DNA of 37,974 bases from Microcaldota archaeon (GTDB lineage: Archaea; Micrarchaeota; Micrarchaeia; Micrarchaeales; CABMGC01), in contig JAJZKW010000003.1 in assembly GCA_021803945.1 (NCBI GenBank), positions 1 through 37,974 on the forward strand. Direction: 5' to 3'. The notes beneath the pieces were generated by a model. The model was not told where the DNA came from, searched no databases, and saw nothing but the letters and a program-made list of their open reading frames with translations. Both the position numbers and the translations under genes were made by a program. Below are positions 1 to 37,974 of this stretch, piece after piece (position 1 is the stretch's first letter; the number at the start of each line of letters is the position of its first letter).

Positions 1-9
1 CTGTGCGGA

Positions 10-18
10 TTTATATAT
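10..18 (+). promoter_or_regulatory. TATA box of tRNA-Leu
   Basis: An AT-only stretch (tttatatat) lies about 25-30 bp before the first tRNA base at 41. That is the usual spacing of an archaeal TATA element to a start site. No experimental support; position and sequence only. Confidence 0.6.
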
Positions 19-40
19 TTTGATAGGCAATTACGCTTGC

Positions 41-127
41 GCAGGGGTGGCAGAGCCTGGCCAAATGCGACGGGCTTAGGACCCGTTTCCTTTAGAGGAT
101 GCAAGAGTTCAAATCTCTTCCCCTGCA
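41..127 (+). tRNA. tRNA-Leu (anticodon UAG)
   Basis: An 87-nt class II tRNA. The acceptor strand GCAGGGG (41-47) pairs with CCCCTGC (120-126), followed by discriminator A127. The anticodon stem ACGGG/CCCGT encloses the 7-nt loop CTTAGGA, giving anticodon TAG, which reads CUA leucine codons. A long variable arm with its own TCCT/AGGA stem is typical of tRNA-Leu. The T arm is AAGAG-TTCAAAT-CTCTT. There is no intron and CCA is not encoded. It lies just beyond the 3' end of the convergent lysA gene. Confidence 0.95.
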
Positions 128-197
128 AACCTTCGTCGTAATTATGAACAGTTTAGCGTCTTCCGCCGCCGTATAAACCGAACTGCCAGAGGCTGGA

Positions 198-1475
198 CTA
201 TTCCATGTCGCCGAATTCTGATCCGGCAAAGTTGAGTGTTGCGAAGTAGTCTTTCGACGTTTCAGCTCGCCGTATCATGATCACGGAACCATTGCTTTTC
301 TTCAGGATTTCCGCGCTCCTTAACTTTCCATTATAGTTGAAGCCCATTGAATGGCCATGCGCGCCGGCATTATGTATTGCAATTATATCTCCCTGCTTTA
401 TTTCTGGGAGTCGCCTGTCTATCGCGAATTTATCGTTGTTTTCGCACAGCGAGCCAACAACATCGTATTTGTGGTCTTTCTTGGCGCCTTCCTTTCCCAG
501 TACGGTTATGTGATGGTATGCGCCGTACATCCCCGGACGCATGAGGTTTGCCATGCACGCGTCAACGCCTATGTATTCCTTGTATGTGTGCTTTTCGTGT
601 ATCGCCCTGGTTATGAGGTATCCGTAAGGCCCGGTCATCATCCTGCCATTTTCCATGAAGATCTTCAGAGGAGGGAGCCCGTTCTTCTCGATCCTGTCTT
701 CGTAGGAGCGCTTTATTCTTCTGCCAAGCGCTTCTATATCGATGGCCTTCTGGCCTGGTTTGTACGGTATGCCTATGCCTCCTCCCAGGTTTACGAATTC
801 TAGATCGATTTCTAGCTTCTTGGATAGTTCTACCGCAAGGTCGAAGAGCATGTTTGCTGTCTCTATTAAGGCACTTGGGTCCAGCTCATTAGAGACTATC
901 ATCGTGTGCAGGCCGAAGCGCCTTGACCCCTTCCGTTTCATTGTCTTGTAGGCTTCGAAGAGCTGGTCCCTTGTAAGGCCGTATTTCGACTGCTCCGGGT
1001 CGCCTATTACATTGCCCTCTTTTGTCTTGCGGAGGTGTCCGGGATTATACCTGAAGGATATCAGATCTGGAATTCCGGCGCTTTTTTCCAGGAATGGGAT
1101 GTGGGTTATGTCATCCAGGTTGATTATCGCCCCAAGCTCTGAAGCCTTTCTGTATTCGTTTGCTGGAGTATCGTTTGATGTGAACATTATGTTCTCTCCG
1201 ATCACCCCTGCCTTCTGCGAGATTAGCAGTTCTGGGAGTGAACTGCAATCTGCACCGCATCCCTCTTCCTTGAGAATTCTCACGATGTACGGATTTGGCG
1301 TGGCTTTAACAGCGAAGAAATTCTTGAACCCGCTCGACCATTTGAAGGCCTTGAAAAGCCTCCTTGAATTCTCCCTGATCGCCTTTTCGTCGTATATATG
1401 AAACGGTGTTGGATACTTCTTTATTACTCCTGTTATCCATTTTTTGCTGAAGAATAGGTCTGAGTCGCTGTTCAT
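198..1475 (-). CDS. lysA: Diaminopimelate decarboxylase
   Basis: A 425-aa PLP enzyme of the fold-III decarboxylase family. It is predicted to convert meso-diaminopimelate to lysine, the last step of the DAP route. The PLP lysine lies in FFAVKA near residue 57. The glycine-rich phosphate-binding loop is GGGIGIPY, and ENGRMMTGPYG follows. The C-terminal domain has the family's GSLCENNDKF and a HNAGAHGHSMGFNYNG segment; the cysteine contributes to the substrate site in this family. ATG at 1475 is 8 nt past the stop of dapL, so both are probably on one transcript. Length is normal for LysA. The related ornithine/arginine decarboxylases are less likely given the dapL neighbour. Confidence 0.9.
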   Translation of the reverse strand: MNSDSDLFFSKKWITGVIKKYPTPFHIYDEKAIRENSRRLFKAFKWSSGFKNFFAVKATPNPYIVRILKEEGCGADCSSLPELLISQKAGVIGENIMFTSNDTPANEYRKASELGAIINLDDITHIPFLEKSAGIPDLISFRYNPGHLRKTKEGNVIGDPEQSKYGLTRDQLFEAYKTMKRKGSRRFGLHTMIVSNELDPSALIETANMLFDLAVELSKKLEIDLEFVNLGGGIGIPYKPGQKAIDIEALGRRIKRSYEDRIEKNGLPPLKIFMENGRMMTGPYGYLITRAIHEKHTYKEYIGVDACMANLMRPGMYGAYHHITVLGKEGAKKDHKYDVVGSLCENNDKFAIDRRLPEIKQGDIIAIHNAGAHGHSMGFNYNGKLRSAEILKKSNGSVIMIRRAETSKDYFATLNFAGSEFGDME

Positions 1476-1483
1476 AAAATCGC

Positions 1484-2707
1484 CTAAACCATTAGATTTG
1501 CCCTTATGCTTTCCACTGCCGCATTGATATCCTCCCTGTGTCCGAAGGCGCTTATGCGTATATACCCTTCGCCGGACGGGCCGAAGCCTGCGCCTGGGGT
1601 CACCACGACGTGGGCTTCTGCTAGCATCTTGTCAAAAAACTCCCATGAACTCATGCTGCCCGGCGCCTTGATCCAGAGGTATGGCGCGTTCACCCCTCCG
1701 AAGACCTTAAGGCCTTTCTGAACAAGGCATTCCCTTATCGTCCTTGCATTTTCCATGTAACCGTCTATGACTGACTGATTCTCTGCCATCCCTTCTTCCG
1801 AGAGCGCGGCCAGGCCGCCTTCCTGGGCTATGTTGGATGCGCCGTTGAACATTGTTGTCTGCCTCCTGCTCCATAGTGAATTTACCCTCCCGGCCTGGGC
1901 GCCGTCTATGGCAAGCGGTTTGGGCACCACAGTCCATCCCAGGCGCACTCCTGTGAATCCGGAGCTCTTGGAGAAGCTGTTAATCTCTATCGAGCACTCC
2001 TTTGCCCCTTCAACTTCATAGATGCTCCTTGGAAGCCTTGAATCTGAGATATAGGAATGGTATGCCGCATCGAAGATTATTACTGCCTTGCGCTCCAGGG
2101 CATAGTCTACAAATCCACTGAGCTGCTCCTTTGTTGCCACCGCGCCAGTAGGGTTGTTCGGGCTGCATAGGTAGATTATGTCCACCTTCTGGGTTGGTAC
2201 CTCCGGAAAGAACCCGTTCTGCTCTGTGCAAGGCATGTACACTATGCCTTCGTAGGTGGCGCCCTTCTTGATTCCTGTATGGCCGGAGATAACATTGCTG
2301 TCAACATATACAGGATACGCAGGGTCCTGTACGGCAATTACGCTTTTCTCTCCGAATATTGACTGTATGTTTGCTGCATCGGGCTTTGCGCCGTCGCTGA
2401 TGAAGATCTCGTCATGGGCAAGGGCTACGTCTCTCTTTGCGTAAAAATCGACGAGGGCTTTGCGAAGCCTCGCGTCGCCCTGTTCATCTCCATAGCCTGT
2501 GTATGTTTTTGGATTGGAGAGTTTTTCGACCCCAAAGCGAAGGCCGGCAATTACTGATGGGACTATAGGTTCGGTTGTATTTCCTATGCCCAGCCTTAGG
2601 AGCTTGGCATCCGGATTCTTATCCAAGAAGGCTTTTGTTCTCCTTGAGATCTCCACAAAGAGGTAGTCTGAGCTTAGTTTGTTGTAGTTTTCATTTACTG
2701 TTGCCAT
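1484..2707 (-). CDS. dapL: LL-diaminopimelate aminotransferase
   Basis: A 407-aa fold-type I aminotransferase. DapL converts tetrahydrodipicolinate directly to LL-diaminopimelate, bypassing the succinyl or acetyl steps. Recognisable features are the LRLGIGNTTEP start of the substrate lobe, TYTGYGDEQG, the SPNNPTGA motif, the DAAYHSYI segment and the PLP lysine in SFSKSSGFTGVRLGW. These match the DapL (chlamydial/plant-type) pattern rather than generic AspC. It is the first gene of a leftward operon with lysA. A GC-rich structured stretch lies 40-106 nt upstream of its ATG. The remaining dap genes are not in the window. Confidence 0.9.
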   Translation of the reverse strand: MATVNENYNKLSSDYLFVEISRRTKAFLDKNPDAKLLRLGIGNTTEPIVPSVIAGLRFGVEKLSNPKTYTGYGDEQGDARLRKALVDFYAKRDVALAHDEIFISDGAKPDAANIQSIFGEKSVIAVQDPAYPVYVDSNVISGHTGIKKGATYEGIVYMPCTEQNGFFPEVPTQKVDIIYLCSPNNPTGAVATKEQLSGFVDYALERKAVIIFDAAYHSYISDSRLPRSIYEVEGAKECSIEINSFSKSSGFTGVRLGWTVVPKPLAIDGAQAGRVNSLWSRRQTTMFNGASNIAQEGGLAALSEEGMAENQSVIDGYMENARTIRECLVQKGLKVFGGVNAPYLWIKAPGSMSSWEFFDKMLAEAHVVVTPGAGFGPSGEGYIRISAFGHREDINAAVESIRANLMV

Positions 2708-2740
2708 TTATACGCCTTAAGAGACTGAATAGGCAGTTTT

Positions 2741-2826
2741 GGCTCCGCTGCGCGCTGTCCAGGCCTGGGGACAGGCCCGCAGCCTGCCTTCGATACGCTT
2801 GATGGCGCCATCACATGCTTATTCGG
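2741..2826 (-). promoter_or_regulatory. Structured leader or regulatory region of dapL-lysA
   Basis: On the minus strand, CGCAGC-type bases at 2778-2783 pair with 2747-2752 and enclose a second 6-bp stem (2769-2774 with 2755-2760). An alternative hairpin (2772-2777 with 2762-2767) overlaps the inner one, so the two cannot coexist. A perfect 14-bp palindrome TGATGGCGCCATCA lies at 2800-2813. A TATA-like GGTTTATAACTT at 2846-2857 would start transcription near 2826, placing all this in an approximately 119-nt leader. Pairing is seen directly; the leader role is inferred. Confidence 0.45.
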
Positions 2827-2845
2827 ATAAAGTAAACGGCTTCGC

Positions 2846-2857
2846 AAGTTATAAACC
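2846..2857 (-). promoter_or_regulatory. Probable TATA box for dapL-lysA
   Basis: Read on the minus strand, GGTTTATAACTT fits an archaeal TATA element. It is the best match in the divergent dapL/rfcS spacer on that strand. The predicted start site lies about 120 nt before the dapL ATG. Confidence 0.4.
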
Positions 2858-2928
2858 CTGTGGCTACTTTGGCGGCTTTGCGCCCGGCCTTTTAAAAGGA
2901 GCGCAGCTTGCCAGAAATCAATAAAAAG

Positions 2929-2938
2929 CTATAAGTAG
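2929..2938 (+). promoter_or_regulatory. Probable TATA box for rfcS
   Basis: The element gctataagta lies about 30-40 bp before the TTG start of rfcS, predicting a transcript with a very short or no leader. A 12-bp palindrome CCTTTTAAAAGG sits further upstream at 2888-2899. Confidence 0.5.
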
Positions 2939-2970
2939 CATATATCTCTGCTATTGCTTGGGGGAATTGC

Positions 2971-3936
2971 TTGGAGCTATTGGATCAACAGTGGACTGAA
3001 AAGTACAGGCCTGGTAAGCTTGACGACATAATAGGACAGGAGGCCATTGTCGGAAGGCTGAAGGCGTTCGTGAAGGAGAAGAGCTTCCCCAGCATGATAT
3101 TCTCAGGCCCTGCAGGGGTGGGAAAGACCACGTCCGCGGTGGCCATGGCCAAGGAGCTTTATGGAGACGTATTGAACCAGGCCTTCCTGGAGCTTAACGC
3201 AAGCGACCAGAGGGGGATCGATGTCATAAGGGGCAAGGTAAAAGAGTTCGCAAAGACCCTTCCGCTTTCAGGAGGCGTAGTTAAGATAATATTCCTTGAC
3301 GAGGCGGATTCGCTCACGTCCGAAGCGCAGCATGCGCTGAGGAGGACTATGGAGAAATATTCTGCCACGACCAGGTTCATACTGAGCGCCAACTATGCAA
3401 GCAAGATAATAGAGCCGATACAGAGCAGGTGCGTGGTGCTAAGGTTCAAGCCGCTTAAGGAAGGGGAGATGAGGAGCTACATAGAGAGGATAGTCAAGGG
3501 TGAAGGGCTTGATATAGATGACAAGGGGATAGATGCGCTGATATACGTAAGCGACGGAGACCTGAGGAAGATAACCAATACGCTGCACGGCGCCGCAATA
3601 CTCAACAATGTCATAACAGACAAGTCAATATACGACATAGCATCGAAGGCGAGGCCGAAGGAGGTCGTGGCGATGCTCAGATATGCCCTTGGGGGGGATT
3701 TCTCAAAGGCCAGGGACGAATTAAACGTGCTTTTCCTTTCCTATGGGATGAGCGGAGAAGACATACTGGTGCAATGCAACAAGGAAGCCTTGAACCTTGA
3801 CGTGGATGAGAAGCTCAAGCTCAGGCTCGTGAGCACGATAGGAGACTACAATTTCAGGATAGTAGAAGGCGCCAACGAGAAGATACAGCTCGAGGCGATG
3901 ATAGCGAGACTGGCGCTCATGGAGAAGGGCAAGTAG
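2971..3936 (+). CDS. rfcS: Replication factor C small subunit
   Basis: A 321-aa AAA+ clamp-loader ATPase that, with RfcL, loads PCNA onto primed DNA. It opens with WTEKYRPGKLDDIIGQ, the RFC-box start. It has Walker A GPAGVGKTT, Walker B FLDEAD, sensor 1 LSANY and the SRC arginine-finger motif. The C-terminal helical collar is present and length is normal. The start is TTG: no ATG precedes the conserved N-terminus and the short distance from the TATA element fits near-leaderless initiation. No rfcL lies in the window. Confidence 0.95.
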   Translation: MELLDQQWTEKYRPGKLDDIIGQEAIVGRLKAFVKEKSFPSMIFSGPAGVGKTTSAVAMAKELYGDVLNQAFLELNASDQRGIDVIRGKVKEFAKTLPLSGGVVKIIFLDEADSLTSEAQHALRRTMEKYSATTRFILSANYASKIIEPIQSRCVVLRFKPLKEGEMRSYIERIVKGEGLDIDDKGIDALIYVSDGDLRKITNTLHGAAILNNVITDKSIYDIASKARPKEVVAMLRYALGGDFSKARDELNVLFLSYGMSGEDILVQCNKEALNLDVDEKLKLRLVSTIGDYNFRIVEGANEKIQLEAMIARLALMEKGK

Positions 3937-3950
3937 CTGCAGCGCATTTA

Positions 3951-3974
3951 TCGGACGCCTTGGTGCCTTTTTTC
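3951..3974 (+). terminator. Probable terminator after rfcS
   Basis: A weak GC-rich stem (ggacgcc / ggtgcc) 15 nt past the rfcS stop is followed by a run of six T. Archaeal termination depends mainly on oligo-T; the hairpin may be incidental. Confidence 0.4.
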
Positions 3975-3983
3975 AAGCAAGTA

Positions 3984-4085
3984 TGGACTCCGCGGGATTC
4001 GAACCCGCAACCTTCCGCACTTTTGGTGAACCTACTGAAATGGTTTCCTTGCAAAGCGGACGCGCTACCGTTGCGCCAGGAGCCC
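3984..4085 (-). tRNA. tRNA-Ala (anticodon UGC) with a 30-nt intron
   Basis: On the minus strand GGGCTCC (4085-4079) pairs with GGAGTCC, including a G3-U70 wobble, the alanine identity element. The D arm is GCGC-AACGGTA-GCGC, the anticodon stem TCCGC/GCGGA and the T arm GCGGG-TTCGAAT-CCCGC; the discriminator is A. The loop reads TTTGCA, then an intron at 4049-4020, then T, so the intron sits at the canonical 37/38 position. The precursor forms a bulge-helix-bulge: helix TTTG/CAAA flanked by 3-nt bulges CAA and AGT, cut CA^A and AG^T. The mature tRNA is 72 nt without CCA. Confidence 0.93.
4020..4049 (-). other. tRNA-Ala intron
   Basis: A 30-nt intron between positions 37 and 38. Its ends form the bulge-helix-bulge recognised by the archaeal splicing endonuclease, and its centre forms AACC/GGTT with a 9-nt loop. 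It is too short to encode anything. Confidence 0.85.
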
Positions 4086-4220
4086 CTGGCAATTATTATC
4101 TGAATAATTTACTTAATATGCTTTATTATTGTCCATTGGTACCGGCATGGCGAATATTATAGTGTGGCCAATTGGTATATGGTGAAAAAGCATCAATGCA
4201 GTTGCGGGCATTATAAATAG

Positions 4221-4230
4221 GTTTATATAG
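4221..4230 (+). promoter_or_regulatory. TATA box before the acidic microprotein
   Basis: gtttatatag lies about 45-50 bp before the ATG at 4273; a second AT-rich candidate (attataaatag) lies just upstream. It predicts transcription from about 4250, giving a short leader. It supports the small ORF as a separate transcription unit. Confidence 0.55.
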
Positions 4231-4272
4231 TTTTCTAATAAAACGTTGCTTAGTTAAAGATGGTAGATAGAT

Positions 4273-4380
4273 ATGCCAAAAGACGACTTTGAAGATGACG
4301 ACACCGAAGACGGGGAAGACAGCGATGACTTCGATGAGGAAGAGTTCGACGACGAAGACGATGACTTAGGCGACGAATAA
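4273..4380 (+). CDS. Extremely acidic 35-aa microprotein
   Basis: A 35-codon ORF from ATG at 4273 to TAA at 4380. 24 of 35 residues are Asp or Glu, with a single Lys (residue 3) and Phe at 6, 20 and 25. It begins MPKDDFEDDD and ends DDLGDE. Its own TATA box lies upstream, and a T run follows at 4399-4404. No family is recognised. Such chains can act as DNA mimics, histone or PCNA-binding tails, or metal or polyamine buffers, but nothing in the sequence chooses between these. It could also be a low-complexity artefact, though the promoter, ATG and terminator-like T run argue for a real gene. Confidence 0.6.
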   Translation: MPKDDFEDDDTEDGEDSDDFDEEEFDDEDDDLGDE

Positions 4381-4398
4381 CATCTGGTTTGTTTCGTA

Positions 4399-4404
4399 TT
4401 TTTT
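4399..4404 (+). terminator. Oligo-T terminator candidate
   Basis: A run of six T about 20 nt after the stop codon of the acidic microprotein, typical of archaeal intrinsic termination. Confidence 0.4.
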
Positions 4405-4442
4405 AGTTTCATCATTTATGGTTGGCTTTTGGCCCTGTAATT

Positions 4443-7400
4443 CTACTTTTTATCTTTTCTGCGCCTTGAGGCCAGCCGCGCCTTCCTGTTCCTCAGGTAT
4501 CGGCTGTCGCGCATCAGGCCGTAGAGTATGATTATCGCTCCAAGTGCTATGATCGCCGGAAGCCCTACCTGGCCTATTGCAAGGGAGAGGGAGCCTATTA
4601 TTACGGACTGCGAACTGGATGCAGGTATCCAGCTGTAGTTCAGCGCGTTGAATGATATCGAACCTGAATTTGGATACGACGGGTTTGCCGATTCGGAGAG
4701 AGGCGCCTGATGCGCCAGTATTGGCTCCGGCCCTGGTGTGCCGTAATAACTGGCGAGTATCTGAGCGCTTCCGGCTCCGCAGGCGACTATATTGGCCCCG
4801 AAGTATCCGTTGGAGTCTGTCTTGTATATACCTATCAGCCCAAGCTGGGATGTGCAGATGCCTGTCCCGTTCTGAGGGTATATTACTGAGCAGTACTGCG
4901 TATTCCCAGATGGCAGAGCTGGGCAGGCGCTGGGCAGGCCTCCACCCGAATATATGTTGCAGAAAGTGTATATCTTGTTTTCAGGGGTGAGCAAGCTGTT
5001 TGGAGGTGGCGAGCATGCTCCTAGCCCGTTGAATGAAGGGCTGTATGTTACTATGTTTGCGCTCGTATAAGTAGGGCCCTGCAATCCGTTGTATACAGGA
5101 TTTGCGAGCTGGCAGGAGCTTGGATTTGGAGAGTTACCGAAGACGCAGTTTTCCGCGGCGAGGGGGTCTGTAACCGCATTGTACCCTATCGTATCAAGAT
5201 TGGCATCATAGTAAAGGTAGACATAGCCTCCCTTGAGAGGCACAGCGCTCGTGCTGGTTCGCGGAGCCCAGCTGAGCGTTCCGTTTATGGAGAGCTGTGT
5301 CTGATTGACATTTATCCCATTCACATTAGGGGTCACTTCTAGGGTCATATGCGTCCAGTTGGCTATATCTCCGTCTATAGGCATGTATATGAGATTGTTG
5401 AAGTTGTCATTGAATACGTATACAAGCCTGTGGTATCCGTAGACCTTGCCTGACTGCGAATAGATCCCGTTCATCGTCAGCATCAGGTTGTAATTGTTTA
5501 CCGGAAGCTTGTAGAAATTGAAAAGGGATACGACCATTGACTTCGTTGCAGCGAGCAAGAACCTGTTCTTTATTGGTGATATTCTATTGGCGTCTGCCAG
5601 TGGAGCTGCGCATGAGGGGCCGTAGCACGCAGGGTTCAGAGGGCTTGATGATATGAGTTGGTAGACAGGTGTTGAGCCCTGGGAGTATGATACGGCATTG
5701 AACGACAGCTGTGAGGTTGCGTTTATTATCTCCTGGTTGTTGGTCACTGCGTTCACTGTGCTGTTCACATATACATATCCTAAGGCCCTGTTCGTGAGAA
5801 GGTTGTATACTATCTCTGCAGGAAGCACTATGGAACTGAGATTTGCCTGGTAGAACGGCTGCGCACTTGTGCCGGATTCTGCGTATATGCTGGATTCGGC
5901 ATATGTATCTGAGCTCTCTACCTGGGCCTTTTGCGGATTCGAATTTGTAAGCGGAGAGGTCGTGTAGTTGTATATTGTATTTGATACTGCAACTGGGGTC
6001 TCGAGCTTTGCAAGCGCAGCAGGAGGGGACGAAGGGCAGGTATTAGGAGGCTGCTGCGGATTTGATACCGGCTGGATGTTTGAGACCCATATGTTGGTCT
6101 TATATGTAAATGAAAACGGCATCAGCGCATACCCTGATATTATGCTGTTCAGCGATGTCGCAGCCGAATATTGCAGGGGATTTGAGTTCTGATTCAGGTT
6201 GTTTATGTCCAATTTGCCTATTCCGGACGCCTGGGCGCTGAGTCCTGGGTTTGGCTCCTGCAGGTTTATGTTGGGCTCTGCCTGTCCCGATCCGCTTCCT
6301 CCTGAAAATACCGATGAGTAGATAGCTCCGATGGTTAAGGTCTTTATCCCTCCTATGTTCTCATCATATTGGAATGGGTTTGACACCGTATAGGTGGGCT
6401 GGGACAGGCTGGCTACGTTTTGGTCATAGCTGCATTTGCCGCCGTTGGCAACATCGTTCAGGGTACTGCTGGTGTAGCATATGTAATCTACGTTCGGAGT
6501 GAATGGGAGAAGGTTGGTGCCGCCTATCTGGCTTGTATAGTTCTGGGGGTTGAAGTTCACGAATATGAGCTCGTCGTAGTTTATATTTGCATCTGCGGAA
6601 GGTGCTTTAGTGTAAACGGCTTGCTGCTCAAACTTGCTGGGAGCAACTACGAGGTTATAGACCGCCTTGTTGGGTATTAAGATGTTAACCCTGTTGTTGA
6701 ATCCTACTGACATTGAGGCGCCGATTATATGAGATATCCTGCAGTCAATAAGAAAGGTGCATGATTCTGTCGAAAGTTCCGGTCCTATAGGAAGATAGCT
6801 GCCTTTGTAATCTGGGCCGGGCTGGAAGCATGGGGAACTGCCTGGCGGCGGAGATGGATTTCCTCCGCATAGATTCAGCGTTTCGCCTGGCTGGGGAGTC
6901 TGGGATGACTGAAACTCGTTGCTGGAAACATTTGCGCTTATCACCCATCCGAACGGCGGATATAGAAGTCCACTTGACTGTGTGTACTTATTCAGTTGTG
7001 TATTGCCATTTGAAGTATACCAAAGGTCATTGTAGTAAGTCGGCTGTATTGGCACATCGACTCCGCTGGAATTTATTATCCTGAGCATCAAAATGCCGAA
7101 TTTTATGCCTCCTACTGGAGTGGCAGTGCCAAAAAGTCCGCTAGTGCCTAACTGACCTGCTATCCCAGACCAATAATCCAGCACATAGATATATCCGTTG
7201 ACATCCTGTATCGAAAGAGGGTGATGGTAGTTGGTATTGTATCCCAGGCCTGGCCATTCTGCCTTATCTAGCTGGTCCTGCACGGTGTTAGCCGGAGTGT
7301 TTTTATTTAAAGTACACGAAGAAGCTGCGCCGTGGAATACCTGCGGGCAGTTGAACGGGGAAAGAGAAGAGGATTCCTCGTAATTACGGGCATCAGAAGC

Positions 7401-9923
7401 TGCCTGGTCTATTATGTTTTTCATTATCTGGTCAGGCTGCGTGTTTCCATTCACATTTATTCCATATAGCCCTCCGTTCTGGAAGTAGTCTATTATGTTT
7501 GCTGCTGGCGGGTTTGTGCTTGGGGATCCGCTCCCCGATTCTGATGATGCAGAGCTGTATAGCGCATTGTCGCTGGTGAAATTTAGGGATATAGCTGAAC
7601 TGTATGACAGGGAATTTGCGGTGAATACGGGCATAAGGCCTGAGTTGGGGTTAGCCAGAAATAGCAGACTGCCTGTCGGAGAAGCCGCTATCTCAGGCCA
7701 GTTCGTAGTGCTGCATACTGGAGTTGAAGAGATTGAAGATGAAACTGCAAGATTCGGGCATATCGGCGCTGATTGGTATTCTATGGGGCCGTTTCCTATT
7801 GTGTTGGTTATCTCCATGAGCCAGCCGTAATTGCCAGAGCCTTCGCCTGCAACAATGCTTGTCTGTACCGTTCCGGTTATGAAGACGTCGCCCAGCAAGT
7901 CCGTAGATATGTTAAGGGGCGTGAACTGAGAAAGAGAGACTTCTTTTGGAAGCGCCTGGGAGATCGAAGAGGATATTTGGGATGACTGTGATATGGGGAT
8001 TGTGCTTACAACGTAGACGGAGCGGCCCTGAAGCCCGATTACGTTTTGCCAATAGGTATTCCAGTTGGAATCGAATCCTGATTGGGTGTACGACTGTATT
8101 ACGCTGTTTGGCTGGTATGATGAGGTATTCTCGTATCCGCTTGGTATTACCTTGAGGATGTAGATGTTGTATTGGCTCGGCGCGCCCTGTGCCCCGCTGC
8201 TTCCCAATACGAAGATATAACCCTGGTTTGGCATTGCAGAAATAGAGATTGGAGTTATTTGTATTGGCCCTGAAGAAGATGCACTTGCTCCTATGGAACT
8301 CCAAGGCAGCGCATTTGTGCCGCTATCTGCCACTGGGCAGTTGTCTCCGCTAAATCCTTTAGGCATATATTGGCAGTAGGCGCCTATAACATCTCCGGCT
8401 GAAGGGTCGCCGTAGGTCTGCCAATAACAGAATGTACTTCCTGTAACTGGACCAGGGCAATTTGAAACTCCGAATGGGCTGGACCAATAATTGGTATATG
8501 CGCGGGCCCATGCCATGTCACAGGATGGATTGAACCACCAATTGCTAGATCCAGTGCCGCATGTTGATGGATTGTATCCAGTAAGGACGTCGCCGTTATT
8601 CTGCAATAATCCCGCTGGGCTCTTAGATGGACATGGATTGGCTCCGCCATAGCACGCCCCTGGATGGAAGGAGCTCTCTGCGTATGCAATCGACACTATT
8701 ATTTCTAATTGCGTACCCGAAAATCCCGCTTGTTGCGCGCACGCCGCTACTTGAGAAAAAGTCAATTGAGTTACTTGATCGCCCATATAATTCTGGTTAG
8801 GGCATGATCCTGCTGGACTTCCAGTTGTCTGGCCTGACGCAAGCAGGCCTATGGAGGTCTGCGGCGAGCTTAGATCCGCGCCTATCCCGTTGACTGTGTT
8901 GAAATATGCAAGGTTGCCGTTGTAATTCCCGAAGAAGAATCCCAGCGAGTTTATTGCGAACGGCTCTATCACGTTCTGCGGATTTATGAAGTTCTTGGGG
9001 CTGTATATGTCATACGAAAGGCCTATATTGAACTCGTTAGATGGATCTGGGTTGGTTATGTTCGCATTGTATACGAGATACGGAAGGAGGCCTATGTTTG
9101 TAGTATGGCTCCCTGCATCCAGAAACGGGAGATTGGAGTTTGCCATGCCCTCAAGCGTGGCTTTCGAGTTCAAGGTATATGTGTACTGGCAGGTATTGCC
9201 GTTTGAGGTGGAGAGATAAGTGTCTGACTGCGTCGCTGTGGAGGTGAGAGGGTGCGCGCTGTTCTGCTGGTTCAGGTATGAAAGGTCCGCATATCGCGCA
9301 TACCAAGTCCAGAGGCCCTGCTGCCCCTGAGGCTGAATCGGATTGAAGATGTATGAGTGCGTGCCGAACGCCGATGATATGAAATTTCCGCTTTGTGTAA
9401 CCACCTCCGGTGAGTATCCGAGGTTTATTATCTTGAGTGATACGGCATTGGAAAAGAAGAGCTCAGGCTGGGACAATGATACTGTAGGAAGCGAGGATCC
9501 AGGGCTCTGCAGGTAGTTTACAAAGGTGGCAGTGACGCTGAACGACGATCTGCTTGAGCCTGCCTGGCATAGGTTGCCTGCAATCTTCCAGAACCCGTAA
9601 TCTGCGGATGGAAGGAAAAGGAGCTGGCTCCAGCTTGATTCTGGCGTAGGGAACTGGGGGCATGTAAGCATGTAGATGGAGCTCTGCGCGTTCGAGTTGT
9701 ATACGGCGTTGGCAGGCGATGTTGGATATGCCTTCTGCCCGGACTGCGTTATCGGAGCGACTTCGGGCGGGTTTGAGTACGGCACGCTTACAGTCATGGA
9801 TGCCGGCTGAGAAGTTGAAGATGAAGGTATCTGGGAAGATGACTGTGGACTCGCAACGGACGACGCCAGGGAGGCTGCAACGAGTACTGAGAACATCAAT
9901 AACATTGCATAGTACTTGCGCAT
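4443..9923 (-). CDS. Giant membrane-anchored surface protein with a lysozyme-like domain
   Basis: A 1826-aa protein with an N-terminal signal peptide (MRKYYAMLLMFSVLVAAS, probable cleavage near residue 25). Most of the chain is extracellular, rich in Ser, Asn, Gln, Tyr, Pro and paired Cys, with many N-x-S/T sequons. A C-terminal membrane helix (about 1782-1804) precedes a 22-residue Arg/Lys tail. Residues about 382-522 resemble soluble lytic transglycosylase/lysozyme domains: FSQVAACAQQAGFSG, then IAYAESSFHPGA with candidate catalytic Glu416, SPAGLLQ, and a C-terminal part with CDMAWARAYTNYW and CYWQTYGDPSAG. The rest is not recognised. Its neighbour is aglB, and the sequons make it a plausible N-glycosylation substrate. 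A host or neighbour contact role is inference. Confidence 0.85.
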   Translation of the reverse strand: MRKYYAMLLMFSVLVAASLASSVASPQSSSQIPSSSTSQPASMTVSVPYSNPPEVAPITQSGQKAYPTSPANAVYNSNAQSSIYMLTCPQFPTPESSWSQLLFLPSADYGFWKIAGNLCQAGSSRSSFSVTATFVNYLQSPGSSLPTVSLSQPELFFSNAVSLKIINLGYSPEVVTQSGNFISSAFGTHSYIFNPIQPQGQQGLWTWYARYADLSYLNQQNSAHPLTSTATQSDTYLSTSNGNTCQYTYTLNSKATLEGMANSNLPFLDAGSHTTNIGLLPYLVYNANITNPDPSNEFNIGLSYDIYSPKNFINPQNVIEPFAINSLGFFFGNYNGNLAYFNTVNGIGADLSSPQTSIGLLASGQTTGSPAGSCPNQNYMGDQVTQLTFSQVAACAQQAGFSGTQLEIIVSIAYAESSFHPGACYGGANPCPSKSPAGLLQNNGDVLTGYNPSTCGTGSSNWWFNPSCDMAWARAYTNYWSSPFGVSNCPGPVTGSTFCYWQTYGDPSAGDVIGAYCQYMPKGFSGDNCPVADSGTNALPWSSIGASASSSGPIQITPISISAMPNQGYIFVLGSSGAQGAPSQYNIYILKVIPSGYENTSSYQPNSVIQSYTQSGFDSNWNTYWQNVIGLQGRSVYVVSTIPISQSSQISSSISQALPKEVSLSQFTPLNISTDLLGDVFITGTVQTSIVAGEGSGNYGWLMEITNTIGNGPIEYQSAPICPNLAVSSSISSTPVCSTTNWPEIAASPTGSLLFLANPNSGLMPVFTANSLSYSSAISLNFTSDNALYSSASSESGSGSPSTNPPAANIIDYFQNGGLYGINVNGNTQPDQIMKNIIDQAASDARNYEESSSLSPFNCPQVFHGAASSCTLNKNTPANTVQDQLDKAEWPGLGYNTNYHHPLSIQDVNGYIYVLDYWSGIAGQLGTSGLFGTATPVGGIKFGILMLRIINSSGVDVPIQPTYYNDLWYTSNGNTQLNKYTQSSGLLYPPFGWVISANVSSNEFQSSQTPQPGETLNLCGGNPSPPPGSSPCFQPGPDYKGSYLPIGPELSTESCTFLIDCRISHIIGASMSVGFNNRVNILIPNKAVYNLVVAPSKFEQQAVYTKAPSADANINYDELIFVNFNPQNYTSQIGGTNLLPFTPNVDYICYTSSTLNDVANGGKCSYDQNVASLSQPTYTVSNPFQYDENIGGIKTLTIGAIYSSVFSGGSGSGQAEPNINLQEPNPGLSAQASGIGKLDINNLNQNSNPLQYSAATSLNSIISGYALMPFSFTYKTNIWVSNIQPVSNPQQPPNTCPSSPPAALAKLETPVAVSNTIYNYTTSPLTNSNPQKAQVESSDTYAESSIYAESGTSAQPFYQANLSSIVLPAEIVYNLLTNRALGYVYVNSTVNAVTNNQEIINATSQLSFNAVSYSQGSTPVYQLISSSPLNPACYGPSCAAPLADANRISPIKNRFLLAATKSMVVSLFNFYKLPVNNYNLMLTMNGIYSQSGKVYGYHRLVYVFNDNFNNLIYMPIDGDIANWTHMTLEVTPNVNGINVNQTQLSINGTLSWAPRTSTSAVPLKGGYVYLYYDANLDTIGYNAVTDPLAAENCVFGNSPNPSSCQLANPVYNGLQGPTYTSANIVTYSPSFNGLGACSPPPNSLLTPENKIYTFCNIYSGGGLPSACPALPSGNTQYCSVIYPQNGTGICTSQLGLIGIYKTDSNGYFGANIVACGAGSAQILASYYGTPGPEPILAHQAPLSESANPSYPNSGSISFNALNYSWIPASSSQSVIIGSLSLAIGQVGLPAIIALGAIIILYGLMRDSRYLRNRKARLASRRRKDKK

Positions 9924-9964
9924 TCCGAGCCCCGATAATTATTACTTAGTATACGATGTAAAGT

Positions 9965-9980
9965 CTTATATTTATATTTA
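9965..9980 (-). promoter_or_regulatory. TATA region of the giant surface protein
   Basis: On the minus strand TTAAATATAAATATAA lies 42-57 nt before the ATG, inside the 128-nt spacer from aglB. It indicates the gene has its own promoter rather than depending on read-through from aglB. Confidence 0.55.
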
Positions 9981-10051
9981 ATGAGGGGCTGGACGGTTAA
10001 TGCCTTCAGGATTCGTTTTGGCACGAGGTATGCGCAGTGCCAATGGCATGC

Positions 10052-12700
10052 TCAACCGGTAGTGTTGTATATTATCTTGAAGATCTTGGTGTCAGAGTTT
10101 GCGAAGACCAGGCTAAGCCTTGCCTTGCTGTTGTCCCATGGGCAGGAGGCAGCGTTGCACATGAAGAGGAACTTGAGCATGTTGCTGTTGGCTATTCCAG
10201 GACCGAAGATGAATGCGCCTGTAAGGTTGATGAAGAACCCCCCGGGCCTTGGTATGCTTGAGTACTGGAGAAGGAGCAGATCACCGTTTGTCCTGTTGAA
10301 GTGTGCCTGCTGGTTTATCTGGCTGTAATTGTCGCTGTTCTGGTCCAGGAACCCAACATATGCAAAAGGTATTGACTGCGAGGGAGTGGCCTGCAGGTAG
10401 GCAAGTATCTGGTTGGCAGAATTGGAGGCGTTGGAATACCCTATGTTGACCACAGCATACGGATATGCGACAGAGCTGTTTACCTTAAGTACGAGCTGCT
10501 TCTCGGTGGCGTTTGGAGCGGATTCTGAGAATGACGTCAGCGGAGCGTATCCGAAAAGTGAGACGTTCTTTGTTATGTGGGCTTCGGTGTATATCCCCTG
10601 CGTCTCTATCATCCATGCGTTCCTTACAACGAGGTAGTTCGGGCTGCCGGTAAGTACGGGGTTTGTTAGGAACTGCGGGTCTGGGGAGCTGTTTAGGAGC
10701 CATGCGGCAAACGGGTCTGCCTTTGTGCTGTTCTGCGACCCAACGCTGTCTGTAACGCTTGTCCTGTTCGCTACGGCCTCAACCACCGATCCGTCCGGCC
10801 ACAATGTGAGGACAACGCTGTTGGATGGGGAATTTGACTTCAGCCACTGCATCGCGGCTATGAACTGGGGATTGATGCTGTCTGCCTGGACTAGCGATGA
10901 GGAGTACAGAGTGCCGTAATAGAGCAGGGAGAATAGGAGATATAGCAATACTGTTGCTGACAGCAGTATGACAACCGTGCTGTAGTCTCTTAAAAATTCC
11001 CTCATAAGCAACCACTCCAGAAGACTAAAGATTGCTGTGAGCAACAAGGTGATCAAGAGAAGCATGCCTGAACTTCCTGAAAATCCTGTTACCATCTCTT
11101 TGCTTATAAATATAAAAATGACCAAAAATGCAAAGAAGACTGCTGATCTATTCCTCCCTCTGGAAATGATAATATATGAAAAACACGCAAGCATCAGAGC
11201 AGAAACTATGGAAATGATTATCCCACCATATCCAAACATTAGCCCAAACATTAGCCCTCCAAGCCCGAAGGCAATACTGGAAAGTAATATCAAGAGATGG
11301 CGGGGTTTTTTATCTGTGACGTGTTTGGCTGCAAGTATTAGCCAGTATATCGTGTATGCGCTCATTATGGCCAAGGGTATCGAGAAGAGCGCGTTGAACC
11401 TTATGATGTGCATCTGGAGGTATCCTGTAACTATGAAGAAGGCCATTATTGCCAACATTGGAACAGCGACATCGAATTTCAATGCGGGCTTTCCACTCAG
11501 GAATCCTGGCCCGGAGTCATAGACATGCATGAACAAGTATGGTATGAACAGGAGGATGAGCGTGATCACCCCTATGACGCCGTAGAACGACAGCCATATG
11601 CCCTGCAGGTTGAAGTACAGGGTGAGGGACATGAAAAGGGTGGGGAGGGACGTGAACAGGTTGATCCCGAAGCTTGTGAACAGGAACTGGAAATTCGGAG
11701 GCTGTAGCTCCTGTATGGTTGACCCGAAAGACCCTGCTGCGCTGACGAATCCATTGCCTACGAATACGTTGTATATGAGGGTTGGCTCTGCCATGGCGAA
11801 GAGCGCAAGCCCTGCTACGACAACCGACAGCATTATGCCGGCCCTGTAGGCAGTTGTCCTGGTCAGGTCAGGCATCCTTGAAGATGCGAAGTTGACAAAG
11901 AGCCAGAGCACTGCAATGCTGAAGAGCAGTGGCAGGAAATATGAGAGACTCATGAGCTGCTGCACTGTTATTGTGCCAACTGCATGGGCGACTGAGACTA
12001 CTGCGAACCATGATAGCATAGAGACGAGAAGGTACTTGCTGTCGTCCATCATCTTCTCCTTCCTGAATATGAATGCGAATGACATTATGAATGCTGTAGT
12101 GAGAACAAAGACTACGAATCCGAACGGCCCTCCGTTCCATACGAGGTTGCAGAGGGATACCGCAACTCCTGCGGCGAGCGCGACGGCAAGCTTCCTGTTC
12201 CTGCCATCCTGCCTGAAGACCTCGATTAGGAGTATGAGGGCAATTAGGAGGAAGAGAGGCGCGAAGCTGTCTCCCCTGTATATCAGCGCGCTGGTCCTCG
12301 CCGCATTGCCCATGCTCAGAGCTATGAATAGGATCACCAGGACACCGAAGAGCTTGTCCTTGCTCACGTACCTTGAGAGTATGTATGCAAAGAGCATGTC
12401 AAGGAGGGCGTATGCGACAGGTATGAGCCTCATGACGGTGTAGAAGCTCACCCCGAAGTAACGTAGTATGGCGTACGGAAGCAGCGTGACCCAGTATATC
12501 CCGTGCGCCTCTCCTGTCGGGGCGCTGTGGGGCCATCCGGAAATGCTGAGATAAGGAGGCACGTGGAACCCGTCGTTCACGGCAGCGCGGACCACTGCGA
12601 AGTGATAGAAGCCGTCAGGCTCGTAGAAGCCGTAGTACTTGAGCATTGCAATCCTGAAATGCACTGCAAGGACTACGCCCAGTATTGCAAATATCACCAA
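10052..12700 (-). CDS. aglB: Oligosaccharyltransferase, STT3/AglB family
   Basis: An 882-aa membrane enzyme that transfers a lipid-linked glycan to Asn in N-x-S/T sequons outside the membrane. It has about 13 hydrophobic segments in the first 600 residues and a soluble C-terminal domain. The first external loop carries the metal-binding acidic motif (YEPDGFYHF). The C-terminal signature aligns with VVLSWWDYGYW but reads VVLTLWPDGSVVE (W634, D636, G637), a divergent WWDYG. The start is uncertain: TTG at 12700 leaves almost no residues before the first helix, while the frame stays open to a TAA at about 12764. CTG at 12739 would add 13 residues. No ATG or GTG precedes. Confidence 0.88.
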   Translation of the reverse strand: MVIFAILGVVLAVHFRIAMLKYYGFYEPDGFYHFAVVRAAVNDGFHVPPYLSISGWPHSAPTGEAHGIYWVTLLPYAILRYFGVSFYTVMRLIPVAYALLDMLFAYILSRYVSKDKLFGVLVILFIALSMGNAARTSALIYRGDSFAPLFLLIALILLIEVFRQDGRNRKLAVALAAGVAVSLCNLVWNGGPFGFVVFVLTTAFIMSFAFIFRKEKMMDDSKYLLVSMLSWFAVVSVAHAVGTITVQQLMSLSYFLPLLFSIAVLWLFVNFASSRMPDLTRTTAYRAGIMLSVVVAGLALFAMAEPTLIYNVFVGNGFVSAAGSFGSTIQELQPPNFQFLFTSFGINLFTSLPTLFMSLTLYFNLQGIWLSFYGVIGVITLILLFIPYLFMHVYDSGPGFLSGKPALKFDVAVPMLAIMAFFIVTGYLQMHIIRFNALFSIPLAIMSAYTIYWLILAAKHVTDKKPRHLLILLSSIAFGLGGLMFGLMFGYGGIIISIVSALMLACFSYIIISRGRNRSAVFFAFLVIFIFISKEMVTGFSGSSGMLLLITLLLTAIFSLLEWLLMREFLRDYSTVVILLSATVLLYLLFSLLYYGTLYSSSLVQADSINPQFIAAMQWLKSNSPSNSVVLTLWPDGSVVEAVANRTSVTDSVGSQNSTKADPFAAWLLNSSPDPQFLTNPVLTGSPNYLVVRNAWMIETQGIYTEAHITKNVSLFGYAPLTSFSESAPNATEKQLVLKVNSSVAYPYAVVNIGYSNASNSANQILAYLQATPSQSIPFAYVGFLDQNSDNYSQINQQAHFNRTNGDLLLLQYSSIPRPGGFFINLTGAFIFGPGIANSNMLKFLFMCNAASCPWDNSKARLSLVFANSDTKIFKIIYNTTG

Positions 12701-12766
12701 TGCAAGATTGTTATATGTGAATATGGATTTTTTATCCAGAGAACCAACTACTGAAAAAAATTACAG

Positions 12767-12776
12767 TTTTTATATG
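12767..12776 (-). promoter_or_regulatory. TATA box of aglB
   Basis: On the minus strand CATATAAAAA lies in the gap after trmI. It predicts a start near 12745, only a few bases before CTG 12739 and 45 before TTG 12700. Confidence 0.5.
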
Positions 12777-12787
12777 AACAACAAGGT

Positions 12788-13369
12788 TTAAATTGATTGG
12801 GATTTCTCCTTCCTTGCGAATACAAGATATGCAGTATGCCATAGGCCCGTGTTCGTCGGCCTTGTGCCCTCCTTGCGCACCAGTATGTCCCTGACTATGA
12901 CCTCCACTGTGTATATGTCTGCGAAACCTAGCCTTGACAGCCTTTCCACGAACTTCTTCGCCTGCTCCGTATGCGGCAGGTACCCTGCCACTGCACCGCC
13001 AGGCTTCAGGGCCTTCTTTGCGCTGGCGAGGGCCTTCTCAGATGACGGAAGGTCGAGGACAACGAGGTCGACATCCCTCTGGGATATGCCCTTTGTGACG
13101 TCCCTGTTCACGAACTCGATGTTGTCAAGCCCCAAAGACTCCATGTTCCTCTCGGCTATGGTTATGAAGTCCTGCCTTATGTCGTAGCTGTATACCTTCT
13201 TGCACAGCCGGGCCAGGCTCACTGCCAGCCATCCGCTCCCGGTTCCTGCATCTACGCATACGCTGTTCCTGTCCATCTCCGAGTACGCGATTATTATCCC
13301 TATGTCCTTTGGCAGTATCACCTGCGGCCCCCTCCTGAGCTTTCGGTACATACTCGGGTATATGAACAT
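12788..13369 (-). CDS. trmI: tRNA (adenine-N1) methyltransferase-like, short form
   Basis: A 193-aa class I SAM-dependent methyltransferase resembling TrmI, which makes m1A57/58 in tRNA. It has RGPQVILPKDIGIII before the fold, the SAM loop VDAGTGSGWLAVSLA, motif IV VLDLPSS, and a C-terminal RPTNTGLWHTAYLVFARK that corresponds to the TrmI end. Archaeal TrmI is usually about 250 aa with an N-terminal beta domain; that domain is missing here. ATG directly abuts the topA stop codon (0 nt), so it is co-translated with topA. Another tRNA or protein methyltransferase of the same subfamily is possible. Confidence 0.78.
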   Translation of the reverse strand: MFIYPSMYRKLRRGPQVILPKDIGIIIAYSEMDRNSVCVDAGTGSGWLAVSLARLCKKVYSYDIRQDFITIAERNMESLGLDNIEFVNRDVTKGISQRDVDLVVLDLPSSEKALASAKKALKPGGAVAGYLPHTEQAKKFVERLSRLGFADIYTVEVIVRDILVRKEGTRPTNTGLWHTAYLVFARKEKSQSI

Positions 13370-15640
13370 CTACTCCGCCTCGCTGGCTTTGCCTTTTGCC
13401 TTCGTCTGAGCCGCTTTTTTCTTAGGCTTCATTTTTGAATCTGAGCCTTTGGTCCTTGCTGCCTTCTGCGGCCTCTTTTTGATTGGATTCGGATTTGCCT
13501 TTACTGCCTCGGCCTCTGGCGCAGGTGAAGGCGATGCGACGGCACTGATGGCTGGTTTGGCTGCGCCTGATCCAAGCTGCGTACCTGTCCTAACTTGCGG
13601 AGCCTTCGCCCAATCCTTCTTCGTCTCGCAGTTCGGATCCAGATCCATGTCGAAGGGTCGCTTGCCCCTCCTGAAGACCTTTATCTTCGGGGTGTGGCAT
13701 AGCTCGCAGACCTTCCCTGTGGCGACTATCTTCGCGTTCTGCGGCACTGAGTATGTGTTTGTGCAGTTCGGGTAGCCGGTGCAGCCTATGAAGTTCTTTC
13801 CTGCTGCAGATCTCCTGAGTATCAGGCTTCCAGTACCGCACTTGCTGCACGGGCCTATCAGGCTAGAGTTCTCGCTCTCCTTGAGCCCCTTTATCAGCTC
13901 GTCGCCTATCTGGCTCTCCCTGAGCTTGAACTTGCCTATCAGCCTTGTTATTATCTCCTTGCCTTCGTCTATGACCTCTGACTTTGTCGCCTGGCCCTTC
14001 TGGATCTTCTCCATGTCCAGCTCGAGCTTCCTTGTCAGGTCCTCGTCCAGTATCTCTGGGCAGTACGCAGACAGCGCATTGTATATGCTCAGCCCGAACT
14101 CCGTGACCTCTATGCTCGAGCCCTTTATGTAGTCCCTCCTGAACAGCGTGTCTATTACCTCTGCCCTGGTGGCCTTTGTCCCAAGCTCCTTTCCCTCTAG
14201 GACCGAGATGATGCCTGCCTTGGTGTACCTCTTAGGAGGCAGCGTCTTAAGGCCCTTCATGTCTACTTTCTCCGGCTTTATCTCCTCTCCCGCAGTGAAT
14301 TCTGATATCTGCGATTCCCTTAGCGTGTAGTATTTGTATAGCCCCATCCATCCCATTGACGTTATCTTCTCCCCGCTCGCCCTGTACTCCTCTCCGCCGA
14401 CGTCTATGACCACCCTCTTCACCGCGCTCTTTGCATAATACCAGAAGCACGCGAGGAATCTCCGTGCTATAAGGTCGTATATCTTTGATTCCTCGTCGCT
14501 CATCTTCTTTGGCTCCTCGCCTGTAGGGTAGACTGCCGGGTGCGCTTCGTCTTCCTTCGCGCCTTCCGCAGGCCTGAACCTTGACTCCTTTATGAGTTTC
14601 GATGCCATCTCGGCGTATTCTGGTATCTTGGACATGGCTGTTATCACTCTTGGAAGGTTCAGCGCTGGAGGCAGCTTCTGCGATGATGTCCTTGGATATG
14701 ATATGTAGGAGCGCTCGTACAGCGACTGCGCTATAGCAAGCGTCTTTGACGGGTCGATGTGGAATACCCTGCTCGCCTCTATCTGGAGCGATGTCAGGTC
14801 GAACGGGGGGAACGGCCTGATGCTCCTCTCGTCCGAGTCTACAGATTTCACCTTTATCGCGCTTGACTTGGCCTTCTTGAACTGCTCCTCTGCCTTCTCC
14901 TTATCGAAAATCTCCTTGGCCTCGAAGCTTGAGCCCTTCGAGCCTATGATTATCTTCCAGTACGGCTTTGACACAAAGTTCTTGATCTCTGCCTCGCGCT
15001 TTGCGAGTATTGCAAGTGCAGGCCCCTGCACCCTCCCTGCGCTCAGGGTCTTCCTTATTCCCTTGGCAGCTATGGCAGCCATAAGCGCCCTGCTCATATT
15101 TATCCCCCACATCCAGTCCAGCCTGTGCCTCGCCTCGCCAGCGTCGAAGTTCAGGCTGTCGAACGCATTCATGTTTGCATACGACTCCCTCAGGTCAGAG
15201 TCTGTGGTGGTAGAGAACCTCATCCTCCTGAAGTTGCCGGCCCCCAGTTCTGAGTTCACATTCTTGTTGACTATATGCTTGAGTATGTTTGTGCCTATCA
15301 CTGTGCCTTCTATGTCGTAGTCGCAGGCGTTTATGAAGAACGTGCACTGCTTCCCTACAACTTCTATCACATCGAGGTATTTCTTGGTGAAGTACGCTCC
15401 GGTGCTGACCTTGTACGACGGCACCCACTGTATATCGAATATAGGGACCTTGTTCGGGCCTACCTGCGAGAGGGTGAAGAGGTGGCCTACAGCCGATACT
15501 ATGAATATCTGGTCCTGGCCGTTCGATGCTATGAAGTACCTCACTCCGTTTATGCTCTCCGTCCTTGGGCGCGAATCCCCTAGGGCCATGGCTATCCTTA
15601 CGGCTACACTGGGCTTCTCGGCCACTATCAACTTGTTCAT
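13370..15640 (-). CDS. topA: DNA topoisomerase I (type IA)
   Basis: A 756-aa type IA topoisomerase that relaxes negative supercoils by a 5'-phosphotyrosyl intermediate. The TOPRIM domain begins IVAEKPSVAVRIA (Glu8), with the acidic triad D107-Y-D109-I-E111. The catalytic tyrosine is Tyr315 in SYPRTSSQ. Two C-terminal zinc ribbons follow: CSKCG...GYPNC, and CELCH...DLDPNC, the second lacking one usual Cys. The last 70 residues are a Lys/Ala/Pro-rich basic tail. It lies 11 nt after a small membrane protein gene and abuts trmI. The lack of a helicase domain rules out reverse gyrase. Confidence 0.93.
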   Translation of the reverse strand: MNKLIVAEKPSVAVRIAMALGDSRPRTESINGVRYFIASNGQDQIFIVSAVGHLFTLSQVGPNKVPIFDIQWVPSYKVSTGAYFTKKYLDVIEVVGKQCTFFINACDYDIEGTVIGTNILKHIVNKNVNSELGAGNFRRMRFSTTTDSDLRESYANMNAFDSLNFDAGEARHRLDWMWGINMSRALMAAIAAKGIRKTLSAGRVQGPALAILAKREAEIKNFVSKPYWKIIIGSKGSSFEAKEIFDKEKAEEQFKKAKSSAIKVKSVDSDERSIRPFPPFDLTSLQIEASRVFHIDPSKTLAIAQSLYERSYISYPRTSSQKLPPALNLPRVITAMSKIPEYAEMASKLIKESRFRPAEGAKEDEAHPAVYPTGEEPKKMSDEESKIYDLIARRFLACFWYYAKSAVKRVVIDVGGEEYRASGEKITSMGWMGLYKYYTLRESQISEFTAGEEIKPEKVDMKGLKTLPPKRYTKAGIISVLEGKELGTKATRAEVIDTLFRRDYIKGSSIEVTEFGLSIYNALSAYCPEILDEDLTRKLELDMEKIQKGQATKSEVIDEGKEIITRLIGKFKLRESQIGDELIKGLKESENSSLIGPCSKCGTGSLILRRSAAGKNFIGCTGYPNCTNTYSVPQNAKIVATGKVCELCHTPKIKVFRRGKRPFDMDLDPNCETKKDWAKAPQVRTGTQLGSGAAKPAISAVASPSPAPEAEAVKANPNPIKKRPQKAARTKGSDSKMKPKKKAAQTKAKGKASEAE

Positions 15641-15651
15641 CGCGTGACGCC

Positions 15652-15864
15652 TTATCTTCCCTTCCTGCGCTCTGGCTTCTGAGCCTTTCCTTCGTTGGAT
15701 AAACTGCGGGATAGGTAGAATCCGAGGGCTATGGCCAGTATCGCGAAGAAGTAGAATGCGATCTGGCTTATGTTCAGTATGAATGTCATTACTGCCAGTA
15801 TGCTGAATAGCACCACACCTATTGAAACCAGGAAGAGCCTATGGTCATCAGGTTTGTCTTGCAT
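15652..15864 (-). CDS. Small two-helix membrane protein
   Basis: A 70-aa protein with a polar N-terminus (MQDKPDDHR), two predicted membrane helices (about 10-30 and 34-52) and a basic C-terminal tail ending RRKGR. No family is recognised. It heads the leftward operon with topA and trmI (11 nt to topA). A TATA-like CTATATTAAC lies about 30 nt upstream. The positive tail is probably cytoplasmic. Confidence 0.65.
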   Translation of the reverse strand: MQDKPDDHRLFLVSIGVVLFSILAVMTFILNISQIAFYFFAILAIALGFYLSRSLSNEGKAQKPERRKGR

Positions 15865-15892
15865 TTAATCCACACTTATCTGAAAATTGAAA

Positions 15893-15902
15893 GTTAATAT
15901 AG
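15893..15902 (-). promoter_or_regulatory. TATA box of the membrane protein-topA-trmI operon
   Basis: Minus-strand CTATATTAAC, about 30 nt before the ATG at 15864; predicts a short or absent leader. Confidence 0.45.
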
Positions 15903-15939
15903 TTATACTATGCCCTGCAGCCGGGTTGAATTGAAACCA

Positions 15940-15948
15940 TTATATAGC
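15940..15948 (+). promoter_or_regulatory. TATA box of the transporter pair
   Basis: ttatatagc lies 22-30 bp before the ATG at 15970. It places the transcription start almost at that ATG. It decides against a start at the upstream ATG 15910, which would lie before the promoter. Confidence 0.55.
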
Positions 15949-15969
15949 TTTATTCGCAAGGATTCACGT

Positions 15970-16329
15970 ATGCTAAATTCCTCTTATGTGATCCTGCTGA
16001 CTCTGATAGCTGCAGCGATAGCGGCATTTGCGCAGTACTTGTTCAAGAGATCTGTGCCCGAATTCAGGTTCAGCGTGGATGGGATAATCTCCCTGGCAAG
16101 GAACAGGATGGTAATAGCGGGCTTGCTGATCTACATCGGAGGGCTTGCGATCTACCTCGTCGCACTAGGCTCCGGAGAGCTCTCTTTCGTATATCCGGCA
16201 TTCTCAAGCACTTTCATATTCGTAATGCTCATATCCCATTTCAAGCTCAAGGAGAGGATAGGATATGCCAGGCTCGCAGGCATGCTGCTCATAATACTAG
16301 GGATAACGTTCGTGTCTGGGTTGATATGA
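15970..16329 (+). CDS. SMR/EamA-like small transporter subunit 1
   Basis: A 119-aa protein with four hydrophobic helices, of the drug/metabolite transporter superfamily. The last half has the typical GELSFVYPAFSSTFIFVMLIS, then a LKER loop and a G-rich final helix. It overlaps the next gene by 4 nt (ATGA), so the two halves are probably made together and form a heterodimer, like EbrAB or the ArnE/ArnF lipid-sugar flippase. The substrate cannot be read from the sequence. The start at 15970 is chosen from the TATA spacing; an in-frame ATG at 15910 would add 20 residues unlike a membrane-protein N-terminus. Confidence 0.75.
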   Translation: MLNSSYVILLTLIAAAIAAFAQYLFKRSVPEFRFSVDGIISLARNRMVIAGLLIYIGGLAIYLVALGSGELSFVYPAFSSTFIFVMLISHFKLKERIGYARLAGMLLIILGITFVSGLI

Positions 16330-16670
16330 TGGCAGGAAATAGGAAACTGATGTTCGCCATGCTTCTCATTGTCAGCACGTCCCTTGGGAGCATTGGGCAG
16401 CTCGTATTCAAGATAGGTGTGGGCTCGAGCGCAGCGTATGCAATGGCGCTCTACCTGGCTGCGGGGATGTTTGCCTACGGAATCTCTACAGTCATATACC
16501 TGTACATACTCGGCAGGTCGAACCTGAGCTGGACCTACGGGTTCGGAGGCTTCAGCTACATCTTCGCAGTGGTGCTCGCATCTGTTGTCCTTGGAGAGGT
16601 CGTTACGCCTGACAGGTGGATAGGGGTAGTGATCATAGCGATCGGGACTGCGCTTATAGGATTAAGCTGA
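16326..16670 (+). CDS. SMR/EamA-like small transporter subunit 2
   Basis: A 114-aa four-helix partner of the preceding protein. It has Q in helix 1 (SIGQLVFKIG), SNLSWTYGFGGFSYIFAVV in helix 3 and LGEVVTPDRWIGVVII leading into helix 4, the usual DMT half-transporter layout. It overlaps the upstream gene by 4 nt and, tail to tail, the mscS gene by 9 nt. The sequence differs clearly from subunit 1, suggesting opposite-topology halves. Confidence 0.75.
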   Translation: MMAGNRKLMFAMLLIVSTSLGSIGQLVFKIGVGSSAAYAMALYLAAGMFAYGISTVIYLYILGRSNLSWTYGFGGFSYIFAVVLASVVLGEVVTPDRWIGVVIIAIGTALIGLS

Positions 16671-17576
16671 CTTAGGCTTCGACGCGTTTATCTCCTTTAT
16701 TATCTCGCGGAATAATATTGACTTGATTAGCTTTATGTCCTTCTCCTGCACCTTCAGGTTTATCGTGACTACGTAGAAGTTCTGGTGGAGGTACTCTAGC
16801 TTGACGAGGAAAATGTCTATGCCTTCTCCCTTCAGCGTGTCCCCTATCATCTTCTCGAGCCTTGGGAACGGCACAGATACGTCAACATCAAACTGTATCT
16901 TCCTCATGTGCTCCTTGGCCCTGTGGTAGTTTATTATCAGCGCCTGGGCCACTATGTTGTTCGGTATGTATACAGGTATTCCTTCCTCGTTTATCATCTT
17001 CGTGTACAGCACGCCTATGCTCTCCACTACACCTGAAAGCCCCGGAACATACTTGTCGTGCGGATAGCTCTGTGGCTGGTAAGTGTACTGCCACGTGTGT
17101 ATTATGACATTGTCGTTCGGCTCAAGCACATTGCTCGAAAGGAGGTATATCCCTGCTATGAAGTTGGATATCGTTGACTGCGCTGCTAGACCGAGTATTA
17201 TGCCTAGGAACCCCGCGCTGACAAATATGCCGCCGAGGTACTGGTATCCGAATATTATGTATAGTACTATTATCGCCAGGACCGAATATCCTAGTATCTT
17301 GATTATCTGCCCGAGGGTCTTGGCCTCCGCCTTGTGTATGTCATTGTTTATGAAGTAGTAGTATACTATCCTTGCAATCGTCTCGACTATCACTATTCCG
17401 AATACGGCAGCGGCTATCGCATTCGCTATTACAGAATCGGGGATTATGTGCAGGTATGAGAGGAGGGCGTAGAGCACTACTGCTGCGACTATTATCCCGA
17501 AGAGCGTCCTTATCAGCACCTTGTTCCTGTGTTTGCGCATCTCCTGGCGCTGTTCGCTATCCAACCGATCGCCCAT
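16662..17576 (-). CDS. MscS-type mechanosensitive channel
   Basis: A 304-aa small-conductance mechanosensitive channel that opens under membrane tension to release solutes. A charged N-terminus (about 1-20) precedes helices at about 23-42, 50-73 and 88-110. The pore helix region is GFLGIILGLAAQSTISNFIAGI, followed by the beta domain (LEPNDNVII, then VYIPNNIVAQALIINY) and an alpha/beta C-terminus. All key MscS features are present. The beta domain has a short insertion (TYQPQSYPHDKYVPG). A TATA-like CTTTAATAAG lies just upstream on the same strand. Confidence 0.9.
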   Translation of the reverse strand: MGDRLDSEQRQEMRKHRNKVLIRTLFGIIVAAVVLYALLSYLHIIPDSVIANAIAAAVFGIVIVETIARIVYYYFINNDIHKAEAKTLGQIIKILGYSVLAIIVLYIIFGYQYLGGIFVSAGFLGIILGLAAQSTISNFIAGIYLLSSNVLEPNDNVIIHTWQYTYQPQSYPHDKYVPGLSGVVESIGVLYTKMINEEGIPVYIPNNIVAQALIINYHRAKEHMRKIQFDVDVSVPFPRLEKMIGDTLKGEGIDIFLVKLEYLHQNFYVVTINLKVQEKDIKLIKSILFREIIKEINASKPKSA

Positions 17577-17730
17577 ACCAAATATGCAAACAGATACTTA
17601 TTAAAGTTTAACAATAGGCAGCGCTTAGAAAAGAGCGCAGAATGCGTCCGGTGCGCTGCGCGGTGCCTGAAGGGCAGGGTTAGGCGGAGACCTGTGATGT
17701 GGGAAATATTTATAAGCCTTATCGATAATA

Positions 17731-17794
17731 GAGTAAGAGGCGTTTAGAGATTATTCTATTAATATGTCTTTCCCCACACTCTAAACGCTTACTC
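17731..17794. repeat. Inverted repeat, possible small RNA hairpin
   Basis: GAGTAAG-AGG-CGTTTAGAG (17731-17749) is answered by CTCTAAACG-CTTACTC (17779-17794): 16 paired bases with a 3-nt bulge in one arm and a 29-nt loop. TATA-like elements lie on both sides (tttataagc near 17710 on plus; GTTATAAAGG near 17825 on minus), so a transcript from either strand is conceivable. The minus-strand start would put the entire hairpin in the RNA. Confidence 0.5.
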
Positions 17795-17874
17795 TTATCT
17801 ATTGATCTGACTTCGCAGAGAAGCCTTTATAACTCTCCCGATAATTACGCTGTTAAAAGCTAACGCTGTAGAGG

Positions 17875-17884
17875 GTTTATAAAC
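17875..17884 (+). promoter_or_regulatory. TATA box of lonB
   Basis: ggtttataaa lies about 37-46 bp before the lonB ATG, with a predicted start around 17905. Confidence 0.5.
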
Positions 17885-17920
17885 ATTAATTGAGATATTT
17901 TATTTTGCGTCCTGGTCACT

Positions 17921-20900
17921 ATGAAGAAATTCAATACTACCGATGAGATAAAGATCCCTGAGAAGCTGGTGGACCAGGTAATAGGGCAGGAAAAAGCGGT
18001 AAACATAATAAAGAAGGCGGCCAGGCAGCACAGGAACGTCATGCTGATAGGAGAGCCTGGGTGCCTTATTTCAGATGAGAGGATATTCCTTGGCAACGGA
18101 GCCATAGCAAAGATAGGGGAATTGGGGAATGGGCATCTTGAGCCAATAAATGTAAAATTGATTATAGGCAGTGGCAACAAGACAGACACAGCAACGGTAT
18201 TCCATGCTTATAAAAACCAGCCGCTTGTCGAGATTATTACTGAAAGCGGAAAAAGCATAAAGGGTACATACAATCATCCGATATTGACTGCTGAACGCTC
18301 ATGGAAGAGGCTTGACGAGATAAAGGCGGGGGATCGGGTTGCGGTGGTCAGCGGAATAAGATGCACTATAACAGAGTATATCAAGTCCGGCTTCAAGCCA
18401 ATAAAACGGAATAGAAACGGCCCGAAATTCTGGGGAAGGCTACCTGAGAAAATAACTCCTGAGCTAGGGGCGCTATTTGGATATATTATTGGAGATGGAT
18501 GGGTAAACAAAAATAGGGAAGGGATTGGACTGGTAGTGTCAGATGATGAGAAGGAGATATTGCCGGTGCTAGCCTCCATTATAACAAGCAATTTTGGCGT
18601 AGAGCCCAGAATATACAGGAGGAAGCCTCGCCATGGCAGGAGTATGCCTCTGGACTATTTAGAGATAAACAACAAGGATGTCTACCATAATCTTAAATTC
18701 CTGGGGGAAAAGCGCGTACCGAATCTGATATTAATGTCGGGCAATGAAGTTGCATCGGAATTTATCAAGTGGCTTTTTACGGCTGATGGAACAGTATATG
18801 ACGGCGGTAGAGGGCGGAGGGGCATAAACTTGAAGTCTGTTAACTTGGAATTGCTCAGGGACGTGCAGATGATGCTTCTTAGATTTGGAATTCATTCCAG
18901 GATTTTAGGAATAAAAGCGCAAGGAATTAATAACGCACCGCAATTGGCAATAAGGCGCGGGTATGACATAATAAAATTCAAGGAAAAGATTGGATTTGCA
19001 TGCAAAAAAAAGATAAAGGACCTTGAAACCCTGGCGAAAGACGCTGAACGATTTGCAAGGGTCAGAAAACAGCGCAGCGAACGCGTTGTAGAAGTGATAA
19101 GGGGAGGCCGGGCAGACGTATTCGACGTTGAGGTGCCGGTTTCACATAGATTTATAGCCAATGGGATAGTGACGCACAACACAGGAAAGACCTTGCTTGC
19201 ACAGGCCATAGCCGAGCTCCTTCCCATAACGGAGCTTGAGGACGTCCTGGTGTACAGGAACGTCAACGACGAGAACCATCCTATAATAAAGAACGTGAAA
19301 ACTTACGACAAGGTTGAGCCTGGAAAGCCGCTTGGCGACGGGCAGGGGAGGCAGATAGTGCAGAAGGAGAAGATCAGGTCGAGGATAAACATCTCCAGCG
19401 GCAAGGGCAGCATAGTCACTCCGATAATAACTCTGCTGGTGATAGGCCTTGTCATAATATCGCTTACAGGCCTTATAGCGGGGTATGAGCTTGTGCTGTT
19501 CGGCGCGCTCATACTAGGCATACTTATATTCGGCTCCGTGATCATATTCGTGACAAGCTTCAGGAGGGCGGGAATACTCCCAGGAGCGTTTGACACCAAC
19601 GAGCCTAAGCTGATAGTGGACAACACTGGGATGACCCATGCGCCGTTTTACGACGGTACAGGGGCGCGGGCTGGCCATCTCTTCGGAGACGTCAAGCACG
19701 ATCCGTTGCAGTGCATCCCGAAGGGCGAAATGGTGCTTGCGCCCAATGGGAATCCGATCAATATAGAAAAATTGGTAGACAGTTATTTCCCGGGCGACTC
19801 TGAAGGCGAGATAAACGTCCCGGGAAGCGCAGGGCTCAAGGTGCTTGGAGGATATGATTCTGAGTTCAAGCTCTCTGCAGCTGCGGTGAGGAGGCTATAT
19901 AGAAGAAGATACAATGGAGATATTATACGAATAAAGACAAGGAACGGTAGCGTTATTCGGGTGACGCCAAATCATCCGATAGCGTTCATCGATGGGTCCG
20001 GAAGCGTGGACTACATCGAAGCAGGAGGGATATCAAGAGACACCCGCATAGTAATTCCATCAAGAATAAAGAACACGGCGACTAAGGAGATGGATGACAG
20101 CATGCTCATTTTCATAGCCGACCTCCTAGCAGACGGATACATGGGCCAGAGGCACATAGAGTTCAATCTGAAGAGGGATTTCAAGATACGCGAGATCACA
20201 GATGACATAAAGAAACTGGGGTATATACCTAAAATAAAGATAAGGCCGGACGGTGCGACATGCATACAGGTGAATTCGGTTGAGCTGTGCAGGACGCTGT
20301 TTGATATGGGGATAAAGGAGGGGAAGGCTAAGAGGATACCAGACCTGGTATTCGGGCAGGAGAAGCAGAAGATAGCATTGTTCCTATCGAGATTCATCGC
20401 AATAGATGGATATGTAAACAAGAGCGGTCAGTTTGAGATATTGAATCCTAAGGGCATGATAGAGCAGATACGCTCGTTGCTGTTCATACTTGGAATAAAT
20501 GCGAAGTACAGGACGCGGATAGACAGAGGGTATGGAAAGGAGAAGCGTACGATACAACACATACTCAGGTGGAATCATTTCGTATGGGCACAGGAGTATT
20601 ATTCGCATACCATAAATCCGATACATATTGACAACCTGAAAGTTTACCTAGCTGCCACTACATTCAACAAAGAGTGCTATAATGACATAGTGCCTGTCGG
20701 ATTTGGCACGCTTGACCGGATAAGGACGTCTTTCAGCATGTCAAAAGAGGCAGTTCACAGTGACTACTGGTCGGTCAATCCAGGTGTAAGGAACCATACA
20801 AACCTTACGCGCAGCCTGCTCAACAAGATAAACGACAGATTCGTAGAGGTAGGGGGATTGGATGATGACACCTTAAGGCTTAAGAAGCTCGGAGAGGGCG

Positions 20901-22321
20901 ATTACGCATCTGATGAAATAGTAGATATAGAGATCGAGAAATACGACGGGTTTGTGTATAATATGACAACGGAGACGGGGAACTATATGGTAAACTTCGT
21001 GCTTACCCATAATTCCGGCGGCCTGGGGACCCCGGCGCACCTAAGGGTGGAAGGCGGGCTGATACACAAGGCGAACAAGGGGGTGCTCTTCATAGACGAG
21101 GTTGCTGATATCGAGCCGAAGTCGCAGCAGGAGCTGCTCACTGCCATGCAGGAGAAGAGATACGCGATAACAGGTCAGAGCGAGATGAGCTCCGGAGCCC
21201 TCGTAAGGACGGAGCCTGTCCCATGCGACTTCCTGCTGGTTGCCGCAGGGAACCTCCAGGACATACCCAAGATGCATCCTGCGCTCAGATCTAGGATACG
21301 CGGATACGGATATGAGGTTTACATGGACTCCACGATGCCTGACACCGAGCAGAACAGGGAGAAGATAATAAGATTCATAGCGCAGGAGGTCAAGAAGGAC
21401 GGGAAGATACCTCCTTTCGGATATGAGGCCTGCATGGAGATAGTTGAAGAGGCAAGGAGGAGGAGCGGGAGGAAGGGAAAGCTCACGCTCATACTCAGGG
21501 AGCTCGGAGGCGCGATAAGGGCTGCAGGAGACATGGCGATCGAGAAGGGAAGGAAGACAGTGACAAGGGAGGACGTGATAGGCGCGCTGAGGATCACGTC
21601 TCCGATAGAGGCGCAGTTCGTTGAGCAGTCGCTGGAGTACAGGAAGGATTACAAGATATTCAAGACTTCAGGATACGCGATAGGGAGGGTGAACGGACTT
21701 GCGATAGTCGGGTCGTCGTACCTGTCTGCAGGCATAGTCCTGCCAATAGTCGCAGAGGTGACAAAGTCGAGCTCGAAGACCGAGGGCAAGCTCATACCTA
21801 CAGGGAAGCTCGGAAAGATAGCGAAGGAGGCTGTGAAGAACATAAGCGCGGTAATAAAGAGGCACATGAACAGGGACATGGCAAGCTATGACATACACGT
21901 CCAGTTCCTGCAGACCTACGAGGGAGTTGAGGGCGACAGCGCTAGCATATCCGTTGCAGTGGCAGTCATATCCGCGCTTGAAGGCATACCGGTAAGCCAG
22001 GAGGTGGCCATGACAGGCTCGCTCTCAGTGCGCGGAGACGTGCTTCCTGTCGGTGGGATAACGAACAAGGTAAGGGCTGCGATAGAGGCCGGGGTCGCAT
22101 ACGTGATAATACCGGAGAGCAATGCAAAGGACATATACATAGACAGCAAGGAGCTGAAGAAAGTCAAGATAATACCTGTCAGGAACATAGCGGAGGTCCT
22201 GCAGTACGCGCTCAAGAAGAGTCCGAGGAGGGACCAGATGGTCGGCAAGCTCAGGAAGTACATAACAAACGACTCGCGCGAAAGGGCTCCGCTTGTGCTC
22301 GAAGAGGCTGATGAAGAATGA
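17921..22321 (+). CDS. lonB: Membrane-anchored archaeal Lon protease with two inteins
   Basis: A 1466-aa precursor. Removing two inteins (residues 48-420 and 598-1031) leaves a 659-aa LonB, the usual archaeal size. The AAA+ domain starts DQVIGQEKAV; Walker A GEPG-TGKT is split by intein 1, Walker B is VLFIDEV (Asp1059-Glu1060). Two membrane helices (about 498-520 and 522-546) are inserted in the AAA+ domain, typical of LonB. The C-terminal protease domain has the catalytic dyad Ser1340 (EGDSAS) and Lys1383 (GGITNK). It degrades misfolded proteins at the membrane. The stop overlaps the top6A start by 4 nt. Confidence 0.95.
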   Translation: MKKFNTTDEIKIPEKLVDQVIGQEKAVNIIKKAARQHRNVMLIGEPGCLISDERIFLGNGAIAKIGELGNGHLEPINVKLIIGSGNKTDTATVFHAYKNQPLVEIITESGKSIKGTYNHPILTAERSWKRLDEIKAGDRVAVVSGIRCTITEYIKSGFKPIKRNRNGPKFWGRLPEKITPELGALFGYIIGDGWVNKNREGIGLVVSDDEKEILPVLASIITSNFGVEPRIYRRKPRHGRSMPLDYLEINNKDVYHNLKFLGEKRVPNLILMSGNEVASEFIKWLFTADGTVYDGGRGRRGINLKSVNLELLRDVQMMLLRFGIHSRILGIKAQGINNAPQLAIRRGYDIIKFKEKIGFACKKKIKDLETLAKDAERFARVRKQRSERVVEVIRGGRADVFDVEVPVSHRFIANGIVTHNTGKTLLAQAIAELLPITELEDVLVYRNVNDENHPIIKNVKTYDKVEPGKPLGDGQGRQIVQKEKIRSRINISSGKGSIVTPIITLLVIGLVIISLTGLIAGYELVLFGALILGILIFGSVIIFVTSFRRAGILPGAFDTNEPKLIVDNTGMTHAPFYDGTGARAGHLFGDVKHDPLQCIPKGEMVLAPNGNPINIEKLVDSYFPGDSEGEINVPGSAGLKVLGGYDSEFKLSAAAVRRLYRRRYNGDIIRIKTRNGSVIRVTPNHPIAFIDGSGSVDYIEAGGISRDTRIVIPSRIKNTATKEMDDSMLIFIADLLADGYMGQRHIEFNLKRDFKIREITDDIKKLGYIPKIKIRPDGATCIQVNSVELCRTLFDMGIKEGKAKRIPDLVFGQEKQKIALFLSRFIAIDGYVNKSGQFEILNPKGMIEQIRSLLFILGINAKYRTRIDRGYGKEKRTIQHILRWNHFVWAQEYYSHTINPIHIDNLKVYLAATTFNKECYNDIVPVGFGTLDRIRTSFSMSKEAVHSDYWSVNPGVRNHTNLTRSLLNKINDRFVEVGGLDDDTLRLKKLGEGDYASDEIVDIEIEKYDGFVYNMTTETGNYMVNFVLTHNSGGLGTPAHLRVEGGLIHKANKGVLFIDEVADIEPKSQQELLTAMQEKRYAITGQSEMSSGALVRTEPVPCDFLLVAAGNLQDIPKMHPALRSRIRGYGYEVYMDSTMPDTEQNREKIIRFIAQEVKKDGKIPPFGYEACMEIVEEARRRSGRKGKLTLILRELGGAIRAAGDMAIEKGRKTVTREDVIGALRITSPIEAQFVEQSLEYRKDYKIFKTSGYAIGRVNGLAIVGSSYLSAGIVLPIVAEVTKSSSKTEGKLIPTGKLGKIAKEAVKNISAVIKRHMNRDMASYDIHVQFLQTYEGVEGDSASISVAVAVISALEGIPVSQEVAMTGSLSVRGDVLPVGGITNKVRAAIEAGVAYVIIPESNAKDIYIDSKELKKVKIIPVRNIAEVLQYALKKSPRRDQMVGKLRKYITNDSRERAPLVLEEADEE
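18062..19180 (+). mobile_element. Intein 1 of LonB, with LAGLIDADG endonuclease
   Basis: 373 aa. It starts at Cys48 (CLISDERIFL) and ends VTHN, with Thr421 as the +1 residue. It sits between the Gly and Thr of the P-loop (GEPG^TGKT). Block B is GTYNHPILT and block F FDVEVPVSHRFIANG. Two dodecapeptide motifs (LFGYIIGDGWV and FIKWLFTADGTV) mark a DOD homing endonuclease; both carry the acidic residue, so it may be active. It looks more AT-rich than the flanking exteins, consistent with transfer. Confidence 0.95.
19712..21013 (+). mobile_element. Intein 2 of LonB, with LAGLIDADG endonuclease
   Basis: 434 aa. It starts at Cys598 (CIPKGEMVLAPNG) and ends VLTHN, with Ser1032 as the +1 residue, inserted KHDPLQ^SGGLGTPAH. 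Block B is VTPNHPIAFID and block F YDGFVYNMTTETGNYMV. Endonuclease motifs FIADLLADGYM and FLSRFIAIDGYV are intact. Splicing residues (Cys1, block B His, His-Asn, Ser+1) are all present. Confidence 0.95.
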
Positions 22322-23418
22322 GCGACGATGCTAATGCCAAGGTCAAGATCGAGGGGCTTGGAAAGGACATAGTAAAAAGCATAAAGGATGGCAAGAACCC
22401 GAAGTTCGTCACCCTGGCTAGGAAAAGGTCCAACATAGTATACGACCAGAAGATAGGATATCTCAAGCTCGGCAAGGCGAAGGAGGAGCGGGACTTCGTA
22501 AACGTTGCCCAGTCGAAGAGGTTCATGCAGACCATCGCAATAGCTGCCAAGTGCCACAAGTTCACCAGCGAGAACCTGCACACCACGATAAGGGGGCTCT
22601 TCTACCAGCTGAAATACTCGCTCGGGGAGGATGTCGACGAGAACATATTCAACGAGCAGAGCGAATCGAACCCGCTGATAGAGGATCTCGAGGTTGCGCT
22701 CGGTACGACAAGGGAGAACCTCAACCTCAATGCGAACAGGAAGGGCGTCCTGGCAGGAAACATAACGGTGATGGACAAGTTCGGGACCGAGACTCTGAAG
22801 ATCGACTGCAGCAAGCAGGGCAGGAGCGGATGGGCGATACCCAGCGATGTTGACAACGACATAGAGTTCGTTGACATAAAGGCAAAGTACGTGCTTGTTG
22901 TGGAGAAGGACGCGATTTGGCAGAGGCTCAACGAGGACGGGTTCTGGAAGAAGGAGAATGCTATACTGATAACGCCGCAGGGACAGGCGTCAAGGGGGAT
23001 AAGGAGGCTCATAAGGAAGCTTGCTGACAAGGGGCTTCCCATATATGTCTTCACTGACTCAGATGCATGGGGATGGTATATCTACTGGACCATAAAGACA
23101 GGGAGCATAAACCTGGCGTATATAGGAGGGTCTGTCGCTACGCCAGAAGCGAGGTTCCTCGGGGTCACAATGGCAGACCTGGACAAGTACGAGTTCCTGA
23201 ACAAGCTCACCATGAACGCCAGCGAAGTGGATATAAAGAGGGCGCAGGAGATGCTTAACTACGAATGGATAAAGAGGAGCAAGGAATGGGTGGAGGAGCT
23301 TGAGAGGATGATAAAGTCGAAGAAGAAGCTGGAGCAGGACGCGCTCCAGGGCCCTAGGCTTACGTTCGTGGGAGAGTACATAAGGGAAAAGGTGAAGAAC
23401 AAGATCTTCCTCCCTTGA
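22318..23418 (+). CDS. top6A: DNA topoisomerase VI subunit A
   Basis: A 366-aa Spo11-like subunit of type IIB topoisomerase. It makes the double-strand break; subunit B supplies the ATPase. The winged-helix region has the tyrosine segment IRGLFYQLKY, with Tyr96 the likely nucleophile. The TOPRIM domain has VVEKDAIW (Glu) and the DxD in FTDSDAWGW. Length is normal. It starts in the lonB stop (ATGA overlap), so it is co-translated with lonB. The top6B gene, often adjacent in archaea, is not next to it; the downstream neighbour is convergent. Confidence 0.95.
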   Translation: MSDDANAKVKIEGLGKDIVKSIKDGKNPKFVTLARKRSNIVYDQKIGYLKLGKAKEERDFVNVAQSKRFMQTIAIAAKCHKFTSENLHTTIRGLFYQLKYSLGEDVDENIFNEQSESNPLIEDLEVALGTTRENLNLNANRKGVLAGNITVMDKFGTETLKIDCSKQGRSGWAIPSDVDNDIEFVDIKAKYVLVVEKDAIWQRLNEDGFWKKENAILITPQGQASRGIRRLIRKLADKGLPIYVFTDSDAWGWYIYWTIKTGSINLAYIGGSVATPEARFLGVTMADLDKYEFLNKLTMNASEVDIKRAQEMLNYEWIKRSKEWVEELERMIKSKKKLEQDALQGPRLTFVGEYIREKVKNKIFLP

Positions 23419-23488
23419 CATATGTTCGCGGCATTCTGAAAACCGGATTGAGTATAGAGTCATTTGCCTTGGCTGGGATTCGTAGACG

Positions 23489-23905
23489 TCATATTGAGCT
23501 GTCCACAATCTCCCTGAGCTCTTTTTCCACATCTTCGACGTCTTCCTGGCAGATCCCTGGAAACAGCTGGGACATCATTGCAGGCCTCATGCTGGCTATC
23601 CTGACCTTCCCGCCCTCTTCCAGTACGTTTATCCTGCATGGCATGCACAGTGATGCAAGCCTGTCCCTGCCAAGGATCTTGTTTGCATGCCTGCCGTTGC
23701 AGATCTCGATGACTTTCAGCGGCTCCTGGACGAAGCCTTTCGAGGCGAGCCTTTCCCTAAGGTCATAGACCTGGAACAGTGACCAGCCCTTGCGCTCTGC
23801 GGCCTTCAGGACAGATACGACAGCTTCGTCGAAGGCCTTGCCGGTCTCGGCCACATAGGCAAAATCGTTTATATCCACATTTACACCTGAGTGCACATTA
23901 GTCAT
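23489..23905 (-). CDS. DUF302-family protein
   Basis: A 138-aa protein with the DUF302 fold: FDEAVVSVLKAAERKGWSLFQVYDL, then EPLKVIEICNGRHANKIL, LASLCMPCRINVLEEGGKVRIAS and MRPAMMSQLFPG. The conserved cysteine segment CMPCR is present. The family's function is not settled. Start 23905 (MTNVHSG) is chosen because it matches the family N-terminus and falls 10 nt past the nth stop; a longer frame to 23989 would overlap nth. A C-terminal acidic helix (EDVEDVEKELREIV) follows. Confidence 0.82.
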   Translation of the reverse strand: MTNVHSGVNVDINDFAYVAETGKAFDEAVVSVLKAAERKGWSLFQVYDLRERLASKGFVQEPLKVIEICNGRHANKILGRDRLASLCMPCRINVLEEGGKVRIASMRPAMMSQLFPGICQEDVEDVEKELREIVDSSI

Positions 23906-23915
23906 GCGCACTGCT

Positions 23916-24623
23916 TTACTTGTGATCTCTGTTATTATATTTGTTGCTTGCGGGCCCAGATCTGGGAACATTCTGGCCTTCCTTTGCATCGCTGCTCGGA
24001 CATACGTCCTTCAGCACGCACCTGTAGCATTCCTTCTTCCTAGCCTTGCAGGTGTCCCTTCCGAGCTCTATCAGGAGGTTGGATGCCCTTCCCCACTCCT
24101 TCTTTGGTATCCTTCGCAGGAGGTCCTGCTCTATCTTGGCTGGGTTGCCCTTGTGCCTCGAGAGCCCAAGCCGCACAGAGACCCTTCCGCAATGCGTATC
24201 GACTGCTATTCCCTCGTCTATGCCGTATCCCTCATTCAGTATCACGTTTGCCACCTTCCTGCCCACTCCTGGCAGCTCGGTCAGCTCGGCTATGGTCTTC
24301 GGAACCTCGCCATCGAATCGCTCCGTTATCATCCTGGCAGATCTCCTAAGGTTCCTTGCCTTTGTCCTGTAGAAGTTTATGCTCTTCAGGTACCTTTGCA
24401 GCGTCCGCGGATCTGCGCTCGCGTAATCCTCGAATGTCCTGAACTTGCCGAACAGCCGCGGCGTGGCCCTGTTCACCTGCGCGTCTGTAGACTGCGGAGA
24501 CAGGAACGTTGCCACAAAAAGATGCACCATGTTCCGATGCTTCAGATGAGTGTGTGGATCGTACCCGTACCTCTTCGATAGCCTCGTCAGAATCAGGTTT
24601 ATATACTTGGAATCAGATTTCAT
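23916..24623 (-). CDS. nth: Endonuclease III
   Basis: A 235-aa bifunctional DNA glycosylase/AP lyase that removes oxidised pyrimidines. The helix-hairpin-helix is ELPGVGRKVANVIL with the catalytic Lys; the catalytic Asp is in VDTHCGRVS. The Fe-S cluster is C-x6-C-x2-C-x5-C in DTCKARKKECYRCVLKDVC. A polar C-terminal tail of about 25 residues follows. ATG 24623 (MKSDSKYINLIL) is chosen: the longer frame would run into the divergent MEMO gene and encodes no family sequence. A TATA-like AATTTATTG lies about 25 nt upstream, suggesting a leaderless transcript. Confidence 0.92.
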   Translation of the reverse strand: MKSDSKYINLILTRLSKRYGYDPHTHLKHRNMVHLFVATFLSPQSTDAQVNRATPRLFGKFRTFEDYASADPRTLQRYLKSINFYRTKARNLRRSARMITERFDGEVPKTIAELTELPGVGRKVANVILNEGYGIDEGIAVDTHCGRVSVRLGLSRHKGNPAKIEQDLLRRIPKKEWGRASNLLIELGRDTCKARKKECYRCVLKDVCPSSDAKEGQNVPRSGPASNKYNNRDHK

Positions 24624-24659
24624 ACTGGTCTTTTGCCCCAAATCAATAAATTGGTTTCT

Positions 24660-25490
24660 ATGCTGAGAAAGCCGGCATTCGCAGGAAGTTTCTATCCGTC
24701 TGACAGGAGCGAGCTGTCGGAGATGATTGACGGATTTATTGAATCCGCAGATGTGGACGTCTCTGTCGCCAGGACGTCTGTCTCTTATGTAGCTCCGCAT
24801 GCGGGATACAAATATTCTGGAAAAGTTGCCGCCTTTGCGTATAAGGCGATGGCAATGAGGGAGGACCTGGAAGGTTTGGATACTGTTGTGGTGATAGGGC
24901 CGAACCATACCGGACTGGGAGCCCCGATATCTGTATCAGGCAGCGAGTGGGAGACCCCGCTCGGCGTCGTTAGGAACGACCGCGAGCTCGCGCTTGGAAT
25001 TGCAAGGCAGTCTGGGCATATCGCAATCGAGGAAGAAGCGCATTCGCTAGAGCATTCGATAGAGGTGCAGCTGCCTTTTATACAGAAGGTTATAGATGGA
25101 CCTAGATGCTGCTTCGTATGCATGGGCGACCAGTCCACAGGATCATGCAGGATAATCTTCAACTCGATACGGAATGCTGCTGCAGAGCTTGGAAGGAGGA
25201 TAACGGTGATAGCGAGCTCTGACTTCAGCCACTATGAACCTGCAGATATCTCAGAAAGGAAGGATATGGATGCGATAGGCTTCCTGAAAAGGCTTGAGAT
25301 CGAAGGATTCCGCAGAAGCATGGTGGATTCGGGAGACAGCGCATGCGGCTATGGGCCAATAACAGTCTCCGCGATGTTTGCCAGAGAGATGGGTGCAGGA
25401 GCCGGCCATCTGTTGAAATATTCAAACTCAGGGGATACCACTGGCAACTACAAGTCAGTGGTGGCCTATTCAAGCATTGCGTTCTCCTAG
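24660..25490 (+). CDS. MEMO family protein
   Basis: A 276-aa protein of the MEMO family, structurally related to class III extradiol dioxygenases. It starts MLRKPAFAGSFYP, followed by APHAGYKYSG, GPNHTGLG, HSLEHSIEVQLPF and SSDFSHY; these carry the conserved His residues of the family. Its function in archaea is not established; related archaeal genes are often fused or linked to AMMECR1 and radical SAM proteins, which are not here. The ATG at 24660 matches the conserved N-terminus; a TTG at 24633 would add nine unsupported residues. It overlaps the convergent glycosyltransferase by 4 nt. Confidence 0.88.
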   Translation: MLRKPAFAGSFYPSDRSELSEMIDGFIESADVDVSVARTSVSYVAPHAGYKYSGKVAAFAYKAMAMREDLEGLDTVVVIGPNHTGLGAPISVSGSEWETPLGVVRNDRELALGIARQSGHIAIEEEAHSLEHSIEVQLPFIQKVIDGPRCCFVCMGDQSTGSCRIIFNSIRNAAAELGRRITVIASSDFSHYEPADISERKDMDAIGFLKRLEIEGFRRSMVDSGDSACGYGPITVSAMFAREMGAGAGHLLKYSNSGDTTGNYKSVVAYSSIAFS

Positions 25491-26701
25491 CCCCTGCTGC
25501 CTGCCAGGGAGTCCAGCATGTCCCTGTATTTCTCCGCCATGCGCCTCTCCGTGAACCTCTTCCTTATATTCATCGAGACTGCAATGGCCTTTCTCCTCAT
25601 CTCTTGGTCCTTGTAAAGGTCTCTTATTATGTTTGTCATGTGATGCTCGTTATGCGGATCGAAGGAAGGGATCCTGCCTATCTCCCGGTCTTTTAGGTCG
25701 TCTACATATGCGCCTTCAGAAATTGCGATGGGCAGCGCATGCGATGCGGCCTCTAGTATTGTCAGGCTGAACCCCTCCCAGAATGAAGGCAGCACGAACA
25801 TGCTTGATACGCTGTATGCAATGTTTATCCTGTCCTCATCTGCGGCGCCTATGAAAATGATCCTCCTGTCTCCTTTCGCCATCTCCCTGTACTCGGATAG
25901 GGACGGTCCGTCCCCAACAAGAAGGAGCTTTATGTTGCTACCTGCAACCGCCCTGAATGCGCGTATGAGTGAGCCTACATTCTTCTGCCTGTCGAACATC
26001 CGGCCTATGTACAGCACTACAAAATCCCCCTTCAGGATTCCGTGCTCCTTCCTGAAATGATCCTCATTTTTCTTGTGCCTGGACGGGCTTATGTCCAACC
26101 CGTTGGGTATGAGGACGACCTTTTCTGTGAATTTGGAGATGTCTTCGAGCTGCCTCGAATTAAGCGCGATATTCATGTCGTAGAATCTGAAGAACTTCTT
26201 TTTCTTGTCCGATAGCGTGAGCGCGTCTATATCTGTGCCGAAGGCCAGCGGTATGCCCTCCTTTGAGAGGAGGTCGTGTATGCTTGTGGAGACGCTGCCG
26301 TGGTCTATGTAAACAGACTTGAAAACTAGCCCTTTCCTCTTCAGGAACTCAAGCAGGTTTATGTCCTGTATCGAATTGGCTATTATGACGTCAGGCGCTA
26401 TCTCTTGTATCTTATTGAATAGCGACGTCTTGTCTATGTCTCTTAGGCCGCGCACTATGAACAAGCTGTATACGAGCCTGACAAGCCACATCTCGCTTAT
26501 GCCGCTCCTGCGTATTGAAAGGCCTCCCTTGTGCCTGGCCAGGAAGAAAGGGTTCTTCATTCCCTTCGAATATGCGGTGGGATATCCTAGGTAATATGTC
26601 CTGAAGTATCGCGAGAGCCTTTTGTTAAGCACAGCAGCTATCCTGGCCTGGCCGCCGAACTTGTTGAACTTTGAACCGAGGTCTACGATTAACACTTTCA
26701 T
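25487..26701 (-). CDS. GT4-family glycosyltransferase
   Basis: A 404-aa GT-B glycosyltransferase. The N-terminal domain has the Gly-rich KFNKFGGQARIAAVL loop. The C-terminal domain has VVLYIGRMFDRQKNVGSLIRAF, LLLVGDGPS and the GT4 E-x7-E motif (EGFSLTILE), which binds the nucleotide-sugar. It has no membrane helix, so it acts at the cytoplasmic face. Its ATG overlaps the stop of the upstream phosphatase-superfamily gene by 4 nt; it is the last gene of the RHH-cysDN operon. The sugar and acceptor cannot be read from the sequence; a surface lipid or protein glycan is inferred. Confidence 0.88.
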   Translation of the reverse strand: MKVLIVDLGSKFNKFGGQARIAAVLNKRLSRYFRTYYLGYPTAYSKGMKNPFFLARHKGGLSIRRSGISEMWLVRLVYSLFIVRGLRDIDKTSLFNKIQEIAPDVIIANSIQDINLLEFLKRKGLVFKSVYIDHGSVSTSIHDLLSKEGIPLAFGTDIDALTLSDKKKKFFRFYDMNIALNSRQLEDISKFTEKVVLIPNGLDISPSRHKKNEDHFRKEHGILKGDFVVLYIGRMFDRQKNVGSLIRAFRAVAGSNIKLLLVGDGPSLSEYREMAKGDRRIIFIGAADEDRINIAYSVSSMFVLPSFWEGFSLTILEAASHALPIAISEGAYVDDLKDREIGRIPSFDPHNEHHMTNIIRDLYKDQEMRRKAIAVSMNIRKRFTERRMAEKYRDMLDSLAGSRG

Positions 26702-28188
26702 TTCAATCTACGCCTGCTATTCTTGTAACCTGTCTTGAGATATTTAAGTATTAGCGGTTTGACGTCTTGGACATGCATCTTCGCCGGCCTTGATATCGCA
26801 TGGCTGGGATAGAACCCGAAGATCCCGTGTCTCAGGTGGTCACCGCTCTTCGCCCCTTCAGGCTCCATGAAATCGCTCTCTGTGGAATAATTGAACAGGT
26901 CTATCGTGTATCCCTTTGCTACCTCGACAAATAAGTCAGGCACTATGAACTTGTCCGTTTTTCCGTAGTAGGACGGGCCGTCTATTATGCTGGCTATGAG
27001 CTTATGTCCGTCAGGTGTCTTGAGTTTCCTGAGGTCGCCAACAAGCCTTGCAATGACTTTGGGCTTCTCCTTTGCGCTGACTGCTGGGCTTGAAAAGCGC
27101 GAGTCGTTTACCCATATGGTCGAGACCGGTTCGTTGGCTATTGCCGCAAATGCAGTCGTCTTTCGCATGTCCAAGTCGAAGAGATGCATCCTTGCATATT
27201 CTCCTGCTGACGGCCCGGAAATCGCCGATCCCAGGGCCTTGAACGCTGCGGTTTTTACCTTGTATGGCATCTTGTCGTAGACGCGCCTGAGCTTCGTCTT
27301 GAGCAGCTTCTCCCTCACCCCGTAAGATATGCTCCCCTTTCCCTTGTTGTCCATCGATTTCAGGAAAGAGCTCTTGAGCCTCTCGAATCCGCTGTTTACC
27401 ATCCACGAATTTATCAGGAATTTTGACTTTATGGGCTGCATGCCGTGGTCTGACACGAGCACCATGAGCGCGCCTTCTGTCTCCGCCCTCCGCGCGATCC
27501 TGTTCACGAATTTGCCTATCTCGCGATATATGGGGAGGACGTAGCTGTTCCGCTTCCTGTTTCCCATTGCAAAATGCTGCAGCCTGTCAGTCTCGGTGAA
27601 GCAGACGTATACAAATGAATAATCGTGCATCGACATCATGTCCTCTGCTATTGCAATCCGCGTCTTTATGCTCTTTACGAATATCCCTACTGCAGCCTCA
27701 AGGCTCATCTTTCCGGCCTTTATGTCCGCTTCTATGTCGGGCTCTCCCTTGAACCTGTATTTCTTCATGAGGCGACCAAGCTCTGTGCTGTTGGTCCTTG
27801 CCGGCAGTGGGAACCCGGTGAGCGCATCGATATTGCCGTACTGCGGAAGCCTTATGTCAGTGGCAGGCGTTATTACTAGGCACCTGTTCCCTGACTCGGC
27901 TATCTGCCTCCAGAAAGGAGGCACTTCTACTGAATTGTAGTACACTATGTCAGGGGCGTAGTCCTTCTTCATTACGAAAAAATCTGGAACGCCGTGCTCG
28001 CTGGGCTTTAGGCCCGTGTATATGCTCGGCCAGGCAGGGCCGGTCATCGGAGGGAGGGTGGATTCCATGTCCATAAGGATGCCTTCCTCAAGCATCCTGT
28101 TGAACAGCTCCATGCCCTTCTCCCAGCGCAGCTCTTTGAGTATCCACAATGGTACGGAGTCCATGCCTATCATGTATACTTTTCGCAT
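26698..28188 (-). CDS. Alkaline-phosphatase-superfamily phosphodiesterase
   Basis: A 496-aa enzyme of the type I phosphodiesterase/nucleotide pyrophosphatase group. Metal-site residues: Asp in MIGMDS, the nucleophile Thr in LPPMTGPAWPSIYTG, ETDRLQH, VSDHGM and a late GDHLRHGIFG. It has no signal peptide or clear membrane helix, so it is probably cytoplasmic. It lies 9 nt after cysN and overlaps the GT4 gene. The substrate is unknown. Sulfatases and phosphoglycerate mutases share the fold; the motif spacing and absence of a sulfatase CxPSR-type signature favour a phosphodiesterase. Linkage to sulfate activation hints at a nucleotide or sulfated/phosphorylated glycan substrate (inference). Confidence 0.82.
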   Translation of the reverse strand: MRKVYMIGMDSVPLWILKELRWEKGMELFNRMLEEGILMDMESTLPPMTGPAWPSIYTGLKPSEHGVPDFFVMKKDYAPDIVYYNSVEVPPFWRQIAESGNRCLVITPATDIRLPQYGNIDALTGFPLPARTNSTELGRLMKKYRFKGEPDIEADIKAGKMSLEAAVGIFVKSIKTRIAIAEDMMSMHDYSFVYVCFTETDRLQHFAMGNRKRNSYVLPIYREIGKFVNRIARRAETEGALMVLVSDHGMQPIKSKFLINSWMVNSGFERLKSSFLKSMDNKGKGSISYGVREKLLKTKLRRVYDKMPYKVKTAAFKALGSAISGPSAGEYARMHLFDLDMRKTTAFAAIANEPVSTIWVNDSRFSSPAVSAKEKPKVIARLVGDLRKLKTPDGHKLIASIIDGPSYYGKTDKFIVPDLFVEVAKGYTIDLFNYSTESDFMEPEGAKSGDHLRHGIFGFYPSHAISRPAKMHVQDVKPLILKYLKTGYKNSRRRLK

Positions 28189-28197
28189 CTTATCGCC

Positions 28198-29415
28198 TTA
28201 TTTTATTGTGCCTATCCCGGCAAAGTCCTTTTTGCTGTAAAGGACGAACCTGCCAAGCTCCTTCGTCTCTTCGAATCTCTCTACCGGGAGCCTCCTTTCA
28301 AATCTGACCTGCGCGTCTATGGCGTTCAATATCTCCGGCTTTGTCGCCTTTATTTTCTCCCCTGTTGTCGTATCTATCCCGTTAAGCACCTTGATCCCGC
28401 TGCATCTTATGTCAATCCCGTTGAACTTTATCTGCACATCCTTTCCGAAGCGCTTTGTCACGAATATCCTGGCGTTGACAGTATCTGTAAGCAACGGCCT
28501 GTCTGACAGCCCTGAGATCACCGCGCCCCTCAGAGCGTGCTTGACTTTCCTGTCTAGCCTTATCGCAACGTTCTCTCCGGCGTTTGCATTCCTTACCCTC
28601 TTTCCCTTGACAATTATCTCCCTGGCTACGGCATTGTCCATGCATGGCATGATGACTATCCTGTTTCCGGCAGCGAGCCTGCCGCTCACTATGCGCCCTC
28701 CGATCATGTTGCTGGCTTGGTCTAAAACCCCCTGCACTATGATCCTGAGCGGGCCGCGCTTGCGGCCTCCTGCCCTTTTTGCATTCTTGTATATCGCATC
28801 GATAAGCGCATCCCCGCCGTACCATCCCATCTTTTTGCTTCTCTTGACAAGGTTCTCCCCGTTATACGCGGATATAGGCACAAAGCATACGTTCTTTGGA
28901 TTGAATCCTATCTTCCCTATGAATCCGCCGAGGCTGCTCTTTATCTCTTCGAACCGGCCTTCATCATACTGTATCGTGTCCATTTTGTTTACTGCTACTA
29001 TTAGCCGCTCTATGCCAAGCATTCTGGAGATAAACAGGTGCCTCCTTGTCTGGTCCCTTACGCCTTCGTCGCCTTTTGCGGATACAAGGAGTATGGCTAT
29101 CTCGCCGTACGACGCGCCGCTTATCATGTTCTTTATCAGCTCCTCGTGGCCTGGTACGTCTATGAACGCAAATGCGAGGTCCTTGTGCTTTATCTCGGCC
29201 CTTGTGGTGTCGTAGGTCATCTCCTGCTCCCTCTCCTCAGCGAAGCTGTCGAGAATGAATGCAGGCTCAAAGGGCTTGTGCATCTTCTCGCTGTACACCT
29301 TTGCCTCGTTTATCCTTACCTGGGTGGCAGATCCAGTCTGGATGAGCATGTTGCCTATAAGGGTGGACTTTCCATGATCCTTATGGCCCAGCAGTGCGAT
29401 AGTTCTTACCAGCAT
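28198..29415 (-). CDS. cysN: Sulfate adenylyltransferase subunit 1 (GTPase)
   Basis: A 405-aa EF-1A-like GTPase that couples GTP hydrolysis to adenosine phosphosulfate synthesis by CysD. G1 is GHKDHGKST (usually GHVDHGKST), G3 DVPGHEELIKNM, G4 NKMD; two beta-barrel domains follow. EF-1A or SelB would look similar, but it follows cysD, 62 nt downstream, and is short like CysN. There is no fused APS kinase (CysC) domain. The spacer holds a weak TATA-like element, so internal initiation is possible. Confidence 0.85.
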   Translation of the reverse strand: MLVRTIALLGHKDHGKSTLIGNMLIQTGSATQVRINEAKVYSEKMHKPFEPAFILDSFAEEREQEMTYDTTRAEIKHKDLAFAFIDVPGHEELIKNMISGASYGEIAILLVSAKGDEGVRDQTRRHLFISRMLGIERLIVAVNKMDTIQYDEGRFEEIKSSLGGFIGKIGFNPKNVCFVPISAYNGENLVKRSKKMGWYGGDALIDAIYKNAKRAGGRKRGPLRIIVQGVLDQASNMIGGRIVSGRLAAGNRIVIMPCMDNAVAREIIVKGKRVRNANAGENVAIRLDRKVKHALRGAVISGLSDRPLLTDTVNARIFVTKRFGKDVQIKFNGIDIRCSGIKVLNGIDTTTGEKIKATKPEILNAIDAQVRFERRLPVERFEETKELGRFVLYSKKDFAGIGTIK

Positions 29416-29477
29416 ATTATACTCCTACAATGGTTTGGATCATATTGCTTGACTCTGTTCCAGTTCTCAATATATCG

Positions 29478-30266
29478 CTATAGATACCCGAGCGCCCTTA
29501 ATTTCTGCATCACGTATTCGCGTTCCTTGTCCATGTCCCTGCCTGACCTTTCCTCATCGGTTGTGGTCTCCAGCTCCTTTATTATCTGGCTGACGTCCTT
29601 TGCATCTGACTTAAGAGGCGTGGTGCAGTGGGTGCATCCCAGGCTCCTGTACCTGTAGCCGTTCCTTGAGAAATATAGAGGATTCACAGGTATGCGCTCC
29701 TGCTTCACGTAGTTCCATATGTCGATCTCGTTCCAGTCAAGCAGAGGATGGATCCTTACATGACCCTTCGCGTCGAGCTTTGAGGAGTAGTCATCCCAGA
29801 GCTCTATCGGCTGGTTCTTGTAGTCCCACTTGAAGTCCTTGTCCCTTGGGCTCATGTACCTCTCCTTGGCCCGTATTCCGTGCTCATCCCTGCGTATTGA
29901 GACTATGAGCGCGTCGAAGCCGTACTGATTCATCACCTTCTTCAGAGTATCTGGCTTGTTCTTTCCGCAGCATGCGGCCCCTACGAGATCCGGTTTTATC
30001 TCGCTGTCCGCGACTATCAGGTCCAGCTTCCATTTCTTGGCGAGGTCCTGCCTGAACTTGTAGGTCTCTGGGAAGTCTATTGAGTTGTCTATGTGGATGA
30101 CCGGGAACGGGACCTTGCCAAGGAACGCCTTCCTTGCAAGAGCGAGCATTGTAGTGGAATCCTTGCCCATGCTCCACAGAGCCGCAACGTTGTTGAACTT
30201 GAGCTTGGCTTCCCTTATTATATATATGCTCTTCTCTTCCAGCGTCCTAAGATCTTGTTTAATCAT
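29478..30266 (-). CDS. cysD: Sulfate adenylyltransferase subunit 2
   Basis: A 262-aa PP-loop ATP pyrophosphatase that makes adenosine 5'-phosphosulfate from ATP and sulfate. The PP-loop is LWSMGKDSTTMLALARKAF, followed by FPVIHIDNSIDFPE, the SIRRDEHGIRAKERYMSPRDK segment, HPLLDWNEIDIWNY and a C-terminal ERSGRDMDKE. These closely follow CysD rather than PAPS reductase (CysH). The chain ends QKLRALGYL. It starts 1 nt after the upstream 102-aa gene. Confidence 0.93.
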   Translation of the reverse strand: MIKQDLRTLEEKSIYIIREAKLKFNNVAALWSMGKDSTTMLALARKAFLGKVPFPVIHIDNSIDFPETYKFRQDLAKKWKLDLIVADSEIKPDLVGAACCGKNKPDTLKKVMNQYGFDALIVSIRRDEHGIRAKERYMSPRDKDFKWDYKNQPIELWDDYSSKLDAKGHVRIHPLLDWNEIDIWNYVKQERIPVNPLYFSRNGYRYRSLGCTHCTTPLKSDAKDVSQIIKELETTTDEERSGRDMDKEREYVMQKLRALGYL

Positions 30267-30267
30267 T

Positions 30268-30576
30268 TCAATCGTCCTTATTTAGCACTTGCAGCCCTGA
30301 AAGGTAGATGGTAGCTCCCCTTACCCTTGCCTTGTCCCTCATGAATATCGGGACTTTTGCGATCAGGTTGTACTTCGCGTCATAGAGGTTCGCGAAGGAT
30401 TTCGTAAGGTCCTGCATCTTGTTCAGCTTCCCTTCATTCGCAAATACCACCCTGTAATACCTTGCCCTGCCCTTCTCCAGGGAGTCGGCAAGGTTTTTCC
30501 AGTTGTCTTCGTTCTGCTCCTTCCAGAGCAGGTCCGCTGCCCTTTGTATTTTTGAATTGCCAGCCATAACAGTCAC
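30268..30576 (-). CDS. Uncharacterised 102-aa operon protein
   Basis: Not recognised. A soluble, charged protein of 99-102 aa: a helical N-terminal part rich in Asn, Glu and Trp (AADLLWKEQNEDNWKNLADS), then strands (RYYRVVFANEG and KYNLIAKVPIFMRDKARV), ending LNKDD. It overlaps the RHH gene by 4 nt (GTG start at 30576 inside GAGTGA); an in-frame ATG at 30567 is the other option. Position between a regulator and cysD, with 1-nt spacing, implies a role with the sulfate-activation enzymes or the RHH protein. Confidence 0.7.
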   Translation of the reverse strand: MTVMAGNSKIQRAADLLWKEQNEDNWKNLADSLEKGRARYYRVVFANEGKLNKMQDLTKSFANLYDAKYNLIAKVPIFMRDKARVRGATIYLSGLQVLNKDD

Positions 30577-30800
30577 TCTAGGTAGCCCAGCGCCTTTAGC
30601 TTGCTCACCACTGTCCCGGCGCCGCGGCTTCCCCTCTGCCTGGCTGCCGAGATGTCAGCGAAGGTCTCGCGGAGTATGTACGTCGCATAGTCCGAAACCG
30701 ATGAGAACCCTGTGTCCCTTATCCTCTCCTGAAGCTTCTCGAAGAGCTTCGTCGGTATGGTTATTGTCGTATACTTCCTCTTTTCACCCTGCTTCCTCAT
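30573..30800 (-). CDS. Ribbon-helix-helix DNA-binding protein
   Basis: A 75-aa MetJ/Arc/CopG-type protein. The strand KRKYTTITIPTKL is followed by two helices (FEKLQERIRDTG, then SSVSDYATYILRETF), the standard RHH layout; it should bind DNA as a dimer of dimers. The C-terminus ends VVSKLKALGYLE, close to the end of CysD. It is the first gene of the operon with the 102-aa protein, cysD, cysN, the phosphodiesterase and the GT4 gene. A 16-bp palindrome 17-32 nt before its ATG is a likely binding site, suggesting autorepression. Confidence 0.85.
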   Translation of the reverse strand: MRKQGEKRKYTTITIPTKLFEKLQERIRDTGFSSVSDYATYILRETFADISAARQRGSRGAGTVVSKLKALGYLE

Positions 30801-30816
30801 GGCCTTACCTGTATTG

Positions 30817-30832
30817 TAATGTTATAACATTA
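30817..30832. promoter_or_regulatory. 16-bp palindromic operator of the RHH-cysDN operon
   Basis: TAATGTTATAACATTA is a perfect palindrome. It lies between the minus-strand TATA element (30841-30850) and the RHH ATG, over the expected start site. Repressor occupancy would block initiation. Binding by the adjacent RHH protein is inferred. Confidence 0.7.
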
Positions 30833-30840
30833 TACAACAA

Positions 30841-30850
30841 GATATATAAG
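30841..30850 (-). promoter_or_regulatory. TATA box of the RHH-cysDN operon
   Basis: Minus-strand CTTATATATC about 41-50 nt before the RHH ATG; the predicted start near 30820 lies within the palindrome. Confidence 0.55.
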
Positions 30851-30884
30851 CCATTGCATGCAGCGCGGCAGGAGGAGATGGAGA

Positions 30885-30905
30885 GTATAAAAAGGTATAA
30901 ATATG
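30885..30905 (+). promoter_or_regulatory. TATA region of thrS
   Basis: Two overlapping AT-rich elements (gtataaaaagg and gtataaatatg) lie 36-56 bp before the TTG start. They support the TTG at 30941 with a short leader. Confidence 0.5.
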
Positions 30906-30940
30906 CTGTTTGGCTATTATCGTTGTAAATCGGTGCTTCA

Positions 30941-32644
30941 TTGAAGATACTGCAGATGGATGTGAACAACATAACATACGAGCCCGTAGCTCCTGAAGCC
31001 AGCGTATACGAGGACGCGAAGAAGGAGAAGGTCTCGCTTGACGGTACGCTGGTGATATTCGTAAGCGTGGAGAAGGGAGACACTATGCAGATGGCAGAGC
31101 TCGCTGTTAAGGACACAGAGGAGTTCATGAGGAAGCTCGGGAGGAAGGCGCTCCTGATCTACCCTTTCGCGCACCTGAGCAACAACCTCGAATCCCCTAA
31201 AGAGGCGATGAGGATACTGGAGCACATGTATAAGCATGTTTCAAAGGAGTATGACGTATCCAAAGCTCCGTTCGGGTGGACGAAGAAGATGAGCGTTGAC
31301 GTGAAGGGTCATCCGCTGGCTGAGCAGTCCAGGAGCTATGGCGGCGGCGAATCGCAGAAGATATACGAAAAGGCTAAGCCAGTAGAGGCGAACACGGCGA
31401 TAGTGAGGAAGAGCGACTGGGCAGGGCTTCCTGAAGGCGACCACAGGACAATAGGCGAAAGGCTCGACCTCTACAGCTTCCAGGAGGTGTCGCCTTCGAT
31501 GGTGTACTGGCATCCGAACGGGCATGTTGTGTATAGGGAGCTCGTCAGGTTCATAAGGGAGCTCGAGGAGAGGTATGGATACGAGGAGACAAGCACTCCG
31601 GTAGTCTCAAACACTGCGCTATGGCATGTCAGCGGCCATTATGACCATTACAAGGAGAACATGTTCATGTTCGAGAATGACATGGGGCAGCTCGGGCTGA
31701 AGCCCATGAACTGCCCTTCGACGATACTCATATACAAGTCCAGGAAGTGGAGCTACAGGGACCTTCCGTTCAGGACTGCCACGTTCGACAAGCTCTACAG
31801 GAAGGAGGTGAGCGGAGCGCTTACCGGACTGTTCAGGGTGATGGAGCTTACGCAGGACGACGGCCACATCTTCCTTGCCGAATCGCAGGTAGGGACAGAA
31901 GCCGAGAGGTTCCTGGAATTCGTGAAAGAGGTGTATGAGACCTTCGGGATGAAGTTCATTGCAAAGCTCTCGACAATGCCTGACAGCCACATGGGGGACG
32001 AGACGCTGTGGGAGAAGGCAACCGCGTCGCTCAAGGGCGCGCTTGAGAGGAGCGGGATCGATTACGAGGTCAAGGAGAAGGAGGGGGCGTTCTACGGGCC
32101 TAAGATAGACTTTGATGTGATAGACTCTATGGGGAGGGCATGGCAGTGCGCGACGCTGCAGGTCGACTACCAGATGCCCCTGCGGTTTGGGCTGGAATAC
32201 ACTGGAGACGACGGCAAAGAGCATACGCCTGTAATAATACACCGCGCTGCGCTTGGCTCTATAGAGAGGTTCACTGCGATACTGGTGGAGCATCTTCATG
32301 GAAAATTCCCGGCATGGATTGCTCCTACGCAGGTGGTTGTAGTCTCGATATCCGAGCAGACCAGCGGCTACGCGGAGGAGGTGTACAAAGCCCTGAAAGG
32401 CAACGGAATACGCGCGGAGCTGGACGTATCAGGAAGGACCCTCCAGTACAAGATACGGGATGCGAAGATGAAGGAGGTTCCGTATACCATAATACTAGGC
32501 AAGAAGGAGGAGGAAGCGAAAACAGTGTCTATAAGGCTGAGGGACGGGACTCAGAAGAACCAGGTGAAGCTGGAGGATTTCACAGCGCAGCTCAAGGAAG
32601 AGATATCTAATAGGAGAGCTTATTATCCGGCTGATTTGCCTTGA
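30941..32644 (+). CDS. thrS: Threonyl-tRNA synthetase
   Basis: A 567-aa class II synthetase that charges tRNA-Thr. The N-terminal ~145 residues are the archaeal D-aminoacyl deacylase-like editing domain, beginning MKILQMD. The catalytic core has MNCPST, TQDDGHIF and IIHRAALGSIERF, holding the zinc ligands Cys, His and His, plus motif 3. The C-terminal anticodon-binding domain starts near PTQVVVVSIS. It is shorter than usual archaeal ThrRS (about 610-640). The TTG start is chosen because M-K-I-L is the family N-terminus. Confidence 0.95.
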   Translation: MKILQMDVNNITYEPVAPEASVYEDAKKEKVSLDGTLVIFVSVEKGDTMQMAELAVKDTEEFMRKLGRKALLIYPFAHLSNNLESPKEAMRILEHMYKHVSKEYDVSKAPFGWTKKMSVDVKGHPLAEQSRSYGGGESQKIYEKAKPVEANTAIVRKSDWAGLPEGDHRTIGERLDLYSFQEVSPSMVYWHPNGHVVYRELVRFIRELEERYGYEETSTPVVSNTALWHVSGHYDHYKENMFMFENDMGQLGLKPMNCPSTILIYKSRKWSYRDLPFRTATFDKLYRKEVSGALTGLFRVMELTQDDGHIFLAESQVGTEAERFLEFVKEVYETFGMKFIAKLSTMPDSHMGDETLWEKATASLKGALERSGIDYEVKEKEGAFYGPKIDFDVIDSMGRAWQCATLQVDYQMPLRFGLEYTGDDGKEHTPVIIHRAALGSIERFTAILVEHLHGKFPAWIAPTQVVVVSISEQTSGYAEEVYKALKGNGIRAELDVSGRTLQYKIRDAKMKEVPYTIILGKKEEEAKTVSIRLRDGTQKNQVKLEDFTAQLKEEISNRRAYYPADLP

Positions 32645-32705
32645 AATTTATTCTGCCTGGCCATCATAGGAACTGGAAACGACGCTAAGTGCATAGAATC
32701 TGCCT

Positions 32706-33461
32706 TCAGGAGCGGCTCAGCCAGGCGCCAATATTTTCTTTTACATTATCGTAGGGGGGCAGCTGGTCGAAGACTATGCTCTTTAGCTCTTTTGAATAGG
32801 CGCTTTCCATGGCCTCCAGTTTTTCCACAAAGCTATTCCTGTCAAACTTCATGTTGTAATATTTCAGCTTTGCATTGACCAGGTCTTCTTCGAATTTTAC
32901 ATGCTTATTTGCCGTCAGATAATGCAGATCGTATATATCTCTTGCCTTATCCCTTGTGAGTATGGCTCTCACTTTTTCAGCGCAGACTTCGGAAAGATCC
33001 ATGCCACTTAAGTATTTAATCGGAAGGGAGTATTGAGGAAGGTCAAGCTTCAATGGCAATGGTTTTTTTGCTATTGTCTCCCTCATGCTTATCTCGACAT
33101 ATACCCTGCACAGGTCTACCTTGGAGGTGAAAAGCGGGCCCCTGGCATCCACCCTGAAGGAGATTGAAGCATTACTGCCTGAAATCGGTTTTATGCTGTT
33201 CTCTACTCCAAACAGCTCCAGGTCGCGCGAGACCCTATTGGGCAGGTCGTGATGCAATAACGCCTCGGAAGCCGTGAAATCGAGATCCTCAGAAAACCTG
33301 CTCAAGCCTTGGAAAAACCAGAGGTACGTGCCGCCCTTGAATACCAGCGGAGCGTCTGAGAGACTGGTCAGTATGAGAGACTGCATATAATGTTTCTCCT
33401 GCTGCCATGGCCTTAATCCGCTCAGCCTTCCGATTTCAAATAATTGCGCTTTGTCAATCAT
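32706..33461 (-). CDS. abiEii: AbiEii-type nucleotidyltransferase toxin
   Basis: A 251-aa protein of the AbiEii/AbiGii toxin family, a DNA polymerase beta-like nucleotidyltransferase. Motif I is FKGGTYLWFFQGLSRFSEDLDF with Asp59 and Asp61 as metal ligands; a later RDKARDIYDLHYL holds the conserved Lys/Arg-Asp pair. In known systems this enzyme modifies tRNA and causes growth arrest, often as phage defence. The start overlaps the AbiEi stop by 4 nt. Catalytic residues look intact. Confidence 0.9.
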   Translation of the reverse strand: MIDKAQLFEIGRLSGLRPWQQEKHYMQSLILTSLSDAPLVFKGGTYLWFFQGLSRFSEDLDFTASEALLHHDLPNRVSRDLELFGVENSIKPISGSNASISFRVDARGPLFTSKVDLCRVYVEISMRETIAKKPLPLKLDLPQYSLPIKYLSGMDLSEVCAEKVRAILTRDKARDIYDLHYLTANKHVKFEEDLVNAKLKYYNMKFDRNSFVEKLEAMESAYSKELKSIVFDQLPPYDNVKENIGAWLSRS

Positions 33462-34033
33462 CTTATCATCTCGCTGATTTTTTTACTGCCCCAGTTGCCT
33501 GAGAAGATAGCGCCAAGCTCGCCTAGCCTTTTCCCATCCAGATAAGGTATGTATTCGTCTATCTCTTTTCTGGAATATGTATTCAGGTACAATCCGTCTA
33601 TAATGGCCTTTTCAGGCTCTGCTACGAATACATAACTGCCTGACTTTTGATATTTTTTATATCCGAAGAATAGGGTTCCGGGAATTTTATGGTAAAAAAT
33701 CCTCCTGTCTTCATAATCAAGCGTGTTTTTCGTGGTTACACATTCTATCCGTTTTGGCACCTGCTGTATGATACCGTGAAATAGGAGTGAGGAATTCAGC
33801 GATATGTATGACGGTTCAACAAGCTGGGTTGCGATAACCAGATCGTCTTCGGTGAATGATATCTTGCCCTTTCCTAGTCTTCTTGCCAGGCCCTTTTTGA
33901 CTAGCCTGGATGAATATACTGTAGAGATTGCCCTCGACTTGGAAATGATGTTTGATAGCTGTTGAATCGTGTATACGGAACGTCCAGAGCCTATGGCCAT
34001 ATCTTTTATCTGATACAACGATAGTTCTTTCAT
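33458..34033 (-). CDS. abiEi: AbiEi-type antitoxin / transcriptional repressor
   Basis: A 191-aa protein. The N-terminal ~60 residues form a winged helix (YTIQQLSNIISKSRAISTVYSSRLVKKGL), followed by the AbiEi C-terminal antitoxin domain with PSYISLNSSLLFHG and VAEPEKAIIDGLYL. The family neutralises AbiEii and represses the operon by binding inverted repeats upstream. Such a repeat is present at 34044-34071. It is immediately upstream of and overlaps the toxin gene. Confidence 0.88.
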   Translation of the reverse strand: MKELSLYQIKDMAIGSGRSVYTIQQLSNIISKSRAISTVYSSRLVKKGLARRLGKGKISFTEDDLVIATQLVEPSYISLNSSLLFHGIIQQVPKRIECVTTKNTLDYEDRRIFYHKIPGTLFFGYKKYQKSGSYVFVAEPEKAIIDGLYLNTYSRKEIDEYIPYLDGKRLGELGAIFSGNWGSKKISEMIR

Positions 34034-34043
34034 ATTTTATCAT

Positions 34044-34071
34044 CCCTACATAACTATATTGTTATATAGGG
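34044..34071. promoter_or_regulatory. Inverted-repeat operator of abiEi-abiEii
   Basis: CCCTACATAAC and GTTATATAGGG form 11-bp arms with one mismatch around a 6-nt spacer. It lies 11-38 nt before the abiEi ATG and just downstream of a minus-strand TATA box at 34079-34088, so it should cover the start site. Part of the arm (ATATAGTTAT) recurs as a direct repeat over the TATA element. Confidence 0.7.
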
Positions 34072-34078
34072 AGTATAA

Positions 34079-34088
34079 CTATATAAAG
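34079..34088 (-). promoter_or_regulatory. TATA box of abiE operon
   Basis: Minus-strand CTTTATATAG, 46-55 nt before the abiEi ATG. Confidence 0.5.
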
Positions 34089-34147
34089 ATTGCTGCTGGC
34101 AGACGCGGAGACCATTGCCGGAAGGCACATATCCTCAAGGCGCAGGA

Positions 34148-35560
34148 TCAGGAGATCTTTCCCTGCTCCTTGGTGTACAGGAGTATGTCGTGGAACTTCC
34201 TTGTGAGCGGATTTGCCTTGACCCCATATATCGCCTTCACGTTCTTCTGGAGCGCGAGCTCGACAAGCCTCTGCGTTATGACGCCATCCAGCACTACGGC
34301 ATATATGCCGCTTGAGTAGTCTATCTCTGAAAGCAGCTCCCTGATAGGTATCTCCTTGACGATGTTTCCTGCGCCGTCGTAGAGCCTGCTCCTCAGCGTT
34401 CCTGAAAGCTCGTCCAGTCCTCCTGATATCTGCGCAAGCACCTGCGCCTCTAGCACAGGATTGGCCTCCTTAGGCTCCCTTGTCCCTAGCTTTGATGCTG
34501 GCTCGTAGCTCGCAGTATCTATCTTTGCAAGGCCTGTGTCGTTATTGTCTGCCTGCCTGGGCTGCAGATCAGGATTTCGCGCTGCGGGCTGTGGCTGAGG
34601 CTGCTGCCTCTGCTGCGGTGCCTGCTGCTGCGAATGCTGCGGCTGCTGGGGCGAAGGATGCTGCTGCTGCCTGAAGGGCTGCTCATTCCTCCTCTGCGCC
34701 CTCTGCTGCGCGAATGCTCCGCTTGTCCCCAGTCCCTTGTACTGGTCCACAGGTATCCTCGTCCTCATCGACTTTATTATCTCCTTCCTGGTGAGGTCCT
34801 CCACCTCCTTGCCGTCAGGGGCCTTTGCTATGAAATCTACCTCTGCGACGTTGAGTATCGACCTTGCGATCATGTCTCCTCCCCTGTCGCCGTCAAGGAA
34901 GAGGGTCGCCTCCTTCTGGTTTATCAGGTCCACTATGGATTTCGGTATTGTGCTCGCTGCTCCGCCCACCGCTATGGCATTCTGTATGTCATTCTTCAGC
35001 AGGTTGAGCACGTCGGCCCTTCCTTCTACTATTATCACCTCGTCGCTTACGGCTATGTCAGGCCCTGCGGCAAGCTTCTCTGGTCCGAACTCCGTTATCT
35101 CGCTAGCCTTGACGTCTGACTGCACCATCTCGGAGATCTCCTTGCTGTCTGGTATCTCGGTGTCCATAAGCTTCTTCAGCAGCTCCTTGGCCCTTAGCAG
35201 TATCTTTCTCCTCTTCTCCGACCTTGTGTCTTCTACCTTGTCTACCGAAAACTGCGCCTCGTAGGGGCCCACCCTGTCCACAGACTCCACTGCGGCTGCA
35301 AGTATGCAAGTCTCTATCCTGTCAAGCGATGCCGGGAGGAAGAGCTTTCCGAATGTCTTGTTTGACGACTGGTTGACCTCTATCTCGATCCTCCCTATCT
35401 TCCCGTTCTTCTGGAGCTCCCTGAGGTCAAGCTCGTTGCCCAGGAGGCCCTCCGTCTGTCCGAAGACCGCGCCTATGATGTCAGGCTTGTCCACCACTCC
35501 GTCTATGTTGAACTTCGCTTCGACCATGTACTTTACTATCTCAAGATAAGTCTTTGCCAT
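34148..35560 (-). CDS. dnaG: Archaeal DnaG-like primase / exosome subunit
   Basis: A 470-aa bacterial-type DnaG homologue of archaea. The N-terminal domain (1-165) is the archaeal type, starting AKTYLEIVKYMVEAKF. The TOPRIM domain has IIVEG (Glu179) and LFLDGDRGGD (Asp223, Asp225). A Gln/Pro-rich low-complexity linker spans about 282-336, followed by the C-terminal domain (about 345-470) with LSGTLRSRLYDG. In archaea DnaG is a core part of the RNA exosome and can bind poly(A) RNA; primase activity has also been reported. The domains are complete. Confidence 0.92.
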   Translation of the reverse strand: MAKTYLEIVKYMVEAKFNIDGVVDKPDIIGAVFGQTEGLLGNELDLRELQKNGKIGRIEIEVNQSSNKTFGKLFLPASLDRIETCILAAAVESVDRVGPYEAQFSVDKVEDTRSEKRRKILLRAKELLKKLMDTEIPDSKEISEMVQSDVKASEITEFGPEKLAAGPDIAVSDEVIIVEGRADVLNLLKNDIQNAIAVGGAASTIPKSIVDLINQKEATLFLDGDRGGDMIARSILNVAEVDFIAKAPDGKEVEDLTRKEIIKSMRTRIPVDQYKGLGTSGAFAQQRAQRRNEQPFRQQQHPSPQQPQHSQQQAPQQRQQPQPQPAARNPDLQPRQADNNDTGLAKIDTASYEPASKLGTREPKEANPVLEAQVLAQISGGLDELSGTLRSRLYDGAGNIVKEIPIRELLSEIDYSSGIYAVVLDGVITQRLVELALQKNVKAIYGVKANPLTRKFHDILLYTKEQGKIS

Positions 35561-35870
35561 AATAATCCACTATTTTATCATAATCGCAAGATGGGCTAGG
35601 GTCCAACTTGGCATATAGCTCAGCTATGATCACTCCGCGCACAACAATCAACCAAAAGGAAGACGTTACAACGAGGCGCAGAGGCAATCATAAAGTCCGT
35701 GATTTGCACTTTGATTAGTATAATATGCCATTGTTTTACCCTTATTTCCTATTACTCGCTTCTGATGATTTATTTGAATAACAAGGTTAATAATGCTTTT
35801 GTGCGCTTCGCTCCGGAGCCTTTTTGGTGCACCTTGCTGCGCTGGAGCCCCTCCCGGCGCCCTAATGCGC
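35561..35870. other. Spacer between dnaG and the membrane microprotein
   Basis: 310 bp with no convincing ORF. It holds the dnaG upstream region (a TATA-like GCTATATGC near 35618 on minus, beside a small ATAGCTcAGCTAT palindrome), an AT-rich stretch (35700-35800), and a GC-rich block at about 35795-35870 with perfect palindromes GCTCCGGAGC and GGTGCACC. The GC-rich block follows the microprotein stop on the minus strand and may be its structured 3' end or terminator. Confidence 0.45.
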
Positions 35871-36023
35871 CTAGAGCATCGCGGCTATTATTGCGCCGAA
35901 AAACAGCAGTATTATTGACGCCACAAGGGAGATGTTTGAGTAATTCCTGACCCTTGCATCGAACCTTGCTTTCGAAGACAACTGCATGTGCTTCCGCGCT
36001 CTCGTTCTCCTAGACTTTGTCAT
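35871..36023 (-). CDS. 50-aa basic membrane microprotein
   Basis: ATG 36023 to TAG 35871. The N-terminal ~27 residues are strongly basic (MTKSRRTRARKHMQ), and residues about 30-49 form one membrane helix (ISLVASIILLFFGAIIAAML). A Shine-Dalgarno-like AGGTGGGG lies just before the ATG. Layout (cytoplasmic basic N-terminus, C-terminal tail anchor, about 50 aa) resembles archaeal Sec61-beta, but the usual Gly-Pro segment is absent, so the identity is open. Confidence 0.6.
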   Translation of the reverse strand: MTKSRRTRARKHMQLSSKARFDARVRNYSNISLVASIILLFFGAIIAAML

Positions 36024-36157
36024 ATTCCCCACCTGATAATAAGATGGTATTTAAGATATTTAAGCCTTTTATCCAAGTTTTTGGACCGTGCTGCACGCAG
36101 CTGCGGCTGCTAGGCAATCTTTATTAAGTTGAAAGTGGAGAATAGAGTGGTGTATTT

Positions 36158-36613
36158 TTGCACAGGTACATCAAAGGCGCCAGGAGTGAAAGGGAGCTGC
36201 TCAACAAGTTCTATGAGATTGGCTACTCGGTGGTTAGAGCGGCCGGGAGCGGCGTTAATTCCCTTGGCCCTGACATACTTGCAATAAAGGACGGTATCTG
36301 CTTATCTTTCGAATGCAAGGCCTGGGACAGGGGAAGCCTGTCGCTTGATCCTGAGCAGTACGGCAAGCTCATCGAATGGGAGAGGAACAGCGCCACGCAC
36401 ACGTTCGTTGCATGGAGGATAAAGGGCAAGGGATGGCTGTTCATAAAGCTCGACGAGTTCACGAAGGGGGAGAGGAACTACAACGTGACAATGAAGCATG
36501 CGTTCGAGATAAACAGGGACCTTGATTCGATACTCGCCATGGGCCCGTCGCTTGGGACAAAGCAGCAGTCAGGCGCCGTGCAGGAAACAGGACAGCAACA
36601 GGCTTCAGTTTAG
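36158..36613 (+). CDS. hjc: Holliday junction resolvase
   Basis: A 151-aa archaeal resolvase of the restriction-endonuclease-like fold that cuts four-way junctions in recombination. Catalytic residues: Glu in KGARSERELL, Asp in GPDILA and the E-x-K in FECKAW. The C-terminal ~25 residues are a polar Gln-rich tail not needed for the fold. TTG 36158 is chosen since it gives the conserved N-terminus (HRYIKGARSEREL). A TATA-like tctttattaag lies about 30-40 bp upstream. It overlaps the next convergent gene by 9 nt. Confidence 0.93.
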   Translation: MHRYIKGARSERELLNKFYEIGYSVVRAAGSGVNSLGPDILAIKDGICLSFECKAWDRGSLSLDPEQYGKLIEWERNSATHTFVAWRIKGKGWLFIKLDEFTKGERNYNVTMKHAFEINRDLDSILAMGPSLGTKQQSGAVQETGQQQASV

Positions 36614-37168
36614 CTCCACTGCTATAGGGCACTGCGCCATGTAGTTGCCATTACCATATACAAACATATGGGAGGCAGTGATTGTCGTATAGTTGTATGA
36701 ACTGTAATTGAGGAATATCCCAGGCTCGCTGCCGGCTATCCCGAGGCAGTATGACGAGGACGAAGTCCCGATAGAGATATTGCCTCCGAGGCCGGTCTTT
36801 GGATATGTGCATGTGGCATTCTGCTGATCGACAAGGAAGAAGTCTATTGTGGATGCCTTCCTCGAGTGCGCCAGTACCTGTATTATGGATGTGAAGCACG
36901 GGTTCTCAGCTGAATACTGCGACAGGTTGCTGTATGTGACGGTAAGGCTCACCCTTGGAGCGCTCTGGAATCCTGACTTGAACAATGGGAAAGGCACTGA
37001 TGACCCGAGTATGCCGTATCCAAGATATGCGGCTACGGCTATGACTATTATTATGACTACTGCTACGGCTGCATATGTCGCAGGGATGCCTTTCTTCTGC
37101 TTTGGCTGCGCGTCTCCCTTTGCCTGCCTGCTTGAGGCATGAGTCACTTGTTTCTTGCTATCTGCCAT
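36605..37168 (-). CDS. Membrane-anchored exoplasmic protein
   Basis: A 187-aa protein with a Lys/Gln-rich cytoplasmic N-terminus (about 1-28), one membrane helix (about 30-52) and a Ser/Tyr-rich exoplasmic domain with four Cys (PCFTS, ATCTYP, SYCLG, AQCPI) that could form disulfides, and several N-x-S/T sequons. No family is recognised. It lies 6 nt after the next gene on the same strand, so the two are probably co-transcribed. Confidence 0.7.
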   Translation of the reverse strand: MADSKKQVTHASSRQAKGDAQPKQKKGIPATYAAVAVVIIIVIAVAAYLGYGILGSSVPFPLFKSGFQSAPRVSLTVTYSNLSQYSAENPCFTSIIQVLAHSRKASTIDFFLVDQQNATCTYPKTGLGGNISIGTSSSSYCLGIAGSEPGIFLNYSSYNYTTITASHMFVYGNGNYMAQCPIAVELN

Positions 37169-37174
37169 ATGCCA

Positions 37175-37974
37175 TCACTTCAAGAAGAGGGATGCCAGGC
37201 ATGAATCCGTGAACTGCTGGTTGCCGCTCTGGCTCAATATCGTGCCGTAGAAGGAATACGCCGTGATGGTGTTGAAGCTGCTGTTTGTGAGTATTATGAC
37301 AGGCACTCCGCTCGACGCATACTGCGCGAGGCACTGGTCAGGCGTCTGCACTGCACCTGAAACTGTGCCGCACAGGCCTCCGCTCATCGTAACCTTTATG
37401 ACCTTCTTCCCCTCATGCGCAAGCGCAGATGCTATGGTATTCTCGCATGAGACAAGGGAGGGATTGGATGTGCCGTTTATGGCCACAGCCACGGTGCTTG
37501 ACGCCTGTATTGCTGCGGTAGCTGCGGATAGAGGCGCGCTTCCGTTTGCCGCGACAGAGGCCGAATATGCCATGATTATGTATATTAAAAGGACTATAAC
37601 CACTGCTGCTGAGAGTATCCTCCAGTTCCTGCGCGCGTGACCGTGCATCCTTATCCTCTGGCGCCTGTTCAGGCGGTGGAAGGACCTGTAGAACAGGATG
37701 AGTATTATGGCTGCTATTATTATCGCAGGTATTATGGATATCAAAGGCGCTTCCCTGACGCCGCTCGAGAACGATCCTGCGCCCCCTAATGCTGAAACCA
37801 GAGGTGCGTCTATCGCCCTTGCCATGTCTGCCAGGAGGTTATTGCTATGCGGCACTGCCTTTATTTCGGTGTTCAGGGCAGTAAAGTTGCTGCTAAGTGC
37901 ATTTATGTCAGAAGGCCTTGAAGAGAGCTGCGCGCTTAGCTGCGTCTCGCGTATGCTGAGAGCTACTGCAGACT
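37175..37974 (-). CDS. Two-helix membrane protein with exoplasmic Cys domain (5' end outside window)
   Basis: The frame has no stop up to the window edge, so this is a partial gene with about 265 codons visible. GTG at 37855 should not be taken as the start: the upstream part is protein-like (ending NALSSNFTALNTEIKAVPHS). Two membrane helices (PLISIIPAIIIAAIILILFY and RILSAAVVIVLLIYIIMAY) flank a basic loop. A ~130-residue exoplasmic domain with four Cys follows (VSCENT, GGLCGT, DQCLAQ, DSCLAS). No family recognised; the fold may be thioredoxin-like (IKVTMSGGLC, GVPVIILTN), which is only a guess. Pairs with the 187-aa gene. Confidence 0.7.
   Translation of the reverse strand, partial: SAVALSIRETQLSAQLSSRPSDINALSSNFTALNTEIKAVPHSNNLLADMARAIDAPLVSALGGAGSFSSGVREAPLISIIPAIIIAAIILILFYRSFHRLNRRQRIRMHGHARRNWRILSAAVVIVLLIYIIMAYSASVAANGSAPLSAATAAIQASSTVAVAINGTSNPSLVSCENTIASALAHEGKKVIKVTMSGGLCGTVSGAVQTPDQCLAQYASSGVPVIILTNSSFNTITAYSFYGTILSQSGNQQFTDSCLASLFLK

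Follow-up and report, generated by a model that had tools for sequence, protein, structure and literature searches.

A lysozyme-like domain in an exchangeable slot of a giant, predicted surface-anchored protein of Micrarchaeota

The giant gene and its neighborhood

The window considered here, the whole 37,974-nucleotide stretch of DNA that was analyzed, belongs to a genome assembly of 0.9 Mb in 26 contigs. It contains a gene for a protein of 1826 amino acids, which lies on the minus strand, a point on which the original prediction was silent. The features of this gene and its upstream neighbor, each with the basis for its assignment, are as follows:

4443..9923, minus strand: giant surface protein gene (scaffold plus inserted module), 1826 aa (open reading frame and translation)
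9852..9923, minus strand: signal peptide region, residues 1-24 (hydropathy peak at residues 6-24, and sequence)
8901..9461, minus strand: UP, the conserved scaffold block 5' of the slot, residues 155-341 (iterated profile)
8253..8900, minus strand: module slot 1, residues 342-557, 216 aa (boundaries of the UP and DN blocks)
8334..8804, minus strand: SLT_3-type lysozyme-like domain, residues ~374-530 (Pfam PF18896, PDB profile hits, AF2 with Foldseek, alignment)
8676..8678, minus strand: codon of Glu416, the catalytic-position Glu at a helix end (conservation and lysozyme C alignment)
8601..8612, minus strand: GLLQ motif, residues 438-441 (alignment)
8361..8432, minus strand: C-terminal motif FCYWQTYG...GAYCQYMP, residues 498-521; compare phage PWSTYTSGAYLRYM (alignment)
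7857..8252, minus strand: DN, the conserved scaffold block after the slot, residues 558-689, starting with the GYIFVLG strand (iterated profile)
4449..7283, minus strand: conserved C-terminal part of the scaffold, residues 881-1825 (profile coverage in relatives)
4512..4604, minus strand: C-terminal transmembrane anchor, approximately residues 1774-1804, followed by a basic tail (hydropathy and sequence)
10052..12700, minus strand: STT3/AglB-like oligosaccharyltransferase, directly upstream of the giant gene (TIGR04154)

Both a signal peptide and a C-terminal anchor had been proposed for this protein, and both are present, as a hydropathy peak at approximately residues 6-24 and a transmembrane segment at approximately residues 1774-1804. 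This combination of N-terminal hydrophobic signal and C-terminal membrane segment supports the accompanying proposal that the protein faces outward, and we regard it as a membrane-anchored scaffold that is probably exposed at the cell surface in vivo.

The neighboring oligosaccharyltransferase-like protein matched the NCBIfam model TIGR04154 (E=2e-16, below the curated cut-off) and had no match in Pfam; at least 11 relatives have a homologue of it on the same DNA stretch as the gene for the giant protein. The surrounding genes are otherwise of an archaeal housekeeping kind, encoding RFC, topoisomerase I, a tRNA methyltransferase, LonB and the A subunit of Topo VI. The LonB-type protease gene (17921-22321, plus strand) contains an intein with a LAGLIDADG endonuclease domain.

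A lysozyme-like domain of the SLT_3 type

Judged from its sequence and that of its homologues, the region of residues ~374-530 is a lysozyme-superfamily domain of the SLT_3 type. The motifs on which a lysozyme- or transglycosylase-like identity had originally been proposed were all recovered in their predicted places: AESSFHPGA, which holds Glu416; SPAGLLQ, with GLLQ at residues 438-441; and CYWQTYGDPSAG, starting at residue 499. The isolated window domain scored 23.7 bits (E=6.7e-5) against Pfam SLT_3 (PF18896), below the curated cut-off of 27 and over model positions 2-50 of 89 only, a result that supports a relation to SLT_3 but on which we do not claim formal membership for the window protein. 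When a family profile was used, the whole domain, including the WxTY and GAY elements at its end, was aligned to a full-length SLT_3 phage protein. The underlying alignment comprised 16 domains (that of the window and 15 from other genomes) and was later enlarged to 20. SLT_3 was matched by 14 of the 16 (best E-value 2.3e-9), SLT weakly by five and Phage_lysozyme2 by four. Of the 301 genomes that represent the class, 22 were found to carry the SLT_3-like domain; Pfam SLT (PF01464) gave no match in the window domain or elsewhere in its genome.

Searched against the PDB, the family profile reached lysozyme C at E=7e-4 with 16 sequences and at 6e-6 with 20, and the PDB profile matches listed consisted of lysozymes and lytic transglycosylases, along with a lysozyme-like sperm protein. 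The single window domain sequence had no match in PHROGs or the PDB, and viral contigs scanned with it yielded no relative. A Pfam DUF5807 match (E=0.02) was taken as chance. The lysozyme-type match itself might likewise be ascribed to compositional chance in a surface protein rich in Ser, Asn and Gly, an explanation to which the single-sequence Pfam score, lying below the curated cut-off, lends some color; however, six shuffles of the window domain gave no match to SLT_3, SLT or Phage_lysozyme2, 14 of the 16 relatives match, and the profile reaches both lysozymes and SLT_3 phage proteins. We consider chance refuted by these controls, with next to no probability remaining to it.

Glu416 was invariant in all 16 and then in all 20 aligned family members, whose mean column identity is approximately 31%. 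Also invariant in these 20 divergent sequences are Ser417, the Gly of GLLQ, Trp501, Cys517 and Pro521; the last residue of GLLQ varies, three relatives having Gly there instead of Gln. In the alignment with lysozyme C, Glu416 pairs with the catalytic Glu (in ...YESNFN...), in agreement with the expectation that it occupies the catalytic position and is conserved in relatives. The position of lysozyme C Asp52 is taken by Pro436 in the window, so that the second carboxylate of GH22 is absent; the domain is therefore not filed as GH22, and a single-Glu mechanism of the GH23 kind would be expected.

Predicted structure and phage relatives

AlphaFold (AF2) models of the domain had pTM values of 0.77 for the window and 0.83 for a relative, L026. 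The original prediction had proposed a comparison of such a model with lysozyme structures, and for L026 each of the Foldseek matches at ranks 1-41 in the PDB was a lysozyme, a lytic transglycosylase or another related enzyme of the lysozyme fold, although the best individual E-value was 0.04 and thus not significant singly. Against BFVD, the same model matched three viral models at E-values of 1e-3 or lower, and the entry lysozyme of Rhodococcus phage Toil was among the matches listed. The window model gave weaker matches of the same kind, and its helix 37-51 ends at Glu416. The models thus predict a lysozyme-superfamily fold whose first core helix terminates at the catalytic-position Glu and, together with Pfam SLT_3 and the PDB profile matches, support the identity first proposed.

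The family profile matched RickRoss gp27, a tectivirus virion transglycosylase and genuine SLT_3 member, at E=4e-15. By tblastn, the transglycosylases of Streptomyces tectiviruses were reached at E=5e-6 from one family member and at 0.3 from the window domain alone. Virion-associated transglycosylases of this virus group are the closest named phage relatives (PMC6950372).

The scaffold and its slots

A search with residues 560-1826 of the giant protein (1267 aa) found a counterpart in 106 of the 195 related Micrarchaeota genomes, and an iterated profile placed the UP block in nearly all giants whose contig covers the region. The UP and DN blocks are separated by 34-71 aa in 13 relatives that have no insert, compared to 216 aa in the window. 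A second insertion point, slot 2, lies just past the GYIFVLG strand with which DN opens and is empty in the window; in L026, this strand matched the SBBP beta-propeller repeat near the cut-off. Insertion of the domain at random positions was considered and rejected, as most carriers hold it between the same two blocks and slot-2 fillers follow GYIFVLG.

Of the scaffold proteins examined, approximately half lack a recognized lysozyme-type module, indicating that the module is not essential to the scaffold. An early view that these relatives simply have no such function was replaced, as part of them hold other hydrolases in the slot. Three relatives that lack hydrolase modules have PKD domains, InlB-like repeats, or Ig/DUF445 regions in place of them in the N-terminal half. 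In one genome (G106), a second, divergent giant scaffold copy with an SLT module is encoded on contig C8, in addition to the giant of contig C3, which shows that a genome need not have a single copy.

Modules in relatives and their exchange

Several hydrolase families were found in the slots of relatives at scores above the Pfam cut-offs. Phage_lysozyme2 occurs in four genomes (E-values 3e-15, 3e-12, 5e-17 and 2e-15), and NlpC/P60 in four others (4e-16, 6e-17, 2e-9 and 1e-9); SLT/GH23 occurs in one genome, in its close relative, and in one giant of G106 (1e-10 and 2e-16). The NlpC/P60 modules keep the active-site Cys and His in all four cases, have endopeptidases of the RipA/RipB type as their nearest NCBI models, and resemble phage tail proteins (phrog_329, 7e-21). 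M23-like modules were also detected in slots, weakly, below the Pfam cut-off and without the usual metal ligands, which suggests that at least some modules may only bind. Families are combined in some genomes: Phage_lysozyme2 and an SLT_3-like domain stand adjacent to each other in one, a second holds SLT_3-like, SLT and M23-like modules, and a third holds two SLT_3-like domains and one NlpC/P60. In a further genome, the SLT_3-like domain has its own frame of 270 aa.

On a tree of the scaffold only, the slot states require at least 14 changes, and the window's own genus, with 11 members, accounts for five of these; the tree set contained 25 proteins with and 24 without a module, a ratio that is not a frequency estimate, as the carriers were partly hand-picked. 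Bacterial contamination was rejected as a source of the modules, because they lie within open frames that are otherwise Micrarchaeota scaffold and because the window has RFC, Topo VI and LonB.

Some slot fillers were unrecognised by Pfam and PHROGs, namely those of two relatives (residues 307-650 in one, 327-862 in the other) and the slot-2 fillers of four more. By eye they look like further wall-lytic domains (of 'YGFPWEYVF' and 'NPL' types); they may resemble wall glucosaminidase or tape-measure lysozyme domains, and they are uncounted here. Stand-alone proteins of these families exist as well: nine SLT (GH23) proteins of approximately 260-360 aa from seven genomes of the same order, and NlpC/P60 frames in two Micrarchaeota genomes.

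Probable function

The reading that we favor, and that we hold to be somewhat probable, is that the anchored scaffold carries an active peptidoglycan-cutting module in a loop slot and directs it at bacterial walls. In the window, this module would be the SLT_3-type lytic transglycosylase/lysozyme domain, with Glu416 as the putative catalytic acid on the MurNAc-GlcNAc glycan strand; the wall of a bacterium touching the cell would be breached locally, so that the cell could attach to, feed on or kill it, in the way in which virion entry lysozymes breach it for phages. To our knowledge, Micrarchaeota do not make peptidoglycan, so the substrate is most likely a bacterial wall. Further, several unrelated wall-hydrolase families alternate in one outward socket, a pattern best explained by selection for cutting peptidoglycan, and this alternation favors a functional wall hydrolase with bacteria as its target over a relic. 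A structural relic, one of the options first raised for the domain, is thus disfavored, both by a Glu that stays invariant at such low identity and by the refilling of the slot with independent peptidoglycan-hydrolase families. The other option, a surface glycan of another cell, is probably right, but the evidence favors bacterial peptidoglycan over an archaeal glycan. Counting against the favored reading are the score of the window domain alone, just under the Pfam cut-off, and the best Foldseek E-value in the PDB of 0.04. The main evidence against a bacterial target comes from what is known of partners: the hosts named for cultured Micrarchaeota are Thermoplasmatales, archaea that have no wall (PMC5498576, PMC8975820), and for DPANN in acid mine drainage, co-abundance points to Thermoplasmatota (PMC12153355). 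Bacteria as secondary prey, competitors or hosts are still compatible with these data. That the source organism is an episymbiont, and that the protein serves in feeding, we infer only.

These same hosts, archaea without peptidoglycan, make it conceivable that the modules cleave non-bacterial glycans, such as the S-layer or N-glycans of an archaeal host, biofilm polysaccharide, or the organism's own N-glycosylated envelope; the giant gene adjoins an STT3/AglB-like oligosaccharyltransferase gene, and co-culture alters the glycans of the host biofilm (PMC8975820). However, all recognized enzymatic modules in the slots belong to wall-hydrolase families, no other glycosidase family having been seen there, and the glycosidases alternate or combine with NlpC/P60 and M23-like peptidases, whose usual substrates are the peptide stems of peptidoglycan; we consider such a target unlikely. 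A catalytically dead module, acting as a glycan-binding adhesin, would account for the loss of the GLLQ Gln in three relatives, for the M23-like partners that have no metal ligands, and for the missing Asp at the Asp52 place of lysozyme C. The last of these points carries less weight given that GH23-type enzymes normally work with a single catalytic Glu, and with Glu416 and the next Ser invariant in 20 of 20 divergent sequences, and Cys and His retained by the NlpC/P60 partners, we view a dead adhesin as rather improbable. Bacterial secretion systems and pili use dedicated transglycosylases, and the scaffold is widespread in the order, so the domain might conceivably remodel the cell's own surface (pili, vesicles or division) with no target on other cells; but the organism is not known to have peptidoglycan, and close relatives differ strongly in whether they have a module and in its type, which is unlike a housekeeping function, leaving this explanation very doubtful.

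More tentatively, and with somewhat less than an even chance of being correct, we postulate that the common Micrarchaeota scaffold offers a socket that lineages refill with transglycosylase, phage-tail lysozyme, NlpC/P60 and M23-like modules to match the walls of different bacterial partners or prey. In that case, symbionts known mainly from wall-less archaea would also be contact predators or episymbionts of bacteria, equipped with modules of phage-lysin type. Micrarchaeota are now read as episymbionts of Thermoplasmatales, and swappable wall hydrolases point to bacteria as targets, partners or competitors. The modular design would place lysins of the phage-tail kind on an archaeal cell surface, and the modules of the scaffold offer a directly testable handle on contact with bacteria.

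Comparison with known systems

A literature search found no report of such proteins for Micrarchaeota, nor of hydrolase modules that are swapped on a common scaffold. In other archaea, secreted peptidoglycan hydrolases have been demonstrated experimentally to kill bacteria (PMC12352652), and they share with the modules described here an archaeal origin and bacterial peptidoglycan as the target; a word search of the main text of that paper found no Micrarchaeota, SLT or lysozyme. Large extracellular proteins with murein transglycosylase domains occur in Pacearchaeota and Woesearchaeota and were read as a sign of bacterial episymbiosis (Castelle 2021, PMC8204110). As described in the excerpted text of that report, they are like the giant protein in their very large size, extracellular position and DPANN origin, in having a wall-lytic domain and in their proposed action on bacterial walls, but they belong to another phylum and carry a murein-like transglycosylase domain; the excerpt mentions neither a slot for interchangeable modules nor peptidase partners. 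Woesearchaeota also have GH23 transglycosylase genes (Vigneron et al. 2022, PMC9723730), which likewise encode wall-lytic enzymes of DPANN and were read as predation on bacteria, but these are large GH23 enzymes, unlike a module held in the slot of a conserved scaffold. SPEARE and the giant surface proteins of nanohaloarchaea (PMC6642349, PMC10266531), to go by the excerpted accounts, are also giant, anchored DPANN proteins with a proposed role in host contact; in place of a wall hydrolase they have Ig-like and VirB4/TraG-like ATPase domains.

The nearest likenesses to the module are viral. SLT_3 entry lysozymes or virion transglycosylases are found in the actinobacterial tectiviruses WheeHeim, Forthebois, RickRoss and Toil and in Rhodococcus phage P19, and they have a common order with the window domain: a helix, AES(S) with the Glu, G-x-x-Q, NP..N/C..A, WxTY and GAYxxYM. 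The phage proteins are virion proteins of approximately 210 aa, whereas the window domain is Cys-rich and spliced into an archaeal scaffold of 1826 aa. Phage tail-tip and tape-measure lysins also combine Phage_lysozyme2, SLT, NlpC/P60 and M23 domains on a large structural protein; the Micrarchaeota modules, in contrast, are carried by the cell, on a scaffold that is predicted to be anchored in its membrane.

Follow-up and report, generated by a model that had tools for sequence, protein, structure and literature searches.

A predicted self-regulated ATP sulfurylase operon in Micrarchaeales and a candidate APS-using enzyme of the alkaline phosphatase superfamily

The locus and its conserved unit

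The window analysed here, a stretch of 37,974 nt, comes from a Micrarchaeota genome of 902 kb and holds six consecutive open reading frames on the minus strand (Table 1). Re-reading them, we found each with start and stop in frame, and the gene positions and spacings given by an earlier sequence-only reading of this DNA are borne out. RHH and U102 overlap by 4 nt, as do PDE and GT4, while the remaining spacers measure 1 nt (U102 to CysD), 62 nt (CysD to the CysN-like gene) and 9 nt (CysN-like to PDE). Pfam places CysD in PAPS_reduct (PF01507, 128.9 bits) and its partner in GTP_EFTU (138.5 bits).

Table 1. Genes and predicted operator of the locus (positions in the window)
Feature	Position	Strand	Description
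RHH	30573-30800	-	75 aa
U102	30268-30576	-	102 aa, GTG start
CysD	29478-30266	-	262 aa
CysN-like GTPase large subunit	28198-29415	-	405 aa; without CysC domain
PDE, alkaline-phosphatase-superfamily (NPP-like) enzyme	26698-28188	-	496 aa
GT4 glycosyltransferase, variable neighbour	25487-26701	-	404 aa; Glycos_transf_1 (PF00534), 75.9 bits
RHH operator TAATGTTATAACATTA	30817..30832	.	perfect palindrome; predicted

The same reading had treated all six genes as one regulated unit and had called its presence in a small-genome archaeon unusual. Seen across relatives, neither view is supported as a general feature. CysD was found in 96 of 118 genomes of the order Micrarchaeales, and what is conserved over 63 archaeal loci is a unit of four genes only, RHH-U102-cysD-cysN: U102 lies immediately 5' of cysD in 57 of the 63, RHH comes next in 55, and cysN follows directly 3' of cysD in 60. 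The other genes are arranged more loosely. Flanking matches lie on the strand opposite to cysD for 14 of 18 PDE genes, 8 of 22 GT4 genes and 12 of 14 genes of a second alkaline-phosphatase-superfamily enzyme with a sulfatase fold (c6), and many PDE genes are not linked to cysD. PDE and GT4 must thus be on separate transcripts in many relatives, contrary to the cotranscription that a six-gene unit presupposes. In 14 of 57 loci cysN is followed directly by GT4.

U102 and RHH accompany CysD closely. U102 occurs in 94 of the 96 CysD-positive genomes versus 6 of the 22 CysD-negative ones, and RHH in 90 of 96 versus 6 of 22. Some CysD-negative genomes (e.g. G032, G094, G107) have their U102 or RHH gene at the edge of a contig, so the absence of CysD there may reflect an assembly break.

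Predicted sulfurylase subunits, companion protein and regulator

CysD is a short form of the small (catalytic) subunit of ATP sulfurylase with the PP-loop SMGKDST, whose residues W31, S32, G34, K35, D36, S37 and T38 are invariant. It scores 296.7 bits with the curated model NF003587 (cut-off 195) and 213.5 bits, under the cut-off of 396.6, with TIGR02039; the best PDB match, 1zun_A, aligns over the whole length. A CC...CxxC motif (C99, C100, C211, C214), present in 65 of 66 aligned rows, resembles by sequence the [4Fe-4S] ligands of APS reductases. We had considered this motif as unique to the lineage and rejected the idea, since it is shared with CysD of Ilyobacter and Gemmatirosa plasmids and of five viral contigs; the CysD tail likewise occurs outside Micrarchaeales. 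The surroundings of these proteins differ from those described here: in Ilyobacter cysC and apr genes adjoin cysD, the five viral loci gave no CysN, U102 or RHH match, and U102 had no plasmid match.

The GTPase partner falls under the cut-off of the curated CysN model TIGR02034 (227.1 bits, cut-off 336.1) and scores higher with EF-1A models (276.9 bits), again under cut-off, and for this reason we call it CysN-like. In a three-way split of the tree it forms a clade of its own (21 rows, support 100/100), apart from both EF-1A and bacterial CysN. A true EF-1A is encoded elsewhere in the same genome, and the tree gives no support to a recent copy of that gene as the source of the CysN-like protein. 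As in the bacterial CysDN(C) systems (E. coli cysDNC; P. syringae, 1zun), a PP-loop CysD and an EF-like GTPase are encoded adjacently. The Micrarchaeales version differs in that its CysD is short, lacks the insert after residue 201 and carries CC/CxxC, while the GTPase is without CysC, the genomes hold no convincing cysC (in E. coli it adjoins cysDN), and RHH and U102 are added. Judged from these sequence features, the two proteins are very probably an enzyme that makes APS from ATP and sulfate.

No Pfam family matched the U102 protein of the window, and a search over 51 members returned scattered weak matches only. Its AlphaFold model (pLDDT 81.6) gave no Foldseek match with E<=0.001 and no Z above 3.4 when compared with 995 chains by VIA-align. 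Micrarchaeum genomes retain U102 though it is far from cysD (in G048, cysD at C1:126 kb and U102 at C1:625 kb). We take U102 to be a putative partner of CysD with a structural or a regulatory role.

The first protein of the unit is named RHH-like because its RHH_1 (PF01402) match of 16.7 bits is under the cut-off of 20.5 and its profile reaches the RHH region of NikR only at E 0.02. This weak match and a palindromic operator at its own promoter are what it shares with autoregulators of the NikR/CopG type; it departs from them in its sub-threshold RHH_1 score and in a C-terminal tail that replaces the metal-binding domain. The tail, KLKALGYLE, is conserved in 56 of 57 loci and resembles the CysD tail KLRALGYL. 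That the APS kinase 7yq0 shares this tail was considered and dropped (E 0.64, not recovered with the tail profile).

A TATA-like box (TTATATA) precedes the operator, their first bases lying 17 nt apart, and the operator stands 16 nt before the RHH start. Across relatives the form of the palindrome at the promoter tracks the type of DNA-binding strand in RHH: of the 44 loci whose RHH has a YTT-type strand, 41 carry operator A (TAATGT-N4-ACATTA) upstream, whereas all 13 with an FT-type strand carry operator B (AATTAT-N2-ATAATT) there and none of these 13 has operator A. The regulation by RHH proposed earlier thus finds support in the operators, and we predict with considerable assurance that RHH is a dedicated autoregulator of its operon. 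We also considered a wider regulon and rejected it for the window's own genome and, for the most part, for alkaline-phosphatase-superfamily regions. The exact operator occurs once in the 902 kb genome, and among 52 alkaline-phosphatase-superfamily regions (L095-L146), picked as mostly not near cysD, operator A was seen only in L134 and a one-mismatch operator B only in L105, so these enzymes stand mostly outside the RHH regulon. One lineage (L063, L134) forms the exception: there an unlinked operon of ygjP and PDE is preceded by an exact RHH operator.

Search for APS-consuming enzymes and two candidate APS users

The sequence-only reading had noted that the window lacks APS kinase and sulfotransferase genes, and the absence extends well beyond it. 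The window's own genome has no match to PF01583, PF13469, PF00685 or PF01077, and its single PF01507 protein is CysD. In the 118 genomes we found no sulfite reductase (PF01077; 11 of 14 controls were positive), no sulfotransferase of PF00685 or PF13469 and no convincing APS kinase. Weak APS kinase matches at E<=0.001 come from 25 of the 118 genomes, of which 10 have one over the cut-off; the best score is 23.3 bits, and the matches are mostly limited to the start of the model. Canonical CysH was not found in genomes of the order. A CysH-like protein stands beside RHH in four of the 118 genomes (G061, G070, G088, G102), three of which (G070, G088, G102) have it without CysD; these proteins lack both the CC/CxxC motif and the C-terminal catalytic Cys, which we take to be that of the motif ECGxH.

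With no convincing APS kinase, no sulfite reductase and no sulfotransferase of these two families found, neither assimilation nor PAPS-dependent sulfation of the classical kind is likely. In agreement with the earlier reading, the gene content makes it very likely that APS is not destined for classical sulfur assimilation. As none of the usual APS-using enzymes was found, APS probably enters a step not recognised so far, for example sulfate decoration of the cell surface. The earlier proposal of sulfated surface glycans is supported in part. Glycan genes are common neighbours, as the GT4 genes after cysN illustrate, and a Pacearchaeota locus (L061) combines PDE, cysD, a TauE-like permease, cysN and sugar genes, with GT4, an aminotransferase and an epimerase beside PDE-cysD; but the known PAPS route to such glycans is unsupported in the 118 genomes. 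Methanothermococcus, an archaeal comparison, likewise activates sulfate and has a phosphoesterase gene close to that of ATP sulfurylase, but it is described with APS kinase, PAPS reductase and Fsr (PMC10322725), and we found no counterpart of the APS kinase or of a sulfite reductase in Micrarchaeales.

Two enzymes of the alkaline phosphatase superfamily are candidates for this step. PDE matches PF01663 (Phosphodiest) with 94.1 bits (cut-off 23), and its alignment shows a complete metal and nucleophile set (D10, the Thr of PPMTG, D201, H205, D247, H248, H451), to which we presumptively assign the corresponding catalytic roles; the Thr is Ser in one row, and one row is truncated there. No signal peptide was seen by eye. 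The AlphaFold model is nearest to phosphonoacetate hydrolase and ENPP/NPP, which PDE appears to resemble in fold and in metal and nucleophile residues; it differs from them in its low identity (<=14% in the best fold matches) and in co-occurring with CysD. In c6 the nucleophile position is Thr in 12 of 12 rows, not the Cys/Ser of formylglycine sulfatases. NPPs and phosphonoacetate hydrolase hydrolyse their substrates, and we know of no alkaline-phosphatase-superfamily enzyme that transfers sulfate from APS.

PDE or c6 is present in 91 of 96 CysD-positive versus 12 of 22 CysD-negative genomes; Fisher values for this co-occurrence make no correction for common descent, and the set includes many incomplete genomes. 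With c6 called at 300 bits, a cut chosen after the score gap was seen, the 96 CysD-positive genomes divide into 65 with PDE only, 19 with c6 only, 7 with both and 5 with neither, and these five also lack RHH. The switch between PDE and c6 is seen within several genera (g2, g11, g28, g33). We tentatively regard one or the other as the leading candidate for the APS user, an assignment in which we place less than even trust.

Possible fates of activated sulfate

Our main reading joins a self-regulated ATP sulfurylase operon of Micrarchaeales to APS use by an alkaline-phosphatase-superfamily enzyme, and we give the whole chain a probability of about 0.4. RHH would repress its own operon through the palindromic operator at the promoter. 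CysD with the CysN-like GTPase would produce APS, which would not be reduced by the classical route. The most likely next step would be its use by a cytoplasmic enzyme with a Thr nucleophile, a PF01663-type PDE or the sulfatase-fold c6, whose gene is often beside GT4 and which might transfer the sulfuryl group onto the precursor of a glycan or lipid with release of AMP. Because the RHH tail resembles that of CysD, it may also be the part with which RHH senses the enzyme complex. In its most specific form, a minimal sulfation without PAPS in which PDE or c6 takes the sulfuryl group for a surface glycan or lipid straight from APS, releasing AMP, and in which RHH, bearing a copy of the CysD tail, makes expression follow the state of the complex, the proposal is speculative and on balance unlikely.

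Several observations could be read otherwise. The cysDN, alkaline-phosphatase-superfamily and GT4 genes may simply share a surface-polysaccharide region, with PDE and c6 acting on another substrate (e.g. a lipid-linked sugar phosphate) and the APS user being an unlinked, unrecognised protein. The frequent opposite strand or lack of linkage, the 12 CysD-negative genomes that have PDE or c6 and the NPP-like PDE model would all fit, but the near-exclusive replacement of PDE by c6 in CysD-positive genomes, inside genera as well, and the RHH operator before the ygjP-PDE operon of one lineage speak against mere neighbourhood; we hold this explanation to be rather unlikely, if still a serious one. 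PAPS-dependent sulfation might instead rely on an APS kinase and a sulfotransferase that are not homologous to the known ones, or on PAPS taken from the host cell. In its favour, bacterial short CysD genes adjoin CysC-fused or CysC-named partners and that of Skermanella lies near a sulfotransferase, and our sulfotransferase search consisted of PF00685 and PF13469, with PF03567, PF09037, PF05935 and others outside it. Both searched families are absent from the 118 genomes, however, the APS kinase matches are weak and missing from the window's genome, and imported PAPS would leave CysDN without purpose, so we judge this route improbable.

The chances are smaller again that an atypical enzyme reduces APS, for assimilation or for export of an intermediate to the host. 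The lack of PF01077 speaks against it, and the CysH-like proteins beside RHH that could be cited in its favour are confined to four genomes and lack the cysteines named above; AprAB was outside the scope of our enzyme search, and Methanothermococcus offers an archaeal precedent for non-canonical later enzymes (PMC10322725). Least probable of all, and in our view very unlikely, is that the pair of CysD and CysN-like protein, instead of activating sulfate, adenylates a different oxyanion or a macromolecule, a task that the EF-1A-like GTPase and the CC/CxxC centre would serve. While the higher EF-1A score and the Fe-S-like appearance of CC...CxxC invite this thought, CysD aligns with 1zun_A over its whole length, the motif recurs in the Ilyobacter CysD beside cysC and apr genes, and the CysN-like clade is separate from EF-1A.

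In the portions of the literature retrieved, no account was found of an archaeal CysDN that is regulated by RHH or does without APS kinase. Neither sulfate nor sulfur occurs as a word in the available text of the genome papers on Micrarchaeum harzensis and Mia14 (PMC8975820, PMC5498576), that of a further paper mentions neither ATP sulfurylase nor sulfate (PMC5864196), and an excerpt of another mentions sat in CPR and DPANN genomes (PMC12153355).

Most members of an archaeal order with genomes of about 0.9 Mb retain a sulfate activation that is costly in ATP and GTP, together with a regulator of its own and a conserved companion protein, while no convincing enzyme from the tested APS- and PAPS-consuming families was found. 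Once found, the APS user would reveal either a PAPS-free sulfation chemistry or a new use of activated sulfate in these tiny acidophiles, and would tell what they display on the surface that meets their hosts.

Gene order around cysD

The genome carrying the window (902 kb in 26 contigs) has Micrarchaeota records as its closest relatives by CysD. The six ORFs, their strands and their spacings are exactly as the sequence-only reading gave them. Family searches place CysD in PF01507, CysN among EF-Tu-type GTPases, the phosphodiesterase-superfamily enzyme (PDE) in PF01663 and the glycosyltransferase (GT4) in PF00534; the ribbon-helix-helix-like regulator (RHH) scored below threshold against RHH_1, and the 102-aa protein (U102) had no match. 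According to a passage of PMC4342817, CysN is an EF-1A of archaeal origin that reached bacteria by transfer.

The CysD search yielded 66 loci, 63 of them archaeal and counted for gene order; L061 (Pacearchaeota), L065 and L067 (bacteria) stand outside this count. U102 lies directly upstream of cysD in 57/63 loci and cysN follows cysD in 60/63. RHH is the following upstream gene in 55 loci (43 on the strand of cysD, 12 divergent), lies elsewhere in one and is missing from seven. What follows cysN is variable: among the 57 loci having a further gene it is GT4 in 14 (8 on the same strand), c6, a protein of sulfatase fold, in 8 (2 on the same strand), PDE in 5 (4 on the same strand), Memo in 4 and other genes in 26. 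Flanking PDE and c6 genes run opposite to cysD in 14 of 18 and 12 of 14 cases, respectively. In L055 and L056, both Thermoplasmata loci, c6 comes immediately after cysN and shares its strand; only L002 among the named relatives has the same-strand PDE-GT4 order of the window. Given these genes and strands, the window has a four-gene core that is extended locally to six genes, and the six-gene unit proposed from sequence does not hold as a general feature. The same proposal pointed to glycans, rightly in view of the GT4 genes next after cysN. In L148 and other Micrarchaeum genomes U102 is retained yet lies ∼500 kb from cysD.

Elsewhere in the window, the Lon-like ORF is apparently split by two intein-like segments, as read from its translation, and the length of one tRNA (102 nt) suggests that it may bear an intron.

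Coordinates of features in the window and in compared loci
Feature	Location	Strand	Remark
Six genes, RHH to GT4	window 25487-30850	-	
AbiEi/AbiEii-like pair	window 32706-34033	-	type IV toxin-antitoxin system; just past threonyl-tRNA synthetase gene
Lon-like protease ORF	window 17921-22321	+	1466 aa
tRNA	window 3984-4085	-	Rfam match, missed by ARAGORN
U102 region (L148)	G048:C1:619500-631000		
CysH-like PP-loop protein	L093:8527-9321		near RHH and AlkP genes
CysH-like PP-loop protein	L094:7349-8137		near RHH and AlkP genes
CysH-like PP-loop protein	L155:35-829		near RHH and AlkP genes
CysH-like PP-loop protein	L156:5072-5887		near RHH and AlkP genes
YgjP-like metallopeptidase gene	L063:14791-15543		upstream of PDE
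YgjP-like metallopeptidase gene	L134:4230-5027		upstream of PDE; Pfam match

Operator, C-terminal tail and cysteine centre

Reading of the upstream DNA reveals a palindrome before RHH in nearly every locus. By their strand residues the 57 RHH genes fall into YTT-type (44) and FT-type (13), and a scan within 150 nt, with one mismatch allowed, found TAATGT-N4-ACATTA with 41/44 of the former and 0/13 of the latter. AATTAT-N2-ATAATT accompanies all 13 FT-type genes and one of the 44 YTT-type genes (L038, the sole case against the split); L022 and L029 have neither. The operator tracks strand type rather than gene orientation, since L006 combines an FT-type RHH on the same strand as cysD with an AATTAT-N2-ATAATT site. 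A TATA-like box lies at most 30 nt upstream of TAATGT-N4-ACATTA in 36 of the 42 loci with this site. In the window, the operator starts 17 nt downstream of where a TTATATA box begins, and 16 nt separate its end from RHH. This site occurs once exactly in the genome and once more with one mismatch; two matches per strand at one mismatch also come from a reversed control pattern. Placement and the single exact site fit a predicted autorepression of one operon.

A KLxALGY-like tail ends RHH in 56/57 genes and CysD in 58/67, and appears in only two small families among the others at these loci. Bacterial CysD ends similarly, so the tail is a general CysD trait which RHH resembles; judged from sequence, it is a candidate docking element. 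In four genomes a CysH-like PP-loop protein near RHH shares this LGY tail but has neither CC/CxxC nor the C-terminal Cys motif; CysD was not found in three of them (G070, G088, G102).

CysD carries C99, C100, C211 and C214 in 65/66 rows (the exception is an Opitutaceae row; the bacterial copy L067, a fragment, is beyond these rows), the pattern in which APS reductases ligate their [4Fe-4S] cluster. It recurs in Ilyobacter, Gemmatirosa and five viral contigs (L192-L196); the viral CysD combines CC/CxxC with an LGY tail, and CysN, RHH and U102 had no match near it. Two alphaproteobacterial short cysD genes (L078, L079) lie beside genes named cysC, of CysNC length, with a sulfotransferase in Skermanella and an NRPS cluster in Roseomonas as neighbours.

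Possible fates of APS

We searched 118 genomes of the order (51 of them ≥90% complete and ≤5% contaminated) for APS kinase, PF13469, PF00685, PF01077 and PF01507. APS kinase matches (E ≤ 0.001) occur in 25/118 genomes, with 10 above cut-off and a best score of 23.3 bits, and none in the window's own genome (11/14 controls positive). Most of them cover little beyond roughly the initial third of the model, as expected of P-loop proteins; two reach positions 114 (G087) and 99 (G008). PF13469 and PF00685 sulfotransferases were found in 0/118 genomes, with just 2/14 controls positive. A PAPS route is thus unsupported by the families searched. PF01077 is likewise absent from all 118 genomes (11/14 controls positive), which bears out the earlier doubt about sulfur assimilation. 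PF01507 mostly gives one match per genome, CysD itself, and in a minority a second, weak one to a ∼515-aa protein. A passage of PMC6286981 reports CysDN in ANME archaea, several lineages of which also have APS kinase and reductases.

Two alkaline-phosphatase-superfamily (AlkP) types, PDE and c6, are candidate users of APS. CysD is present in 96/118 genomes, and its presence is accompanied by U102 (94/96 versus 6/22 CysD-negative genomes), RHH (90/96 versus 6/22), PDE (72/96 versus 8/22), c6 (26/96 versus 4/22) and PDE or c6 (91/96 versus 12/22). Among CysD-positive genomes, 65 have PDE only, 19 c6 only, 7 both and 5 neither; these five also lack RHH. Fisher values on such presence/absence ignore shared ancestry, although the choice of PDE or c6 does differ inside genera (g2, g11, g28, g33). 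Within 10 kb of cysD lie 37/74 PDE and 17/27 c6 genes of CysD-positive genomes, a count that classed G070, G088 and G102, with the CysH-like protein only, as CysD-positive. An exact RHH operator precedes a ygjP-PDE operon in L063 and L134, counted as one lineage because their PDEs start alike; of 52 AlkP regions collected to look for the operator, 50 lack it.

Metal residues and a Thr nucleophile are retained in the PDE profile, and the best matches of the PDE AlphaFold model (pLDDT 82.1) are structures of phosphonoacetate hydrolase and NPP/ENPP, with ≤14% identity. In contrast to formylglycine sulfatases, which have Cys or Ser at this position, c6 has Thr (12/12).

Support is strongest for an ATP sulfurylase operon under autoregulation and, among the families searched, for APS without a classical fate. 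Replacement of PDE and c6 by each other and their neighbourhood suggest, as a hypothesis, that APS may be used by an alkaline-phosphatase-superfamily enzyme.
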